DNA of 64,000 nt from NCBI GenBank assembly GCA_913020295.1, contig CAJWAA010000003.1, positions 62,001-126,000 of the forward strand, read 5' to 3'. This stretch comes from an uncultured Flavobacteriaceae bacterium. Lineage in GTDB: Bacteria > Bacteroidota > Bacteroidia > Flavobacteriales > Flavobacteriaceae. How positions within the stretch are numbered: the first letter of the stretch is position 1; each line of letters starts with the position of its first letter. The notes beneath the pieces were generated by a model. The model searched no databases. It was not told where the DNA came from and saw only the letters and a list, made by a program, of their open reading frames with translations. Below are positions 1 through 64,000 of the stretch, piece by piece. A program made the position numbers and the translations under genes.

Positions 1-1
1 A

Positions 2-748
2 AGTAAAAAAGTAGTAAGGGGGATTTGTGGTCAGGTAGATGGATCAGTAATCCCTGGTTACTATGGATTAGAGGCTGGTCAGTCGGCATTCGGAGACTTT
101 CTTGCTTGGTTTAAAAAAATACTTCAGTGGCCACTAGAAAATACTTTAAAAAAAATTGATTCAATTGATAACATTCAAAAAAATCAAATTATATCAATTT
201 GTGAGGAAAGGTTAATTGAAGATTTAACTGATGCCGCATCAAAAATAAAAGATGACTCTGGAATTCCAAATTCACTTGACTGGATAAATGGAAGAAGAAC
301 ACCTGATGCTAATCAAAATTTAAAATCAGCATTTTCAAATTTGACACTTGGTAGTGGTTCACCAGAAATATTTCTTTCTTTAATATATTCAATTTGTTTT
401 GGTTCAAAAAAAATCATTGACAGATTTGAGGAGGAGGGTGTAGAGATAAAGAAAATAATCGGTGTAGGGGGAGTTGCTAGAAAATCATCATTTATAATGC
501 AAACCCTTTCAAATGTTTTAGATTTACCCGTTACTGTATGTAAATCTGATCAAACTTCAGCTCTAGGAACAGCAATTTTTGCTGCAGTAGCAGGTGGAAT
601 TTACAGGTCAATTCCAGATGCGATTAAAATAATGGGAAGTAAATCTGACATAATTTATTTTCCAGAAAAAAGTGAGGTTTTAAGATTAAAAATACTTTAC
701 AATAAATACAATCAATTTTCAAGATTTATTGAAGATCAATTAAATTAA
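2..748 (+). CDS. araB: Ribulokinase, C-terminal part (cut by window edge)
   Basis: FGGY-family kinase that phosphorylates L-ribulose to L-ribulose 5-phosphate in L-arabinose catabolism, in the cytoplasm. The reading frame is open from base 2, so the true start lies outside the window and about 248 codons are present. The first residues carry the AraB-type stretch GICGQVDGSVIPGYYGLEAG followed by QSAFGDFLAWF. Further on, LDWINGRR and the C-terminal nucleotide-binding motif GVGGVARKS can be read. It is followed 4 bases later by araD and then araA, which supports ribulokinase over other FGGY kinases. The coding sequence is noticeably A-rich compared with genes right of the tRNA. The product assignment is firm; the N-terminal half cannot be seen. 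Confidence 0.93.
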   Translation, partial: SKKVVRGICGQVDGSVIPGYYGLEAGQSAFGDFLAWFKKILQWPLENTLKKIDSIDNIQKNQIISICEERLIEDLTDAASKIKDDSGIPNSLDWINGRRTPDANQNLKSAFSNLTLGSGSPEIFLSLIYSICFGSKKIIDRFEEEGVEIKKIIGVGGVARKSSFIMQTLSNVLDLPVTVCKSDQTSALGTAIFAAVAGGIYRSIPDAIKIMGSKSDIIYFPEKSEVLRLKILYNKYNQFSRFIEDQLN

Positions 749-752
749 TAAA

Positions 753-1451
753 ATGAGTAATTTCTCAAAGTTAAAAGAAGAATGCTATCAGGCAAATATG
801 GAGCTTGATAGGACAGGTTTAGTTTTCCATACATTTGGAAATGTAAGTGCGTCAGATCAAAAGAATAAAGTTTTTGCAATTAAACCAAGTGGAGTTAAAT
901 ATGACGAGTTAACGCCAGAAAATATGGTAATAGTAGATTTTGAAAATAATATAATTGATGGTGATTTAAGACCCTCATCTGATACTAGAACCCATTCTTA
1001 TCTTTATAAGATGTGGCCTAGAATTGGTGGTATTTCACACACTCATGCATTATATTCTGTGGCTTGGTCTCAAGCATTAAGAAGTATTCCAATATATGGC
1101 ACTACTCACGCAGACCACCAAAAAAACGATATACCATGTACGCCACCATTAGATGATGACATGATTAAAGGAAATTACGAACACAATACAGGAATACAAA
1201 TTGTAAATAATTTCACAGAGAATAATTATGATTACAATGAAATTCAGATGGTATTGGTTGGAAATCATGGCCCATTTAGTTGGGGAGAAAATGCCTCTAA
1301 ATCAGTTTTTAATTCGAGAGTACTTGAGGAGATAGCTAAAATGGCATTTCTAACTGAAAAAATTAATCCAAATGTAAAAAGATTAAAAAAATCACTTATT
1401 GATAAACACTATCAAAGAAAAAGGGGTAAAAATAGATATTATGGTCAATAA
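753..1451 (+). CDS. araD: L-ribulose-5-phosphate 4-epimerase
   Basis: Class II aldolase-fold epimerase converting L-ribulose 5-phosphate to D-xylulose 5-phosphate, the last step of the arabinose route before the pentose phosphate pathway. 232 residues is the normal family size. Visible family motifs are GNVSASD near residue 30, KPSGV, the phosphate-site SSDTRTH, and the metal-binding histidines in HTHALYSVAWSQ with the later THADH; LVGNHGPFSWG lies near residue 170. The ATG is 4 bases after the araB stop and the gene ends 3 bases before araA, so the three genes should be co-transcribed and translationally linked. The C-terminus is rich in Lys and Arg. The homologous fuculose aldolase family is less likely given the araB/araA context. 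Confidence 0.93.
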   Translation: MSNFSKLKEECYQANMELDRTGLVFHTFGNVSASDQKNKVFAIKPSGVKYDELTPENMVIVDFENNIIDGDLRPSSDTRTHSYLYKMWPRIGGISHTHALYSVAWSQALRSIPIYGTTHADHQKNDIPCTPPLDDDMIKGNYEHNTGIQIVNNFTENNYDYNEIQMVLVGNHGPFSWGENASKSVFNSRVLEEIAKMAFLTEKINPNVKRLKKSLIDKHYQRKRGKNRYYGQ

Positions 1452-1454
1452 TAT

Positions 1455-2885
1455 ATGAAGTTTATTAAAAATAAAAGTATTGGATTTATTTGCGGTAGTC
1501 AGCACCTTTATGGCGAAAAGGTAATTGAAGCTGTTTCTAATAACGTAGAGAAGATAATTAGTAATCTTAATAATTCAAAAGAAATCCCTGTTTCAATAAA
1601 TTATACAAAAGTGGTAACTTCTTCTGAGGAAATATTAAAAACCTGCTCAGACTTAAATAATAATAAAGAATGTATTGGAGTGATAATATGGATGCACACT
1701 TTTTCCCCCTCAAAAATGTGGATTTCTGGACTCAAAAAATTAACTCTTCCTATTTGTCATCTTCATACTCAATTTAATAAAGAAATTCCATGGTCAAAAA
1801 TCAACATGGATTTCATGAATATAAATCAATCTGCACATGGAGATAGGGAATTCTCCCACCTTTTATCTAGAATGAATATTTCACGAAAAATTGTCATAGG
1901 TCACTGGACTGATGAAAATGTCCATAAAGAAATTGGAATTTGGACAAGGGCTGCTTTGGGTTGGGATGAAATTCAAAATCTTAAAGTAGCAAGATTTGGT
2001 GATAATATGAGAGATGTTGCAGTCACAGAGGGAGACAAATTAGAAGCTCAGATAAAATTTGGTTTTTCAGTTAATGGTTACGACAGTGATGATATTTTTA
2101 AAGAAATCAAATATTTAAAAGATGTGGACATTATTCCGATAATTGAAGAATATTACTCTGAATATGAAATAACCAAACAACTAAGAATTGGGGGAGTTCA
2201 CCACTCTAGCTTAATTGATGCTGCAAAAATCGAATTAGGAATTGAAAGATTTCTAAAAAAGGTTGGCTGTATGGCATTTACTACAACTTTTGAAAATTTG
2301 GGAAGTTTGAAACAATTACCTGGCATATCTGTTCAAAGATTAATGAAGAAAGGTTATGGCTTCGGTGCTGAGGGTGACTGGAAAGTAGCGGCTCTTCTTA
2401 GAACTATGAAAGTAATGGCTGATGGAATTCATAGAGGAACTTCATTTATGGAGGATTATACTTACCATTTTGGGGCCAAAGGAAATTCGACTTTAGGGTC
2501 TCATATGCTTGAAATATGTCCTTCAATCTCTGATTCAAAACCTATCTGCCAAATTCACCCATTATCTATTGGTAACAGGGAGGATCCTGTTCGCCTGGTT
2601 TTTAATTCTAAAACTGGCAAAGGAATAAATGTAAGTTTGGTTGACATGGGGAGTAGTTTTAGAGTTATTTTAAATGAAGTTGAATCAATAAAAATAAAAA
2701 ATAAATTACCAAAACTACCAGTTGCAAGGGTTTTACTTAATACTAAACCTAATTTCATTGATGCTACTCGATCATGGATGAAGGCTGGTGGATCTCATCA
2801 TACAGTTTTTTCACTGGACCTAAATTTTGACCATTTAATTGACTTTTGTGAAATAGCTAAAGTTGAATGTGTTAAAATAAAATAG
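1455..2885 (+). CDS. araA: L-arabinose isomerase
   Basis: Manganese-dependent isomerase of L-arabinose to L-ribulose, cytoplasmic. The 476-residue length is slightly below the typical 490-500. Readable landmarks include the N-terminal IGFICGSQHLYGEKV, WMHTFSPSKMW, the substrate-pocket region GYGFGAEGDWKVAALLR, the metal-site glutamates in that region and in TSFMEDYTYHF, LGSHMLEICPSI, and the C-terminal GGSHHTVFS with its histidines. It is the last gene of the araB-araD-araA set and ends 6 bases before the convergent sulfatase gene, with no obvious terminator in between. It shares the AT-rich composition of its neighbours. No araC/araR-type regulator or arabinose transporter is visible in the window, so control and uptake must be encoded elsewhere. 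Confidence 0.95.
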   Translation: MKFIKNKSIGFICGSQHLYGEKVIEAVSNNVEKIISNLNNSKEIPVSINYTKVVTSSEEILKTCSDLNNNKECIGVIIWMHTFSPSKMWISGLKKLTLPICHLHTQFNKEIPWSKINMDFMNINQSAHGDREFSHLLSRMNISRKIVIGHWTDENVHKEIGIWTRAALGWDEIQNLKVARFGDNMRDVAVTEGDKLEAQIKFGFSVNGYDSDDIFKEIKYLKDVDIIPIIEEYYSEYEITKQLRIGGVHHSSLIDAAKIELGIERFLKKVGCMAFTTTFENLGSLKQLPGISVQRLMKKGYGFGAEGDWKVAALLRTMKVMADGIHRGTSFMEDYTYHFGAKGNSTLGSHMLEICPSISDSKPICQIHPLSIGNREDPVRLVFNSKTGKGINVSLVDMGSSFRVILNEVESIKIKNKLPKLPVARVLLNTKPNFIDATRSWMKAGGSHHTVFSLDLNFDHLIDFCEIAKVECVKIK

Positions 2886-2891
2886 TAATTC

Positions 2892-4358
2892 TTATTTCCC
2901 TTTCAAAATTCTGTCTTTATACTCTGGTCGTTTAATCCACTCTTTTATAAAAGGCTTGTACTTTTTATCATTCATCCAAAAATGTGAAGATGGCTGCTCA
3001 AATAGTTTTCCTTCAGAATAGTCTAGTCCATTTACACTATTTTGAACAGATTTATACCATATATAAAATTCTTTCTTCATTTTTTCAAACAAATATGGTT
3101 TTTTTGTTGAAATATTTTCTGATTCGGCTGGGTCTAATTCAATATCATATAATTCAAACTCTTTGTTCTTTATACTAATTGCTACTAGTTTGAAGTTATT
3201 GTCAATTAGCGCCCCTTTGTCTTTTATTTTAAATGGAATCATTTTTTCCCTATCTTCTAATTCCTTATTAAAAATTGGAAATAAACTTATCCCATCAATT
3301 GGAGCTTGCATTAATTTTTTTGGTAATTTGAGTATATCCATTATCGTTGGGAAAATATCAAGAGTTGAAGCTGGATAACTTGAAATTCTTGGCTCAATTA
3401 TACCTTTCCACTCAATAATTCCAGGAACTCTTATACCCCCCTCCCATATTGACCCCTTTGTTTCCCTCAATCCACCAATATTTGCTTCATTAACTTTTCT
3501 TAATCCCCCATTGTCACTACAAAACCAAAGAATAGTATTTTCTGCAATTCCAAGTTTATTTATTTGATCCCTTAACCGCCCAAGGCTACGATCAAATGCC
3601 ACAAGCTCACCAAAATGATTTATGGATTGCTCATCTAATCCTTTAAACAAAAGACGATCCTTTTCTGTTGCAATAAAAGGGTCGTGTGGTGAGCCATCCC
3701 ATAGTACAGTAAAAAAAGGTTTATTGTCAGCTATACATTTTTTTATATAATTAATTGCCTCATCAACTATAATTTCAGATGAGGTTCCTTTAAAATTCTC
3801 AAAAACCCCGTTCCTGCTCATTATAGGATTTAAATCAAAGAAGTTAGAAACTGTAAGCCAATAATCAAATCCAAAATTTTTAGGTCCATGAGAATCATCT
3901 TCAAAAATAGGAACTCCTGGACCTTTAAGTCCATTTAAATGCCACTTACCAAAATGACCAGTTGCATAGCCCTCTTTTTTTAATACTTGAGCAATAGTCC
4001 TCTCCTGTAATCTTAATGCATAACCATGAGAGAAAACTCCAGTTCTATCATTCGATCTTCCAGTTAAAACAGTTGCTCTTGTTGGTGAACATAGAGGAGC
4101 ACCAGCATAAAATCTGTCAAAACGGAGCCCATTTTTTGCCATTAAATCAATATTTGGGGTTTTTAGTATTGGGTGATTATAATAGCCTGTTTGTCCCCAG
4201 CCCTGATCATCTGTCATTATCAAAATAATATTAGGTTTAATATTTTTGGATTGATAAGAACATGAACAACATATCATTAGAAAAATAATTAAAAATATAT
4301 AAGTATAACTTTTTATTAAACCAATGAAGTAGAAAATCATATAGAACTTAACAGGCAC
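2892..4358 (-). CDS. Sulfatase, type I (formylglycine-dependent), exported
   Basis: Hydrolyses sulfate esters, most likely on a polysaccharide or oligosaccharide. After a hydrophobic segment ending in a Cys-rich stretch (residues about 20-34, probably a lipoprotein or export signal) comes the alkaline-phosphatase-like core: metal-site aspartates in IILIMTDDQGWGQ, the formylglycine motif C90-S-P-T-R followed by ATVLTGR, the GHFGKWHL motif with its Lys and His, and WFCSDNGGL. This arrangement is diagnostic of type I sulfatases, whose Cys must be converted to formylglycine by a maturase not seen here. At 488 residues it is full length. A second Met at residue 7 is a possible start. It converges on araA. 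The pairing with arabinose genes suggests sulfated arabinans or arabinogalactans as substrate, but this is inference. Confidence 0.9.
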   Translation of the reverse strand: MPVKFYMIFYFIGLIKSYTYIFLIIFLMICCSCSYQSKNIKPNIILIMTDDQGWGQTGYYNHPILKTPNIDLMAKNGLRFDRFYAGAPLCSPTRATVLTGRSNDRTGVFSHGYALRLQERTIAQVLKKEGYATGHFGKWHLNGLKGPGVPIFEDDSHGPKNFGFDYWLTVSNFFDLNPIMSRNGVFENFKGTSSEIIVDEAINYIKKCIADNKPFFTVLWDGSPHDPFIATEKDRLLFKGLDEQSINHFGELVAFDRSLGRLRDQINKLGIAENTILWFCSDNGGLRKVNEANIGGLRETKGSIWEGGIRVPGIIEWKGIIEPRISSYPASTLDIFPTIMDILKLPKKLMQAPIDGISLFPIFNKELEDREKMIPFKIKDKGALIDNNFKLVAISIKNKEFELYDIELDPAESENISTKKPYLFEKMKKEFYIWYKSVQNSVNGLDYSEGKLFEQPSSHFWMNDKKYKPFIKEWIKRPEYKDRILKGK

Positions 4359-4950
4359 AATATAATCTATTTGCTAAATTTTAAAATATTTGTAGTATTT
4401 GCTTTACCACATGCTATTATTGCTAAAATAAGTAGGAAATTTTAAACTATTAATTCTTTCAATTTAATACTTATTTTTAAATCAATGTTTTTGGATTAAT
4501 AATTGAAAAACTCTTTAATATTATCAAAGAGGGGTTTAAATTGGAATTAAATTGACTTAGTGTTACAAGCCATATGATATCTAAAGTTTTAAATGAAAAT
4601 ATTGGAGTGGAAGTGAAAGGCAGATTTACTTTACATAACCGAGGTGACTTGTAATAATATGTAAGAGAAAAAAAACTTGTTTCAAATAGAATTGGGAAAA
4701 ATTTACTTTTAATGAGTCTGGTATATTTTAGAGAATTAATTTCATAAAATTGATTTAATTTTCAATATCTATTCTTGAATAATTTCTGTGATTTCCTTCT
4801 AATAAAACTTTGTTGGTAAGAGTTTCGTTTCAAAATTATTTTTTGGTATTGGAAACCCAAAATTGTCACTTAAATATCAGAAAGAACGACTCTGATTTTT
4901 AAAACACTAATTACAATTAGTTATTTAAACGGTTTGTGTGTTAAATTAAT
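4359..4950. other. About 590 bp without a convincing gene
   Basis: Very AT-rich gap between the sulfatase start and the tRNA-Phe terminator, with stops in all frames. The only notable item is a 26-codon open stretch (4574-4654, plus strand) whose translation looks protein-like but matches nothing I recognise; it could be a remnant of a decayed gene. No promoter matching TAnnTTTG was found for the sulfatase. The gap sits exactly between the AT-rich ara/sulfatase block and the tRNA gene. Confidence 0.55.
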
Positions 4951-4993
4951 GTAAAATAAAAACCCTAACTAATTAATAATTTAATAGCTAGGG
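4951..4993 (-). terminator. Rho-independent terminator of tRNA-Phe
   Basis: On the minus strand, directly after the tRNA, an imperfect hairpin is formed by CCCTAGCTATTA and its near-complement TAATTAGTTAGGG (plus strand about 4963-4993). It is followed by a T-rich run, TTTTTATTTTA (complement of 4951-4962). The position a few bases beyond the tRNA 3' end supports its role. Confidence 0.7.
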
Positions 4994-4997
4994 AGTG

Positions 4998-5070
4998 TGG
5001 TACCTCCAGGAATCGAACCAGGGACACAAGGATTTTCAGTCCTTTGCTCTACCAACTGAGCTAAGGTACC
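4998..5070 (-). tRNA. tRNA-Phe (anticodon GAA)
   Basis: Read on the minus strand this folds as a full 73-base cloverleaf. The acceptor stem is GGTACCT with AGGTACC, the D arm GCTC-AGTTGGTA-GAGC, the anticodon arm AAGGA-CTGAAAA-TCCTT with anticodon GAA, a 5-base variable loop, a TTCGATT T-loop, and discriminator A. CCA is not encoded, so it must be added after transcription. One oddity: the T stem reads CCTGG on both sides, which gives a central U-U mismatch (51-63). It has its own promoter and terminator. Confidence 0.96.
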
Positions 5071-5083
5071 TTCTGTGGGTGTG

Positions 5084-5115
5084 CAAATATAAAATCCTTT
5101 TTCATCCCTAACAAA
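5084..5115 (-). promoter_or_regulatory. Promoter of tRNA-Phe (Bacteroidota type)
   Basis: On the minus strand TTTG (complement of 5112-5115), a 20-base spacer and TATATTTG (complement of 5084-5091) match the Bacteroidota primary-sigma consensus TTTG/TAnnTTTG exactly. The tRNA starts 13 bases downstream. This is the best promoter match in the window. Confidence 0.8.
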
Positions 5116-5166
5116 GGAATTACTCTAAAAATCTTTGATTACTTTTAGAAACTAATTGATTTTGAA

Positions 5167-5898
5167 TTGTATCTGATTATCGATCTCGGGAACACATTGG
5201 CTAAATTTTTTTTGTATGAGAACAGACAATGTGTTAAAGAACAAAAGGTTACTATAAAAGATTTCCGTGATATGGCGGAATCTTTAATCTTAAATCATAC
5301 AGTTATTCAGGGGCTTATATACAGTGATGTAAGCAATCAAGCGGGAGAATTTTTCGAAAAATTGTCCGTTCAATTTCCTGTTATAGGGGTTGATTCTGAT
5401 ATGCAATTGCCTTTTAAGAACGGTTACGAAAGTCCCGCCAGCTTGGGTTCAGATAGAATTGTTTTGGTTGCGGCTGCTTGTAAAAACTATCCCAACACTA
5501 ATTTACTGATCATTGATTTGGGAAGTTGTATAACTTATGATTTTTTGGATTCAAATTGTATCTATCACGGAGGGGCCATTTCCCCGGGTTTCGAGATTAG
5601 GTACAAGTCAGTGCACCACTACACAGGAAACCTCCCCCTCTTGAAGTCCAGAAATCCCAAAAATCCTACTGGGAAAAATACTGATCAAGCAATTCATGCG
5701 GGGATTTATTTTGGAATATTGGATGAGATAAATGCCAGAATTAAATATTATGATAAAAAATACGATTCTTTAACTGTAATTTTAACAGGTGGAGACGCCA
5801 ATAAGTTGCCTAAAACATTAAAAAATAGCATATTTGCCAATTCAAATTTTATGGCAGAGGGAATGTTCCACTTATTAGAATTGAATATTGATTCATGA
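5167..5898 (+). CDS. coaX: Type III pantothenate kinase
   Basis: Phosphorylates pantothenate, the first step of coenzyme A synthesis. The ASKHA-fold signature appears at the N-terminus (YLIIDLGNT), the substrate region as YESPASLGSDR, the second phosphate motif as IIDLGSCITYDFLD, then GGAISPGFEIRYKSVHHYTGNLPLL and a C-terminal VILTGGDA. 243 residues is normal. The start is TTG at 5167: an in-frame TAG lies six codons upstream, there is no ATG in between, and translation from TTG gives exactly the family N-terminus. The last 4 bases overlap the ATG of the next gene. It opens a run of envelope genes often found after coaX in Flavobacteriaceae. Kinase identity is firm. Confidence 0.94.
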   Translation: MYLIIDLGNTLAKFFLYENRQCVKEQKVTIKDFRDMAESLILNHTVIQGLIYSDVSNQAGEFFEKLSVQFPVIGVDSDMQLPFKNGYESPASLGSDRIVLVAAACKNYPNTNLLIIDLGSCITYDFLDSNCIYHGGAISPGFEIRYKSVHHYTGNLPLLKSRNPKNPTGKNTDQAIHAGIYFGILDEINARIKYYDKKYDSLTVILTGGDANKLPKTLKNSIFANSNFMAEGMFHLLELNIDS

Positions 5899-7157
5899 TT
5901 AGAATTGCATTAAAACTTTTTGTGCTACTAATTGGGTCTTTTGTTTTTTCACAAAACGGCACCACTTCACCCTATTCTTATGCAGGACTGGGGGAATTAA
6001 ATTTTAGAGGAACTCAGATTATTCGTTTTATGGGAGGACTTGAAATATATAACGATTCGATACACGCCAACTTATCAAATCCCAGCTCTTATGCAAAACT
6101 CAAAATGACTAATTATTCATTGGGGTTGAATTACAGGATTAATAATTTGACAGGTGCCAATGAGAGTAAAAGTCTTGCCTCAGCAGGTCTAGATTATATT
6201 GGGGTAGCTATTCCGACCAAGTTTTTTGGGTTTGGTTTTGGAATAATTCCTTATACCTCTGTAGGATATAAGTTGTCCTACTCGGAAGCTGGAACCGAGA
6301 ATGAGGAAGTACTAAATACATTCGACGGAGAGGGAGGAGTTAATAAGGTGTTTTTTTCGGCAGGTTTTAATCCTGTAAAGTATCTAAGTATTGGAGTTAC
6401 GATAAATTACAATTTTGGCAATATTATATACGAAACAAGAAGATTTCAGAATGAGATTACTTTAGGTACAGGACTAGAAAATAAATCAAGTGTTTCTGGC
6501 TTAGATTTTAAATTCTCCTCACATCTAGAAATTCCATTATCTGATGCTCTGGAGCTACAAGCTTTATTTTCTTTCGCTCCTAAAGCAAATTTGACATCGA
6601 CCAATTCCAGAATTTTCAACACCCGTTCTTACTCGGGAACTACGAATTTTGGGGATGATATTCAAATTAACTTAATTGATTTAGGTTTAAACAGAACAAA
6701 CATCAGAATACCGCATCTTCTATCTTTCGGATTTGGATTGGGTGAAGAAAGAAAATGGTTTGCCGGAGCCCAATACACTATTAATGATATGGAAAATTTT
6801 AGTCATAAATTCATAAGTTTACCAAATGTTGCATATCAAAATGCCTATCAATTTTCTTTAGGAGGATTTTATATCCCGAATTATAGTTCTATCACCAGTT
6901 ATTGGAAAAGGATTGTTTTTAGGATGGGTTTTCGACATGAGTTAACAGGGGTTATTGTAAATAATTTTGGATTAAAGGAAACTGGCATTAATTTTGGAAT
7001 TGGTTTACCTTTAGCGGGTTTTTCCAATGCAAATATTGGATTTGAGTATGGAAGCAGAAGAGGTGAGGAGGATAATTTTTTTAAAGAAAATTTTTGGTCA
7101 TTTAGGATTGGTTTTTCTCTTAATGACAAATGGTTTATAAAAAGAAAATATAATTAA
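5895..7157 (+). CDS. Outer-membrane beta-barrel protein, function unknown
   Basis: A 420-residue protein with a clear signal peptide (MIRIALKLFVLLIGSFVFSQ, cleavage before NGTTSPYS). After it come alternating short amphipathic strands and Gly/Asn-rich turns, e.g. GVAIPTKFFGFGFGIIPYTS and SIGVTINYNFGN, ending near FWSFRIGFSLNDKWF, as expected for an outer-membrane barrel. The conserved opening with SPYSYAGLGEL is seen in flavobacterial proteins encoded after coaX. It overlaps coaX by 4 bases (ATGA). The FadL-like or porin-like overall shape is suggestive only, and I cannot name a transported substrate. The linkage to LptC and PpiD genes downstream suggests an envelope-assembly role or simple co-expression. 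Confidence 0.72.
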   Translation: MIRIALKLFVLLIGSFVFSQNGTTSPYSYAGLGELNFRGTQIIRFMGGLEIYNDSIHANLSNPSSYAKLKMTNYSLGLNYRINNLTGANESKSLASAGLDYIGVAIPTKFFGFGFGIIPYTSVGYKLSYSEAGTENEEVLNTFDGEGGVNKVFFSAGFNPVKYLSIGVTINYNFGNIIYETRRFQNEITLGTGLENKSSVSGLDFKFSSHLEIPLSDALELQALFSFAPKANLTSTNSRIFNTRSYSGTTNFGDDIQINLIDLGLNRTNIRIPHLLSFGFGLGEERKWFAGAQYTINDMENFSHKFISLPNVAYQNAYQFSLGGFYIPNYSSITSYWKRIVFRMGFRHELTGVIVNNFGLKETGINFGIGLPLAGFSNANIGFEYGSRRGEEDNFFKENFWSFRIGFSLNDKWFIKRKYN

Positions 7158-7167
7158 ATTTAAGGTG

Positions 7168-8556
7168 ATGAAATTTCTTAAAGTATTTAATTTTTTGATC
7201 GGGTTAATTATGATCTGCCCTTTGGCTGCACAAAACACAGAGGAATGTTTGCAAAATTTATCCATTTTCGCAGAGTATGCCAAGATCAAGAACTATGATG
7301 AAGCTTATGCACCATGGATGGGCGTAAGGAAAGAGTGTCCATCTCTCAATGTAGCTATTTTTTCATATGGGGAGCGTATCCTCAAAGACAGGATCAAAAA
7401 AGCAACACCCGAAACGATTGATGCAGAGACTGCGGACTTGATGAAACTTTACGATGAGTGGCTGAAAAATTTTCCCACCAAAAAAAATGTAAACGTAAGT
7501 GGAGATATTATTAGCAGTAAAGCCCAAGCGATGTTGGACTATAAAATTGCTGACAAAATGCAGGTTTTTAACACTTTTGATTTGGCTTACCAAACCGATG
7601 CCAAAAGTTTTAGCAATCCCAAAGAGCTCTATAATTACTTCAACACCTTATACGACCTTTACAAGGAGGGAACTCATGGGGTATCAATGGAACAATTGTT
7701 TAACAAATATGAGGAGGTGTCTGAAAAATTTGAAATTGAGTCTACAAATTTGGCAAAGAAGTTGGATATCATACTCAAAAAACAAGAGCAGGGAATTCCC
7801 TTGAACAGTAGAGAGGTAAGGAGCAAAAGGGTTTATGGGATTAATGGAAATGCAATTGGTACATTTCTTTCAAATTTGGATGCTATTATTTCAAAAGAGG
7901 CTACTTGTGTTAATTTGATTCCTCTGTACAAAAGAAATTTTGAAGAGTTCAAAACTGATGCCATTTGGTTAAAAAGGGCCGCCTCTCGAATGGACAGCAA
8001 GGAATGTTCTGATGATCCATTTTTCGTCACTCTTGTAGAGGCCTTACATGCCTTAGACCCTTCGGCTGATTCTGCTTATTATTTAGGTATATTGAAGGAT
8101 AAAGCAGGAGATAGTAATAAGGCTTTACAATATTATGAAGAGTCTATTAGTTTGCAATCAGACCCTTATAAAAAAGCAAAAATTCTTTATAAGATTGCTG
8201 TCAAGTTTAAGAATGCAGGAAGAAAATCCTTGGCCCGCAACTATGCACGAAAGACATTAAGCTTTCAGCCCTCTTTCGGCCGTGCTTATTTGTTGATTTC
8301 TAATCTATATGCTGGCAGTGCCAACGATTGTGGAGAAACCCAATTCAATAAAAGGGCGGTTTATTGGTTGGCAGCACAAATGGCTTACAGAGCCGGAGAG
8401 GTTGATTCTTCAATTAAAAAACTCGCATTGAAAACAGCTAAGAGTTATGAAGGAAGAGCACCTTCCAAAACCGAAATTTTTACCGAGGGCAATCAGGGGG
8501 CTAATATCCAATTCGATTGTTGGATCAAAAGTAGCGTCAAAGTTCCGGACTTATAA
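7168..8556 (+). CDS. Secreted tetratricopeptide-repeat protein
   Basis: 462 residues with an N-terminal signal peptide (KFLKVFNFLIGLIMICPLAAQ). The body is helical. Near residues 300-385 there are TPR-like pairs, e.g. PSADSAYYLGILKDKAGDSNKALQYYEES and the following KAKILYKIAVKFKNAGRKSLARNYARK. The C-terminus includes GNQGANIQFDCWIK. TPR arrays usually mediate protein-protein contacts; no enzymatic motif is visible. GTG at 7165 and ATG at 7168 are adjacent possible starts and ATG is chosen. It follows the barrel protein by 10 bases and abuts lptC without a gap, so it belongs to the same operon. Its partner is probably periplasmic or outer-membrane, by inference from export and context. Confidence 0.75.
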   Translation: MKFLKVFNFLIGLIMICPLAAQNTEECLQNLSIFAEYAKIKNYDEAYAPWMGVRKECPSLNVAIFSYGERILKDRIKKATPETIDAETADLMKLYDEWLKNFPTKKNVNVSGDIISSKAQAMLDYKIADKMQVFNTFDLAYQTDAKSFSNPKELYNYFNTLYDLYKEGTHGVSMEQLFNKYEEVSEKFEIESTNLAKKLDIILKKQEQGIPLNSREVRSKRVYGINGNAIGTFLSNLDAIISKEATCVNLIPLYKRNFEEFKTDAIWLKRAASRMDSKECSDDPFFVTLVEALHALDPSADSAYYLGILKDKAGDSNKALQYYEESISLQSDPYKKAKILYKIAVKFKNAGRKSLARNYARKTLSFQPSFGRAYLLISNLYAGSANDCGETQFNKRAVYWLAAQMAYRAGEVDSSIKKLALKTAKSYEGRAPSKTEIFTEGNQGANIQFDCWIKSSVKVPDL

Positions 8557-9144
8557 ATGCATTTTTTCATCTCTAAAATTTTAAAAAAATGGTTTTCAGT
8601 TTTTACTGTTATCTTGATTATTTCTTGCGATGATGGTTCTTCAACCATTATGCAAATCAATCAATTTAATGAAAACCCTATAGGTATAGCCTATGATATT
8701 CGAATGACTTACACGGATTCGGCAGTGGTGAAAGCCATTTTGACAGCTCCAGTAAATTTAGATTTTACCCATTTAAGCTTTAAGTATTCCGAATTCCCTG
8801 AAGGATTAAAAATAATATTTTTCAACAGTAATAAAGATGAAAACATCCTAGTTGCTGATTATGGAATTCTTTACAACCAAACCAAAATAGTTGACCTTCA
8901 AGGAAATGTGGTGCTTTTATCTCACGACGGTTCAAGGTTGGAAACTGATCAGATGTATTGGGATGCTGAAAAAGAATGGCTTTTTACAGAGCAAACCTTC
9001 ACTTTCAAAAATATTAATTATGATATGGCTGCCATACGATTGGATACCAATAAAGAATTTAGTAAATTCCAAACAGGAAAACTTACAGGCACTATGTTAG
9101 TGGACGAACAAAAAGACTCTCTGATTGCAGATGAAAAATTATAA
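8557..9144 (+). CDS. lptC: LPS export ABC transporter periplasmic protein LptC
   Basis: LptC-family lipoprotein that would relay LPS from the inner-membrane ABC complex to the LptA bridge. A hydrophobic N-terminus ends in the lipobox-like IISC (Cys near residue 24), so it is probably lipid-anchored. The 195 residues then show the LptC/OstA-like beta pattern: IAYDIRMTYTDSAVVKAILTAP, ADYGILYNQTKIVDLQGNV, and SHDGSRLETDQMYWDAEKEW leading into WLFTEQ. The start codon immediately follows the TPR gene stop. The 3' end overlaps the next small gene by 14 bases. The family assignment is by motif pattern; an LptE homologue sits elsewhere in the window (37124-37651), consistent with a complete Lpt system. 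Confidence 0.85.
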   Translation: MHFFISKILKKWFSVFTVILIISCDDGSSTIMQINQFNENPIGIAYDIRMTYTDSAVVKAILTAPVNLDFTHLSFKYSEFPEGLKIIFFNSNKDENILVADYGILYNQTKIVDLQGNVVLLSHDGSRLETDQMYWDAEKEWLFTEQTFTFKNINYDMAAIRLDTNKEFSKFQTGKLTGTMLVDEQKDSLIADEKL

Positions 9145-9328
9145 AATTTCTGAAATCCTTTACTGGATTATTGCTGTGGTGGCTTTCTATGAGTCAATTA
9201 GTTTATGGAGTTCCAATCGACAAAAGGCATACATATTTATTGGGTTTACCTTTATTTCGGTTTTTATGGCGCTATTCAGAAGACATTTTCGAAAAAAGTT
9301 TAACAAAAGGGGAAATTCCTCTCAATGA
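9131..9328 (+). CDS. Small two-helix membrane protein, unknown function
   Basis: 65 residues. Two hydrophobic segments (ISEILYWIIAVVAFYESISLW and AYIFIGFTFISVFMALF) flank a short polar loop, and the C-terminus is strongly basic (RRHFRKKFNKRGN), predicting cytoplasmic ends by the positive-inside rule. A TTG six bases upstream is also in frame, but ATG at 9131 gives a normal start. It overlaps lptC by 14 bases and the CNNM gene by 4 (ATGA), an arrangement that implies translational coupling and argues that it is a real gene. I recognise no domain. It could be an accessory to the CNNM transporter-like protein or to Lpt, but nothing in the sequence proves either. Confidence 0.7.
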   Translation: MKNYKISEILYWIIAVVAFYESISLWSSNRQKAYIFIGFTFISVFMALFRRHFRKKFNKRGNSSQ

Positions 9329-10599
9329 TCATCTCTGACCTTGTCATTATTATTTGTCTGATACTCTCAGCTTTTTTTTCAGGGATGGAAATTGCGTTTG
9401 TTTCTGCGAACAAGATTTTTTTGGAAATTGAAAAGCAACAGGCAGGTTTTAATGCTAAGTTTCTAAACTTTATTACTAAAAACCCCTCTCGTTTTATTGC
9501 CACTATGTTGGTGGGTAATAATATATCACTGGTAATTTATGGTATATTTATGGGTGACCGTATTTTGCAATTATTTTTCCCTGAAACCCTTTCAGGGGAG
9601 GGCATCAGCATTCGAATTGTTTTTATTCAAACAGTCATCTCTACAATAATCATTTTAATTACAGCAGAGTTTCTTCCCAAAGTTTTTTTTCAACAATTTT
9701 CCAATGTTTTGATTAAGATTTTTGCCTTTCCTACTGCTTTTTTCTACGCATTGTTCTCCCCAATTACAACCATGATCATCAAGTTGTCAGATTTAATTCT
9801 TATGAAGTTTTTCAGCACTAAAGGAGATCAAATACAATTGACTTTTTCCAAAATAGAATTGGGAAATTATATTGAGGAACAATTGGAGTCGACAAAAGAT
9901 ATTGATAATGTAGATAGTGAAATCCAAATTTTCCAAAATGCACTTGACTTTTCGGAGGTAAAAGTAAGAGAAGCCATGGTTCCCAGAACTGAAGTTGTTT
10001 CTATTGAAATTGGGGCTTCATTGTCAGATGTAAAAAAACTTTTTACCTCCAGTGGCTTATCAAAAATACCAGTTTTTGAGAATTCTATTGATGATGTTTT
10101 GGGATATATCCATGCTTTTGAAATGTTTAAAAAACCTACTGATCTAAAAAAAATTTTACTTCCAGTGGCTTTTGTTCCCGAGACAATGAGGATCAGTGAA
10201 GTACTCAAATTGTTGACTAAACAACACAAGAGTATTGCAGTTGTAATGGATGAGTATGGCGGAACTTCTGGAATCATTACCGTGGAGGATATTATTGAGG
10301 AACTTTTTGGTGAAATTGAAGACGAACACGATCATGTTGCCCTTTTTGAAAAACAAATTGATGAAGGTTTGTTTGAATTCTCTGCTCGATTGGAAGTTGA
10401 TTACATTAATCAAAATTATGATGTCAATCTACCTGAAAACGAATTTTATGAGACCTTAGGTGGATTAATAGTTTATTTAAAAGAGGAAATCCCATCTAAA
10501 GGAACACTGATTGAGTTTGAAAATTATGAATTTGAAATCAAAGAGGTAACTTCCACAAAAATTGAAAGAGTAATCCTCAGGGTCAAAGATGACAATTAA
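9325..10599 (+). CDS. CNNM/CorC (HlyC) family membrane protein with CBS pair
   Basis: A 424-residue protein in three parts. Residues 1 to about 190 hold a CNNM (DUF21) transmembrane domain with the FFSGMEIAFVSANK opening and NPSRFIATMLVGNNI. About 200-320 hold a CBS pair (VREAMVPRTEVVSIE, and KSIAVVMDEYGGTSGIITVEDIIEEL with FGEIEDEHD). The last 90 residues are a CorC_HlyC transporter-associated domain (ARLEVDYINQNYDVNLPE, FYETLGGLI). The family is linked to magnesium and cobalt homeostasis, and the adenosine-binding CBS pair probably senses nucleotides. GldE is a paralogue in this phylum, but it is normally linked to gldD, so the gliding name is not used. It overlaps the preceding small gene. 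Confidence 0.88.
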   Translation: MIISDLVIIICLILSAFFSGMEIAFVSANKIFLEIEKQQAGFNAKFLNFITKNPSRFIATMLVGNNISLVIYGIFMGDRILQLFFPETLSGEGISIRIVFIQTVISTIIILITAEFLPKVFFQQFSNVLIKIFAFPTAFFYALFSPITTMIIKLSDLILMKFFSTKGDQIQLTFSKIELGNYIEEQLESTKDIDNVDSEIQIFQNALDFSEVKVREAMVPRTEVVSIEIGASLSDVKKLFTSSGLSKIPVFENSIDDVLGYIHAFEMFKKPTDLKKILLPVAFVPETMRISEVLKLLTKQHKSIAVVMDEYGGTSGIITVEDIIEELFGEIEDEHDHVALFEKQIDEGLFEFSARLEVDYINQNYDVNLPENEFYETLGGLIVYLKEEIPSKGTLIEFENYEFEIKEVTSTKIERVILRVKDDN

Positions 10600-10665
10600 G
10601 GGTTTTATGCTCTATCAATTTCTTAAAACTGTTGTTGTAACACCCTAAATAACAAAAAGATTCTT

Positions 10666-10696
10666 TTTCATAATCAAAAAGGAAATTGTATTTTCG
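10666..10696 (+). promoter_or_regulatory. Probable promoter for the PpiD-like gene
   Basis: TTTC (10666-10669), a 19-base spacer and TATTTTCG (10689-10696) match the TTTG/TAnnTTTG pattern with one mismatch in each box. The expected RNA start, near 10702, lies ahead of ATG 10719. It sits in the 119-bp gap after the CNNM gene. Confidence 0.5.
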
Positions 10697-10718
10697 CAAC
10701 CGATTCAAAAAAGACGAT

Positions 10719-12833
10719 ATGGCAGTATTAGGTCAGATTAGACAGCGTTCAGTATTCCTTATTCTGGTTATAGGTATGGCATTATTTGCTTTTGTAATCT
10801 CAGGGGTTTTTGATGGAAATTCAGCTGGTGGTGGACCAAGTGAACCTATAGCAGTTGTTAATGAGGAGGAGATAGAATTAACATTATACAGGCAATTGGT
10901 AGAAAATACAGAGAGAAACTATAATTTTTCTACGATGCAGGCTGTAAATACTGTTTGGGATCAATTGTTGAGAGCCACTATTTTCAGGCAAGAGTTTGAA
11001 CGTTTGGGAATTGATGCTGGCAAAGAACAGATTGAAATGATTCTATCCCAAGACCAGAGAATTTTTCAAGACCCAAGATTTCAGAATGATGCAGGCTTTT
11101 TTGATTTTGGAATTTTTACCAACTTCATTAACCGTTTGCGTGTTGAAAATCCCCAAGCCTATGAAAACTGGAAAATGCAAGAGGAGAATATTGTCGGAAT
11201 GGCTAAAGAAAATATATATTATGATTTGATTAAATCTAGCAACGGTTTTACCGAATTGGAGGGAAAAAATGCTTACCACAGCCAAAATGACAAGGTCAAT
11301 CTGAAGTACGTAAGGCTCCCTTTTTCTGACATTCCGGACAGTCTATTTAAAATATCTGAATCTGACATCAAGCAATTCATCAATAAAAGAAAAGTGGATT
11401 ATGAGACCGAGGTAAGCAGGTCAGTTCGCTACGTGATTTTTACCGAAGAAGCATCTGAGGCTGACGAAAATCAAATCCGAGCGGATATGGAAAAACTTAA
11501 AACCCGCAGGATTGAGTACAACGACGTGTCCAAGCTAACTGATACCATTGAAGGCTTGGCTACTACCAATAATATAACCGATTTTGTTGAACAGTACTCC
11601 GAAACTCCTTTCGATTCGATATACAAAACCAAAGGAAATATAATCAATGAATATGCAGATATTATCTTTGGCCTCAATCCCGGTGATGTTTTTGGACCAT
11701 ACAAGGATCGCAATCAATTTAAAATCTCACGATTTCTCGATCGAAAAAAGGGGGGTGCTATAAAAGCAAGTCATATTTTGGTGGCTTTCAAAGGTGCTGA
11801 AAGAGCTAATCCTGACATCACAAGAACCAAAGAGGAGGCAAAAAAAAAGGCTCAAGAATTGTACCGAAAAGCGAGAAAAAAACCTAATGATTTTGCACAA
11901 CTGGCTACCGAAAATTCTGATGGACCCTCAAAGTCACTTGGTGGAGATTTAGGCTTCTTTCAGGAAGGTATGATGACTAAAAAGTTTTTTAATTTTTGCA
12001 ACCGTTCAAGGGTTGGAAGAATTGGATTGGTAGAAACTGAATTTGGTTTTCATATTATCAAGGTCACAGACAAAGAGGATGTGGTTTTGACCGCTGATGT
12101 GATCAAAGAGATAGTTCCCTCGGAGGAGACCTCTAATAGTGTTTTCCAAAAAACAACTCAGTTTGAGATGGAGTGTATGAAAAGCAAACAATTGGATACG
12201 GTTGCCATGAATTATGACTACGAGGTAAAGTTTGTTCAAAAAGTCAATCTTTTAGACGAGAACCTCCCAGGTTTAATACGTCAAAGGAATTTGGTTCAGT
12301 GGTTGTTTGACGAAGATACCGGAGTCGGAGATATCAAACGATTTAGTATGACCAATGGAGGATATGTAGTGGCCCAATTATCGGGAATTACTCCAAAAGG
12401 TTCGGTTAATTTTGAGTCGGTCAGATTTGAGGTGATCCAAGAGATAATGAAGGAGCTCAAGACCGCTTATTTGTTAAAAATACATTCTGACAAAACATCT
12501 TTAGATGCCCTTGCTGGTGCTGCCGATAAAGAAGTAGAGACTGCTTCGGCAGTGACTCAAGAGAATACAGTGATAGCTGGTGCAGGATCAGAACCCTACT
12601 TAATTGGTACTGCTTTTGCTCTGGAGCTCAATCAACCTTCGGCTTTGATTAAAGGTAATAATGGGGTATATATGATTGAAGTCACTTCCAAAGAAATTGC
12701 TGATGAGTTGGAAAGTTATAGGGCTTATGCTAATGCGCTCCAAAACGAGGAGAACACGAGGATCAATAGTTCTATTTATGAAGCCCTACGCTCTTCTGCA
12801 GAGATTGAAGACAACCGTCAGTTGTACTATTAG
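10719..12833 (+). CDS. PpiD/SurA-type peptidylprolyl isomerase foldase
   Basis: Inner-membrane-anchored periplasmic chaperone for exported proteins. MAVLGQIRQRS is followed by a transmembrane helix (VFLILVIGMALFAFVISGVF) and then a SurA_N-like helical region. A parvulin domain lies at about residues 349-457 (KASHILVAFKG, FAQLATENSDGPSKSLGGDL, TEFGFHIIKVTD), and a second degenerate PPIase-like segment follows (EPYLIGTAFALELNQPSALI). Total is 704 residues, normal for Bacteroidota PpiD-like proteins. ATG 10719 is preferred over an in-frame TTG at 10686 because the family begins MAVLGxIRxRS and because the TTG lies inside the probable promoter. The 3' end overlaps the convergent GHMP kinase gene by 4 bases. 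Confidence 0.9.
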   Translation: MAVLGQIRQRSVFLILVIGMALFAFVISGVFDGNSAGGGPSEPIAVVNEEEIELTLYRQLVENTERNYNFSTMQAVNTVWDQLLRATIFRQEFERLGIDAGKEQIEMILSQDQRIFQDPRFQNDAGFFDFGIFTNFINRLRVENPQAYENWKMQEENIVGMAKENIYYDLIKSSNGFTELEGKNAYHSQNDKVNLKYVRLPFSDIPDSLFKISESDIKQFINKRKVDYETEVSRSVRYVIFTEEASEADENQIRADMEKLKTRRIEYNDVSKLTDTIEGLATTNNITDFVEQYSETPFDSIYKTKGNIINEYADIIFGLNPGDVFGPYKDRNQFKISRFLDRKKGGAIKASHILVAFKGAERANPDITRTKEEAKKKAQELYRKARKKPNDFAQLATENSDGPSKSLGGDLGFFQEGMMTKKFFNFCNRSRVGRIGLVETEFGFHIIKVTDKEDVVLTADVIKEIVPSEETSNSVFQKTTQFEMECMKSKQLDTVAMNYDYEVKFVQKVNLLDENLPGLIRQRNLVQWLFDEDTGVGDIKRFSMTNGGYVVAQLSGITPKGSVNFESVRFEVIQEIMKELKTAYLLKIHSDKTSLDALAGAADKEVETASAVTQENTVIAGAGSEPYLIGTAFALELNQPSALIKGNNGVYMIEVTSKEIADELESYRAYANALQNEENTRINSSIYEALRSSAEIEDNRQLYY

Positions 12834-13729
12834 AGCATCATCTCTTTGTAACTGATCACAACATTATAACCTTTGTTTTTAAAATAATCCGGTGTGGAGT
12901 TATCTCCAGTGGCCAAAATAAAATCACCACCCCAAGCACCCAGGCTTTTGATCGTTCCAGGAAAATCGGGAAATTGCTTTTCTTTAATGGGAACCAACCC
13001 TAAAATTTTGGAGATGAATCTTTCATGCTCGTTAAGTATTTTCTCAAATTCATCCAATGTATCGGCCTTAGAAGCAGCCCTAGTCAGTGATGTGGTATGA
13101 GTGATTTGCTCCTGATTGATGTTTTGTTTTTTAAATTGTTTTATGGCTTCCCTACTGTTTTTTTTATGCTTAAGATAGATAAAGTATAAGTTAGATTTGA
13201 ATTCGGGATCAAATTTACACGCTTCGATGTGGGGTTGGGTTTTGTCTACACTATAGATTAGAGGACTTTTTGAGGTTGCACAGGCAATGTCGTATCCACT
13301 CCCACCAAAGCTATTTGTGAGTAGAGTGTAAGGGTTAGTTTGAGACCACTGGGCCAAATTTGAAATCAATGTGGAGGAAGTTCCCAACCCCCAATGACGG
13401 TCAAATTCCAGGCGGGTTTTAACCATTCCTCCGTTTTGTATGAGAAAACTATTATTTTGATCCCGTATGGTTTTCAAAATTCCTACCAAGCGTTTGGCAA
13501 TATTGGAATCATTGGTGTTCTTAATACTGAAATCCAGAATGTTCATAGAGGCACTAAACCAGAGTAGATTTTTGTTGTCCAAACTTTCCCATTTTAGGGT
13601 TTTTGAATCATCCGGTTGAAAATCAAGCATTTGCCCCATTTTGGTGGGAATTGCTAATGCTTTTGCACCTTTCAAAACCATGTATTCCCCCGTAATTAAA
13701 AGTTTGCCGTGGCTGTAGCATTTGGTCAT
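12830..13729 (-). CDS. GYDIA family GHMP kinase (probable mevalonate-pathway kinase)
   Basis: 299-residue GHMP-superfamily small-molecule kinase. It shows the N-terminal YSHGKLLITGEYMVLKGAKALAIP, the ATP-binding loop LGTSSTLISNLAQW and the family-naming GSGYDIACATS. The neighbour 4 bases upstream encodes HMG-CoA reductase, so the substrate is probably mevalonate or phosphomevalonate in isoprenoid synthesis. The exact step cannot be told from sequence, since mevalonate kinase and phosphomevalonate kinase share these motifs. It is in a two-gene minus-strand operon as the downstream member. The 3' end meets the PpiD gene tail to tail with a 4-bp overlap and no recognisable terminator. Confidence 0.87.
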   Translation of the reverse strand: MTKCYSHGKLLITGEYMVLKGAKALAIPTKMGQMLDFQPDDSKTLKWESLDNKNLLWFSASMNILDFSIKNTNDSNIAKRLVGILKTIRDQNNSFLIQNGGMVKTRLEFDRHWGLGTSSTLISNLAQWSQTNPYTLLTNSFGGSGYDIACATSKSPLIYSVDKTQPHIEACKFDPEFKSNLYFIYLKHKKNSREAIKQFKKQNINQEQITHTTSLTRAASKADTLDEFEKILNEHERFISKILGLVPIKEKQFPDFPGTIKSLGAWGGDFILATGDNSTPDYFKNKGYNVVISYKEMML

Positions 13730-13733
13730 GGAA

Positions 13734-15047
13734 TCAGGGATTGGATTTTAAGAAATCGTTTACTGCGCTGTAGGTGATCGTTTGGGTTTTAAAATACTCA
13801 AGGGCTTTTTCTTTTTGATTGGCTGAAGCCTGGTGCTGATTGAGAATGTTGAGTAAGTGCATTTTCATGTGTCCTTTTTGGATTCCCGAGGTAATCAAAG
13901 ATCTTACCGCAGCAAAGTTTTGTGCCAAACCTGCTACGGCAACTATTTCCATTAGATTTTTGGCATTGGGATTGCCCAACAGCTCCAGAGACCATTTCAC
14001 CATAGGGTGCAATTGGGTAAGTCCTCCAACAGTCCCAAGCGAGAGGGGTAATTTGAGTTTGAAAACGAAATCATCACCCTCCAAAAAAGCATTGCTTAAA
14101 CTTGAATAAATACCATTCCGAGCAGCAAAGGCGTGAACACCAGCCTCAACTGCTCTAAAGTCATTTCCTGTAGCGATGACAACAGCGTCAATTCCATTCA
14201 TGATCCCTTTGTTGTGAGTAACCGCCCGGTAAGGTTCTTTTTGAGAAATTTCTATCGCAAGAATGAATTTTTGGGCAAATTGCATACCTGACATTCCGGT
14301 TTGACCTCCCAATGATCTAACTGGACAACGCACCTCAGCTTCAACCAAACATTGAGGGACATAATTAGAGAGGATGCTCATGATGACCTCAATTGAAAAT
14401 CGTTCTTTTAAAAACACTTCATGATCCACAGCGAGAGATTGTAATGTTTTAGCAATCTTCTCTAGGCAGGAATTAATAAAATTAGCCCCCATTGAGTCTA
14501 CCGTCTCAAAAGTGAGGTGAAGCTGATAGTAGTCTTCTATTAGATCTGATTTGTCTTTAAGTCTGATATCAACAATTCCTCCCCCCCGTTTTTCCATGTT
14601 AGCAGTGAGTGATGAGATACTGTCGATCAGCATTGGTTTTTTTTGCTCAAAAAAAGTCTGGAGTTGTTTCGTTTTTCCTTCGAATAAGAAGTGAACCTGT
14701 CCTATTTTTTGGGTTCCCAGAATTTTGGTTTTGAATCCCCCTCTTGAGGCCCAAAATTTAGCTGCATTGCATGCGGCTGCAACTACTGAGCTTTCTTCCG
14801 TGGCCATAGGTAGGGTGTATTCCTTACCGTTGATCACAAAATTGGGGGCTACTCCCAATGGAATGTAATAGTTAGTAATGGAATTCTCGATGAACTCATC
14901 ATGAAGTTTTTGTTTCTCCTCGTTATTGTGGTTGTATGAGGAAATAATCTTCTTGGCTTCGGAGGCATCCTCAAAATGTATTTGGGTGACCCAATTTATT
15001 TTTTCTGCTTTGGATAGTTTGGAAAAACCCTCTATTTTCTTTGACAT
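13734..15047 (-). CDS. Hydroxymethylglutaryl-CoA reductase, class II (degradative-type family)
   Basis: Interconverts HMG-CoA and mevalonate. 437 residues, typical of class II soluble bacterial enzymes, with no membrane helices. Motifs: MATEESSVVAAACNAAKFWASRGG at the start of the catalytic region, the substrate motif DSMGANFINSCLE, the catalytic Lys in THNKGIMNGIDAVVIATGNDFR with the catalytic Asp, and the C-terminal region with a conserved His (QKGHMKMHLLN). Family members labelled degradative work in the biosynthetic direction in mevalonate-pathway bacteria, and the adjacent GHMP kinase favours that role. It is first in the minus-strand pair. I saw no promoter that matches both consensus boxes upstream. 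Confidence 0.93.
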   Translation of the reverse strand: MSKKIEGFSKLSKAEKINWVTQIHFEDASEAKKIISSYNHNNEEKQKLHDEFIENSITNYYIPLGVAPNFVINGKEYTLPMATEESSVVAAACNAAKFWASRGGFKTKILGTQKIGQVHFLFEGKTKQLQTFFEQKKPMLIDSISSLTANMEKRGGGIVDIRLKDKSDLIEDYYQLHLTFETVDSMGANFINSCLEKIAKTLQSLAVDHEVFLKERFSIEVIMSILSNYVPQCLVEAEVRCPVRSLGGQTGMSGMQFAQKFILAIEISQKEPYRAVTHNKGIMNGIDAVVIATGNDFRAVEAGVHAFAARNGIYSSLSNAFLEGDDFVFKLKLPLSLGTVGGLTQLHPMVKWSLELLGNPNAKNLMEIVAVAGLAQNFAAVRSLITSGIQKGHMKMHLLNILNQHQASANQKEKALEYFKTQTITYSAVNDFLKSNP

Positions 15048-15143
15048 ATCGATCTTTTCACAACTGTGTAAAGATACACTATTCTATTTTTTTTAATTTG
15101 GAGTATTTAGTAAGTTCAAAAATTCACTGTCTTATAAAATGAG

Positions 15144-15151
15144 TAACTTTG
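15144..15151 (+). promoter_or_regulatory. Probable -7 box for the peptide transporter gene
   Basis: TAACTTTG fits TAnnTTTG exactly, 22 bases ahead of ATG 15174, in the 126-bp gap between the divergent HMG-CoA reductase and POT genes. No good TTTG box is present at the right distance, so this is a moderate call. Confidence 0.4.
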
Positions 15152-15173
15152 AACCCAAATATGCACTAGTATT

Positions 15174-16529
15174 ATGTCTGAATCTAATCTCAATGAACCC
15201 CATGAAAAAATCTTTTTGGGTCATCCTGCAGGATTATTTGTTTTATTTTTTACAGAGCTTTGGGAACGCTTTTCCTATTACGGTATGCGGGCCTTGTTTA
15301 CCATTTTTTTAGTGGCGGAGACCACCAGTCAAAATCCTGGTTTTGGATGGTCTAATGAGGAGGCTATTTGGTTGTATGGTTGGTACACCATGTTGGTTTA
15401 CATTGCTGCTATTCCCGGGGGGTGGATTGCCGATAATTTGTTGGGTCAAAAAAAAACCGTTATGTTGGGCGGGATCTTGCTTTGTTTGGGTCATGGAATA
15501 TTGGCTTTTGATAGCGAGTTGAGTTTTTACATCGGTTGCGGTTTTATCATCTTGGGAGTAGGAGGACTCAAGCCGAATATATCCAGTATGGTGGGGGGGC
15601 TTTACCCTCAAGGAGATGAGAGAAGAGACCTTGGATTCTATATTTTTTATATGGGTATTAATTTGGGTGCATTTTTGGCTCCGCTATTTTGCGGTTGGGT
15701 GGGAGAAACTTACAATTGGCATTATGGGTTTGGACTTGCTGCTATGGGAATGTTGATTGGTCAAATCACATATTATTTTGGTCAAAAATATCTCGTTGGT
15801 GTTGGGGAGTTAAAAAAAACCTCAACAGAGGAAAAAAAGAAATTGAGACAAAAAAAATTAACTCCGATAGAAAAGGACAGGATTAAGGTACTATTGATCT
15901 CTTTCTTGATGATCATTATTTTTTGGGGCGCCTTTGAACAGGCCGGTGGACTGATGAACCTATATGCCAAGCAAAAGACCGATCGGATGCTTTTAGGTTA
16001 TGAAATTCCAGCCTCGTGGTTTCAGTCTTTAAATGCCTTTTTCATCATTACCCTTGCTGTGGTGATTGGAGGAATGTGGATGAGGATCAAATCTAAAGGG
16101 AGGGAAGCTTCTGCTATCTTTAAAATAGCGGTTGGTATTATGATTATGGGATTTGGATTTTTATTCATGCGTTTTGCTGCTTTAGAGTATGAGTTCTTGG
16201 GATATTCATCTATGCATTGGTTGGTGCTGGCATACTTATTTCATACCGTGGGCGAGTTGTGCGCTTCTCCGGTATCACTGTCCTACATTACCAAGTTGGC
16301 TCCAGAAAAATATGCTGCTCTAATGATGGGCTTGTATTTTGCCGCTTCAGGTTTGGGCAATAAGCTTGCAGCCAACATTGGAGAGAATGCTGAAGCAACA
16401 GGTGAGAAGGCAACATTTACAGGAATTTTTATCTTTTGTAGTGTATTTGCTCTTTTGGTTATCGCACTACTAAAACCCATAAAACGACTGGCTCATGGAG
16501 CAGAAGATCTAAACTTAAAAACATTTTGA
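15174..16529 (+). CDS. POT/PTR family proton-dependent peptide transporter
   Basis: Major-facilitator transporter that takes up di- and tripeptides with protons across the inner membrane. 451 residues with about 12-14 hydrophobic helices. Signatures: GLFVLFFTELWERFSYYGMR with the E-x-x-E-R-F-S-Y-Y motif in helix 1, the PTR2 motif region GGWIADNLLGQKKTVMLGG, FYIFYMGINLGAFLAPLFCG in helix 5, and FWGAFEQAGGLMNLYA in helix 7, whose Glu is conserved. The family also includes nitrate and drug transporters, but the E-x-x-E-R motif fits proton-peptide symport. The stop codon overlaps nothing; the thioredoxin gene follows 5 bases later and is probably co-transcribed. Confidence 0.92.
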   Translation: MSESNLNEPHEKIFLGHPAGLFVLFFTELWERFSYYGMRALFTIFLVAETTSQNPGFGWSNEEAIWLYGWYTMLVYIAAIPGGWIADNLLGQKKTVMLGGILLCLGHGILAFDSELSFYIGCGFIILGVGGLKPNISSMVGGLYPQGDERRDLGFYIFYMGINLGAFLAPLFCGWVGETYNWHYGFGLAAMGMLIGQITYYFGQKYLVGVGELKKTSTEEKKKLRQKKLTPIEKDRIKVLLISFLMIIIFWGAFEQAGGLMNLYAKQKTDRMLLGYEIPASWFQSLNAFFIITLAVVIGGMWMRIKSKGREASAIFKIAVGIMIMGFGFLFMRFAALEYEFLGYSSMHWLVLAYLFHTVGELCASPVSLSYITKLAPEKYAALMMGLYFAASGLGNKLAANIGENAEATGEKATFTGIFIFCSVFALLVIALLKPIKRLAHGAEDLNLKTF

Positions 16530-16534
16530 TTAAT

Positions 16535-17077
16535 ATGAAAATGAAGTTTTTAATTATTGTTTTTAGCCTGACTAGTTTTTGGGTAAATGCGCAAACCATT
16601 GAATGGATGACTTTCAGGGAAGCACTTGAGGCTCAGAAAGAAAATCCCAAAAAAATTATTGTAGATGTTTATACCGATTGGTGTGGGCCTTGTAAATTGA
16701 TGGATAAAAAAACCTTTCAAAACCGAGATGTAGCTGCCTATATCTCTGAACATTATTACGCAGTAAAATTCAACGCTGAGGGACAAGAAACCATTAATTA
16801 CTTTGGCAATACATTTACTAATCCCAATTATGATTCAAATAGAAGAGGGAGAAATTCAACTCACCAGTTTACCCAATTTTTGGGAGTTAAAGGATATCCA
16901 ACAGTGGTTTTTATAAGTGAAACGGGTGATTTGATTACCCCATTAGTGGGCTATCAAAATCCACAACAGATAGAACTCTACCTAAAAATGATCAAGCAAG
17001 GTGATTATATGATATTCAGTGAGCCCCAGGATTTTGAAAAATATCGCAAAAACTTTAGGCCCAAGTTCAGAGGTTAA
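16535..17077 (+). CDS. Secreted thioredoxin-family protein
   Basis: 180 residues with a signal peptide (MKMKFLIIVFSLTSFWVNAQ) followed by a thioredoxin fold: IIVDVYTDWCGPCKLMDKKTF carries the canonical W-C-G-P-C-K redox site, and GVKGYPTVVFISETG supplies the cis-proline. The fold is interrupted by an Asn/Arg-rich stretch (NYDSNRRGRNSTHQF) between the second and third strands. It probably acts as a periplasmic thiol reductase or oxidase. ATG 16535 is chosen because an upstream in-frame TTG at 16526 lies within the POT stop region and adds nothing to the signal peptide. The partner and redox direction are unknown. Confidence 0.85.
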   Translation: MKMKFLIIVFSLTSFWVNAQTIEWMTFREALEAQKENPKKIIVDVYTDWCGPCKLMDKKTFQNRDVAAYISEHYYAVKFNAEGQETINYFGNTFTNPNYDSNRRGRNSTHQFTQFLGVKGYPTVVFISETGDLITPLVGYQNPQQIELYLKMIKQGDYMIFSEPQDFEKYRKNFRPKFRG

Positions 17078-17380
17078 TCAGATAAGTCCATTTTATTTTA
17101 AAAATTAGATGTTGCGATTCTGACATTTTTTTCCTTTCTTAAACACTCTACAATTTTTAAAAGCCATTGGAAAAAACTAATTTGGGATGAATATCTGACA
17201 ATGCACGATAGGATGACTACAGGATAATAATTGATGAGAGGGCTCAAAATGGAATTTTATAAATGGCCTTTTCATCCAAGATCAATAGGTATAAATTTCT
17301 TCTAAAAAAAATGTTTCCTAAATTTTTGATTATGAGGATTATCATTTGAAATTTGGGACAATAAACCATCAAATTTAAAA
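17078..17380. other. 303-bp gap between convergent genes, no feature recognised
   Basis: The region between the thioredoxin and lpxB 3' ends has stops in all frames. The inverted repeat AAATTTG with CAAATTT near 17350-17375 is weak and lacks a T-run, so I do not call a terminator. No RNA gene is visible. Confidence 0.4.
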
Positions 17381-18490
17381 TTATTTAATTGCGTTAATGA
17401 TGAATTGAGCTGTCTTTTGACTAGCGCCCTCCTCACCAAGAGCGGATCGGAGTTCTTGGTAATCATTCTTTAGTTTTTTTTGTCCTTTTTCGGAAAGAGC
17501 GTATTTCAAATGCTTTGTTACTTCCCTTACATTGAACGATTCCTGAATAAGTTCTTTGACAACTTCCCGCCCCAAAATAAGATTGACCAAAGAGATATAT
17601 TTTAACTTAACGAGCCACCTAGCAATTTGATAGGTCAAAAAACTACTCCGATAGCATACCACTTGAGGAACATTTAGCAGTCCTGTTTCCAAAGTAGCTG
17701 TTCCACTGGAAACTAATGCTGCTTTAGCATGCAAAAGTAAAACGTGAGTATTGTTTTGAATGAACTTAATCTTTTTCCCACTAAAGAACTTTTGATACCA
17801 CTGCGGGTCTATACCGGGTGCTCCGGCAAGTACAAACTCAAATTGTGGAAAAGAGGCTATTACCTTTATAAAAATGGGTAATATTTTTTTTATTTCTTGT
17901 TTTCTACTTCCTGGTAATAATGCGATGAGATTATTTTTTGCTGATAATTTATTTTCTCTAATGAAAGAGGTTGATTTTTTTATTTTGGTAAGGGTGTCCA
18001 TTAGGGGGTGTCCAACAAATTCCACTTTGAATTGGTGTTTTTTTTCAAAAAAATCTTTTTCGAATGGGAGAATTACATAGAGTGCATCCAAATCTTTTTT
18101 CATCTGACGAACCCTATTCTCTTTCCATGCCCATACTTGAGGGCTTATATAAAAGTGATTTTTAAATCCTTGTTGCCTTGCCCATTTTGCGATTCTGAGG
18201 TTAAAACCAGGATAGTCTATGTAAATTATGACATCAGGTTGAAAGAGTGAAATGTCTTTTTTACAAAATTTGATATTTCTTAAAATAGTTCTTAAATGGG
18301 TAACAACCTCCCAAAAACCCATAAAAGAGAGTATATTAATGTGCTTTACCAATATTCCACCAGCTTGTTCCATTAAGTCCCCACCCCAAAATCGAATTTT
18401 GGCATTATCATCTTTTTTTTTCAAGGCCTCTATTAGTTTTGATCCATGAAGATCGCCAGAGGCCTCGCCAGCTATTAGGTAATATTTCAA
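17381..18490 (-). CDS. lpxB: Lipid-A-disaccharide synthase
   Basis: Glycosyltransferase that joins UDP-diacylglucosamine and lipid X to give the lipid A disaccharide at the inner membrane. 369 residues. Motifs: MKYYLIAGEASGDLHGSKLI at the very N-terminus, DVIIYIDYPGFNLRIAKWA, YISPQVWAWKENRVRQM, VEFVGHPLMD, ALLPGSRKQEIKKILP, and SSGTATLETGLLNVPQVV, all hallmark LpxB elements. The start codon is TTG at 18490, placed one base after the stop of the upstream small membrane gene; it gives the family N-terminus and no ATG is available. The tight packing suggests translational coupling with that gene and surE. Confidence 0.95.
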   Translation of the reverse strand: MKYYLIAGEASGDLHGSKLIEALKKKDDNAKIRFWGGDLMEQAGGILVKHINILSFMGFWEVVTHLRTILRNIKFCKKDISLFQPDVIIYIDYPGFNLRIAKWARQQGFKNHFYISPQVWAWKENRVRQMKKDLDALYVILPFEKDFFEKKHQFKVEFVGHPLMDTLTKIKKSTSFIRENKLSAKNNLIALLPGSRKQEIKKILPIFIKVIASFPQFEFVLAGAPGIDPQWYQKFFSGKKIKFIQNNTHVLLLHAKAALVSSGTATLETGLLNVPQVVCYRSSFLTYQIARWLVKLKYISLVNLILGREVVKELIQESFNVREVTKHLKYALSEKGQKKLKNDYQELRSALGEEGASQKTAQFIINAIK

Positions 18491-18491
18491 T

Positions 18492-18773
18492 TTAAATAAT
18501 TTTAAGAATAACTACTAAGAAGACGATAAAAATGGAGGTGATCATCACACCTTTTGCAAAATTTGTTTTTCTCCTGTGCATGCCCAAAAAGAACAATGGT
18601 AAATTGATCAGTGCGCTCATACTAATAAGACCTCCTAATTTTCCCTGTTGAAACAATGAAGAAATAGCATTCTCAATGGGTCCATCTGAAAAATATATGA
18701 TAATAAAAATCATTGCACTCGAACTGGCAAAAAAACTTGAAATCACCCCATTAGAAAGCTCTTTATTTACCAA
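18492..18773 (-). CDS. Small three-helix membrane protein between surE and lpxB
   Basis: About 93 residues with hydrophobic stretches SSAMIFIIIYF, LGGLISMSALINLPLFFLGM and GVMITSIFIVFLVVILKII. HRRKTNFAKG forms a basic loop between the second and third. The likely start is TTG at 18773, overlapping the surE 3' end by 11 bases; a GTG nine codons in (18746) is an alternative. The stop is one base before lpxB. Its conserved-looking location between surE and lpxB suggests a lipid or envelope role, but no domain or catalytic residue is recognisable. The gene is supported by overlap on both sides and by membrane-like composition, not by homology I can name. Confidence 0.65.
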   Translation of the reverse strand: MVNKELSNGVISSFFASSSAMIFIIIYFSDGPIENAISSLFQQGKLGGLISMSALINLPLFFLGMHRRKTNFAKGVMITSIFIVFLVVILKII

Positions 18774-19539
18774 AATTCCATGTATTTAATTCTTGTATCA
18801 CGTGATGTGCCGTAAGGTCAAATTCTATTGGCACAACAGATATAAAGCCTTGACTTAATGCCCACTCGTCGGTATCTTCTCCCTTGTCTTTATTGACAAA
18901 CTTACCTGTAAGCCAGTAATAATCTTGTCCCATGGGGTTAGTTCTTTTGTCAAATTCCTCAACCCAATAGGCTCTAGCCTGGCGGCAAATTTTGATTCCT
19001 TTTATTTCTTTTTCAGAGAGCTTTGGGAAATTGACATTCAAAACTACATTGGATGGAATTTTGTTTTCCAAGGCGCTTATTGTGATTTTTTTGACGTAAT
19101 TTTTAATTGCATCAAAATTAGCACTCCAGCTGTAATCCAATAAAGAGAACCCTATGGCTTGTATACCCTCTATCCCTGCCTCAACTGCTGCACTCATGGT
19201 TCCTGAATAAATAACATTGATGGAGGAATTGGACCCGTGATTGATTCCCGAAACACAAAGGTCAGGTTTTCGGTCTAAAATTTCGTTCACACCAAGTTTT
19301 ACACAGTCTGCTGGAGTTCCAGAACAACTGTATTCAAGATGTGTGCCTCCCTTGACATCGATTTTTGTACAATGTAGCGTAGAGTTAATAGTAATTGCAT
19401 GCCCCATTGCTGACTGAGGACTGTTTGGAGCTATAACGACAACATCCCCAATCTCAATCATTACTTGAATCAATTTTCTTATACCAGGGGCTGTAATTCC
19501 GTCGTCATTGGTAACTAATATGAGAGGTTTTTTCTCCAT
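18763..19539 (-). CDS. surE: 5'/3'-nucleotidase SurE
   Basis: Metal-dependent nucleoside monophosphate phosphatase, cytoplasmic. 258 residues from ATG 19539, normal for the family. The N-terminal ILVTNDDGITAPGI carries the paired metal-binding aspartates, APNSPQSAMGHAIT the Ser/His region, CSGTPADCVKLGV the phosphate site, and CVSGINHGSNSSINVIYSGTMSAA the conserved Asn residues. An upstream in-frame extension to 19596 would add 19 residues before the family N-terminus and is rejected. It is first in a three-gene minus-strand unit with the small membrane protein and lpxB, and is transcribed divergently from prc with a 131-bp gap. Confidence 0.95.
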   Translation of the reverse strand: MEKKPLILVTNDDGITAPGIRKLIQVMIEIGDVVVIAPNSPQSAMGHAITINSTLHCTKIDVKGGTHLEYSCSGTPADCVKLGVNEILDRKPDLCVSGINHGSNSSINVIYSGTMSAAVEAGIEGIQAIGFSLLDYSWSANFDAIKNYVKKITISALENKIPSNVVLNVNFPKLSEKEIKGIKICRQARAYWVEEFDKRTNPMGQDYYWLTGKFVNKDKGEDTDEWALSQGFISVVPIEFDLTAHHVIQELNTWNFGK

Positions 19540-19670
19540 TGTCTGATAATGTGTAGTAAATTTAAAAAAATTATAATCCTTGATTGCAAGTTTCACATCA
19601 ACAAAAAGTTTTTTAAGGTACAGCCTAAATAAGGGGTTTTTGGTTAAATTTACTTTTTAATACATATTTT

Positions 19671-21785
19671 ATGAAGTTTTCTGGACTATTTGTTGTTGGT
19701 ATCGCTGTGTTGGTGTTAACTGGTAGTACTTCTATATATTCAGACAATCCTGATAAGGACAAACTATTGATTGAAGTCATCACTTATGTGATGCAAAGAG
19801 GGCATTACAATCCCAAAGATATAGATGATGTTTTCTCAGAGCATGTTTTTAACAAGTTCATCCAAGGCATCGATGGACAACATCGATTTTTTCTTCAATC
19901 TGATATCAATAATTTCAAAAGGTATAAAGAAGAAATTGATGATCAAATAAAAGAGGGTGATATTTCTTTTTTTAATTTGACCTATGACCGACTAATGATT
20001 CGTATGAATCAAGTAAAAGAATTTTATGAGGAATCGCTAAGTGATCCGTTTGATTTTAGTGCTAAAGATTCTATTAATCTCAATTTCGAAGAAATTACTT
20101 ATGCTAGAACTTTAAATGGTCTCAAAGAACTATGGCGAAAAAGATTCAAACTCTCTACACTGGAATATTTCTCTGATTTGGTAGAGCAAGAGGATTTCAA
20201 AAAAGAAAAAGATTCTGCTTATCAGATAAAGTCAAAAGTTGTGCTGGAAGAGGAAGCGAGATTAATAACAAAGGAGAATATTGAAAACTATTTTGAGATT
20301 TTCGATGAGGTAGAACGTGAGGAGTGGTTTTCGATATACATAAATGCAATAACTCTCGAGTTTGATCCCCATAGCAATTACTTTGAGCCTGATAAAAAAG
20401 AAGAGTTTGATCAAAATATTTCAGGAAAGTTTGAGGGCATTGGAGCTCGATTACAGAAGAAAGATCAAGTGGTTGAAATTATAGAGGTTATTGTTGGAGG
20501 ACCAGTTTGGAAAGCCAGGGCCCTTGAGGTTGGTGATGTAATCTTAAAAGTAGCTCAAAAAGACGAAGATCCCATTGAAATTGGTTCAATGCGATTGGGC
20601 GATGCAGTGAAACTCATTAAGGGTCCCAAAGGCACAAAGGTTTTTTTGACAGTTAAGAGAGTAAGTGGTATTATAGAAGAGGTAGTCATTAATAGGGGTG
20701 TGGTAGAGTTGGAGGAGTCTTATGCAAAATCTAGTATTATCCACAAGAATGGTAAAAATTACGGTCTCATTCAGTTGCCCAAATTTTACATCGATTTTAA
20801 AGATCAAAAAAGTAGAAATGCTGCAAGTGATGTCAAAAAAGAATTAGAGGCTCTAAAAAAAAGAAATGTAAGCGGTATTATAATGGACTTGAGAAATAAT
20901 GGAGGTGGATCACTTAAGACAGTTGTTGATATTACTGGTTTTTTTATTGACCAAGGCCCTGTAGTTCAGGTAAAAAGCACAGGAGGCACTAAAGATATTC
21001 TGTATGATGAAGACCCTTCTATTATTTGGGACGGTTCATTGGTCATTATGGTAAATGAATTTTCGGCTTCAGCATCTGAAATTCTAGCAGCAGCACTACA
21101 AGACTACAAAAGGGCTATCATTTTGGGTAGCAAACAAACTTTTGGTAAAGGAACCGTTCAAAATGTAATTGATTTGAATCGTATTATCTCGGGTGGTACC
21201 CACGGCGATTTGGGTGCTGTCAAACTTACTACTGACAAGTTTTATCGTATCAATGGAGGTTCTACACAACTGGAGGGTGTTATTAGTGATATTGTCATAA
21301 AAAATCAATATTCATATATAGATATGGGAGAGAAAGACCAAGAAAACCCTCTGTCTTGGGATAGTATTGAACCCGCTATTTATAAAAAATCGAGCAATCT
21401 GAACAACTATGATTTTGTAGTAAGTCAGAGTGCCAAAAGATTAAAAGACAATCCTTATACACAGCTTTTAGAACAACAAGCTAGAAGAATAGAGGCTCAA
21501 CAGGATAATTATGTCTATACCCTAAACTATCAGGATCATTTGACTGAACGCGAGTCAAATAAAAAAATATCAGAAAAATTCAGTGTCCTTAAAGATTACA
21601 AATCAGATTTAGACTTCGAATGGATTCGAGAACCTGGAGATCCCAATGATGAAGTGGTAAAAGAGAGAAAAAATAGGTGGATAGAAACCCTTCAAAAGGA
21701 TTTTTATGTCTCAGAGGCAGTGAATATATTGGAAGATTTGAATATCAATCTTGACAATTATCCTGTAGCTCAGGTGAAGAAGTAA
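19671..21785 (+). CDS. prc: Carboxy-terminal processing (tail-specific) protease, S41 family
   Basis: Periplasmic Tsp/Prc protease that degrades or trims proteins from their C-termini. 704 residues: a hydrophobic export signal (FSGLFVVGIAVLVLTGSTS), the Tsp N-terminal helical domain (about 30-230), a PDZ domain (about 245-335, with SGKFEGIGARLQ and GGPVWKARALEVGDVILKV), and the S41 protease core. There the catalytic Ser lies in SASASE (465-470) and Lys493 in FGKGTVQ. A C-terminal DUF3340-type helical tail follows. Length and order match E. coli Prc. It is divergent from surE. In E. coli this enzyme acts on lipoproteins and PBP3; substrates here are unknown. Confidence 0.93.
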   Translation: MKFSGLFVVGIAVLVLTGSTSIYSDNPDKDKLLIEVITYVMQRGHYNPKDIDDVFSEHVFNKFIQGIDGQHRFFLQSDINNFKRYKEEIDDQIKEGDISFFNLTYDRLMIRMNQVKEFYEESLSDPFDFSAKDSINLNFEEITYARTLNGLKELWRKRFKLSTLEYFSDLVEQEDFKKEKDSAYQIKSKVVLEEEARLITKENIENYFEIFDEVEREEWFSIYINAITLEFDPHSNYFEPDKKEEFDQNISGKFEGIGARLQKKDQVVEIIEVIVGGPVWKARALEVGDVILKVAQKDEDPIEIGSMRLGDAVKLIKGPKGTKVFLTVKRVSGIIEEVVINRGVVELEESYAKSSIIHKNGKNYGLIQLPKFYIDFKDQKSRNAASDVKKELEALKKRNVSGIIMDLRNNGGGSLKTVVDITGFFIDQGPVVQVKSTGGTKDILYDEDPSIIWDGSLVIMVNEFSASASEILAAALQDYKRAIILGSKQTFGKGTVQNVIDLNRIISGGTHGDLGAVKLTTDKFYRINGGSTQLEGVISDIVIKNQYSYIDMGEKDQENPLSWDSIEPAIYKKSSNLNNYDFVVSQSAKRLKDNPYTQLLEQQARRIEAQQDNYVYTLNYQDHLTERESNKKISEKFSVLKDYKSDLDFEWIREPGDPNDEVVKERKNRWIETLQKDFYVSEAVNILEDLNINLDNYPVAQVKK

Positions 21786-21795
21786 TAATAATGTT

Positions 21796-22875
21796 TTGAG
21801 GGGGAGTATTCCACACAAAAAATTTCTGAAAGATCTATGGGCAGTTTTTAGCACCCTATATATTATTCTATTGGTTTTAGCAGCTATTTTTGCCTATCAA
21901 ATTTCTCCTGACAGTACATCCAATGCTAACCAAATGCACTTATCAATCCATTCACAATCCCCTGGCTTTAGGGTAAAAATGTTGGTGCTTTCTGCTGGAA
22001 ATAAGCGTACCTATGGGGATGCTTTTTTTTCGGGAGAGCTATCTAAAAGAAATGAAATTCCAATACAGGACTACAAGTTAAAATCAAATGGAGTTGAAAT
22101 TCAACCTTATGGATCCCCATCAGATTACTATGAGTTGATTGATGCATCAAAATTCCAATCCCCACTCACTGAAACCAACTTCATAGAGGAACACTTAGAG
22201 GAGAAATCTTTTTTATTGGGCACAGACAAGTATGGTAGAGATTTATTGAGTCGATTGATTATCGGATCGCGGATTTCACTTTCCATTGGTTTCATAGCAG
22301 TTTTTATTTCACTTTTGATTGGCGTTACTCTGGGAGCTTTGGCTGGTTTTTTTGGAGGTTATATAGACAAATTTATTGTTTGGTTGATCAATGTTTTTTG
22401 GTCCATTCCTACCCTATTGATGGTTATCGCAATTACCCTTGCTCTAGGTCGTGGTTTCTGGCAAGTTTTTATAGCTGTTGGATTAACTATGTGGGTTGAT
22501 GTGGCTAGGGTGGTTAGAGGTCAAGTTATAACAATTAAGGAGAAAACCTTTATTAAGGCTGCACAAACTTTAGGATATCGAAAAACACGAATCATATCGC
22601 ATCATATTATTCCTTTGCTTGTTCCTCACCTAATAGTGATTTCAACTGCTAACTTTGCCAGTGCAATATTGATTGAGAGTGGATTAAGCTTTTTGGGTAT
22701 TGGTGCACAACCCCCGGTACCCAGTTGGGGAGGAATGGTAAAAGACCACTTCAGGTATTTGTTATTAGGGAAACCCTACTTGACTTTGATCCCCGGATTG
22801 GCCATAATGAGTTTGGTTTTGGCATTTATGACATTGGGTAACAGTCTGAGAGATATTTTGGATATCAAGCATTGA
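21796..22875 (+). CDS. OppC/DppC-type ABC transporter permease
   Basis: Inner-membrane permease subunit of a peptide-type ABC importer. 359 residues: an N-terminal helix (LYIILLVLAAIFAYQIS), a long extracytoplasmic segment of about 100 residues that carries a conserved LGTDKYGRDLLSRLIIGSRISL at its end, then five helices and the EAA loop (AAQTLGYRKTRIISHHIIPLL). The C-terminal GLSFLGIGAQPPVPSWGGM is diagnostic of OppC/DppC. The start is TTG at 21796, 10 bases after prc; an ATG at 21791 is out of frame and stops at once. No partner OppB, ATPase or binding protein lies next to it, so it is an orphan in this window. It converges on rodA with one base between. Confidence 0.87.
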   Translation: MRGSIPHKKFLKDLWAVFSTLYIILLVLAAIFAYQISPDSTSNANQMHLSIHSQSPGFRVKMLVLSAGNKRTYGDAFFSGELSKRNEIPIQDYKLKSNGVEIQPYGSPSDYYELIDASKFQSPLTETNFIEEHLEEKSFLLGTDKYGRDLLSRLIIGSRISLSIGFIAVFISLLIGVTLGALAGFFGGYIDKFIVWLINVFWSIPTLLMVIAITLALGRGFWQVFIAVGLTMWVDVARVVRGQVITIKEKTFIKAAQTLGYRKTRIISHHIIPLLVPHLIVISTANFASAILIESGLSFLGIGAQPPVPSWGGMVKDHFRYLLLGKPYLTLIPGLAIMSLVLAFMTLGNSLRDILDIKH

Positions 22876-22876
22876 T

Positions 22877-24136
22877 TTACCAATCATTGAGCCTATTTGC
22901 ATCAAAATTTAAATGGATAAAAATCATAATACTAAAGGCTAAAATACTCGAACCACCGTAACTGATAAAAGGTAAAGGAATCCCAATCGTAGGAACCATT
23001 CCCAAAGACATACCTATATTAATAAAAAAATGGGTAAAGATCAATCCTGCTGACCCATATGAGAAAATTCTTCGGAACTTATTTGTTTGTTTTTCAGCCT
23101 GTAATATCATCCTAGAAATTAAGAAACAAAAAAGAAAGATTAGAAAAAAGCTTCCTAAAAAACCCCACTCCTCAGCTATTGTGCTAAAAATATAATCGGT
23201 ATGTTGTTCGGGAACAAAATCTCCTTTAGTTTGGGTCCCCTCCAAAAATCCTTTTCCATTTAACCCTCCGGAGCCAATTGCAATTTTAGATTGATTGATA
23301 TTGTAGCCTACTCCTTGAGTGTCGACTTCTTTACCTAAAACAATATTGATCCTATCACGGTGACGCTGTTGAAATACATTGTTAAAAATGTAATCAACAG
23401 AAAATGAAAATCCAATGGAAATAATTAAGAATATTATAAAGGGCCAAATTTTTAATTTAGAATTTATTTTTTTTAAAAAATAATATATTAAAAAAATCAC
23501 AAGAGTTATAATTCCAATTACTATAACAAAGTGAAAACTGAGGGTAATAAAAAACAAGAATAACAAACTAAGAAAAATAATCAAATAAGCATAATTAAGG
23601 CCCTCTCTAAACAATGGAAAAAAGAATGCTCCAAAAACAAGAGCTGATCCTGGATCGGGTTGTAAGACGATCAATAAAAAGGGGAGCAAAACATATGCTC
23701 CAATTTTTAAGAGTGTTCTGGGGATTTTTAGGTCTGATTGAAATTTACTCAAGAAACTTGCGATAACCAATGCGGTAGATACTTTAGCCATTTCAGATGG
23801 TTGAACGCTTAAACCTCCTATGCTATACCAAGAGGTAGCGCCTGAGACAGTCTTACCAAAGATGAAAAGACCTAATAATAAAAGTATGGTTACAAAATAG
23901 CCAACTAAAGCAAATTGTTCAAAGAATTTACTGTTAACTGAAAGAATAATGATTCCAACAAAAAAACTAAATATTAAGAAAAAAACTTGCTTTCCTACAG
24001 GTTGAGAAACATCGAAAAAACCGTCTAGTGTTTCACTATAGGTAGCGGAGTAAACATTTATAATGCCAAATGATACCAATAACAAGTATACCAATATAAG
24101 TAACCAATCTAGCCGATAAATAATATTATTATTCAT
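22877..24136 (-). CDS. rodA: Rod-shape-determining SEDS glycosyltransferase RodA
   Basis: Peptidoglycan polymerase of the elongasome, an integral membrane protein with about ten helices over 419 residues. It shows the SEDS-type YSIGGLSVQPSEMAKVSTAL, LLIVLQPDPGSALVFGAFF with the conserved Asp after the proline, DFVPEQHTDYIFSTIAEEWGFLG, and the C-terminal GMVPTIGIPLPFISYGGSSIL. It works with the PBP2 transpeptidase encoded immediately upstream, whose gene it overlaps by 8 bases. It is the last gene of the mreB-mreC-mreD-mrdA-rodA order typical for Bacteroidota. FtsW is the alternative SEDS protein, but the mre context settles RodA. Confidence 0.95.
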   Translation of the reverse strand: MNNNIIYRLDWLLILVYLLLVSFGIINVYSATYSETLDGFFDVSQPVGKQVFFLIFSFFVGIIILSVNSKFFEQFALVGYFVTILLLLGLFIFGKTVSGATSWYSIGGLSVQPSEMAKVSTALVIASFLSKFQSDLKIPRTLLKIGAYVLLPFLLIVLQPDPGSALVFGAFFFPLFREGLNYAYLIIFLSLLFLFFITLSFHFVIVIGIITLVIFLIYYFLKKINSKLKIWPFIIFLIISIGFSFSVDYIFNNVFQQRHRDRINIVLGKEVDTQGVGYNINQSKIAIGSGGLNGKGFLEGTQTKGDFVPEQHTDYIFSTIAEEWGFLGSFFLIFLFCFLISRMILQAEKQTNKFRRIFSYGSAGLIFTHFFINIGMSLGMVPTIGIPLPFISYGGSSILAFSIMIFIHLNFDANRLNDW

Positions 24137-25991
24137 TTATCAAAAAGGGTTCTCTGGAATAAGACTTTTTATATTCAGCCAATAAACTACCGTTCAACAT
24201 TCTACCTTCCAACCATTTTCTTTTAACACTCCCATTAAGGTATTTTTCAATCATTAGACTGGCGATCGGGGCAGCCCATCTTGCCCCCCAATACCCGTTT
24301 TCCACATAAACAGCAATTGCAATTTTGGGATCGTCTTTTGGCGCAAAAGCAATAAAAATAGAGTGGTCTGTGAGTTGGGTTTTAACTCCATTTATTTTTA
24401 TAAAATTTTCGACGGTTCCCGTTTTTCCACAAACATCAATTCCCTTTATTTTGGCGATTTTTGCAGTGCCTCTCTCTACTACTTGATGCATACCATTGAT
24501 AACCTTTTCGAAGTGAATGGAATCAATTGAGGTTTGTTTTTTTGGATATAATTTCAAACTGTCATTACCTAAAGACCTAAGAAAATGGGGTTGGATAAAA
24601 TATCCCCTGTTGGCAATTGCTGCTGTGAAGTTTGCCATTTGGATGGGGGTAGTCAGAATCTCTCCTTGTCCAATAGCATTGGAAACAACCGTAGCAGATT
24701 TCCAGCCCCCTTTTTTGTACCAATAATTATAATAATCTGCATTAGGTATAAAACCTTTTTTCCCAACAGGTAAGTCATAACCAAGGTAATCGCCCAAGCC
24801 AAAACTTTTTAGGTGGTCATTCCAAATGTTCATTCCATCCTCAACATTTTCTCCAGCTTTATCTATTATTCTCCTATAAATATTGGCAAAATAGGTATTG
24901 CAGGACTTATAGATTCCAGAGTGTAAATCGTTAACTGTTCCAAGACTGCAATGACATTCCATAAACATCCCACGGGCATAAAAGTGACCCTTTTGACAGA
25001 GATATTTAGTATTTGTATCAATAACCCCCTCTTGTAAAGCAATAAGCGCATTTAGTGTTTTGAAAGGAGAGCCAGGAGCATATTGAGCCTGTAGACCTCT
25101 GTCGAATAAGGGTTTTGCAAGAGTATCCAATATCATCTTTCGAAAGTTTTTTGACCGTTTTCTACCAACCAATATATTAGGATCATAGCTGGGTGCGGTG
25201 ACCAAAGAAAGCACTTCTCCGGATTTGGGTTCTATGGCTACAATACCTCCTCTTTTATTTTGAAATAATTCCTCACCATATTGTTGAAGTTGCCTATCAA
25301 TAGTTAACACAATGTTTTGTGCACCCTCCGTGGCAACATCGTATTTTCCCCCTTCATAGGAGCCTATGATGCGATTGAAGCGGTCTTTTTGATAGAATTT
25401 TTTCCCTTTTTTCCCCCTCAAAAAACGTTCATAGTATTTCTCTATACCTTGTCTGCCAATCAATTCTCCCAAACGGTAGTAATTGTCTTTTTTCATATCA
25501 TTTTTGTTGACTTCACTGACATAGCCTAACAAATTAGAGGCAATGGGAACAGGATAGTCTCTGACAGAATTTTTTTGCAGAAAAAACCCGGGATATTTCC
25601 ATATCTTCTCCTGAATGACAGCATTACGTTCTCTAGAAATTTTCCCAAGGATGATGGATGGTAGTTTTACAGAAAAAGTTCTTGCTGATTTTATTTTTTC
25701 TGTCAGTTCGGCTTTCAAAACCCCTAGAAGTTTCGAAAGTTCAAGAGTATCAAAGGATGAAATATTTTCTGGTATTGCCATTAAGTCATAAACAGGCTGG
25801 TTGGAAACCAAAAGTTTTAGATTCCGGTCATAGATGTAACCACGTTCAGGATAAATAGAGTTCTCAATAACCGCATTACCGTCTGAGAGAAGCTTATAGG
25901 ATGAATTGAGTAATTGTAAGCTGATCAATTTACCAACGAAAACTATGGAAGTAAAAACAGTTACAACCGGTAAAAAAAAACGTCTAATCAT
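24129..25991 (-). CDS. mrdA: Penicillin-binding protein 2 (elongation transpeptidase)
   Basis: Class B PBP that cross-links lateral-wall peptidoglycan with RodA. 620 residues: an N-terminal membrane anchor (RFFLPVVTVFTSIVFVGKLISLQL), a dimerisation domain starting at ERGYIYDRN, and a transpeptidase domain with S308-P-F-K311 as the SxxK motif in YAPGSPFKT, S363-C-N365 as SxN, and K523-T-G525 in CGKTGTVEN. The Ser-Pro-Phe-Lys form differs from the usual S-T-F-K but keeps the catalytic Ser and Lys. It overlaps mreD by 8 bases and rodA by 8 bases, so the unit is tightly packed. Confidence 0.95.
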   Translation of the reverse strand: MIRRFFLPVVTVFTSIVFVGKLISLQLLNSSYKLLSDGNAVIENSIYPERGYIYDRNLKLLVSNQPVYDLMAIPENISSFDTLELSKLLGVLKAELTEKIKSARTFSVKLPSIILGKISRERNAVIQEKIWKYPGFFLQKNSVRDYPVPIASNLLGYVSEVNKNDMKKDNYYRLGELIGRQGIEKYYERFLRGKKGKKFYQKDRFNRIIGSYEGGKYDVATEGAQNIVLTIDRQLQQYGEELFQNKRGGIVAIEPKSGEVLSLVTAPSYDPNILVGRKRSKNFRKMILDTLAKPLFDRGLQAQYAPGSPFKTLNALIALQEGVIDTNTKYLCQKGHFYARGMFMECHCSLGTVNDLHSGIYKSCNTYFANIYRRIIDKAGENVEDGMNIWNDHLKSFGLGDYLGYDLPVGKKGFIPNADYYNYWYKKGGWKSATVVSNAIGQGEILTTPIQMANFTAAIANRGYFIQPHFLRSLGNDSLKLYPKKQTSIDSIHFEKVINGMHQVVERGTAKIAKIKGIDVCGKTGTVENFIKINGVKTQLTDHSIFIAFAPKDDPKIAIAVYVENGYWGARWAAPIASLMIEKYLNGSVKRKWLEGRMLNGSLLAEYKKSYSREPFLINE

Positions 25992-26490
25992 TTTTATCTT
26001 TAAATAGTCCTAAGGAAATGTAAACAAATACAAAAGTAAATAAAGATGAAAAAATAGTGTTTTTTATAATGGTAAGGGTATTGGTAAAACTAAAATAAAT
26101 AACACTGTAAAGAACTAAATGGTGAATCAATATGATTATTAACATATAGACTAATCTTTGAGAAAATGGACTTCCCTTAATCATTCCCATAGGTAGATCG
26201 TAATTTACACCAAAAGAAAATTTAACAATGAATGGCCTTAAGAACGCAATTGTCAATGTAGCGATAGTATGGCCTCCTGATCCTTGAGTCAACAGATCGA
26301 GTAGCAGGCCAAGGACAAAGCCCAATAAAATTAATATTGTGGAATTTCCATCCAGTCGATAGATGATAATGAACAAAATGTAGAGGTTCGGATTGATATA
26401 CCCAAAAAAATTAATGTTATTCAGCAAAAAAGACTGAAGAAATAGAAGCAGAAAGAATTGAAAAACTACAATTAGGTTATCTCGGTTCAT
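25984..26490 (-). CDS. mreD: Rod-shape-determining protein MreD
   Basis: 168-residue hydrophobic inner-membrane protein with five or six predicted helices (NLIVVFQFFLLLFLQSFLL, LYILFIIIYRLDG, ILLGFVLGLLLDLLTQGSGGH and later ones). The LGLLLDLL-x-QGSGGH segment is the recognisable MreD element, with Asp and Gly after the third helix. It links MreC to the PBP2/RodA pair. Its position between mreC (14-bp overlap) and mrdA (8-bp overlap) is the strongest evidence, since MreD sequences diverge greatly. Confidence 0.88.
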   Translation of the reverse strand: MNRDNLIVVFQFFLLLFLQSFLLNNINFFGYINPNLYILFIIIYRLDGNSTILILLGFVLGLLLDLLTQGSGGHTIATLTIAFLRPFIVKFSFGVNYDLPMGMIKGSPFSQRLVYMLIIILIHHLVLYSVIYFSFTNTLTIIKNTIFSSLFTFVFVYISLGLFKDKND

Positions 26491-27289
26491 TTTTCAATCT
26501 ATTAAGTTGTTCTTTTTTTTTGTTTTTCAAAACGTAGACAAATTCTTTTTGGGTAAAATTGCTAAACAGTTCAATATCAATATCGTAGTATCCTTCGAGT
26601 TCAGGTTTTTTAAAATCAATGACTTTACCAATTGGAATGCCACGAGGAAAATAATCTGACATCCCACCGGTTACTATAGTATCCCCAACTTCCACTGAAT
26701 TTAGGGTAGAAACATCGTTGAGTTTCATTTTTTTAGGATGATTCCCTTGCCATGATAAAGATCCATAAGCACCATTTTTTTTAAAACCTGCATTAATTTT
26801 TAGATCTAGGTGTAAAATGGAAATCACACTTGAAAAATTGGCAGTGACCTGATTGACAATACCCATTATACCATCACTGGTTATTACTCCCATTTCAACC
26901 TCTATACCGTCTTGATTTCCTTTATCAATGATCAAGTAATTTCTTGCGCGATTATAACTGTTTTTGATTATTCTAGCTCCAAAAACCTGAAATTTGAAAG
27001 TTTCAATTACATTTTTTTCAATAGACTTTTCATCAAAATGAATTAATTCAAATACTTTGAGTTTAGCATTTTCAATAAATAGTTTTTCATTGGTACTAGC
27101 AAGACGTATGTAATTTGATGTATTTCTCCCAAACTGATTCAAGTTGCTTGAAATGGCAAGGGATATTTTACTGAAAATTGATTGATGATAAAAACTTCGG
27201 TGATTTAAAAAAATAATCGAAACTATAAATAACCCCGTATATAAAATGGTATTTCTGTACCTAAGTAGAGCATTGATGAGCTGACGCAT
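26477..27289 (-). CDS. mreC: Rod-shape-determining protein MreC
   Basis: 270-residue bitopic periplasmic scaffold of the elongasome. It has a short cytoplasmic N-terminus, one helix (TILYTGLFIVSIIFLNH), a coiled-coil segment around residues 60-95 (STNEKLFIENAKLKVFELI), and the beta-barrel domain with ARNYLIIDKGNQDGIEVEMGVI, DGIMGIVNQVTANFSSVISILH and GDTIVTGGMSDYFPRGIPIGKV, the last being the family's best-conserved stretch. Its C-terminus is Lys/Asn rich. It follows mreB by 6 bases. Identification is firm from motif and order. Confidence 0.94.
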   Translation of the reverse strand: MRQLINALLRYRNTILYTGLFIVSIIFLNHRSFYHQSIFSKISLAISSNLNQFGRNTSNYIRLASTNEKLFIENAKLKVFELIHFDEKSIEKNVIETFKFQVFGARIIKNSYNRARNYLIIDKGNQDGIEVEMGVITSDGIMGIVNQVTANFSSVISILHLDLKINAGFKKNGAYGSLSWQGNHPKKMKLNDVSTLNSVEVGDTIVTGGMSDYFPRGIPIGKVIDFKKPELEGYYDIDIELFSNFTQKEFVYVLKNKKKEQLNRLKNEPR

Positions 27290-27295
27290 GAGTCA

Positions 27296-28315
27296 TTATT
27301 TGATCAAAATGGTCTTATATCGCTCGATATTTTTTAAAGTGATTCCTGTACCTCTAACTACAGCTTGAAGGGGATCTTCGGCAATGTAAACAGGTAGATC
27401 GGTTTTCCTGGAAAGCCTTACATCAAGACCTCTAAGCAGTGCTCCACCACCTGCCAAATAAATTCCCGTGTTGTAAATATCTGCAGCCAATTCTGGTGGT
27501 GTTTGTGATAAAGCTTCCATAATGGCTTCTTCAATTCTTATAATCGATTTGTCTAGGGATTTGGCGATTTCAGTATAAGAGATCATTGCTTGTTTGGGTT
27601 TTCCGGTAACCAAATCTCTCCCCTGTACAGACATATCTTCGGGTGGGTTTTCAAGATCCTCGATAACAGAGCCGATCAATATTTTTATTTTTTCCGCAGT
27701 TCGTTCTCCTATGTAAAGGTTATGTTTACTTCTCATGTAATTGACAATGTCATTGGTAAACACATCCCCCGCAATTTTGACCGATTTATCGCATACAATT
27801 CCAGATAAAGCTATTACAGCAATTTCAGTAGTACCCCCTCCTATGTCTACGATCATATTGCCTTTGGGCTGCATGATATCTATCCCTATTCCAATGGCCG
27901 CTGCCATAGGTTCGTGGATCAAATAAACTTCTTTGCCATTAACTCGTTCTGCAGATTCTTTTACCGCTCTCATTTCCACCTCAGTAATTCCGGATGGGAT
28001 ACAAATAACCATTCTTAAAGAGGGAGTAAAAAATTTTTTCTTAAGCGTAGGAATACTTTTGATTAAAGTGTTAATCATTTGCTCTGAAGCATTAAAGTCA
28101 GCAATTACACCATCTTTAAGGGGTCTGATGGTTTTGATATTTTCATGGGTCTTTCCATGCATCATGCTTGCTTCATCTCCGATGGCGATGATCTTATTAG
28201 TTGTCCTATCAATGGCCACTATGGATGGACTGTCGACTACTACTTTGTCATTGTGAATGATCAAAGTATTAGCAGTACCTAAGTCTATCGCAATTTCCTC
28301 CGTCAGCAGACCCAT
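27296..28315 (-). CDS. mreB: Rod-shape-determining actin homologue MreB
   Basis: Actin-like ATPase that forms membrane-bound filaments guiding elongation. 339 residues with the actin-fold signatures in order: phosphate-1 loop EIAIDLGTANTLI, KPLKDGVIADF-type connect (RPLKDGVIADFNAS), CIPSGITEVEMRAVKESAE, LIHEPMAAAIGIG, phosphate-2 loop MIVDIGGGTTEIAV, ERTAEKIKI, and the adenosine motif IYLAGGGALLRGLD. It is the first gene of the cell-shape operon; purH lies 36 bases upstream on the same strand, so transcription may begin further up or from a promoter in that short gap. Confidence 0.97.
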   Translation of the reverse strand: MGLLTEEIAIDLGTANTLIIHNDKVVVDSPSIVAIDRTTNKIIAIGDEASMMHGKTHENIKTIRPLKDGVIADFNASEQMINTLIKSIPTLKKKFFTPSLRMVICIPSGITEVEMRAVKESAERVNGKEVYLIHEPMAAAIGIGIDIMQPKGNMIVDIGGGTTEIAVIALSGIVCDKSVKIAGDVFTNDIVNYMRSKHNLYIGERTAEKIKILIGSVIEDLENPPEDMSVQGRDLVTGKPKQAMISYTEIAKSLDKSIIRIEEAIMEALSQTPPELAADIYNTGIYLAGGGALLRGLDVRLSRKTDLPVYIAEDPLQAVVRGTGITLKNIERYKTILIK

Positions 28316-28351
28316 AACTTGTTGATTTAATGTGCGGTAAAGTTATGAAAA

Positions 28352-29875
28352 TTAATGTTTAAAATGACGTGTTCCTGTGAAGACCATAGATAAATCATTT
28401 TGGTTACAATAATCTATTGAAAGTTGGTCTTTGATAGATCCTCCCGGCTGCAAGATACTGCTTATTCCTACTTTGCTTGCTATCTCAACACAATCGGGGA
28501 AGGGGAAGAAAGCATCACTCGCCATAACGGCACCATTTAAGTCAAAATTGAAGTGTTTGGCTTTTTCAATAGCATGGTTTAATGCATCCACTCTTGAGGT
28601 TTGTCCAGTACCAGAGGCTAATAATTGACTATATTTTGCCAAAACAATTGTATTCGACTTGGTGTGTTTGCAGATTTTTGAAGCAAAGATCAAATCCTCA
28701 ACTTCTTGTACGCATGGTTTTTTGTCAGTAATATATACTAGTTCTTCTACAAGGTCTGTTTTTAAATCCCTATCCTGAACAAGAATGCCGTTAAGACAAC
28801 TTCTATATGTGCTAGAGGGTAATGGAGTGTCTTTTTGAATTAAAAGTACTCTGTTCTTTTTTTCCATCAAAAGTTTCAGCGCATCTTCTTCGTATTTAGG
28901 GGCGATAACCACCTCACAAAACAAGCTATGGATTTCGGTGGCCGTTTCCAGGTCAATTGTTTTATTAGTTATCAATACACCTCCAAAAGCCGAGATTGGG
29001 TCTCCAGCCAGTGCATCAACATAAGCTTTTTTGAGTTCAGAGCGGGTAGCAAAGCCACAGGCATTATTGTGTTTAAGAATAGCAAAGCTGGCATCCCCCT
29101 CATAAAATTCGAGCATCAGATTGACTGCTGCGTCAATATCTAGTAGGTTATTGTAAGAAATTTCTTTCCCATGAATTTGTTCCAGAAGGTCGGATAAAGG
29201 GCCGAAAAATTGACCTTTTTGATGAGGGTTTTCACCATACCGAAGGGTTTTGGCAGTCTTAACACTCAACTTGAGCACATCCTCCTCTTGGTTAAAATGG
29301 TTAAAGATGGCAGTGTCGTAATGCGAGGAGGTTTGGAATGCCTTTACGGAATATTTTTTTCTTTGTCCTATGTTCGTAGCTCCATTAGATTGGATCAGAA
29401 TATCTAGAAAATCTTGGTAATCTTTTTTGTCAGAAACGCAAAAGGTGTCTTTAAAGTTTTTTGCGGCAGCTCTTATAAGTGCAATTCCCCCGATGTCTAT
29501 TTTTTCTACAATTTCTTGTTCGCTTCCACCGGCAGCAACAGTATCCTCAAAGGGATATAAATCCACGATGACCAAATCGATTTGTGGAATTTCAAATTGC
29601 TCTAGAGCTGTTTGATCACCTGAGACCTCTTGGCGGTTCAAAATACCTCCAAAAACTTTGGGATGTAAGGTTTTTACCCGACCTCCCAGTATGGAGGGGT
29701 AGCCCGTGACGTCCTCAACTGCAGTAACTTCATAGCCCATATCACGAATAAATTTTTCCGTCCCTCCAGTGGAGTAGAAGGTAACCCCGTATGAATTCAA
29801 TTGATGGATGATGGGGGCCAATCCTGTCTTGTCAAAAACTGAGATCAGGGCAGATGAAATTTGTTTTTTACTCAT
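28352..29875 (-). CDS. purH: Bifunctional AICAR transformylase / IMP cyclohydrolase
   Basis: Catalyses the last two steps of IMP synthesis. 507 residues. The N-terminal MGS-like IMP cyclohydrolase domain (ISSALISVFDKTGLAPII, STGGTEKFIRDMGYEVTAVEDVTGYPSI, GGRVKTLHPKVFGGIL) is followed by the AICARFT domain, with ALRYGENPHQ-type motif (here TLRYGENPHQ), ILKHNNACGFA carrying the Lys-His pair, SAFGGVL, and the C-terminal GAVMASDAFFPFPD and ILQPGGSIKD. The cyclohydrolase and transformylase motifs are all intact. It is divergent from the metal module with a 194-bp gap. Confidence 0.97.
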   Translation of the reverse strand: MSKKQISSALISVFDKTGLAPIIHQLNSYGVTFYSTGGTEKFIRDMGYEVTAVEDVTGYPSILGGRVKTLHPKVFGGILNRQEVSGDQTALEQFEIPQIDLVIVDLYPFEDTVAAGGSEQEIVEKIDIGGIALIRAAAKNFKDTFCVSDKKDYQDFLDILIQSNGATNIGQRKKYSVKAFQTSSHYDTAIFNHFNQEEDVLKLSVKTAKTLRYGENPHQKGQFFGPLSDLLEQIHGKEISYNNLLDIDAAVNLMLEFYEGDASFAILKHNNACGFATRSELKKAYVDALAGDPISAFGGVLITNKTIDLETATEIHSLFCEVVIAPKYEEDALKLLMEKKNRVLLIQKDTPLPSSTYRSCLNGILVQDRDLKTDLVEELVYITDKKPCVQEVEDLIFASKICKHTKSNTIVLAKYSQLLASGTGQTSRVDALNHAIEKAKHFNFDLNGAVMASDAFFPFPDCVEIASKVGISSILQPGGSIKDQLSIDYCNQNDLSMVFTGTRHFKH

Positions 29876-30069
29876 TTTTTTCTTGTTCGATTATTTTAGC
29901 TAGGGTAATTTGTTTTTTGGATCTGATACAGATACATTTTTTTAGTATTTTTAATTATAAAAATAGTGATGCTGATGATGACAAAAGTATTAAAAACATC
30001 ATAGTAAGAAATTTAATTTTCTCCTTATTTGTTGTGTTTAATTAACCAAAAAAAGCCGACTTTTCAACA

Positions 30070-30789
30070 ATGAGACAACATGTAAAAATTTCGGGAATGA
30101 CATGCCAAGCATGTGTCTCATCGGTAACTGAAAAATTGATAAGTTTGGATGAAGTAAAAGACCTCAAAATTGATTTGGCCCAAGGAGATGTTGTGTTGGA
30201 GGTTTCAAAAACATTGACATTAGAAAAGTTGACCTTTGTTTTGCTTCCAAATTACATCCCTTCGTTGGAGACGAGATCGTTAGACACTGTTAATATGGAG
30301 CAATCACCTTCCAAACTGAAACAGCTATTTCCACTTTTTTTGATTTTTGCATACCTGATTGCGGCTTCTATTTTTCTCCAGAAAAACTCTTTTCGTATTA
30401 CTGACTTTATGATTGATTTTATGGGGCTTTTTTTTGTGGTTTTCAGTTTATTTAAATTTTTAGATTACAAGGGATTTCCTAATGCTTTTGCTAGGTATGA
30501 CCCTTTAGCTAAAAGAAGTACTTTTTATGCAAAAATTTACCCTTTTATTGAGACCCTTTTGGGCTTGATGTTATTGTTGCGTTGGCAATTGAATTTCGCC
30601 TTTATTACCACCATTGCAATCCTATCGATTACCACTTTTGGTGTTGTTTACACCCTTTTTGATAAAAATAAGATCAATTGTGCCTGTTTGGGCACCGCTT
30701 TAAAGTTACCTATGACTGAAGCAACCCTAATAGAAAATGTGATCATGCTCGTGATGGCAGTTACCATGTTATTTTACCAATTTGGATAA
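30070..30789 (+). CDS. HMA domain fused to MauE/DoxX-like membrane domain
   Basis: 239 residues in two parts. Residues 1-70 form a heavy-metal-associated domain with VKISGMTCQACVSSVTEKL, where Cys12 and Cys15 make the C-x-x-C site typical of copper chaperones. After a linker, four hydrophobic helices follow, resembling the MauE-type membrane domain (DFMGLFFVVFSLFKFLDYKGF, FARYDPLAKRS, PFIETLLGLMLLLRW), and then a Cys-containing loop INCACLGTALKLPM before a last helix. The loop Cys pair could hand over metal or form a disulfide. It leads a plus-strand module with three other metal-type genes. Copper is the likeliest metal, but zinc, mercury or another thiophile cannot be excluded. Confidence 0.8.
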   Translation: MRQHVKISGMTCQACVSSVTEKLISLDEVKDLKIDLAQGDVVLEVSKTLTLEKLTFVLLPNYIPSLETRSLDTVNMEQSPSKLKQLFPLFLIFAYLIAASIFLQKNSFRITDFMIDFMGLFFVVFSLFKFLDYKGFPNAFARYDPLAKRSTFYAKIYPFIETLLGLMLLLRWQLNFAFITTIAILSITTFGVVYTLFDKNKINCACLGTALKLPMTEATLIENVIMLVMAVTMLFYQFG

Positions 30790-30804
30790 AATTCTTAAAT
30801 TTGT

Positions 30805-31221
30805 ATGATGAATTTAAGGAGTGTAAAGGCCATTTTCTTTGTCCTGATTTTTTTGATTTCAAAAATTGGGGTGGCATTGAATGTTCATTATTGCGGTGGA
30901 CATATTCAAGAAATTGCACTGGCATGGAATGCAGAGGGTTGTGGTATGACTTTGGATAAAAGTCAAGATACCCATTTAGGCTTTAAGGTTACAAAAAATC
31001 ACTGTTGCCAGGATAAAACTGTTTTTATCCAGAACAATGAACCTCAAAAAACTACTGATTCTGAGTTGCTAGTCACTTATTTTGTAGTTCCACGATGTAA
31101 TACATTTACTTTTGATCTTTCAAAAATCATCTTTCCTAAGAATTTTTTTGTAAAGCCTAAAAACCCTGTTTTTAAAGAAAAAATATTTCTCCTAAACCAT
31201 AGTCTTATTTTTTACGGTTGA
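30805..31221 (+). CDS. HYC_CC_PP family secreted protein
   Basis: 138 residues, with a hydrophobic N-terminal signal (AIFFVLIFLISKIGVAL) and the family-naming pattern: N-x-H-Y-C-G-G near residue 27, a second Cys at EGCGM, and K-N-H-C-C-Q-D near residue 67, then a Pro-containing tail. The His and paired Cys residues look like a metal or redox site, and such genes usually accompany TonB receptors and HMA proteins. The function of the family is not established. It sits 15 bases after the HMA-MauE gene. Its stop codon touches the large inverted repeat that precedes the receptor gene. Confidence 0.8.
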   Translation: MMNLRSVKAIFFVLIFLISKIGVALNVHYCGGHIQEIALAWNAEGCGMTLDKSQDTHLGFKVTKNHCCQDKTVFIQNNEPQKTTDSELLVTYFVVPRCNTFTFDLSKIIFPKNFFVKPKNPVFKEKIFLLNHSLIFYG

Positions 31222-31257
31222 TTCAATATTAAATACTTATCATATTTAGTATTGAAT
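31221..31257. repeat. 15-bp inverted repeat upstream of the TonB receptor
   Basis: Left arm ATTCAATATTAAATA (31221-31235), a 7-base loop and right arm TATTTAGTATTGAAT (31243-31257) pair at 14 of 15 positions. It fills the gap between the HYC_CC_PP stop and the receptor ATG at 31272. It is entirely A/T except for a few bases and is not followed by a T-run, so an operator or mRNA structure is likelier than a terminator. Confidence 0.7.
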
Positions 31258-31271
31258 TAAACCCTTAAATC

Positions 31272-33497
31272 ATGAAAAAATACATATTGATTGTATGTCT
31301 TTCATGGGGAACGGTCTTTTCGCAAGACACCCTCAGCGGAGTCGTACAATACCAAGATAATAAAAAAACTTATCCCCTTATCGGCGCTAGTGTTTTTTGG
31401 AAAAACACCACCATTGGAACGGTTACCGATGTAGGGGGTACTTTCCGGTTGGAAAGAACACCGGATACAGAAATATTGATCATTAGCTATATTGGCTTTA
31501 AAACCGACACTTTAAAAATATTTAGTCCATTTATCAGTCACCAAATGATCCAAAATCAGGAGGATGAACTGGATGAAGTCACCCTTACCCAACGTCGAAG
31601 AGCTTCTCAAAAATCCTTAATCCAAACGCAAAATATCCTTAAGGTCAGCAGTGAGGAATTGCTTAAAGCTGCTTGTTGCAATCTTTCAGAGAGTTTTGAG
31701 ACAAATCCATCCATAGATGTGAACTTTTCAGATGCAATTACTGGAACCAAGCAAATTAAAATGTTAGGTCTTTCTAGTCCCTACTTATTGATTTCGGAAG
31801 AAAATATTCCCATGGTCCGCGGTGCATCTCAGGCTTATGGATTGACCTTTACACCAGGAACATGGGTAGAGAGCATTCAAATAGCTAAAGGGGCAGGGTC
31901 TGTAGCTAATGGTTTTGAAAGTATTACAGGTCAAATAAATACCGAATTGAAGAAACCAATTACCGATATTCCTTTTTTTCTCAATCTATTTGGCTCAATA
32001 AATGGCAGATATGAATTAAATACTCACTCTAACCACAAGTTCAATAATTATTGGAGTACAGGTATATATGTTCATAGGAATAAAAGAACTCAAAAATTTG
32101 ACAATAATAGTGACGGTTTTCTAGATCTTCCTGTCTCGGATCAAATCAATTTGATGAATCGTTGGCAATACACAAATCTTGAAAAGGGATGGGTCAGCTT
32201 TTTGAGTTGGAGGTATATGAATGACGAAAAATTATTGGGAGCAATGAACTACGATCCAAAAAAAGATAGGGTATTGAAAAATAGATGGGGTAGTGAAATA
32301 AAAACTAAACGATGGGATGCCTCATTTAAGGTGGGCTATGTTTTTCCCGAGATTCCTTATCAAAGTTTCGGCCTTCAAACCGCCTACAGTAGTCATGACC
32401 AAGGGTCTTATTTCGGATTACAAACTTATGATATCAATCAGCAGAGCTTATACACCAATTTGATTTTCAATTCTATTATTGGTAATACACTGAATAAATT
32501 TAAAGTAGGGTTAAATTTTAGTTTTGATGATTATGTTGAACGTGTTAATGGTTATTTATTCAATAGAGTGGATCAAAATATGGGCGGCTTTTTTGAGTTT
32601 ACACACGACAACAACGACAACTTTAGTTGGATCGCAGGTTTCAGAATGGATTTTCACAATAATTTAGGTACTTTTTTAACTCCTCGATTGCACTTGAGAT
32701 ATGTTCCTGTTGAAAAATTTGTAATCCGTTTATCGGTGGGTAGTGGAACAAAAGCTGCCAATATCTTCTCGGAAAATCAAACACTTTTTGCTACCAATAG
32801 AATCATCAAAATACAATCTAACCAAGGCAAAATTTACGGACTAAATCCTGAAAAAGCGTGGAACTACGGATTGGGTTTGTCAAAATCATTTTACATTGGT
32901 AGTCCCCACCAAATCAGACTGTCTGCTGATTATTACATTACTAATTTCACAGACCAGGTGGTAGTGGATTGGGAAAATCCTCATGAAATTTCTTTTTATA
33001 ACTTACAGGGGCAAAGCACGGCAAAAAGTTTTCAATTGGAAGTGGATTATTATTATCGAAACTTTTTAAATCTCAAAGCAGCCTATAAGAATTACGATGT
33101 GCGAATAGATTATAGAAGTGGACTTATGCAAAAACCCTTGTTAGCTAAGAACCGTTTTTTTACTAATTTGGGCTGGGAAAGCAAAACTACAGCTTTAGGT
33201 AAACAATGGCGGTGGGATTTAACTTATCACTATGTGGGGGTGCAGCGATTGGTTAATAATTTTATAGATCGCCCCAAAGGTTTTTCTCCCAGTTATTCAC
33301 TTTGGAATACTCAATTGACACGAGTTTTCTCTAAAAAATTTGAAATATATCTAGGTGGAGAGAACATTGGAAATTATAAACAAATTGATCCTATAATTGG
33401 AGTTGAGGATCCATTTGGAGCTGATTTTGATGCTGCTCAGATTTATGCTCCCATTTTTGGAGGGATGATTTACTCCGGACTAAGACTCAAAATTTAA
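31272..33497 (+). CDS. TonB-dependent receptor of the metal module
   Basis: 741-residue outer-membrane receptor. A signal peptide (KKYILIVCLSWGTVFSQ) precedes a carboxypeptidase-like regulatory domain (LSGVVQYQDNKKTYPLIGASVFW through IISYIGFKTDTL). Next is a plug domain with AACCNLSESFETNPSIDVNF and IKMLGLSSPYLLISEENIPM, and a 22-strand-type barrel ending in GGMIYSGLRLKI, where the C-terminal residues are hydrophobic as required. The Cys pair in the plug and the flanking HMA genes make copper or another metal complex the likely cargo rather than a glycan, and no SusD partner is present. Substrate is inferred from context only. Confidence 0.87.
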   Translation: MKKYILIVCLSWGTVFSQDTLSGVVQYQDNKKTYPLIGASVFWKNTTIGTVTDVGGTFRLERTPDTEILIISYIGFKTDTLKIFSPFISHQMIQNQEDELDEVTLTQRRRASQKSLIQTQNILKVSSEELLKAACCNLSESFETNPSIDVNFSDAITGTKQIKMLGLSSPYLLISEENIPMVRGASQAYGLTFTPGTWVESIQIAKGAGSVANGFESITGQINTELKKPITDIPFFLNLFGSINGRYELNTHSNHKFNNYWSTGIYVHRNKRTQKFDNNSDGFLDLPVSDQINLMNRWQYTNLEKGWVSFLSWRYMNDEKLLGAMNYDPKKDRVLKNRWGSEIKTKRWDASFKVGYVFPEIPYQSFGLQTAYSSHDQGSYFGLQTYDINQQSLYTNLIFNSIIGNTLNKFKVGLNFSFDDYVERVNGYLFNRVDQNMGGFFEFTHDNNDNFSWIAGFRMDFHNNLGTFLTPRLHLRYVPVEKFVIRLSVGSGTKAANIFSENQTLFATNRIIKIQSNQGKIYGLNPEKAWNYGLGLSKSFYIGSPHQIRLSADYYITNFTDQVVVDWENPHEISFYNLQGQSTAKSFQLEVDYYYRNFLNLKAAYKNYDVRIDYRSGLMQKPLLAKNRFFTNLGWESKTTALGKQWRWDLTYHYVGVQRLVNNFIDRPKGFSPSYSLWNTQLTRVFSKKFEIYLGGENIGNYKQIDPIIGVEDPFGADFDAAQIYAPIFGGMIYSGLRLKI

Positions 33498-33515
33498 TAT
33501 TAATTAAAAAATACC

Positions 33516-33854
33516 ATGAAAAAAATTCTAATCTTGTTTCTTGCTTTACCATTTGGAATCTTGGCTCAAGAAAAACACAAAAAAAACACTAAAGCAGTAT
33601 TTAAAGTATATGGAAACTGCGAAATGTGTGAAAAAAGAATTGAAAAAGCGGCACTCTCCATAAAGGGAGTTAAATTGGTCGATTGGGTAATCCCATCTAA
33701 TCAAATCAATTTGATCTACAATTCAAATAAAGTTGATTTGGAAACAATTCATAGGACTATCGCAACCAAAGGCCATGATACCTCAGAAGCTAAAGCAAAA
33801 GAAGAGGTATACAATGAGCTGCCCGTTTGTTGTCAATACGATAGAAAAAAATAA
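33516..33854 (+). CDS. Secreted HMA (metal-binding) protein
   Basis: 112 residues: a signal peptide (KKILILFLALPFGILAQ), a Lys-rich segment, and one HMA-type domain, AVFKVYGNCEMCEKRIEKAA, with the C-x-x-C metal site at about residues 35-38, continuing through TIATKGHDTSEAKA to a C-terminal CCQYD. It should bind a soft metal such as copper in the periplasm, possibly receiving it from or passing it to the TonB receptor encoded just upstream (18 bases away). It is the last gene of the module; a strong hairpin terminator follows its stop codon. Confidence 0.85.
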   Translation: MKKILILFLALPFGILAQEKHKKNTKAVFKVYGNCEMCEKRIEKAALSIKGVKLVDWVIPSNQINLIYNSNKVDLETIHRTIATKGHDTSEAKAKEEVYNELPVCCQYDRKK

Positions 33855-33860
33855 TAAAAA

Positions 33861-33887
33861 AAAACCTGCTTGAAAAAGCAGGTTTTT
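33861..33887. terminator. Bidirectional Rho-independent terminator (metal module / groEL)
   Basis: An 11-bp perfect stem AAAACCTGCTT with AAGCAGGTTTT (33861-33871 and 33876-33886) around a GAAA loop, with A-tracts on its left and T-tracts on its right. This fits termination both of the metal module on the plus strand and of groEL on the minus strand. It lies 6 bases after the HMA stop and 17 before the groEL stop. Confidence 0.9.
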
Positions 33888-33903
33888 AAATTAAAAAAAA
33901 TGA

Positions 33904-35553
<1,650 letters not shown>

Positions 35554-35556
35554 CTA

Positions 35557-35835
35557 TTAAACAATTGCTAATATGTCACTTTCTCTCATAATCATGTAAT
35601 CTGCTCCATCGTGTTGAAGCTCGGTTCCAGCATATTTACCATATAGGACATGATCCCCCACTTTGACTGTTACAGGGTTTTCAGAGGTTCCAGGGCCGAC
35701 AGCGACCACGATCCCTTTTTGAGGTTTTTCTTTTGCGGAATCAGGAATGATGATTCCTGAAGAGGTTTTGGTTTCTGCAGCAGCAGGTTCAATTAAAACT
35801 CTATCTGCCAGAGGCTTAATATTTACTTTACTCAT
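35557..35835 (-). CDS. groES: Co-chaperonin GroES
   Basis: 92-residue lid protein of the chaperonin. It shows [36 protein letters not shown], in which the mobile loop is T-x-S-S-G-I-I-I-P-D, then [14 protein letters not shown] and [17 protein letters not shown]. All family motifs are present. It is the first gene of the groESL unit. The ATG lies about 35 bases downstream of a strong -24-type element, with no CIRCE (TTAGCACTC-N9-GAGTGCTAA) in the region, so HrcA control is not supported. The upstream neighbour, secG, is on the same strand 107 bp away. Confidence 0.98.
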
Positions 35836-35861
35836 TGTTAATTTTTTTAGTTAAATCAAAT

Positions 35862-35880
35862 ATTTCACAAATCGTGCCAA
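35862..35880 (-). promoter_or_regulatory. Sigma-54-like promoter of groESL
   Basis: On the minus strand, TTGGCACGATTTGTGAA holds a perfect -24 element (YTGGCACG) with GG followed, 10 bases later, by GA, where the textbook -12 has GC. The spacing is right and only the -12 base choice is loose. Bacteroidota sigma-54 promoters often show a T-rich, GA- or GT-ended -12. Three TGTCA boxes and a palindrome lie just upstream. Confidence 0.55.
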
Positions 35881-35891
35881 GAACAAAGGCA

Positions 35892-35935
35892 TGACAAAAT
35901 TTTAGCAATACAGCACAAGTGCTGACATCATGACA
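35892..35935 (-). promoter_or_regulatory. TGTCA repeats and palindrome upstream of groESL
   Basis: On the minus strand three TGTCA boxes occur (complements of 35892-35896, 35923-35927 and 35931-35935), two of them exactly 8 bases apart. Next to them is a perfect 14-bp palindrome CAGCACTTGTGCTG (35911-35924). These could bind an activator. They are closer to the promoter than classical sigma-54 enhancers, and function is inferred. Confidence 0.45.
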
Positions 35936-35942
35936 CAAAAAA

Positions 35943-36287
35943 CTATTCTGGAGGATTTTCTTGTGGTATTTCTGGGAGTGTTTCAGGAATTACTTCAGGA
36001 ATAGGCTGCTCCAAAGTGTTGTCTTGCAATAAGCGGGAATCAGAACTCTCACTGCTGGTTCCCAGCGAAATGTTAGATAGTAAGATAAGTACCAATAAAA
36101 GTCCAGCAAGCAACCATGTGCTTCGGTCCAAAAAGTCAGAAGTCCTTTGGACACCTCCCATTTGTTGTCCGCCTCCACCAAAGGACGAAGAAAGTCCTCC
36201 ACCCTTTGGGTTTTGAACCATTACTACTAAAACGAGTAAAAAACACACAAAAATGATCAATGCAATAAAAATCGAAAAGCTTCCCAT
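35943..36287 (-). CDS. secG: Preprotein translocase subunit SecG
   Basis: 114-residue membrane component that assists SecYEG export. Two hydrophobic segments (FSIFIALIIFVCFLLVLVVMVQNPKGGGLSS and STWLLAGLLLVLILLSNIS) flank the canonical loop with QNPKGGGLSSSFGGGGQQMGGVQRTSDFLDR, which is the SecG signature. The C-terminal tail is acidic and Pro/Glu rich (QEN, PEVIPETLPEIPQ), typical for Bacteroidota. It lies 6 bases after the TPR gene and 107 bp before groES. Whether it shares transcripts with groESL is unclear because a promoter precedes groES. Confidence 0.93.
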   Translation of the reverse strand: MGSFSIFIALIIFVCFLLVLVVMVQNPKGGGLSSSFGGGGQQMGGVQRTSDFLDRSTWLLAGLLLVLILLSNISLGTSSESSDSRLLQDNTLEQPIPEVIPETLPEIPQENPPE

Positions 36288-36293
36288 AATGTA

Positions 36294-37118
36294 TTATTTT
36301 TGTTGCAGTTTTCTAATTTCCTGAATTTTCCCTGCAAAGAAAACATTTTTTTCCGGATATTTCAAACTTAAAATCTTGTAGGCACTTATGGCCTTTTTGT
36401 ATTTTTTTTGTTTAACCAAAACTTTGGCTAAAGTTTCTGTCATTAGTTCATTGGAGTAGAAGTCTTCTTCTAATGAGTAATTACTAGATTCGTTTTTTCC
36501 TACTGGTGGGATTTTAGGGTTGGCTTTAAGAAATCGATCTATAATATAAATTTTGTCACTTAGCGGTCCAGCTTTCTCAGCTTCTTTTGATAGGGGTGTC
36601 TGCTTTTGTTTTTCCTGTGTGAACTGAATCCAATCCAGAAAATTTAGTTTTATATCAACCGAGGGAGGGCTTGATTTCCTAGATTGGGGTACTGATTTTT
36701 TTGTTTCTGTTTTATTTTTTTTTGTCTTTTTAACTTTGATTTCTCCTGTATGAATTGGTGTCTTTCTACTCTGAGATTGTTTATCTCTCCGTAAACCTAA
36801 TTTAGACTCTATTTTTGACTCATTGGTATCTTTAATAGTTGTTTCAACATTTTTAATTTCTGATTTTATTTTTTTTTGGTGCTGATATTTAGATTCTATA
36901 TTTTGTTTAATTATGCTCCTATCAGCAGTATATAGTGCCAATTGATTTAGGGCCGTATCAACATCATTTTTGTTTTGGTCTTTCAAAGACTTAGCATAAA
37001 AAAAACGGGGAAGCTGGAAATAGGGATACTTTTCGATCAACAATGCCATTTTAGAAATCAATATTTCATCATGGGAGTTATAGTTTTGTATCAAATTGTC
37101 TAATATTTCTCTATTCAT
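36294..37118 (-). CDS. Tetratricopeptide-like protein, Lys-rich, unknown function
   Basis: 274 residues. Helical N-terminus with ILISKMALLIEKYPYFQLPRFFYAKSL, a strongly basic low-complexity middle (about 110-165, many Lys, Ser and Thr), and a C-terminal TPR-like pair (ETLAKVLVKQKKYKKAISAYKILSLKYPEKNVFFAGKIQEI). No signal peptide or membrane helix, so probably cytoplasmic. Start choice: GTG at 37130 or ATG at 37118; ATG is preferred because it does not overlap lptE and begins the natural N-terminus MNREIL. This gene type is common between lptE and secG in flavobacteria, but I know of no assigned function. Confidence 0.7.
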   Translation of the reverse strand: MNREILDNLIQNYNSHDEILISKMALLIEKYPYFQLPRFFYAKSLKDQNKNDVDTALNQLALYTADRSIIKQNIESKYQHQKKIKSEIKNVETTIKDTNESKIESKLGLRRDKQSQSRKTPIHTGEIKVKKTKKNKTETKKSVPQSRKSSPPSVDIKLNFLDWIQFTQEKQKQTPLSKEAEKAGPLSDKIYIIDRFLKANPKIPPVGKNESSNYSLEEDFYSNELMTETLAKVLVKQKKYKKAISAYKILSLKYPEKNVFFAGKIQEIRKLQQK

Positions 37119-37123
37119 AAGGT

Positions 37124-37651
37124 TTACCACTTGGCTAGTGTTTCGTTAAATATGTCTTGTGTAATTCTAACGAAGATTTCGTCATGTGCTGGGCCCTGAA
37201 TATCATAAAGTTGTTTTTCTGCGGCAAAGTCATAAAAGAAAGAAAATTTTTTTTCGAAATCATCATCCTCATTATTGGTATTGAAAAAGCGAAGGTTAAC
37301 ACTCATGGTTAGCCTGTTCTGAGCAGCAGTAAGATTAGCGGTTGATGTCATCGGAGTGATGCTATACTGAGTAATTTCTCCCTCATAAACTAAATCACCT
37401 CCTGAATTAACTAAGTTTAAATTGGTCTGTCCCAAGATAATATCTTGAAGAGCTAAGGTAAAATCTCTATCCAAGCCTGGTTCAACAGTAGACCCTGGTC
37501 TACTACCTGCTTGATTTTCAAAAAAATTGACCTGAAAAGTCGATGCTCCAGCAGGAATGGATGCTCCGGTAAATGAGTAAATACCGCAGGCTTTAATACA
37601 CAGGAGTAAAATTAAAAAGATACCAATAGATAATCTATTCACTCTCGTCAT
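37124..37651 (-). CDS. lptE: LptE family LPS-assembly lipoprotein
   Basis: 175-residue outer-membrane lipoprotein that plugs the LptD barrel and helps insert LPS. The N-terminal hydrophobic run ends in a lipobox-like I-K-A-C-G (Cys22). GIYSFTGASIPAGASTFQVNFFENQAG is the recognisable Bacteroidota LptE opening, followed by a strand-rich body (LVYEGEITQYSITPMTSTANLTAAQNRLTMSVNLRF) and a helical end with DIFNETLAKW. It overlaps the sigma-54 activator gene by 17 bases, so the two are translationally linked. An LptC homologue is at 8557-9144, consistent with a working transport chain. Confidence 0.87.
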   Translation of the reverse strand: MTRVNRLSIGIFLILLLCIKACGIYSFTGASIPAGASTFQVNFFENQAGSRPGSTVEPGLDRDFTLALQDIILGQTNLNLVNSGGDLVYEGEITQYSITPMTSTANLTAAQNRLTMSVNLRFFNTNNEDDDFEKKFSFFYDFAAEKQLYDIQGPAHDEIFVRITQDIFNETLAKW

Positions 37652-38897
37652 CTTGCAAATCGAATTGTTTGATTTTTCGATAGAGGGTTCTTTCTGATAT
37701 GCCCAATTCTTGGGCCGCTATTTTCCTCTTTCCATTACTTCTTTTTAGGGCCTGCTTTATCATTTCAATTTCTTTCTCCAATAAAGATAAAGGTTCCTCT
37801 TCAATTACCGTTTCAGCATAATCGTATTGGTTAATTGGAGGAGCGGTTTTGTGGCTTACAGAGCTACTTTCCGGACTAATGAATTCAACGGTTTTATTTT
37901 CGTTGTCCGATTCACCATATATTTTTTTTATAAGTTCGGGGTTATTTTTTTGAACTGATGAAACACTCTCATTTTCCATTAATTCATAGGTGAGTTTTTT
38001 CAAATCATTGAGATCGTTCTTCATATCAAATAGAACTTTGTAGAGGATTTCTCTTTCTGAAGAAAAGTCAGCTTCTTTTTCTGAGTGATCAATGACAGCC
38101 GGAAGTTGAGATCCTAAATGGGGCAGATAATTTCTGAGGGTCTTGGAATTGAGCGTTCTGTTTTTTTCCAAAACAGAGACCTGTTCAGCAATGTTTCTTA
38201 GCTGACGGATATTTCCACCCCATCGGTATTGCTCCAAAATTCGTTGAGCATCGTCATCCAATCTCAAGGCGGGCATTTTGTATTTTTGCGCAAAATCCGA
38301 GGCAAATTTTCTGAACAGAAGTTGAATATCCTCTTTTCTCTCCCTCAGTGGAGGTAGGTGAATTTCTACGGTACTTAGACGATAATAGAGGTCCTCTCTG
38401 AATTTACTTTTTTTAATAGCTTCATTCATTTTGATATTGGTTGCAGCAACTATTCTTACATCTGTTTTTTGAACTTTAGAGGAACCTACTTTCAAAAATT
38501 CGCCATTTTCTAATATTCTCAGAAGCCTTACTTGTGTCGGCAAGGGAAGTTCTCCTACTTCGTCAAGAAAAATCGTTCCGCCATCGGCAACCTCAAAATA
38601 ACCACTTCTTGTGCTTGTGGCCCCAGTAAAAGCCCCTTTTTCGTGACCAAAAAGCTCACTGTCAATAGTTCCCTCTGGGATTGCACCACAGTTTACGGCA
38701 ATGTATTTGGCGTGTTTTCTGGGAGAAAATTGATGAATTATTTTAGGAATATTTTCTTTTCCTACTCCACTTTCACCAGTTACCAGAACGGTAATTTCGG
38801 TTGCAGATACCCTCAAGGCTTTTTCCAAAGCTCTATTCAGGCCGTCATAATTACCTATTATTCCAAAACGCTGTTTGATGTTTTGTAGTGATTCCAT
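37635..38897 (-). CDS. Sigma-54 interaction transcriptional activator (no receiver domain)
   Basis: 420-residue AAA+ enhancer-binding protein that remodels sigma-54 RNA polymerase. It starts almost directly with the AAA+ core: Walker A GESGVGKE at 41-48, the sigma-54 contact loop GAFTGA at 88-93, Walker B GGTIFLDE at 106-113, and the sensor/arginine-finger region REDLYYRLSTVEIHLPPLRER. The C-terminal Fis-type helix-turn-helix (IKQALKRSNGKRKIAAQELGISERTLYRKIKQF) binds DNA. A linker with DMKNDLNDLKKLTYEL sits between. No N-terminal response-regulator, GAF or PAS domain is present, so activity may be set by amount or a partner protein. It overlaps lptE by 17 bases. Confidence 0.92.
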   Translation of the reverse strand: MESLQNIKQRFGIIGNYDGLNRALEKALRVSATEITVLVTGESGVGKENIPKIIHQFSPRKHAKYIAVNCGAIPEGTIDSELFGHEKGAFTGATSTRSGYFEVADGGTIFLDEVGELPLPTQVRLLRILENGEFLKVGSSKVQKTDVRIVAATNIKMNEAIKKSKFREDLYYRLSTVEIHLPPLRERKEDIQLLFRKFASDFAQKYKMPALRLDDDAQRILEQYRWGGNIRQLRNIAEQVSVLEKNRTLNSKTLRNYLPHLGSQLPAVIDHSEKEADFSSEREILYKVLFDMKNDLNDLKKLTYELMENESVSSVQKNNPELIKKIYGESDNENKTVEFISPESSSVSHKTAPPINQYDYAETVIEEEPLSLLEKEIEMIKQALKRSNGKRKIAAQELGISERTLYRKIKQFDLQDDESE

Positions 38898-38901
38898 AAT
38901 A

Positions 38902-40398
38902 TCAGATTGAGGATGAGATTCCTATTGCATTTCCAATTAAGGTGGCAGAGGTCACACCTTTAATTTTGACATCAACAAAATCTCCCACTTTATAATTCTC
39001 TTTTGGAAAAACAGCTACTGTATTCTGGCTTGTTCTCCCACTCCAAAATTCACTGGATCTTTTTGAATTTTTCTCAATTAAAATACAGACTGTTTTGCCA
39101 ATCAACTTTTTGGTTTGGCATTCGCTGTGTATTCTTTGCAAATCGATGATTTCTTGAAGTCTTCTTTTTTTGGTGGATTCTGGAATATCGTCTTCAATTT
39201 TTTTGGCTGCCAATGTACCGGGGCGTTCTGAATAAGCAAACATAAATCCAAAATCATATTTAACATAATCCATTAGGGTAAGTGTGTCTTTATGATCTTT
39301 CTCTGTTTCTGTCGGAAATCCAGCAATCATGTCGTGAGAAATGCCACAATGTGGAATGATCTTACGAATATTTTTGATCAATTCGATATACTGCTCTCGA
39401 CTATGTTGTCGATTCATTTTTTTTAGAATCGTGTTACTTCCGGATTGAACAGGCAGATGGATGTGGTTGCAAATATTGTCGTATTTGGCCATAGTGTGAA
39501 TTACTTCAAGGGACATATCTTGAGGATTAGAAGTAGAAAAACGAATACGCATTTTGGGTTGAGCATTGGCTACTAAATTCAAAAGCATAGCAAAATTAAC
39601 TGCTGTTTTTTGTTGTAATGGACTGGCTTTTGTGAAGTCTTTTTTCAATCCACCCCCATACCACAGGTAGCTGTCGACATTTTGCCCTAATAAGGTAACT
39701 TCTTTGTATCCGTTGTTTACCAATTGACTAATTTCCTCCAATATACTTTTAGGATCCCTGCTTCTTTCTCTACCCCTGGTGAATGGAACTACGCAGAAAG
39801 TACACATATTATCACATCCTCTGGTAATGGTAACAAAAGCACTAACTCCGTTGGTGGCCAATCTCACAGGAGCTATATCACCATAGGTTTCTTCCTTAGA
39901 GAGGACAACGTTTACAGCCTCTCTCCCTGCCCCGGCTTCTCTTAAAAGATTGGGGAGGTCCTTGTAGGCATCTGGTCCAACTACTATATCCACCATTTTT
40001 TCCTCTTCGAGAAATTTATGTTTAAGGCGCTCTGCCATACAACCTAATACTCCAATTTTGAGATCTTTATTCTTACGTTTCAATCCATTGAAAAGCTCTA
40101 GTCTTTTACGAACAGTTTGCTCAGCTTTCTCTCGAATAGAACAGGTATTTAACAATACTAAGTTAGCATCTTCGATATTTTCAGTGATTTTATAACCTTC
40201 TTGATCCAATATGGAAGCAACAATCTCACTATCAGAAAAATTCATTTGACAACCGTAAGATTCTATATAAAAGTGTTTTGGGGTTTTTGACACTGTTTTT
40301 TTTTTATTTAATAAAAAATCAGTTACAGCTAATGATCTATGACCTGTATGGGTTGAGACATTATAAGCTTTTAAATCATTTGTCGATATTTTTCCCAT
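38902..40398 (-). CDS. miaB: tRNA-2-methylthio-N6-dimethylallyladenosine synthase
   Basis: Radical SAM methylthiotransferase acting on i6A37 of tRNAs. 498 residues. The UPF0004 domain gives YGCQMNFSDSEIV, NTCSIREKAEQ and GCMAERLKH, whose three Cys hold the auxiliary cluster. The radical SAM motif C-x3-C-x2-C appears in RGCDNMCTFCVVPFTRGRERS, and the C-terminal TRAM domain in the last 65 residues (LIGKTVCILIEKN through VKGVTSATLIGNAIG region). ATG 40398 (MGKISTND) is chosen over an in-frame TTG at 40425, because a TAnnTTTG promoter box overlaps that TTG. It is 4 bases upstream of the activator gene and probably heads the transcript. Confidence 0.96.
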   Translation of the reverse strand: MGKISTNDLKAYNVSTHTGHRSLAVTDFLLNKKKTVSKTPKHFYIESYGCQMNFSDSEIVASILDQEGYKITENIEDANLVLLNTCSIREKAEQTVRKRLELFNGLKRKNKDLKIGVLGCMAERLKHKFLEEEKMVDIVVGPDAYKDLPNLLREAGAGREAVNVVLSKEETYGDIAPVRLATNGVSAFVTITRGCDNMCTFCVVPFTRGRERSRDPKSILEEISQLVNNGYKEVTLLGQNVDSYLWYGGGLKKDFTKASPLQQKTAVNFAMLLNLVANAQPKMRIRFSTSNPQDMSLEVIHTMAKYDNICNHIHLPVQSGSNTILKKMNRQHSREQYIELIKNIRKIIPHCGISHDMIAGFPTETEKDHKDTLTLMDYVKYDFGFMFAYSERPGTLAAKKIEDDIPESTKKRRLQEIIDLQRIHSECQTKKLIGKTVCILIEKNSKRSSEFWSGRTSQNTVAVFPKENYKVGDFVDVKIKGVTSATLIGNAIGISSSI

Positions 40399-40422
40399 TA
40401 CATAGTATGTATTATGCTTTCG

Positions 40423-40430
40423 CAAATATA
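40423..40430 (-). promoter_or_regulatory. Probable -7 promoter box of miaB
   Basis: TATATTTG on the minus strand fits TAnnTTTG exactly, 25 bases ahead of ATG 40398. No clear TTTG box lies 17-23 bases upstream. It covers the alternative TTG start, which argues against that start. Confidence 0.45.
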
Positions 40431-40707
40431 ACTAAAACTGCCTTTTTGTCATGTTTAAGTTATAGTTTAATTTATAAATTTTAATAAAGAAAAAACACTA
40501 CTCTAGTCTTTGAACTCTAGCAAAGAGTTTAACTTTTTCTAATTTTTTGACAATAGATGAGGGTACATTTGAATTGAAAAGTCCCAAAAATTTAAAAAAG
40601 TATAAATAGCAAAAGAATTTAAACGAAAGGGTTGGACAATTTTTTAAATAAATTTTGAAATTTATAACTATTAAAGACATAAAATACGCGTGTTAAAAAA
40701 AACTATA
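40431..40707. other. Intergenic region between divergent miaB and topA
   Basis: About 280 bp, AT-rich, with no recognisable gene. An inverted repeat (TCTTTG-AACTCTAG-CAAAGA, about 40517-40537) is followed on the minus strand by a T-rich stretch and could be a weak terminator of an unannotated transcript, but no RNA gene can be defined. A 60-codon open frame on the minus strand (40498-40680) has no protein-family features. Confidence 0.4.
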
Positions 40708-40715
40708 TAATTTTG
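40708..40715 (+). promoter_or_regulatory. Probable -7 promoter box of topA
   Basis: TAATTTTG matches TAnnTTTG, 19 bases ahead of ATG 40735. The upstream TTTG box is not evident at normal spacing. The position just before the gene in a divergent gap supports it. Confidence 0.4.
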
Positions 40716-40734
40716 CTTTCGAAAAAATTAATTT

Positions 40735-43200
40735 ATGGCCACTAATCTCGTAATAGTAGAATCACCCGCAAAAGCAAAAACCATTGAGAAATTCCTTGGG
40801 GAAGATTATAAGGTTGCCTCCAGTTATGGCCATATTGCAGATCTGCCTTCCAATGAATTGGGAGTGGATGTTGATAAGGATTTTTCTCCAAAATACATTG
40901 TATCTTCTGAGAAAAAGAAAGTAGTCAGTGAGCTTAAATCATTGGTTAAAAAAATGAAGACTGTTTGGTTGGCCAGTGATGAGGATCGAGAGGGAGAGGC
41001 GATTGCATGGCACCTTGCCAACACCTTAGACTTGAAATCCGATAGTACCAAAAGGATTGTTTTCAATGAAATTACCAAAACTGCTATTTTGGATGCTATT
41101 GAAAATCCCAGGAATATTAACTACAACTTAGTAAATGCCCAACAAGCGAGAAGAGTACTTGATCGTTTAGTAGGATATGAATTATCTCCTGTTTTATGGC
41201 GAAAGGTCAAAGGGGGCTTATCCGCAGGAAGAGTTCAATCCGTTTCTGTTAGACTTATTGTTGAGCGAGAGAGAGAGATCAATGCATTTGTGCCTAAACA
41301 AACTTTCAAAGTACAAGCAATTTTTTACACACGACAAAATAAGCCCATAAATGCCTTACTTCCCAAAGCATTTGATTCTACCGAGGCAACTGAGGCGTTT
41401 TTAAATCTTAACAAAGCTGCCACTTTTACAATTGATGCGATTGAAAAAAAACCAGCATTAAAAAGCCCAACCGCTCCCTTCACTACCTCAACACTGCAGC
41501 AAGAGGCAGCGAGAAAACTTTATTTTTCTGTAAGTAAAACCATGAATATTGCCCAGAGGCTATATGAGGCTGGCTTTATCACATATATGAGAACCGATAG
41601 TGTCAATTTGTCCAAAGAGGCGCAGCAAGGGGCACTCAAGCAGATTGAAAAACTCTTTGGGAAAGATTATAAAAAATCTAGAAAATATAAGGTAAAAAAC
41701 AAGGGAGCACAAGAGGCCCATGAAGCTATAAGACCTACGGATTTTGGTAGGGTCAAAGTGAATTTGGAATATGATCAGTCCCGTTTATATGAACTGATAT
41801 GGAAAAGAGCTATAGCATCTCAAATGAGTGAAGCTAAATTGGAGCGCACGCAATTAAAAATTAAAGCCAGTACTCATTCGGAAAATTTTGTAGCAAAAGG
41901 GGAGGTAATTACTTTTGACGGGTTTTTAAAAGTATATTTGGAGGGTGTTGATGAAGAGTCTGATGAACAAAATGATTTATTACCCTTGGTTCAAAAAGGA
42001 GAGCTTATTAACCTTAAATCTATGGAGGCCAATCAGAGATTCTCTCGACCCTCTTATCGTTTCACTGAGGCTTCGTTGGTTAAAAAACTTGAGGAATTGG
42101 GCATTGGACGTCCGTCTACTTATGCACCAACGATTTCCACAATTCAGAATAGAAAATATATTGAAAAAGGAACTTCTGAAGGAGAATTTCGTTCTTACAT
42201 CCAACTGCAATTGGTTGATAATGATGTCATTTCAAAGTCCCTTAAAGAGAAAGTGGGAGCCAATAAAGGAAAATTAATTCCTACTGATGTAGGAATCATA
42301 GTAAATGATTTTTTAGTAGCCAATTTCTCCAATATTTTGGATTACAGTTTTACCGCCAAAGTAGAGCAAAGTTTTGATCAAATTGCCGATGGATCCGAAA
42401 ACTGGACGAGTATGATCAAAGGTTTTTATGAAAGTTTTCATAAAACTGTAAATTTTGTCAAGGAGAATGCCACCAGAGAATCTGGCGAACGAATTTTGGG
42501 TAATGATCCCAAGTCGGGGAGGCTTGTAAAAGTGAGATTAGGTCGTTTTGGACCTATTGCTCAAATTGGTGAACAAGCGGATGAAGAAAAACCTGTTTTT
42601 GTTAGCTTGGCTCCAGGACAGCAGTTGGAATACCTCACTTTAGAGGACGCACTTGAATTGTTCAAGTTGCCTAAATCGATTGGAAGCTATGAAAATCAAG
42701 AAGTGACAGTTAACAATGGAAGATTTGGACCTTATGTTAAATTTCAGGATATGTTTGTATCTCTCCCCAAAGGAGAAGACCCTATGTCAGTTGAATTAGA
42801 TAGGGCCATCGCCTTAATTGAAGAAAAAAGAGCTGCAAATGCTCCTGTTTATTCATTTGATCAACTTCCCGTAACTAAAGGGAAAGGCCGTTTTGGACCT
42901 TTTTTAAAATGGAATGGTTTGTTCATAAACGTTAATAAAAAATACGATTTCGACAATCTTTCGGATGAAGAAATTGAAACGCTGATCAAGGAAAAAATCC
43001 AAAAAGAAAAAGAAAAATTGATCAAAGAGTGGCCTGAGGAGGGTATCAGAATTGAAAAGGCAAGATGGGGAAGATCAAATATTATTATGGGAAGTAAAAA
43101 AGCCGAATTGGGAAAAGACATTGATCCGACTAAAATCACCCTTGAAACTGCAATACAATTTTTAAAACCCAAAACGGGTAAAAAGAAAAATGAGTCTTGA
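40735..43200 (+). CDS. topA: DNA topoisomerase I
   Basis: Type IA topoisomerase that relaxes negative supercoils. 821 residues: Toprim domain at the N-terminus (LVIVESPAKAKTIEKFLG with its Glu, and ASDEDREGEAIAWHL with the Asp/Glu metal site), the core with RRVLDRLVGYELSPVLWRKVKGGLSAGRVQSV, and the catalytic Tyr in GFITYMRTDSVNLS (about residue 284). A C-terminal half of repeat units follows (GRFGPIAQIG, GRFGPYVKFQ, GRFGPFLKWNG). The C-terminus has no Cys4 zinc ribbons, a form seen in Bacteroidota. The gene overlaps the arginase-fold gene by 11 bases. Confidence 0.97.
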   Translation: MATNLVIVESPAKAKTIEKFLGEDYKVASSYGHIADLPSNELGVDVDKDFSPKYIVSSEKKKVVSELKSLVKKMKTVWLASDEDREGEAIAWHLANTLDLKSDSTKRIVFNEITKTAILDAIENPRNINYNLVNAQQARRVLDRLVGYELSPVLWRKVKGGLSAGRVQSVSVRLIVEREREINAFVPKQTFKVQAIFYTRQNKPINALLPKAFDSTEATEAFLNLNKAATFTIDAIEKKPALKSPTAPFTTSTLQQEAARKLYFSVSKTMNIAQRLYEAGFITYMRTDSVNLSKEAQQGALKQIEKLFGKDYKKSRKYKVKNKGAQEAHEAIRPTDFGRVKVNLEYDQSRLYELIWKRAIASQMSEAKLERTQLKIKASTHSENFVAKGEVITFDGFLKVYLEGVDEESDEQNDLLPLVQKGELINLKSMEANQRFSRPSYRFTEASLVKKLEELGIGRPSTYAPTISTIQNRKYIEKGTSEGEFRSYIQLQLVDNDVISKSLKEKVGANKGKLIPTDVGIIVNDFLVANFSNILDYSFTAKVEQSFDQIADGSENWTSMIKGFYESFHKTVNFVKENATRESGERILGNDPKSGRLVKVRLGRFGPIAQIGEQADEEKPVFVSLAPGQQLEYLTLEDALELFKLPKSIGSYENQEVTVNNGRFGPYVKFQDMFVSLPKGEDPMSVELDRAIALIEEKRAANAPVYSFDQLPVTKGKGRFGPFLKWNGLFINVNKKYDFDNLSDEEIETLIKEKIQKEKEKLIKEWPEEGIRIEKARWGRSNIIMGSKKAELGKDIDPTKITLETAIQFLKPKTGKKKNES

Positions 43201-44335
43201 ATCGCTAGTTCCTGTATCTGAAGAGGTGGTTTCCTCTATGGTTCTCAACCCCAAACAGGCTTTGGGTAAAAATATTGAGATTCATACAGATCAGCTTGGT
43301 TTTCCAGAACTCAAAGACTGTAGTGTCGCGATTGTAGGCCTTTTGGAAATTAGAAACTCTTTTTTTCCAACCGCTAAATTTAAATTGGAGGATTTTAGAA
43401 AATCCTTTTATCGTCTTTTTCCAGGAAATTGGAATTTTAAGATTTGTGATTTGGGTGATTTGCCTAACGGAGCCACTCCTCAGGACACATATTTTGCTCT
43501 AAAAGAAATTTGTATTCATCTTAGACAGTTGAATATTGTCTCTGTTTTTGTTGGCGGAAGCCACGATCTTATTTTCCCAATGTACCAATCATTTCAAGCC
43601 ATTGATCAATTAGTCAACATTGTATCAGTTGACAATCAATTTGATTTTTCACAAGAGGAAGAATTAATTTCAGGTAGGTCATACATGAGTAAGATCATTA
43701 TGGAACAGCCTAATTTTTTATATAACTTTACCAATTTGGGTTATCAAAGTTACTATATAGCTCAAGAGGAGTTGGATTTGATGGAAAAACTTCATTTCGA
43801 TTCAATTAGACTGGGCACATTATTGGACGATGTTGTCCAGTCTGAACCTTTTTTTAGGGATGCTAATATCGCTGGATTCGATATGAAATCACTCAGTTGG
43901 AAAGCCGTAAACTATTCTTCGGGTAATCCCAATGGAATTGATGCAAGGACTATTTGCGCACTTTCGAGGTATGCAGGTATAAGTGATCGGATGAACATTT
44001 TTGGTGTCTTTGAACTTATCAATACAGCTGTTTCTAATCAATTATTGGCACAAATTGTATGGTATTTTATAGAAGGTTTCAGCTCCAGATTTGATGAGTA
44101 TCCTGTCTTAACCAGCAGTGGTTTTGTCAGATATACTGTAGCTTTATCTGACATGGAAATGATTTTTTACCAAAGTGAAAAAAGCAATCGTTGGTGGATC
44201 GAAATAATAAATCAAAGTTATTTGGATAATAAAAATAAAACAACTGCGTTATTACCTTGCACGCACAAAGATTATTTAGATGCTTGCAATGATAAAATTC
44301 CTGACAAGTGGTGGAAAGCTACAAAAAGAATTTAG
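43190..44335 (+). CDS. Arginase/formimidoylglutamase-fold protein with degenerate metal site
   Basis: 381-residue ureohydrolase-fold protein. The expected metal-binding motifs are present only in part: VGGSHDL (122-127, His125 kept), VDNQFD in place of D-A-H-x-D (Asp148 and Asp152 kept, the His changed to Gln150), and GFDMKSL in place of S-x-D-x-D (second Asp changed to Lys). A true arginase or formimidoylglutamase needs both carboxylates and the His pair, so classical binuclear activity is doubtful. Databases often call this flavobacterial protein formimidoylglutamase. It overlaps topA by 11 bases and precedes gldK by 138 bp, a location that suggests co-transcription with topA rather than with histidine degradation genes. 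Confidence 0.75.
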   Translation: MSLESLVPVSEEVVSSMVLNPKQALGKNIEIHTDQLGFPELKDCSVAIVGLLEIRNSFFPTAKFKLEDFRKSFYRLFPGNWNFKICDLGDLPNGATPQDTYFALKEICIHLRQLNIVSVFVGGSHDLIFPMYQSFQAIDQLVNIVSVDNQFDFSQEEELISGRSYMSKIIMEQPNFLYNFTNLGYQSYYIAQEELDLMEKLHFDSIRLGTLLDDVVQSEPFFRDANIAGFDMKSLSWKAVNYSSGNPNGIDARTICALSRYAGISDRMNIFGVFELINTAVSNQLLAQIVWYFIEGFSSRFDEYPVLTSSGFVRYTVALSDMEMIFYQSEKSNRWWIEIINQSYLDNKNKTTALLPCTHKDYLDACNDKIPDKWWKATKRI

Positions 44336-44359
44336 TTAAATTATTGAAAATTAAATCCT

Positions 44360-44367
44360 TATTTTTG
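44360..44367 (+). promoter_or_regulatory. Possible -7 promoter box ahead of gldK
   Basis: TATTTTTG fits TAnnTTTG in the 138-bp gap before gldK, giving a leader of about 100 bases. No matching TTTG box at 17-23 bases upstream, so the call is weak. Confidence 0.3.
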
Positions 44368-44473
44368 CTTTTAAACCTATTGGGAGTATTAGGATATTAT
44401 TGAGAAAAAAAACATAGTGAGAAAATTTTTAGTTTTACACTTATTCAATTATCACTTTCTATCGCCTCATGTG

Positions 44474-45850
44474 ATGAAGAGATTCCTTATGTGTATTCTA
44501 CTTGCAATTACTGTTTACAGTTGCGGTAATAAAAACAGGGGAGAGTTAATAGGAGTAAAACAGAAAAAATGGTTCCCCGAAAAACCTTATGGAATGACCC
44601 TTATTGAAGGAGGTGCATTTATCATGGGTAAGTCTGATGAAGATGTGGCGAGACTTAATAATGCTGCAGCAAAAACTGTTACAGTACCTTCCTTTTATAT
44701 GGATGAGACTGAAATTACAAATTCTGAGTATAAGCAATTTGTTTATTGGGTGAAGGATTCTGTGACCATGGCACTACTTGCAAGGAAAATTGAAGAGGAA
44801 GGTCTTGGAGAAGAAGGAAATACTGATGGTATAAATGAGTTTGCATATAAAGATTCTGATACATCTGATTTAACCCCTTTTCAAAAATACATGAGGGAAA
44901 ATTATTATGATGTTGAACCCGATAAATATCTAAGGCCTCTAAATTGGGATAATGATATTTATTGGGATACTGAAGATTATCCAGATGCCGCGTATTCTGA
45001 AGTACTTGACTCAATGTATTTGCCTCCAGACCTCTGGTACGATGGTGAGATGAAAATTGATGTTTCTAAATTACAATATAAATATACGTGGTTTGATGCA
45101 GAGGCTGCAGCTGCTAAATCTAAAAGCACCCGCAATAAATTCATTGACCGTAAGCCATACATTAAAATTGACACAGTTAGAATTTACCCTGATACAACTG
45201 TTTGGATCAAAGATTTTATATATTCCTATAACGAGCCAATGCATAATGAGTATTTCTCACATCCGGCTTTTCAAGATTATCCTGTTGTAGGAATTTCATG
45301 GGAACAAGCTGTTGCCTTTTGTCATTGGAGAACACATTATAAAAACAGTTATCAGAAATCTAAGGGAAAGCCACTAGTTAATAACTTTAGACTTCCCTCC
45401 GAGGCAGAATGGGAGTATGCTGCCCGAGGTGGTGTTCCTTCAGGTACTTATCCATGGGGAGGACCATATTTGCTTAATGACAGGGCTTGTTTTCTGGCTA
45501 ACTTTAAACCACTCAGGGGTGATTATGCTGCTGACCAAGCCGTATATACTGTAGAAGCTAAATCTTACTTGCCCAATGACTTTAATCTGTTCAATATGGC
45601 AGGTAATGTTTCTGAATGGACCAGTTCCTCATATGATTCGGGAGCATACGAATACGTCTCGACATTAAATCCGAATCTTTCAATTAGAGAGGAGAAGAGA
45701 AAAGTTATCAGAGGTGGATCATGGAAAGATGTTGCATATTTTTTAAGGGTTAGTTCACGAGATTATGAGTACTCTGACACTTCGAGAAGCTACATTGGAT
45801 TTAGAACTGTTCAAGATTATCTCGGAACATCTAAGGTTAAGATCAAATAA
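44474..45850 (+). CDS. gldK: Gliding motility / type IX secretion lipoprotein GldK
   Basis: Outer-membrane lipoprotein ring component of the type IX secretion system. 458 residues from ATG 44474: MKRFLMCILLAITVYSCGN gives a lipobox ending at Cys17. The rest is an FGE-sulfatase-like (SUMF1) fold: MTLIEGGAFIMGKSDEDVARLNNAAAKTVTVPSFYMDETEITNSEYKQF, NNFRLPSEAEWEYAARGG, FNLFNMAGNVSEWTSS and KVIRGGSWKDVAYFLRVSSR. This fold is characteristic of GldK, which is structural and not a sulfatase maturase. An in-frame GTG at 44417 would disrupt the lipoprotein signal and is rejected. First of gldK-gldL-gldM-gldN. Confidence 0.95.
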   Translation: MKRFLMCILLAITVYSCGNKNRGELIGVKQKKWFPEKPYGMTLIEGGAFIMGKSDEDVARLNNAAAKTVTVPSFYMDETEITNSEYKQFVYWVKDSVTMALLARKIEEEGLGEEGNTDGINEFAYKDSDTSDLTPFQKYMRENYYDVEPDKYLRPLNWDNDIYWDTEDYPDAAYSEVLDSMYLPPDLWYDGEMKIDVSKLQYKYTWFDAEAAAAKSKSTRNKFIDRKPYIKIDTVRIYPDTTVWIKDFIYSYNEPMHNEYFSHPAFQDYPVVGISWEQAVAFCHWRTHYKNSYQKSKGKPLVNNFRLPSEAEWEYAARGGVPSGTYPWGGPYLLNDRACFLANFKPLRGDYAADQAVYTVEAKSYLPNDFNLFNMAGNVSEWTSSSYDSGAYEYVSTLNPNLSIREEKRKVIRGGSWKDVAYFLRVSSRDYEYSDTSRSYIGFRTVQDYLGTSKVKIK

Positions 45851-45892
45851 ATTTATATTTTTAAATCATCATAACTATAACACTATATTAAA

Positions 45893-46540
45893 ATGGATGA
45901 CAAACTGTTGAAAAAAAGATTAAGAGGAAAAGTTGCAATGCACATGCTATTTGGATTAGGGGGTGCAGTAGTAATCATAGGCGCATTATTTAAAATTCTA
46001 CACTTGGAGATTGGTCCTATTACTGGAGGTCTGGTACTTGGGCTTGGTCTTGGGACTGAGGCCCTGATTTTTACGGTAGCTGCATTAAATACTGGAGAAA
46101 TAAAAGAGGAACATGAAGATTTTGTAAAGAAAGTCAAAGGAGGGGCTGCCAAAGCATCCTCTGGCGGTCGAGAACAAGGGCTCTCCTCAAAAATTGATGA
46201 AATGCTTAAAGAGGCCAAGCTTGATGTCGCTTTGATGAACAACTTGACAAGAAGCATTAAAAATCTTGAAGCATCTGCTCAATCATTGACTCCTGCAGCT
46301 GAAGCTGCATCATCCTCGGCAAGCTATGGTGAACAACTGGTTAAAGCATCTCAAAAATTGGAGCAACTTAACCAAGTGTATGCTCAGCAAATAAGTACAT
46401 CAGGCAATAATGCTGCCTTTAATGATCAAGTTGCTGAAAATGCCACAAAACTCAAGCAACAAATGGAGGCACTCTCTCAAAATCTTGCTGCATTGAACCA
46501 AGTATACAATGGTATGCTTAATGCGATGAACAAAAACTAG
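45893..46540 (+). CDS. gldL: Gliding motility / type IX secretion motor protein GldL
   Basis: Inner-membrane partner of GldM that harvests proton-motive force. 215 residues: two close transmembrane helices (about 19-37 and 43-66), with the conserved Glu56 inside the second helix in GTEALIFTVAAL and Lys34/His37 after the first. A long cytoplasmic Ala/Ser/Glu-rich helical tail follows, ending in VAENATKLKQQMEALSQNLAALNQVY. The Glu corresponds to the functional Glu of F. johnsoniae GldL. The start follows the gldK stop by 42 bases, and the gene ends 8 bases before gldM. Confidence 0.95.
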   Translation: MDDKLLKKRLRGKVAMHMLFGLGGAVVIIGALFKILHLEIGPITGGLVLGLGLGTEALIFTVAALNTGEIKEEHEDFVKKVKGGAAKASSGGREQGLSSKIDEMLKEAKLDVALMNNLTRSIKNLEASAQSLTPAAEAASSSASYGEQLVKASQKLEQLNQVYAQQISTSGNNAAFNDQVAENATKLKQQMEALSQNLAALNQVYNGMLNAMNKN

Positions 46541-46548
46541 AATAGGGC

Positions 46549-48126
46549 ATGGCTGGAGCAAAAGAAACACCCAGGCAGAAACTAATTAGTTTGATGTATT
46601 TGGTATTCATCACCATGCTTGCTTTGAATGTAAGTAAGGAAGTTTTAGATGGATTTGGCCAGATGTTTGAAAAAATTAGTGATGCCAATGAAAGGGTAGA
46701 TGAAAGTAATAACAATATTTTCGAAAATATTAAAGTAAATGCTGAAGAAAAAGGTGGTAAGTGGGTAGGACACCTTAGAACTGCTACTGAAATTAAAAAA
46801 GAATCTGATGAGTTCTACGACAGAATATCTGAGATCATGAGTATAATTACAGAAAAGCAAAGAGAAAAAGATCCAGAGTTGAAAGAATATGCTCAAATGG
46901 ATAAAGGAGAAGCTTTAGATGTAATTTTCTTCAAAGAAGGTGGAGGAGAGGCAGCTCAGGAGTTCATTGATATGATAAATACATATAAGATGCACGTGAT
47001 TCAAGTCTTTGGTAGTCAGTATCCTGAGTATATTGAGATGGTTGAAGCTCGTTTTTTTACGGGTGATGAAAATGGAAATATTAAAAATAGAGATGGTATG
47101 GATCAACCATGGTTGAATTCTAATTTTCAAGGTTTTCCTTTAGTTTCTTCACTTGCTAAATTTTCTATGATGCAAAACGACATTCGCCAAACTGAGCATG
47201 ACGTATTTGCTACTTTAATGGGAAAGGAACTAAAAATGTCTTCTAATGTAAATGAATCAAACTATATCAGTTTGTTGAAAACTGAAAAAGGTGCATATTA
47301 TCAGGGGGAAAAATTTGATGGGAGTGTCGTTTTGGGGAGAAAAGGTGGCGCCCAAAATCCAAACAGGGTTGACTTAAAGCTTGACGGCAGACCACTTCAG
47401 GAAAATGATTACGAACTTATTGCTGGAGGGATTAAACTTAATGTTTCTGCCGGTAGTCCAGGAGATCACGAAATAACAGGTGATTTAATATTTCTTAACG
47501 ATGGTGTAGAATCAAAAATTCCTGTTAACCAATCCTTCGCAGTAATTTCTAAACCCAATTCCGCAGTTATTTCAGCAGATAAAATGAATGTAGTATACAG
47601 GGGTGTAGAAAACCCCATGACTATTTCAATACCTGGTATACCAGATAATAAAGTAAGAGCATCTGCTCCAGGACTGAAAAGAAGAAAGGGCAGTAAATAC
47701 AGTTTAACTCCAGGTCGAGGTAGAGAGATTTCTATAAAAGCAAGTGGATCTTTACCTGATGGAAAAACAGTATCAACTATTACAAAGTTCAGAATTAAAG
47801 GATTGCCTTCACCTTCAGGTGTTGTTTTAGGTGAAACCGGTTCAGTATCTGTGCCAAAATCTGCTTTAGCCAATCAAAAAATATCAGCTACCTTTGAAGA
47901 TTTTGATTTTGATTTGCCAATAAGAGTTGTTGGTTTTACTCTTAGTGTACAAGGGTTTCCTGATGTAATTGTTTCGGGAGATAGATTTGACGATAAAGCA
48001 AAACGAACACTAAGAAGCGCCAGATCTGGATCAAAAGTAACTATTTTTGATATAAAGGTTAAGGCAACAAAAAATCCAAATCTTCAACTTCAAAAGTGTA
48101 GACCTGTTATAGTTCAAATTATATGA
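46549..48126 (+). CDS. gldM: Gliding motility / type IX secretion shaft protein GldM
   Basis: Periplasm-spanning shaft of the type IX motor. 525 residues: MAGAKETPRQKLISLMYLVFITMLALNVSKEVLDGF is the diagnostic N-terminus, with one transmembrane helix, followed by a helical segment and four beta-rich periplasmic domains (e.g. GRKGGAQNPNRVDLKLDGRPLQENDYEL and VYRGVENPMTISIPGIPDNKV). Length is as in other GldM proteins. It follows gldL by 8 bases and precedes gldN by 4. The helix inserts into the GldL ring, and the periplasmic domains contact GldK/GldN. Confidence 0.97.
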   Translation: MAGAKETPRQKLISLMYLVFITMLALNVSKEVLDGFGQMFEKISDANERVDESNNNIFENIKVNAEEKGGKWVGHLRTATEIKKESDEFYDRISEIMSIITEKQREKDPELKEYAQMDKGEALDVIFFKEGGGEAAQEFIDMINTYKMHVIQVFGSQYPEYIEMVEARFFTGDENGNIKNRDGMDQPWLNSNFQGFPLVSSLAKFSMMQNDIRQTEHDVFATLMGKELKMSSNVNESNYISLLKTEKGAYYQGEKFDGSVVLGRKGGAQNPNRVDLKLDGRPLQENDYELIAGGIKLNVSAGSPGDHEITGDLIFLNDGVESKIPVNQSFAVISKPNSAVISADKMNVVYRGVENPMTISIPGIPDNKVRASAPGLKRRKGSKYSLTPGRGREISIKASGSLPDGKTVSTITKFRIKGLPSPSGVVLGETGSVSVPKSALANQKISATFEDFDFDLPIRVVGFTLSVQGFPDVIVSGDRFDDKAKRTLRSARSGSKVTIFDIKVKATKNPNLQLQKCRPVIVQII

Positions 48127-48130
48127 TTTT

Positions 48131-49036
48131 ATGAAATTCCATGCTTATTATATTCTAACAATCGTCTTTTTTTTAAATGCTTTAATATGTAAAGGCCAGG
48201 CAAATCTTTTAAACGCCAGGGTTCCTCAGGATGTAGGTGTTTTGAATGACCAGCAGCTAGAATCAAATGACGAGGAACCTCTCAAGTATGGATATGTTGA
48301 TGACAGAGACGTACTTTGGTCTAAAACTGTCTGGGAAATTATTGATTTAGATGAGAGAGTAAATTTTCCTTTTTATTATCCCACAGAAACTGATAATCTT
48401 GGAACAGACAGAAAATCTTTATGGGATGTTTTGAAAGACGGAATTGAAAATCGTGAGATTAAAGAAATATATTCTGATCCCTATTTTCGAAATAAACTTG
48501 AAACTGAGGAGGTAAATTTCTCTTATCCTGATACAACAAAAGCCGCAATTGATTATTATAATGATTTTGGAATTTGGAATAATGATTTTATAGTCAATTA
48601 TGATTTATCTGCTAAATATGTGAGACAATATAGAATAAAGGGTACCTGGTACGTTGACAAACGTCTAGGAGAATTAAAATATAGGTTGCTTGGAATAGCC
48701 CCATACGTTATTCAACCTAGTAAACTCAAAGATTATAATATTAATCCCGATGCTAACGATGAACCAGTTCCTTTATTTTGGGTTTGGTTTCCCGATGCAA
48801 GACCTGTGTTAAATTCTAATAAAGTTTTCAATACTCGAAATTCATCTCAGCCAATTACCTTTGATCATATGTTGAATTCTAGAAGATTCAATGCAGTGAT
48901 CTATAAAGAAGAGAATATATATGAGGATAGGCAAATTGATGAATATATCCAAGAAGATGCCTTAAGGATGCTTCTTGAATCTGAGAGAATTAAATCTGTT
49001 ATTAGGGATTACGAACAGGATTTATGGAATAACTAA
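48131..49036 (+). CDS. gldN: Gliding motility / type IX secretion protein GldN
   Basis: Periplasmic ring protein that pairs with GldK. 301 residues, with a signal peptide (KFHAYYILTIVFFLNALICKGQ). Then come the recognisable segments YGYVDDRDVLWSKTVWEIIDLDERVNFPFYYP, FRNKLETEEVNFSYPDT, YRIKGTWYVDKRLGELKYRLLGIAPYV, and VPLFWVWFPDARPVLNSNKVFNTRN. The last helix (ALRMLLESERIKSVIRDYEQDLW) is typical. It is the last gene of the gld operon; a strong terminator lies 20 bases after its stop. Confidence 0.95.
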   Translation: MKFHAYYILTIVFFLNALICKGQANLLNARVPQDVGVLNDQQLESNDEEPLKYGYVDDRDVLWSKTVWEIIDLDERVNFPFYYPTETDNLGTDRKSLWDVLKDGIENREIKEIYSDPYFRNKLETEEVNFSYPDTTKAAIDYYNDFGIWNNDFIVNYDLSAKYVRQYRIKGTWYVDKRLGELKYRLLGIAPYVIQPSKLKDYNINPDANDEPVPLFWVWFPDARPVLNSNKVFNTRNSSQPITFDHMLNSRRFNAVIYKEENIYEDRQIDEYIQEDALRMLLESERIKSVIRDYEQDLWNN

Positions 49037-49056
49037 ATTAAAATACGTTCACTTTT

Positions 49057-49090
49057 AAAGCGTTATCGAATGATAACGCTTTTTTTATTT
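49057..49090 (+). terminator. Terminator of the gldKLMN operon
   Basis: An 11-bp perfect stem AAAGCGTTATC with GATAACGCTTT around GAAT (49057-49082), followed by a T-run ending at 49090. The next base, 49091, is the A of the ATG of the FAD oxidoreductase gene, so the T-tract touches that start codon. Confidence 0.88.
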
Positions 49091-50146
49091 ATGAAAGTAG
49101 ATACACTAATTGTGGGTTTTGGAATCGCCGGTCTCAATTATGCTGAACAATTACGAAGGCAGAATAAAAGTTTTGTAGTGCTGACTCAAGATGATCATAG
49201 TGCCTCTCATATCGCTGCGGGAATTGTCAATCCAATAGTTTTAAAAAGATTCAATCCCATATGGAAAGCAAAGGAATTTTTAGATTATGCACTCCCCTTT
49301 TATTCCAATCTAGAGGAATGGCTTCAATCCCAGATCATTCATCAATTACCCATTTATAGAATCTTAAATGATATTCAGGAACAAAATAATTGGAGCATTG
49401 CTGCCTCAAGAACTTCTCTTGAAAAGTATTTAAATCAACAATTGATTCCAAAAGATAAATTTCCCGAGGTCAGTGCTCCTTTTGCTTTTGGAGAGGTGAC
49501 ACAAAGTGCCAGAGTTGATATTATAACACTTTTGACTTGCTATATCAAAAAAATTATTCCCCATCAATTTATATCAGAAAAATTAGATTATAAGGCATTA
49601 ATTGTAGGTGAGGATGTGGAATATAAAAATATTAAAGCGCGTCAAATTGTATTTTGTGAGGGATATCAAGGGGTCAAAAATCCATATTTCAATTATTTAC
49701 CATTGATCGGTTCCAAAGGTGAAATCCTCATTATAAAGTGTGAACATCTTACTGAGAAGGTCATTTTTAAAGGACCTATTTTTTTATCACCTATGGGAGA
49801 TAAAACCTTTTGGGTGGGTGCAACTTTTAATAAAATGGACAAGACCACCAAATTATCTGAAAAGGGTAAAGAATGGTTAATTATTAAATTAAAACAATTT
49901 CTTAAACTTCCTTTTCAAATTCTCGATCACAAAGCTCAAATTAGAGCTACTGTAATAGACAGAAGACCTTTGATAGGTAGACACCCTAAATATGACAAAA
50001 TATACCTTTTGAATGGTTTAGGAACCCGCGGAGTGCTAATGGCTCCTCTATTGTCCAAATGGCTTTTCCGGTTCATAACCAATAAAGAAAAACTCCCTCC
50101 CGAAGCCGATATAAAACGATTTGAAAAACAGTATTTTAGTAACTGA
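49091..50146 (+). CDS. FAD-dependent oxidoreductase, DAO family
   Basis: 351-residue flavoprotein of the D-amino-acid oxidase fold. N-terminal nucleotide-binding motif KVDTLIVGFGIAGLNYAEQL (G-x-G-x-x-G), then HIAAGIVNPIVLKRFN, YLPLIGSKGEILII, the FAD-binding IRATVIDRRPLIGRHP, and the C-terminal YLLNGLGTRGVLMAPLLSKWL. It resembles the MnmC-like FAD domain and glycine-oxidase-like proteins; no methyltransferase part is attached, so its substrate is unknown. ATG 49091 is the start; an earlier in-frame ATG at 49070 is inside the terminator stem. It has no leader of its own, so transcription by read-through or from a promoter inside the gldN end is implied. Confidence 0.8.
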   Translation: MKVDTLIVGFGIAGLNYAEQLRRQNKSFVVLTQDDHSASHIAAGIVNPIVLKRFNPIWKAKEFLDYALPFYSNLEEWLQSQIIHQLPIYRILNDIQEQNNWSIAASRTSLEKYLNQQLIPKDKFPEVSAPFAFGEVTQSARVDIITLLTCYIKKIIPHQFISEKLDYKALIVGEDVEYKNIKARQIVFCEGYQGVKNPYFNYLPLIGSKGEILIIKCEHLTEKVIFKGPIFLSPMGDKTFWVGATFNKMDKTTKLSEKGKEWLIIKLKQFLKLPFQILDHKAQIRATVIDRRPLIGRHPKYDKIYLLNGLGTRGVLMAPLLSKWLFRFITNKEKLPPEADIKRFEKQYFSN

Positions 50147-50157
50147 ATAAATGAATC

Positions 50158-52068
50158 ATGCTTGATGTTCAAAATTTAGGGGTTTCTTTTGGAGGGGAAG
50201 TTCTTTTTGAAAACCTTTCCTTCAGAATTGGTCGGGGTGATCGCATTGGACTTATTGGAAAAAATGGTGCCGGAAAAAGTACTCTCCTCAAATTATTGGC
50301 TGGAAAAAACAGTCCCTCTGTAGGGGGGATGTCTATAGAAAAAAATGCTACCATTGGTTATTTGCCGCAAGAGTTAGAGGTAGAAAATCATCGAACAGTT
50401 TTGGAGGAAACTTTTCAAGCATTTCCTGAAATTTTAAAAAATCAATCCCGTCAAGACCAAGTCAGCGATCTGCTCAATACCCGAACAGATTACGAAACTG
50501 ATAATTATCATGAACTTATTCAGGAGTTGAGTGATCTGGGGACCGAATTTGAGGTTATGGGAGGCTATCAATACAAAGCCCAATCTGAAAAAATATTGGC
50601 AGGGCTCGGCTTTATTAATTCTGATTTTGATCAACCTACCTCTAACTTTTCAGGGGGATGGCGTATGCGTATCGAATTGGCAAAAATCCTCCTCAAATCT
50701 CATGATCTTCTTTTACTTGATGAGCCAACTAACCATTTGGATATTGATTCGATAGAGTGGTTGGAACAGTTTTTAATGAAATACAAAGGTTCGGTGGTAT
50801 TGGTTTCTCACGACATAATGTTTTTGGATCAGGTAACGAACCGAACCATTGAGATTGTTAACAAACGTCACTTTGATTTGAAAAAGCCCTACACCTTTTT
50901 TATGACCTTACGAGAGGAGATGCGAGCACAACAGCAGGCCGCCCAGAAAAATCAAGAAAAGCAAATCCAACAAACTGAAAAACTTATTGAGCGTTTTAGG
51001 GCCAAAGCATCCAAAGCCAGCATGGCTCAATCACTAATCAAAAAACTGGATAAGGTGAAACGTATCGAAATTGATGCAGAAGAGACAGAAGCCATGAGAC
51101 TTAAGTTTCCTGTAGCCCTTCAACCTGGAAAAATGATTTTTGAAACCAAAGGCCTAGCAAAAAGTTACGGTGATAAAAAAGTACTAAGCGATATAGATCT
51201 CTATATTGAAAGGGGAACAAAGTTGGCTTTTGTAGGTCAAAACGGTCAGGGCAAATCTACGCTCGCTAAATTACTTGTATCTGTAATCAAGGGGACAGGT
51301 AACCTTAGGTTGGGGCATAATGTCAAAATAGGTTATTTTGCTCAAAACCAATCCGAAACCCTTGATACCTCCAAAACAGTTTTACAAATTGTTCAAGATG
51401 CTGCCACATCCGATAACAGAGGTAAGGTCAGAAATATGCTAGGTGCATTTTTATTTAGAGGGGATTCAGTAGAAAAAAAAGTCAGTGTGCTTTCTGGTGG
51501 AGAACGCAACCGACTGGCGCTTTGCAAGCTACTTTTGCAACCTTTAAACGTTTTGGTTATGGATGAACCTACGAATCACTTGGATATTCAATCCAAAAAG
51601 ATATTAAAAGATGCACTCATTAATTTTGAGGGGACCCTTTTAATGGTTTCTCACGACCGTGATTTTCTATCTGGATTATGTCATCAAGTACTTGAATTTA
51701 AGAATGGTAAAACTAAACTGTATTTGGACGATGTCAATACCTATTTAGTAAACAAAAAATGGGATACCTTAAAAGAATTGGAAAAGACAGAACGTAAAAG
51801 TAAATCATTGGATGTCCGACATAATGATTACACCCTTAAGAAAAAGGAGAAATCACTTAAAAATAAACTTAGTAAGCTAGAAAATCAAATCTCCACTTTA
51901 GAAAAGGAGATTAAAGGTATTGACCTTGAATTAGAGATTAATTATGATCAGACCATCAGCATCCCTGATTTTTTTGATCAATACCAAGAAAAGAAAAAAC
52001 GATTGTCACAACACATGGAAAATTGGGATAAACTCGTTGCTGACATTGAATCAATTACAAAGAACTAA
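50158..52068 (+). CDS. ABC-F family ATPase (ribosome-associated)
   Basis: 636-residue soluble protein with two ABC ATPase domains and no membrane helices. First: Walker A GLIGKNGAGKST, signature NFSGGWRMRIELAKIL, Walker B LLLDEPTNHLDID. Second: VGQNGQGKSTLAKLL, LSGGERNRLALCKLL, LVMDEPTNHLDIQ. A Lys/Gln-rich linker lies between (about 255-320) and a coiled-coil C-terminus (about 555-630, with KEKSLKNKLSKLENQISTLEKEI) follows. This matches Uup/ABC-F translation factors that act on stalled ribosomes; the subgroup cannot be named with certainty. It is 11 bases after the oxidoreductase and overlaps the next small gene by 1 base. Confidence 0.93.
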   Translation: MLDVQNLGVSFGGEVLFENLSFRIGRGDRIGLIGKNGAGKSTLLKLLAGKNSPSVGGMSIEKNATIGYLPQELEVENHRTVLEETFQAFPEILKNQSRQDQVSDLLNTRTDYETDNYHELIQELSDLGTEFEVMGGYQYKAQSEKILAGLGFINSDFDQPTSNFSGGWRMRIELAKILLKSHDLLLLDEPTNHLDIDSIEWLEQFLMKYKGSVVLVSHDIMFLDQVTNRTIEIVNKRHFDLKKPYTFFMTLREEMRAQQQAAQKNQEKQIQQTEKLIERFRAKASKASMAQSLIKKLDKVKRIEIDAEETEAMRLKFPVALQPGKMIFETKGLAKSYGDKKVLSDIDLYIERGTKLAFVGQNGQGKSTLAKLLVSVIKGTGNLRLGHNVKIGYFAQNQSETLDTSKTVLQIVQDAATSDNRGKVRNMLGAFLFRGDSVEKKVSVLSGGERNRLALCKLLLQPLNVLVMDEPTNHLDIQSKKILKDALINFEGTLLMVSHDRDFLSGLCHQVLEFKNGKTKLYLDDVNTYLVNKKWDTLKELEKTERKSKSLDVRHNDYTLKKKEKSLKNKLSKLENQISTLEKEIKGIDLELEINYDQTISIPDFFDQYQEKKKRLSQHMENWDKLVADIESITKN

Positions 52069-52256
52069 TGTATGAACATTTCTTTCAATGCCCTTATTGC
52101 TGGGAGGAGATTTCCATGTTATTAGACCCCTCATTGAGTCAAACAGAGTATGTAGAAGACTGCGAAATATGCTGCAACCCAATTAATGTGGTCTATGGTT
52201 TTGAAGATAAAAATCTAGCCTATTTTGAAGCTAATAATCCTGAGGGCAATTTTTGA
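52068..52256 (+). CDS. CPXCG-motif cysteine-rich small protein
   Basis: 62 residues with two C-P-x-C or C-x-x-C units: FQCPYCWEEI near residue 9 and EDCEICCNPINVVY near residue 32. This is the CPXCG zinc-ribbon-like arrangement of small cytoplasmic proteins; the ending is acidic (GFEDKNLAYFEANNPEG). The ATG shares its A with the stop of the ABC-F gene (TAATG), suggesting translational coupling. The gene stops one base before the convergent trxB. Zinc binding is expected from the Cys arrangement; no function is known. Confidence 0.85.
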   Translation: MYEHFFQCPYCWEEISMLLDPSLSQTEYVEDCEICCNPINVVYGFEDKNLAYFEANNPEGNF

Positions 52257-52257
52257 T

Positions 52258-53190
52258 CTACACGGTTTGTAAGTAGCGTTCCGCATCCAATGCAGCCATA
52301 CAACCAGTACCTGCAGCTGTCACAGCTTGCCTATATTCTTTATCTTGCACATCTCCAGAAGCGAAAACACCTGGCAAATTAGTCTTGGTTGATTTACCAT
52401 TTGTGATCAGATATCCCTCATCATCCATATCTAACTGACCTTGAAAAATATCTGTATTGGGTTTGTGTCCAATGGCAATGAATAGTCCAGTAATCTTAAT
52501 TTCCTCTTTTTTACCAGTCTGGTTATTGAAAACTCTAAGTCCTTCCACGACTTGATCTCCCAAAACTTCATCGATCTCATGATTGTAGCGCAGATCAATA
52601 TTGGGGGTATTGGTTACCCGATGCTGCATGGCTTTAGAGGCCCGCATATGATCTTTCCTAACCAACATGGTGACTTTGGAACAAATGTTGGCCAAATAAG
52701 TAGCCTCTTCAGCGGCTGTATCACCTCCCCCTACAATGGCTACTTCCTGACCCTTGTAGAAAAAACCATCACAAACGGCACAAGCAGAAACTCCTCCACC
52801 TCGAAGTTTTTGTTCACTGGGTAAGCCCAAATATTTGGCTGTGGCTCCAGTACTGATGATAATAGTTTGTGCGTGAATCTCCGCTCCATCCTCAACATAT
52901 GCTTTATGGATTCCTCCAACTTCCCTCGAGAATTTTACTTTGTTTATATGGGCAATCCTTACCTCAGTACCAAAACGCTCGGCTTGTTTTTGTAATTCTA
53001 CCATCATAGTAGGGCCATCAACTCCATCAGGATACCCTGGAAAATTATCCACTTCAGTTGTTGTAGTTAATTGTCCACCCGGTTCCATTCCGGTGTACAA
53101 AATAGGTTTTAGGTCTGCACGAGCGGCATAAATAGCAGCAGTGTAACCTGCTGGTCCACTGCCGATTATTAATGTTTTAACTTTCTCCAT
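52258..53190 (-). CDS. trxB: Thioredoxin reductase
   Basis: NADPH-dependent flavoprotein that reduces thioredoxin. 310 residues: FAD motif LIIGSGPAGYTAAIYAAR, GGQLTTTTEVDNFPGYPDG, the redox-active CAVCDGF (C-x-x-C), the NADPH motif VAIVGGGDTAAEEATYLA, and C-terminal GVFASGDVQDKEYRQAVTAAGTGCMAALDAERYL. ATG 53190 (MEKVKTLIIG) is chosen; an in-frame TTG at 53211 would add seven residues and lies over the promoter box. The last base is two away from the convergent CPXCG gene. Confidence 0.97.
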   Translation of the reverse strand: MEKVKTLIIGSGPAGYTAAIYAARADLKPILYTGMEPGGQLTTTTEVDNFPGYPDGVDGPTMMVELQKQAERFGTEVRIAHINKVKFSREVGGIHKAYVEDGAEIHAQTIIISTGATAKYLGLPSEQKLRGGGVSACAVCDGFFYKGQEVAIVGGGDTAAEEATYLANICSKVTMLVRKDHMRASKAMQHRVTNTPNIDLRYNHEIDEVLGDQVVEGLRVFNNQTGKKEEIKITGLFIAIGHKPNTDIFQGQLDMDDEGYLITNGKSTKTNLPGVFASGDVQDKEYRQAVTAAGTGCMAALDAERYLQTV

Positions 53191-53196
53191 ATATAA

Positions 53197-53204
53197 CAAA
53201 AATA
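53197..53204 (-). promoter_or_regulatory. Possible -7 promoter box of trxB
   Basis: TATTTTTG on the minus strand fits TAnnTTTG and ends 6 bases before ATG 53190. GTTTTA lies 19 bases upstream of the box, near the expected place for the TTTG element. If used, the mRNA would have an almost absent leader. Confidence 0.4.
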
Positions 53205-53336
53205 AATCCAAAATCGGGGAAATAAAACATTAGTTAATATCTAATGATAAGTCAAAACTGTTTTTTCTTGAGATTTTTTTGTTCATTTGAAAAAAAAAGT
53301 TTGATAAATCCTCTTTCTTTTTAAAAAACAGATGCA

Positions 53337-54818
53337 ATGTCCTCAAAAAAAATTGGGCTTTACTTGGGACCGAGTGTATTTTTTCTGATCCTTTTGTTTT
53401 TTAATCCAGCGGATCTAAATGCCGCTTCAAAAGCGGTTTTAGCTTCATCACTTTGGATTGCTATATGGTGGATTTCTGAAGCCCTTCCCATATCAGTAAC
53501 AGCATTGCTTCCTATGATTCTATTTCCTCTAACAGGCGGGATGGAATTGGCTGATACAACTGCATCTTACGGGCATAAGTTGGTTTTTCTTACTATGGGT
53601 GGTTTTATAATCGCGATTGCCATCGAAAAATGGAATTTACACAAGCGTATTGCGCTTAGTATCATTTATTTAATAGGAACGGATATCAGAAAAATTATTT
53701 TGGGCTTTATGCTCGCCACAGCCTTTCTATCAATGTGGATCTCCAATACCGCTACTTCGGTTATGATGTTGCCCATTGGAATTGTTATCATTAAACAATT
53801 AAAGGACAATTCAAAGGTTAATGTGGACGAACGCAATACTTTTGCAAAGGCATTAATGCTTTCAATTGCTTACAGTGCATCCATTGGAGGTGTATCTACA
53901 CTGATCGGCACTCCAACAAATATGGTCATGGCGGGTGCAATTTCTCAAATTTATGGTTATGAAATATCTTTTATTGATTGGTTTATTTTTGGCTTTCCAC
54001 TCTCAATGATACTACTGTTCTTTTCATGGTATTATTTGACCAGAATGGCTTTTTCTTTTAAAGAAATCATTTTTATCGGAGGTAGAGAAGAGATCTCAAA
54101 ATTGAGGCAGGGATTGGGTAGTTTTACATATGAGCAAAAAGTGGTAAGTTTTGTATTTATAGCAGCGGCTATTTGTTGGATAACAAAGAATTTTTTACTT
54201 AAAAATATTTTCCCCAATATTGACGATACGATAATTGCCATATTTTTTGCAACACTTTTATTCATAATCAATTCAAAAGATAATAAGGAAAAAATTCTGA
54301 AATGGAAGGATACAGTAAATTTACCTTGGGGGGTACTATTATTGTTGGGTTCTGGTATGTCCTTTGCCAAAGCAGTGGACAGTAGCGGATTGTCTCAATG
54401 GGTCGGGAATCAAATTTCTGTTTTTGGTACATTGAACCTCTTTTTTTTACTTATTTTATTGGCAACTGTGGTTAATTTTTTAACAGAGATTGCCTCAAAT
54501 ATGGCAATAATTGCAATGATGCTTCCTATCTTGGCTCCCATTTGTCTTGAATTTGATTTACATCCATTTGTATTGATGGTTGTCGCCTCTGTATCTGCTT
54601 CATGTGCTTTTATGTTGCCGGTTGCTACACCACCAAACGCAATAGTTTTTGGTTCAGGCTTTTTGAAAATGCCGGATATGGTCAAAAAAGGATTTTTATT
54701 GAACATTACATCAATCCTTATCATTACTGTAATGGTTTACTTCCTTTTGCCGATATTATGGGAATTAGTACCTGACAAATTTCCCGAAGATATAAAAGAA
54801 ATAATTTCATTAAATTAA
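53337..54818 (+). CDS. DASS (SLC13) family anion/sodium symporter
   Basis: 493-residue inner-membrane transporter for di- or tricarboxylates or sulfate. About 11-12 helices, with the family motifs WISEALPISVTALLPMILFPL, SMWISNTATSVMMLPI (S-N-T, sodium-binding clamshell), GVSTLIGTPTNMV, ASNMAIIAMMLPI and VATPPNAIVFGSG (second pseudo-repeat). The duplicated S-N-T and T-P-P-N signatures identify the family firmly. Substrate is not determined by motif. It is followed 15 bases later by an enolase-superfamily sugar-acid enzyme, so a sugar acid or a dicarboxylate product is plausible. No promoter recognised; the gap from trxB is 146 bp. Confidence 0.88.
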   Translation: MSSKKIGLYLGPSVFFLILLFFNPADLNAASKAVLASSLWIAIWWISEALPISVTALLPMILFPLTGGMELADTTASYGHKLVFLTMGGFIIAIAIEKWNLHKRIALSIIYLIGTDIRKIILGFMLATAFLSMWISNTATSVMMLPIGIVIIKQLKDNSKVNVDERNTFAKALMLSIAYSASIGGVSTLIGTPTNMVMAGAISQIYGYEISFIDWFIFGFPLSMILLFFSWYYLTRMAFSFKEIIFIGGREEISKLRQGLGSFTYEQKVVSFVFIAAAICWITKNFLLKNIFPNIDDTIIAIFFATLLFIINSKDNKEKILKWKDTVNLPWGVLLLLGSGMSFAKAVDSSGLSQWVGNQISVFGTLNLFFLLILLATVVNFLTEIASNMAIIAMMLPILAPICLEFDLHPFVLMVVASVSASCAFMLPVATPPNAIVFGSGFLKMPDMVKKGFLLNITSILIITVMVYFLLPILWELVPDKFPEDIKEIISLN

Positions 54819-54833
54819 AATTTATTACAATTT

Positions 54834-55958
54834 ATGGCCATCAAAATCACTCAAATCACTAGCCAGTCCTTTGAATGGGAAAGACCTGGGATATGGAATG
54901 GTATGCATTTTTATGGTCCAGGTCGACTTCATTTAGTAACTGTTTATACTGATCAGGGAATTCATGGAATAGGATGGAATGGTGGTACGGCGGCAGTACG
55001 ACCCAATAATTTTTCCAAGCTTTTTGTGGACTATTACAAGTCTTTTTTGATTGGAGAGAATCCCCTAGAAACAGAAAAATTGACCCTCAAATTGGGAGAA
55101 AAGCAAAATAAAATTCTAGGTTCTGCCGGACTGCATACTCAGGTATTGGCTGCAATAATTATTGCTTGCTGGGATATAAGGGGAAAAATGGAGGGCAAGT
55201 CCATTCACAGCCTTTTGGGAGGTCAGCAAAAAAGAGTAAGGGCATATATTGCCGGGGGATACTATGCAAAAGATAAGGGACTTGAGGAATTAAAGGAGGA
55301 ATTGCTTTACAATATTAATACATTGAATGCAACCGCCGTAAAAATCAAGATTGGGGATCCCTCTGCTGGAATTGCTATGGACATGAAACGCATCGAAGCT
55401 GCCAGAGAAGCCATTGGCTCCGATCTAGATTTGCTCGTAGATGCCAATTGCGCATTTGATTTGCCCACTGCAATGGAATATGCTAAAGAAATGGAAAACT
55501 ACAACGTGTATTGGTTTGAAGAGCCTTTGGCCATACATGATTTTAAAGCCCACAAAACCCTAAATGCCTCAACATCTTTGACCATTTCAGTGGGAGAAAA
55601 TTACTACACACTGGCTGATTTTGAAACTCTCATTGAAAATAAGGGAGCAAGTATGCTCAATGTAGATGCTACCATTTGTCCCGGATATGATGTGGCTTTG
55701 GCAGTCGCAAAAATGGCCGAAGAAAAAGGTCTAAAAATTGCACCCCACGGATGTCAAGAGTTGCAATTACCATTGGTCGCTGCGGTTTCAAATGGTGAGT
55801 TACTTGAGTATTACCCCCCTGAGGTCGACGAACTTCGAAAAGAGTTATTTTTTCCTAATCTAAAATTAGACAGCGATGGATATGTAACGGTTCCTGAAAG
55901 GCCTGGGATTGGCTTTGATCTGAATATGGATATATTGAATCGTTACAGAGTAGGATAA
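54834..55958 (+). CDS. Enolase superfamily, mandelate racemase subgroup enzyme (sugar-acid dehydratase-like)
   Basis: 374 residues with an alpha/beta capping domain and a modified TIM barrel. The catalytic set is visible and intact: K170-I-K172 (second-strand K-x-K), metal ligands Asp203 (LVDANCAFDL), Glu229 (WFEEPL) and Glu255 (SVGENYYTL), and the His-Asp dyad Asp278 (NVDATICPGY) with His305 (IAPHGCQEL). This is the mandelate racemase subgroup, which includes rhamnonate, fuconate, gluconate and tartrate dehydratases; the specific substrate cannot be read. It is downstream of the DASS transporter and converges on the lactate-type dehydrogenase with a 20-bp gap. Confidence 0.85.
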   Translation: MAIKITQITSQSFEWERPGIWNGMHFYGPGRLHLVTVYTDQGIHGIGWNGGTAAVRPNNFSKLFVDYYKSFLIGENPLETEKLTLKLGEKQNKILGSAGLHTQVLAAIIIACWDIRGKMEGKSIHSLLGGQQKRVRAYIAGGYYAKDKGLEELKEELLYNINTLNATAVKIKIGDPSAGIAMDMKRIEAAREAIGSDLDLLVDANCAFDLPTAMEYAKEMENYNVYWFEEPLAIHDFKAHKTLNASTSLTISVGENYYTLADFETLIENKGASMLNVDATICPGYDVALAVAKMAEEKGLKIAPHGCQELQLPLVAAVSNGELLEYYPPEVDELRKELFFPNLKLDSDGYVTVPERPGIGFDLNMDILNRYRVG

Positions 55959-55978
55959 GTTTTAAACTTTTCTATTAT

Positions 55979-57130
55979 CTAAATAAGCCTTTTGACGAGG
56001 TCTTTGGGGTTTTCACAGCACATCTGCTCCATCACTTGGGTTAACTGTGCTTTTAATATAGAAATGGTATGATCTCCACCTTTTTTTCCCAGTGCAGAGA
56101 CACCATACATAAAACTCCTTCCCAAAAAAGTAAAATCTGCTCCGGAGGAAAGTGCTCTACCAATATCAGCTCCACTTCGAATACCGCTGTCCATCATAAT
56201 TTTTATTTGAGCCCTATACTTTGGTGCAATGGTTTGTAATGAGGTTATCGTGGCTTGTCCCATATCTACCTGTCTTCCCCCATGGTTGGAAATGATTATA
56301 CCGTCCAAGCCCAATCGAATCGCCGTTTCAACATCTGCCTGAGACTCTACTCCTTTTATCACCAATTTACCTTTCCACATGTCCCTCAATTTCTTTACTT
56401 TTTCCTCATTCAGACGTCCCTCAAAAGTGGCATTCATGAATTTGCCCAGTTGTTTTAAATTAAGATTTTTCGGCATATAGGGTTTTAATACTTCAAAATT
56501 CGGTTGTCCATTAATCAGTGTTCTTAGAGCCCATTCGGGTCTTTTCATTACCCTAAGTATATTTTGTAATGTCATTCTGGGGGGCATGGACAATCCGTTT
56601 CGGATGTCTCTTGGTCGATATCCAAAGGAGGGAACATCTGCAAGAATAACCATAACTGGACAACCTACCGCACCAATTCTTTTTATTATATCCTCAGTTA
56701 CTCTATCTTCAGCAGGATGGTAGAGTTGGAACCAAGCTTGACCCTCTGTAATTTTTGCGATGGTTTCAATACTGGCAGTAGTAACGGTGCTAAGTATAAA
56801 CGGAATATTGTGTTCAAAAGCAGCTTTAGCCAAAATTTCTGGAGACCTGGGCCACATTAAACCCTGAAGACCGACAGGAGATATTCCAAAAGGAGCCTCA
56901 TACTGATGTCCAAATAATTCGGTTTTTAAGTTAGCTCCTTGGAAAGGAACTAAATAGCGGGGTTTCATCTCTATTTTTCGGAGCTCATTTGTATTTTTAT
57001 AAAGACTAATGTCTTCGTTACACCCCCCGTCTAGATACTCAAATGCGAATTTGGGAATTCGTTTTTTGGCTTTAGTCCTTAGATCTTCAATTGAAGGATA
57101 ACGTGGATTGTATTGAATTGGTTTTGACAT
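55979..57130 (-). CDS. lldD: FMN-dependent alpha-hydroxy-acid dehydrogenase (L-lactate type)
   Basis: 383-residue TIM-barrel flavoprotein that oxidises L-2-hydroxy acids, most likely L-lactate to pyruvate. Motifs: FAFEYLDGGCNED at the N-terminus, PFGISPVGLQGLMWP, AWFQLYHPAED, and the catalytic His283 in IISNHGGRQVD with the FMN region IMMDSGIRSGADIGRALSSGADFTFLGR. No transmembrane helix. It is in a minus-strand pair with an NCS1-type permease, 14 bases downstream of it. In the context of the rhamnose aldolase-dehydrogenase fusion 1.7 kb away, which yields L-lactate, L-lactate is the best substrate guess; glycolate or another hydroxy acid is possible. Confidence 0.85.
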   Translation of the reverse strand: MSKPIQYNPRYPSIEDLRTKAKKRIPKFAFEYLDGGCNEDISLYKNTNELRKIEMKPRYLVPFQGANLKTELFGHQYEAPFGISPVGLQGLMWPRSPEILAKAAFEHNIPFILSTVTTASIETIAKITEGQAWFQLYHPAEDRVTEDIIKRIGAVGCPVMVILADVPSFGYRPRDIRNGLSMPPRMTLQNILRVMKRPEWALRTLINGQPNFEVLKPYMPKNLNLKQLGKFMNATFEGRLNEEKVKKLRDMWKGKLVIKGVESQADVETAIRLGLDGIIISNHGGRQVDMGQATITSLQTIAPKYRAQIKIMMDSGIRSGADIGRALSSGADFTFLGRSFMYGVSALGKKGGDHTISILKAQLTQVMEQMCCENPKDLVKRLI

Positions 57131-57144
57131 TTCAATTAGGGGAA

Positions 57145-58530
57145 TTACTTTCCATGATAAATCTTACTAAAAATAATAAAAAGGATTCCACAACACAACC
57201 ATGCAGGAAGAGTTAGAAAAGATAAGAACACCCCTTGGGTTTTAGACCAGCCAAAAAAGATAACAAAACTGGTCAACCAGGCAAAAAACACTGACTTGTT
57301 GAAGGCTATGTTGCTTTTTTCTGCGTAGTTTTTGATCACGCCAAAACGATCCGCAAAATAATATTCAAAAACAACTACAGCACCAACAGGTGCAAGGATG
57401 AATCCATATACTGCAACAAAATCAAGGAGTTTCATGGCAAAGGCAGGGAAAATACCCGCTATGGTCGCCACAGATCCTGCTAATAACGTAGCTTTTGAAA
57501 TGGACCATTTAGGAAGTATAGCCTGAAATGCTAATCCTGATCTATAAATGGTAGGGTTGGCAGTGGTCCATCCAGCTAATATAACAGCAATTATTCCAAA
57601 CCAACCAATGGCGTTGTAGGCTAGCGGACCAGGAGCGACAGGCGGGGCAGTTCCCTCAGCCAAAAAAGCAGCTGCTTCAGGCGATTTAATATAGACGGCA
57701 TATAGTAAACAGGCTGCAATCCAAGCCACGTAATGACCTATATACATCCCAGCGGCAGTAGTCCATCCTGACTCCACCGATTTGGCGTATCTGAATACTG
57801 AAAGGTCGGACATTCCAATATGCATCGCTGCATTACAAAACCACGACCAAAGAAAAACATGCCAAAAGGTATATTTTATTTGACCAGGAAAGGGTTCTGA
57901 TCCTTCTCCCCAAACGGAAATAAAATCGGAAAAACTTTGGATTCCCAATTGGTTTGATGCAACAACACCACAGGCTAAAAAAGCCAATACAATTATTGGA
58001 GACATCCAGTTGGCTGCCTTGGAAACCATTCCATATCCACTGGCTGCTATCCATGTGGTTAGACCTCCTATGATTATAACCACAATTATCCATGTGACAC
58101 TGTTGGGCATTACATCAGTCAGCTTTGGCATTTCCAAACCTGTGGGAACTCCTACTGCAGTTGCCGAAACTGTGATCATGGAACCCGCCAAAAAACAAAA
58201 TAATACACCATTGGCTACATTATAAAAATTTACCAATTTTTTTCCAGAAATTTTTTCAAGCTTGAAATACAGTGTAAAACGTTCTTTAACTGCAATATTA
58301 GCTGTTATGAACCGCCAAGATAAAACCGCCATTAAATTTCCCAAAAATAAACCGGCAAGTAGGTCAAAAGCACTTACTCCCACAGTTAGGAAAAGAGGGC
58401 CAATCATAAATTCAGTGCCTGCTGCATGCTCGCCGGCATACATTCCTAAAAAGCTTTTCCAGCTCTTTAATTTATTTTCTGGAACTAACTCTCTTTCAAA
58501 CTCTGACGGCTTTTTATCGGTTTTAGCCAT
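57145..58530 (-). CDS. NCS1/purine-cytosine-permease-like transporter
   Basis: 461-residue inner-membrane protein with about 12 helices. Features include GEHAAGTEFMIGPLFLTVGVSAFDLLAGLFLGNLMAVLSWRF at helices 1-2, FWHVFLWSWFCNAAMHIGMSDLSVFRYAKS, and PLAYNAIGWFGIIAVILAGWTTANPTIYRSGLAFQ near helices 8-9. The fold and TTANP-like motif fit the LeuT-type NCS1 family, whose known substrates are nucleobases, allantoin and thiamine precursors. In this place, beside lactate and rhamnose genes, a different small solute (e.g. rhamnose, lactate or a hydroxy acid) is conceivable, but that is only context. It starts the minus-strand pair and is divergent from the rhamnose operon. Confidence 0.72.
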   Translation of the reverse strand: MAKTDKKPSEFERELVPENKLKSWKSFLGMYAGEHAAGTEFMIGPLFLTVGVSAFDLLAGLFLGNLMAVLSWRFITANIAVKERFTLYFKLEKISGKKLVNFYNVANGVLFCFLAGSMITVSATAVGVPTGLEMPKLTDVMPNSVTWIIVVIIIGGLTTWIAASGYGMVSKAANWMSPIIVLAFLACGVVASNQLGIQSFSDFISVWGEGSEPFPGQIKYTFWHVFLWSWFCNAAMHIGMSDLSVFRYAKSVESGWTTAAGMYIGHYVAWIAACLLYAVYIKSPEAAAFLAEGTAPPVAPGPLAYNAIGWFGIIAVILAGWTTANPTIYRSGLAFQAILPKWSISKATLLAGSVATIAGIFPAFAMKLLDFVAVYGFILAPVGAVVVFEYYFADRFGVIKNYAEKSNIAFNKSVFFAWLTSFVIFFGWSKTQGVFLSFLTLPAWLCCGILFIIFSKIYHGK

Positions 58531-58826
58531 AATTTTTTGTTTCTTTAAAACTAATCAATTGTTTGAAATTTAATAACCTTTAATGCACTGTTTAAAATAA
58601 TTTTCGCTCAATAAACCTGATTTTTTATTATTTTAAATATTTTCATCTACAATAGCGGATTTTGTTCACACTTTACCTATTGCATTAAAAAATCAAGATA
58701 TTAGTGAAATGCCATTTGATAAAATTTCCTATTAGAGGCAACGTAAAGTTACAGTATAAAAAAAATCGGTTATCAATTTATATTTTTTCAGTTGATATTG
58801 AGAATACTTATTAGTTTAGAAAAAAG
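58531..58826. other. Divergent intergenic region before the rhamnose operon
   Basis: About 300 bp, AT-rich and without a gene, between the NCS1 permease and the rhamnose operon, which read away from each other. It must hold promoters for both. The only dyad noticed, TTATCAA...TTGATAT (about 58769-58797), is weak. No regulator gene is adjacent. Confidence 0.45.
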
Positions 58827-58834
58827 TAAATTTG
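58827..58834 (+). promoter_or_regulatory. Probable -7 promoter box of the rhamnose operon
   Basis: TAAATTTG fits TAnnTTTG, 19 bases ahead of ATG 58854. A TTG lies 26 bases upstream (58798-58800), a little farther than normal spacing, so the upstream box is uncertain. Confidence 0.42.
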
Positions 58835-58853
58835 AGTTCCTTAATGTTAAAAC

Positions 58854-60956
58854 ATGGAAGCTAAAAGAAAGTACAAGTTTGTAAACTATTTATGGGACGA
58901 TAAAAAGGCAAAGCTATTAGGAGACGACCAAGTCTCTCTATTTTTGTATCGTTCAAATATCTTGGGTGAGGATTTAAGAATCACCAATTATGGTGGAGGA
59001 AACACCAGTTGCAAAACCATTGAAAAAGATCCAATCACTAATCAGGATGTTGAGGTAATGTGGATTAAGGGATCTGGTGGAGACATTGGTACCCTCAAAC
59101 GTGAAGGAATTGCAGGCTTGTACAACCAGAGGCTACATGATCTTAAAAAAGTATACCGTGGATTAGAGTACGAAGATGAAATGGTTGCCCTTTTCAATCA
59201 CTGTATATATGATTTGAACAGTAGGGCACCTTCTATTGATACTCCACTTCACGGATTGCTTCCATTCAAACATATTGATCACTTACATCCAGACGCATTA
59301 ATCGCAATCGCAGCGGCAGAGGATAGTGAAAAAATCACCAAAGAAATTTGGGGGGATACTATGGGATGGGTGCCATGGCAACGTCCTGGCTTTGATTTGG
59401 GATTACAATTGGAAAAATGTTTGAATGAAAATCCCAGTATTAGAGGGATTGTTTTGGGAAGTCATGGGGTTTTTACTTGGGGAGAGACTTCCTACGAATC
59501 CTATGTCAACAGTTTAGAAGTCATCGAAGCGGCTTCACATTACATCGAGGATAAAGTTGCTAAAAATAGTAGTGTTTTTGGGGGACAAAAAATCAAAAGT
59601 TTACCTGATGATAAAAGGAAAGAAAAAGCAGCACAACTTGCCCCCATTTTAAGAGGTCTTTGCTCCTCGGAAAATACGATGATTGGCCATTTTACTGATG
59701 ATGAAAAAGTTTTGGAATATATTAATAGTAATGATCTTGAACGTTTGGCTCCTATGGGAACCTCTTGCCCAGATCACTTTTTAAGGACAAAAATTAAACC
59801 CCTTATTCTGAATTTAACACCTGAACAAGACTTAAGTAATGAGAAAATAGTTTTAGATAAAATTTCCGATTCATTTGAACAGTATCGTGATGATTATCGT
59901 GAGTATTATCATTCCTGTAAGCACAAAGATAGCCCTGCTATTAGGGATGCCAACCCAGTTGTAATATTATTTCCAGGTGTAGGTATGTTCACTTTTGCCA
60001 AGAATAAACAAACAGCCAGGGTAGCCTGTGAATTTTATATCAATGCCATCAATGTGATGCGTGGAGCAGAGGCGATTTCAAAATATACTTCTCTACCTCG
60101 ACAAGAGGCTTTTGATATAGAATATTGGTTGTTGGAGGAAGCCAAATTACAACGACAACCAAAGGAAAAACCTCTCTCCAGAAAAGTTGCTTTGGTCACA
60201 GGTTCAGGCGGAGGCATTGGCAGGGCCATAGCTGACAAACTTATTTCTGAGGGAGCCAATGTCGTATTCACTGATATCTCTGAGAAATACCTTGAGGAGG
60301 CTACTTTACAATACAGTTCTGACCAAGCCATAGGGTGTCAATGTGATGTTACTAAAGCCGAGAGTTTAGAGGATGCTATTCAAAAAACCTGTTTACAATT
60401 CGGTGGTTTAGATATAGTGGTTCACAGTGCCGGTTTAGCGATTTCAAAGCCACTTGCTGACACTACAGAAGCAGAATGGGATTTATTGCAAAACGTACTT
60501 GTTAAAGGCCAGTTCCTTTTGTCAAAACTAGCCGCTAGAATAATGAAAATACATGGTTTAGGTGGAAGTATAGTTAATATTGCAAGTAAGAACGGTTTGG
60601 TTTCCGGGCCAAACAATGCAGGATATGGAACAGCAAAAGCCGCACAGATGCATCTGTCAAGACTTTTGGCAGCCGAATTGGCCTCAGATCAGATCAGGGT
60701 CAACACAATCAATCCTGATGGAGTGATTGTAGGGAGTAAAATCTGGGAAGGTGAATGGGCAAAGGGGCGAGCAAAAGCTTATGGCATCACCGTCGAGGAG
60801 TTGCCCGCTTACTATGCAAAAAGAAATCTTTTGAATAAAATCATTAAGCCTGAGGACATCGCCAATGGAGTTTTTGCCCTATTAGCCCTGTTGGATAAAA
60901 GTACAGGAAACACCATCAATGTGGATGGAGGAATGGCAAATGCCTTTGTTAGATAA
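58854..60956 (+). CDS. Bifunctional rhamnulose-1-phosphate aldolase / L-lactaldehyde dehydrogenase (RhaEW type)
   Basis: 700-residue fusion. Residues 1 to about 430 are a class II aldolase domain (NYGGGNTSCKT, THIDHLHPDALI with metal-type His residues, IVLGSHGVFTWGE), which would cleave rhamnulose 1-phosphate to DHAP and L-lactaldehyde. Residues about 443-700 are a short-chain dehydrogenase: TGSGGGIG at 449-457, Ser578 in NIASKNG, and Tyr591/Lys595 in YGTAKAA, with C-terminal TGNTINVDGGMANAF. It oxidises the aldehyde to L-lactate in known RhaEW proteins. It heads the operon with the isomerase 11 bases downstream. The name is not assigned a single symbol because the fusion joins two activities. 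Confidence 0.9.
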   Translation: MEAKRKYKFVNYLWDDKKAKLLGDDQVSLFLYRSNILGEDLRITNYGGGNTSCKTIEKDPITNQDVEVMWIKGSGGDIGTLKREGIAGLYNQRLHDLKKVYRGLEYEDEMVALFNHCIYDLNSRAPSIDTPLHGLLPFKHIDHLHPDALIAIAAAEDSEKITKEIWGDTMGWVPWQRPGFDLGLQLEKCLNENPSIRGIVLGSHGVFTWGETSYESYVNSLEVIEAASHYIEDKVAKNSSVFGGQKIKSLPDDKRKEKAAQLAPILRGLCSSENTMIGHFTDDEKVLEYINSNDLERLAPMGTSCPDHFLRTKIKPLILNLTPEQDLSNEKIVLDKISDSFEQYRDDYREYYHSCKHKDSPAIRDANPVVILFPGVGMFTFAKNKQTARVACEFYINAINVMRGAEAISKYTSLPRQEAFDIEYWLLEEAKLQRQPKEKPLSRKVALVTGSGGGIGRAIADKLISEGANVVFTDISEKYLEEATLQYSSDQAIGCQCDVTKAESLEDAIQKTCLQFGGLDIVVHSAGLAISKPLADTTEAEWDLLQNVLVKGQFLLSKLAARIMKIHGLGGSIVNIASKNGLVSGPNNAGYGTAKAAQMHLSRLLAAELASDQIRVNTINPDGVIVGSKIWEGEWAKGRAKAYGITVEELPAYYAKRNLLNKIIKPEDIANGVFALLALLDKSTGNTINVDGGMANAFVR

Positions 60957-60967
60957 ACGTAAAAATC

Positions 60968-62242
60968 ATGTTGGATCAAAACAAAATAAAAACTTTTAAC
61001 AAAGAACAACTGCCGTCGCATAAAATTAATTTTGACCATTTAGAAGAAAGATTAACCCAAAAAGGTTTGGATTTAGAGGCTGTGGTTGATCAAATCGGTG
61101 CCTTACAGATTGCCGTTCCCAGTTGGGCACTGGGAACCGGAGGGACTCGTTTTGGGAGATTTTCCCTTGGGGGTGAACCTTCGACTTTGGAGGAAAAAAT
61201 AAAGGATGTAGGAATTCTACATGCTTTAAATCAGTCTAGTGGTGCCATTAGTCTTCACATTCCTTGGGACATACCAAAAGATTACAATGCTATTAAAGAT
61301 TTAGCTAACGGATTAGACATCGTCTTCGATGCAGTCAATTCGAACACTTTCCAAGATCAGGCTGAGAGTCTACATTCTTATAAGTTTGGGTCATTGTCAC
61401 ATATTGATAAAGCGGTGAGAAAAGAAGCTATTCTCCATAATAAAGAAGTTATCAACCATGGCATTGAACTAGGCTCTAAGGCTTTGACAGTCTGGTTGGC
61501 CGACGGAACTTCTTTTTCAGGCCAACATGATTTTCGAGGGGCATTTCAACGTACTTTGGAATCACTAGAGGAGATTTATGATCATTTGCCTTCGGATTGG
61601 AAACTTTTGATAGAATACAAACCCTATGAGCCTAACTTTTATTCCATGGTTATTCCTGATTGGGGAACGTCACACCTTTTGGCATCAAAACTTGGAGATC
61701 AAGCTAGTACTTTGGTGGACTTGGGTCATCATTTACCTAATACCAATATAGAACAGATAGTTGCTTTGTTAATGCATCTAAATAAGTTGGGAGGATTTCA
61801 TTTTAACGATAGTAAATATGGGGATGATGATCTCACAGTTGGAAGCATCAAACCTTATCAGTTGTTTTTAATTTTTTGTGAGCTGGTTAAGGGCATGCGG
61901 GAAACTGCAAATCCTGAGTTGTCCTGGATGATCGATGCCAGTCATAACCTCAAAGATCCCATGGAGGATTTGTTACAATCTGTGGAAAGTATCAAAATTG
62001 CTTTTGCTAAAGCCTTATTGGTAGACTACGATAGATTGAAAGTCGCTCAGTCAAAAAATGATGTGGCGGGTGGACAATCTATTTTGCAGGAAGCCTTTAG
62101 AACCGATGTCAGACCGCTTGTCAAAGAGTCGATTTATAGAAAAGGTGGAGCCTTGGATGCTCTTGAAGCTTACCGCTATTTCGATATTCGTAATAAACTA
62201 ATAAGTGAAAGAGGTAGGGACTCTAAATCAACTGGACTCTAA
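60968..62242 (+). CDS. rhaI: L-rhamnose isomerase (RhaI type)
   Basis: Converts L-rhamnose to L-rhamnulose with manganese. 424 residues of the xylose-isomerase-like TIM barrel. Readable segments: IAVPSWALGTGGTRFGRFSLGGEPSTLEEKI at the N-terminal half, LIEYKPYEPNFYSMVIPDWGTSHLLA, TLVDLGHHLPNTNIEQIVALL, LGGFHFNDSKYGDDDLTVGS with the metal-site Asp/His, and ELSWMIDASHNLKDPMEDLLQS. The sequence resembles the RhaI form found in Bacillus and Pseudomonas rather than E. coli RhaA. The stop overlaps the kinase start (TAATG). Substrate is supported by both neighbours. Confidence 0.92.
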   Translation: MLDQNKIKTFNKEQLPSHKINFDHLEERLTQKGLDLEAVVDQIGALQIAVPSWALGTGGTRFGRFSLGGEPSTLEEKIKDVGILHALNQSSGAISLHIPWDIPKDYNAIKDLANGLDIVFDAVNSNTFQDQAESLHSYKFGSLSHIDKAVRKEAILHNKEVINHGIELGSKALTVWLADGTSFSGQHDFRGAFQRTLESLEEIYDHLPSDWKLLIEYKPYEPNFYSMVIPDWGTSHLLASKLGDQASTLVDLGHHLPNTNIEQIVALLMHLNKLGGFHFNDSKYGDDDLTVGSIKPYQLFLIFCELVKGMRETANPELSWMIDASHNLKDPMEDLLQSVESIKIAFAKALLVDYDRLKVAQSKNDVAGGQSILQEAFRTDVRPLVKESIYRKGGALDALEAYRYFDIRNKLISERGRDSKSTGL

Positions 62243-63552
62243 TGAAAAAAGATTGTTGTTTGGTTTTTGATATAGGGAAAACCAACCAAAAATATTTTTT
62301 ATTCGATACTGACTTTAAAATCTTGGCTCGAGAAAAAGTCACCCTATCCAAAATAGAGGATGAGGATGGACACAGTGCCGAAAATATCCACGAAATTGTC
62401 TCCTGGATGAAGGAAAGCTTTGAGACTTTATTAGCATCAGAGACTTTTGTAATTAATAAGGTAAATTTTTCCGCTTTTGGTGCTACCCTGATCCACTTAG
62501 ATAAGAAGGGAGAGGTAGTTGCTCCAGTTTACGATTACCATAAGCCGGTGGAGACCAATACTTTTGAGCCTTTTTATAGGGATTATGGCCCTGAATCCGT
62601 TTTCGCCTCACACACGGGATCTAAAAATTTGAATTTACTCAACTCCGGGAAACAGCTTTATTGGCTTAAATACAAACGTCCTGCGATTTTCAAAAAAATT
62701 CGTTATAGTTTGCATTTACCTCAGTATTTAAGTTATGTGTTTACGGGAGAAATGTACACAGAATTAACCAGTATAGGTTGTCACACCGATCTTTGGGACT
62801 ATAAAAAAAAAGAGTATCACCAATGGGTAAAAGCGGAGGGAATTGACTGTTTTTTTCCACCCATTGTTGAAACCCAAAAAATGGTTGTCAAAAAATTTGG
62901 AGGTAGAAAAATATCTTTTGGTATAGGAATTCACGATAGTTCCTCCGCTTTGCTAACTTACCTATTGAAAGGAAAAGAGTCTTTTATACTATTATCAACA
63001 GGAACATGGTGCATCAATTTTAACCCCTTTTCAAATAATTCACTTTTTGATCAAAAACAAATAAATGCTGGAGCTACTGCGTATATGAAAATTGATGGAA
63101 ATCCCGTAAAAAGCTCACGCCTTTTTTTGGGAGAGGAACACCGATTGAAAGTTGAAAAATTAATTGAACATTTCAGTATGCCAAAATTTTACCATTGCAG
63201 ACTCCAATTGGAAGAGCAAGTTGTGGATGATGTACTCAAAAAATCAAAAAAATACTTTCACTGGAAATACTTAGACAACAGCCATGCTCCAGCCAAGGAT
63301 GATTTAAGCTTTCCCAATTTTGAAGCTGCTTACTATCAACTGATGAGAGAACTTACGGATTTACTTATAAGTGAAATTGATGTCATATGTGAAACCTTAC
63401 CAAAAAAAATATATATCGATGGTGGATTTTCAGACAATAAAGTATTTCTTGCCCTTTTAAAAAAACAATTTCCACAACAAAAAATCAAAGCAAAACCTGC
63501 TTCTTTTGCATGTGCTTTGGGAGCTGCCCAATTGATTACTAAATCATTATAA
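62242..63552 (+). CDS. rhaB: FGGY-family sugar kinase, probable L-rhamnulokinase
   Basis: 436 residues, ASKHA fold: N-terminal CLVFDIGKTNQKYFLFD, NFSAFGATLIHLDKKGEVVAPVYDYHK, FGIGIHDSSSALLTYLL, LLSTGTWCINFNPF and the C-terminal phosphate/adenosine motif KIYIDGGFSDNKVFLALLKKQFP. It should phosphorylate L-rhamnulose; FGGY kinases for fuculose share these motifs, and the flanking rhamnose isomerase and aldolase decide the choice. The start ATG overlaps the isomerase stop. Length is shorter than E. coli RhaB (489) but similar to related Bacteroidota kinases. Confidence 0.85.
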   Translation: MKKDCCLVFDIGKTNQKYFLFDTDFKILAREKVTLSKIEDEDGHSAENIHEIVSWMKESFETLLASETFVINKVNFSAFGATLIHLDKKGEVVAPVYDYHKPVETNTFEPFYRDYGPESVFASHTGSKNLNLLNSGKQLYWLKYKRPAIFKKIRYSLHLPQYLSYVFTGEMYTELTSIGCHTDLWDYKKKEYHQWVKAEGIDCFFPPIVETQKMVVKKFGGRKISFGIGIHDSSSALLTYLLKGKESFILLSTGTWCINFNPFSNNSLFDQKQINAGATAYMKIDGNPVKSSRLFLGEEHRLKVEKLIEHFSMPKFYHCRLQLEEQVVDDVLKKSKKYFHWKYLDNSHAPAKDDLSFPNFEAAYYQLMRELTDLLISEIDVICETLPKKIYIDGGFSDNKVFLALLKKQFPQQKIKAKPASFACALGAAQLITKSL

Positions 63553-63613
63553 GATTAATTCATTATATTGTAATAAAACCAAATTCTATTTTTATTAAAA
63601 AATCAATTATAAA

Positions 63614-64000
63614 ATGCGCACGCTTTATACTATTTTAATTTTTTTGTCAGTTTTATCGGTTAAAGCTCAAAAAACAATAATTACCCAATTAGAAGTTGAC
63701 AAACTTATTAATCCTTTGGGATTGGACAGCAGAAATCCAGATTTCTCATGGAGAATTAAATCTGATGAATATGATTTAAACCAAACTCATTACCAGATTT
63801 ATGTTGCAACAGACAAAATATTTTCAAAACAAAGTTTGGTTTGGGATTCTGGTAAAGTCAACTCTTCAGAGTCTGTTTATGTGAAATATCAGGGTAAATC
63901 ACTTGATTATGCAACCAAGTATTATTGGACAGTGAAGGTTTGGACCAATCAATCAGCAAAACCTAAACAAAGTAAAATTAGCTTTTGGACCACAGGCTTG
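63614..64000 (+). CDS. Alpha-L-rhamnosidase, N-terminal part (cut by window edge)
   Basis: The first 129 codons only. A signal peptide (LYTILIFLSVLSVKAQ) is followed by the GH78 N-terminal module: LEVDKLINPLGLDSRNPDFSW, QTHYQIYVATDK, LVWDSGKVNSSESVYVKYQGK and YATKYYWTVKVWT. This sequence pattern is the fibronectin-like Bac_rhamnosid_N domain; catalytic residues lie beyond the window. It would release L-rhamnose from rhamnosides or rhamnose-containing polysaccharide. It follows the kinase by 61 bases without a clear terminator and is therefore probably part of the same operon. Confidence 0.85.
   Translation, partial: MRTLYTILIFLSVLSVKAQKTIITQLEVDKLINPLGLDSRNPDFSWRIKSDEYDLNQTHYQIYVATDKIFSKQSLVWDSGKVNSSESVYVKYQGKSLDYATKYYWTVKVWTNQSAKPKQSKISFWTTGL

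Follow-up and report, generated by a model that had tools for sequence, protein, structure and literature searches.

A conserved sigma-54-type promoter ahead of groES-groEL in Flavobacteriaceae and its likely activator

Which regulatory system controls the chaperonin operon of Flavobacteriaceae? In other classes of the phylum, the groES-groEL operon (groESL) is controlled by repression through HrcA/CIRCE, whereas the first-pass annotation of the locus analyzed here suggested that, in this lineage, sigma-54 acts in place of HrcA, which would imply activation. The locus belongs to a 64-kb stretch of DNA from an uncultured Flavobacteriaceae bacterium, hereinafter the window. The absence of CIRCE noted in that annotation held, with no such element in the window when up to 3 mismatches were allowed, and a search of the genome of this bacterium (assembly 91% complete) for hrcA yielded no match. 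The same genome encodes RpoN (G000:C1:56656-57129). The genes of the conserved neighbourhood are all on one strand, in the following order.

38902..40425, minus strand: miaB-like radical SAM/TRAM gene, for which we assume the name miaB and with which the conserved neighbourhood begins
37635..38897, minus strand: sigma-54 activator gene (domain search)
37124..37651, minus strand: lptE, between the activator gene and secG (domain search)
36294..37130, minus strand: uncharacterised open reading frame with a GTG start (ORF list), for which Pfam and NCBIfam searched at E 0.001 gave no match
35943..36287, minus strand: secG, the upstream neighbour of groES (domain search)
35557..35835, minus strand: groES (Cpn10; domain search)
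33904..35538, minus strand: groEL (Cpn60; domain search)

The gap between secG and groES encompasses 107 bp (minus strand, 35942 to 35836) and reads, 5' to 3', TTTTTTGTGTCATGATGTCAGCACTTGTGCTGTATTGCTAAAATTTTGTCATGCCTTTGTTCTTGGCACGATTTGTGAAATATTTGATTTAACTAAAAAAATTAACA, followed by the ATG of groES. The following elements were delineated in this gap.

35923..35935, minus strand: putative paired activator site TGTCATGATGTCA (TGWCA-N3-TGWCA), centred at about -76 (family conservation)
35911..35924, minus strand: inverted repeat CAGCACTTGTGCTG, with 6-bp arms and two central bases that are not palindromic
35892..35896, minus strand: proximal single TGTCA box that starts 17 nt upstream of TGGCA
35865..35880, minus strand: -24/-12 sigma-54 promoter TTGGCACGATTTGTGA (reading of the window and conservation)
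35853, minus strand: predicted transcription start, placed by sigma-54 geometry 12 nt after the -12 element

The promoter motif reported in the first-pass annotation is present as claimed, with TTGGCACG at 35880-35873 of the minus strand and GA (35866-35865) ten bases after GG (35878-35877). In promoter numbering, GG corresponds to -25/-24 (35878/35877), G to -13 (35866) and A to -12 (35865), so that the predicted start would lie 18 nt upstream of the groES ATG. The -12 base of the window promoter is A versus the usual C; C at this position of sigma-54 promoters is strongly preferred without being obligatory, and is found in 28 of the 106 family sites.

Taken alone, the pattern in the window is weak evidence (17 matches to TGGCAYN7G against 9.7 expected), and it is the conservation of the promoter among related genomes that raises it beyond chance. 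An alignment of groES upstream regions, the check proposed along with the original reading, was built from the 30 best GroES loci of an even draw from the family and the 80 best of a scan of a genome collection, that is, from the nearest GroES relatives rather than a random sample. The 110 upstream regions, the one from the window included, yielded 104 distinct ones once six identical regions were dropped. TGGCAY and a G at the -13 spacing are present in all 104 of these regions, which come from Flavobacteriaceae and near kin, and among the 54 columns compared, these are the only invariant bases. The lack of conservation named in the first-pass annotation as grounds for refutation was not observed. 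An even draw of 60 family genomes provides a less biased check: the composite pattern TGTCA-N11-14-TGGCAYNNTTTNNG was detected in 48 of these genomes, and 48 of its 51 places are just ahead of groES (coordinates compared by eye), versus 2 places for the reversed pattern in the same 60 genomes. In the window itself, the composite TGTCAN{11,14}TGGCAYN7G has 2 matches against 0.03 expected; the second one (26629-26661) falls inside the open reading frame 26477-27289 and probably arose by chance.

Across the genome of this bacterium, there are 36 matches to TGGCAYNNNTTNNG versus 15 for the reversed pattern; 33 of the 36 are covered by an open frame of at least 90 codons, and the three outside such frames are those at groES, C16:20991 and C1:21612. 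The last of these sites is doubtful because a looser scan puts it inside a 239-codon stop-free frame. The site at G000:C16:20991-21004 (L271), TTGGCACAGATTTTG, is 89 nt upstream of an open reading frame for a lipoprotein-like product of 344 aa and is a candidate second sigma-54 promoter, with no TGTCA pair in the 75 nt examined.

Upstream of the promoter, all three TGTCA boxes that had been reported are present (minus strand, starting at 35935, 35927 and 35896), but comparison across the family favours reading them as a TGWCA-N3-TGWCA pair and one proximal box. Given that TGWCA is symmetric except for its centre, the pair makes a symmetric 13-bp site. Among the 104 family regions, 44 contain the exact paired site (0.0 on average in shuffles) and 87 a site with at most one mismatch (shuffle 1.8); at the 8-bp spacing, there are 20 TGTCA-TGTCA pairs, 16 TGACA-TGACA pairs and 8 mixed ones. 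In the window, the centre of this site, around -76, is in a usual place for a sigma-54 enhancer. A TGWCA box located 14-19 nt before TGGCA, mostly at 17-18 nt, is present in 84 of the 104 regions (shuffle 1.3); the proximal box, near -41, has an almost fixed spacing to the -24 element and is closer to the promoter than an ordinary sigma-54 enhancer.

The first-pass annotation also pointed to a sigma-54 activator with GAFTGA and a Fis-type HTH about 1.7 kb away, and domain searches bear this out. About 1.75 kb separates the promoter from the stop codon of the activator gene, which is on the same strand, and the 420-residue product contains a Sigma54_activat AAA+ domain, the AAA lid and a Fis HTH_8 domain (residues 376-412). 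With the AAA+ domain, GAFTGA and the Fis HTH, the protein encoded at 37635-38897 is a bacterial enhancer-binding protein, and because the AAA+ domain starts already at residue 13, it lacks an N-terminal sensor domain. An alignment of 59 distinct full-length activators, counting the one from the window, shows high conservation of the AAA+ core and the HTH; 41 of the 59 sequences have GAFTGA exactly, and the 90% column pattern is G.FTGA. The linker of about 100 residues is variable except for one conserved block, 281-300 (EREILYKVLFDMKNDLNDLK). The predicted structure is weak (mean pLDDT 60.2, pTM 0.41), with a hint of a helix at residues 277-307.

The architecture of this protein, AAA+ and Fis HTH without an N-terminal sensor domain, is also that of PspF. 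Assignment of the activator as a PspF equivalog was nevertheless rejected, the score with TIGR02974 being 260.3 bits against a cut-off of 443.55, and the linker of about 100 residues with its single conserved block sets the activator apart from PspF. None of the NCBIfam models passed its cut-off with this protein, those for PrdR, NtrC, NifA and PspF all scoring far below theirs; the best-scoring sequence of solved structure is an NtrC-family regulator (4l4u).

Of the 80 family loci compared (L031-L110), 74 have the activator gene upstream of groES and in the same orientation. Among the six others, L031 and L034 are too short to tell, and L081, L102, L103 and L106 have none within 3 kb. In the stretches fetched from more distant relatives, an activator gene was detected near groES in 27 of 40 loci of the order (0 of 6 in family f5), in 8 of 21 loci of other Bacteroidia and in 0 of 19 outside the class, a few of the activator matches counted being partial, at the edge of a stretch. 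Among the 26 loci without an adjacent activator (13 of 40 in the order and 13 of 21 in other Bacteroidia), 22 keep the promoter pattern.

These more distant loci were picked by hand among the matches listed and are not a random sample. The order set (L149-L188) consists of two Flavobacteriaceae (L187 and L188), four endosymbionts and 34 others. The loose promoter pattern TGGYAY-N7-G, which occurs in 1.4% of regions by mononucleotide shuffling, was found within the last 170 nt before groES in 38 of these 40 loci, or in 36 of 38 when the two Flavobacteriaceae are set aside and other Flavobacteriales families are left. The two misses, L168 with nothing similar and L177 with CGGCAC, failed the promoter pattern with the activator gene present. 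Among other Bacteroidia, 17 of 21 loci have the pattern, and the -24 to -12 spacing is kept while the intervening bases differ, as expected of sigma-54; in none of the four misses (L208, L209, L213 and L215) does the stretch fetched include an adjacent activator. The paired site becomes less frequent with distance: 9 exact matches and 30 with at most one mismatch among the 40 order loci, and 4 and 7, respectively, among the 21 loci of other Bacteroidia.

Outside the class Bacteroidia, 19 loci were compared, with one groES copy per genome, many of these genomes carrying at least two GroES matches. The HrcA-positive genomes have CIRCE in 10 of 11 loci (the exception is L235) and the sigma-54 pattern in 0 of 11, and the HrcA-negative ones have the sigma-54 pattern in 5 of 8 and CIRCE in 0 of 8. 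The paired site is absent from the 11 HrcA-positive loci, both as an exact match and with at most one mismatch, and among the 8 HrcA-negative loci, there is no exact match and one with at most one mismatch. Thus, across the 40 loci compared from the phylum, HrcA/CIRCE and the sigma-54 site are mutually exclusive: CIRCE is present in 10 of 11 loci with HrcA versus 0 of 29 without, and the sigma-54 pattern in 0 of 11 with HrcA versus 22 of 29 without, which makes this group a good case for studying the replacement of one mode of control by another. Three HrcA-negative loci from another class (L227, L228 and L231) have TTGGTAYGG...TTGC ahead of groES, sites that, at -12, are nearer to the classical sigma-54 consensus than most of those in Flavobacteriaceae.

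RpoN is encoded in 149 of 149 family genomes, and HrcA exceeded the cut-off in 0 of the 149, with one weak match below it. In the phylum, HrcA was found in 111 of 198 genomes, namely 0 of 49 Bacteroidia (counted by eye) and 111 of 149 others. RpoN is present in 232 of 246 genomes of the order; of the 14 genomes without a match, 13 have assemblies 52-87% complete, and the last is the 300-kb genome G377 (96%). Together with the promoter in all 104 upstream regions, these counts support the earlier suggestion that sigma-54, rather than HrcA, serves the chaperonin operon, and the comparison of upstream sequences supports extending it beyond this lineage, to Flavobacteriales and most of the sampled Bacteroidia, in which, judging by conservation, a housekeeping chaperonin operon is dependent on sigma-54.

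Within the order, family f16 has reduced genomes (0.3-0.6 Mb), which, from their size and placement, we take to be those of Blattabacterium and relatives. RpoN is encoded in 39 of the 40 f16 genomes, G377 being the exception. A search for PF00158 in 12 f16 genomes identified, in 11 of them, one strong match (217-223 bits), 55-60% identical to the activator of the window, in a gene that stops 331 to 1267 nt upstream of groES; alongside it, three or four weak matches (18-40 bits) occur in each of the 11, in long frames, e.g. ClpB-like ones, and most of these matches exceed the low Pfam cut-off of 20.2. The groES promoter is present in 11 of 11 f16 regions (L149-L152 and L275-L281), as TTGGCATGTTTTTGGC in 9 of the 11 and with GC at -13/-12 in 10; C occupies -12 in 9 of the 10 endosymbiont sites counted, and in L280, the promoter lies 193 nt upstream of the groES start codon. 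Seven of these regions have the exact paired site, and the other 4 have it with one mismatch (L276-L278 judged by eye). In a 345-kb genome (L149), lptE and secG no longer intervene, and the order is miaB-like gene, activator and groES. The retention of promoter, paired site and activator is as expected if RpoN and the activator serve groESL. Six long f16 frames (L283-L287 and L290), presumably clpB judging by length and N-terminal resemblance, have no matching promoter site directly ahead. The one strong PF00158 match of G377 falls on a phage-like 19.6-kb contig, C1, binned with this genome; there, L282:9506-10348 codes for a protein of 280 aa that has a sigma-54 AAA+ domain but gave no match to a Fis HTH, possibly a phage-borne sigma-54 activator.

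The data show a conserved promoter, a conserved paired site, frequent linkage of the activator gene, persistence of these elements in reduced genomes and the absence of HrcA/CIRCE. On the strength of these comparisons, we consider it quite likely that groESL is transcribed by the RpoN polymerase from 35880-35865 and switched on by the activator encoded upstream, acting at the paired site. Under this scenario, the sigma-54 polymerase at the -24/-12 promoter would start transcription of groES-groEL near 35853 and would stay closed until the activator (37635-38897) binds TGWCA-N3-TGWCA near -76, forms an AAA+ ring and uses ATP to remodel sigma-54, presumably in response to protein stress. Because the activator lacks an N-terminal sensor domain, the signal would probably enter via a partner protein, possibly at linker block 281-300, by analogy with PspA, which controls PspF. 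Several observations weigh against the proposed scheme: C is rare at -12 in the family, linkage was not detected in f5 or at many loci of other Bacteroidia, and L168 and L177 lack the pattern while having the activator. Elsewhere, in Bradyrhizobium, one of several groESL copies is under NifA/sigma-54 control and tied to nitrogen fixation; that system resembles the present one in its use of sigma-54 and differs in the number of copies, given the single groES match in the genome analyzed here.

Control of groESL by sigma-54 is already known. According to the part of PMC9723704 available, a sigma-54 (SM4) start has been mapped ahead of groES-groEL in Flavobacterium psychrophilum, like the promoter at this locus, and SM4 starts were also found at lon, dnaK, grpE-dnaJ, htpG and clpB; that part assigns no activator and leaves open the targets of the three PF00158 proteins of this bacterium. 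The aRpoNDB survey (PMC12316311, excerpts) describes predicted sigma-54 promoters in Bacteroidota as enriched for the GroEL, GroES, GrpE, DnaJ and DnaK groups, with the highest enrichment in Flavobacteriia; these are group statistics, and for groESL, the excerpts name neither an activator or its site nor a link to endosymbionts. The reference cited there for B. thetaiotaomicron groES is, as numbered, a Blattabacterium paper. The accessible portions of PMC3372290 and PMC3162934 contain no mention of groE. Among the matches listed by a literature search that covered few subscription journals, there was none on a groESL activator in Bacteroidota or on a link to RpoN in endosymbionts, so that the likely activator, its site and the endosymbiont link seem to be new.

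The last of these bears on a known oddity. In the sections of PMC3971599 at hand, the retention of RpoN by Walczuchella, Uzinura and Blattabacterium is called "unusual in insect endosymbiont genomes" and is tentatively tied to nitrogen, and Sulcia appears, from a table, to be a symbiont that lacks rpoN; groESL as the reason was not found in the texts searched. The likely activator and DNA site named here offer a testable reason. Specifically, f16 symbionts might keep RpoN and one activator mainly, perhaps only, for the transcription of groESL, and the near-constant presence of RpoN in free-living Flavobacteriales might stem in part from the same link, following an ancestral swap of HrcA/CIRCE for sigma-54 via this activator family; we regard the arguments for and against this proposal as about evenly balanced.

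Other readings of the locus have to be weighed against activation of a sigma-54 promoter by the neighbouring gene product. The promoter could be real but served in trans by a different activator, with the neighbour controlling something else and linked to groES only through an old miaB-lptE-secG neighbourhood. In larger genomes, several sigma-54 activators are possible, and therefore linkage alone does not say which of them acts; indeed, F. psychrophilum has three PF00158 proteins and sigma-54 promoters spread over several co-expression clusters (PMC9723704, in the part available), and all six f5 loci retain the promoter although the stretch fetched contains no adjacent activator. However, the only strong PF00158 match in 11 endosymbiont genomes is the neighbouring activator, still near groES, the activator remained adjoining groES after the loss of lptE and secG (L149), and the same paired site recurs at groES promoters, so we consider a trans-acting alternative unlikely.

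The two alternatives that dispense with sigma-54 are less likely still. The Bacteroidetes primary-sigma consensus is TTTG, 19 nt and TANNTTTG, and an overlapping promoter of this type can be read in the window from TTTG at 35887 and AATATTTG at 35864-35857, with both boxes present and a 19-nt spacer. A primary-sigma box that explains the RNA start had been named in the first-pass annotation as grounds for abandoning the sigma-54 reading; such a box is not conserved, TANNTTTG being present in 6 of the 104 regions against 9.0 expected by shuffling and exact AATATTTG in 0 of nine close relatives compared (L031 has AATATTTA, shifted), whereas TGGCAY and the -13 G are invariant, which makes this reading very improbable. 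A promoter for an ECF sigma factor, with TGTCA as the -35 box and TGGCA as the -10 box, is scarcely credible: the recurrence of TGWCA at 14-19 nt, mostly 17-18 nt, before TGGCA in the 84 regions would fit, but this reading implies a spacer of 12-13 nt, which is short for such a promoter, it does not account for the G that is invariant ten bases after GG, and loci from other orders keep the -24/-12 pattern with differing intervening bases.

The 14-bp palindrome listed in the first-pass annotation is present in the window as CAGCACTTGTGCTG at 35924-35911, but none of the nine close relatives compared shows it, and it was rejected as an operator. A terminator-like hairpin was called in the secG-groES gap in 52 of the 104 regions and not in the window, where the repeat is perhaps a decayed secG terminator hairpin, likelier than an operator.
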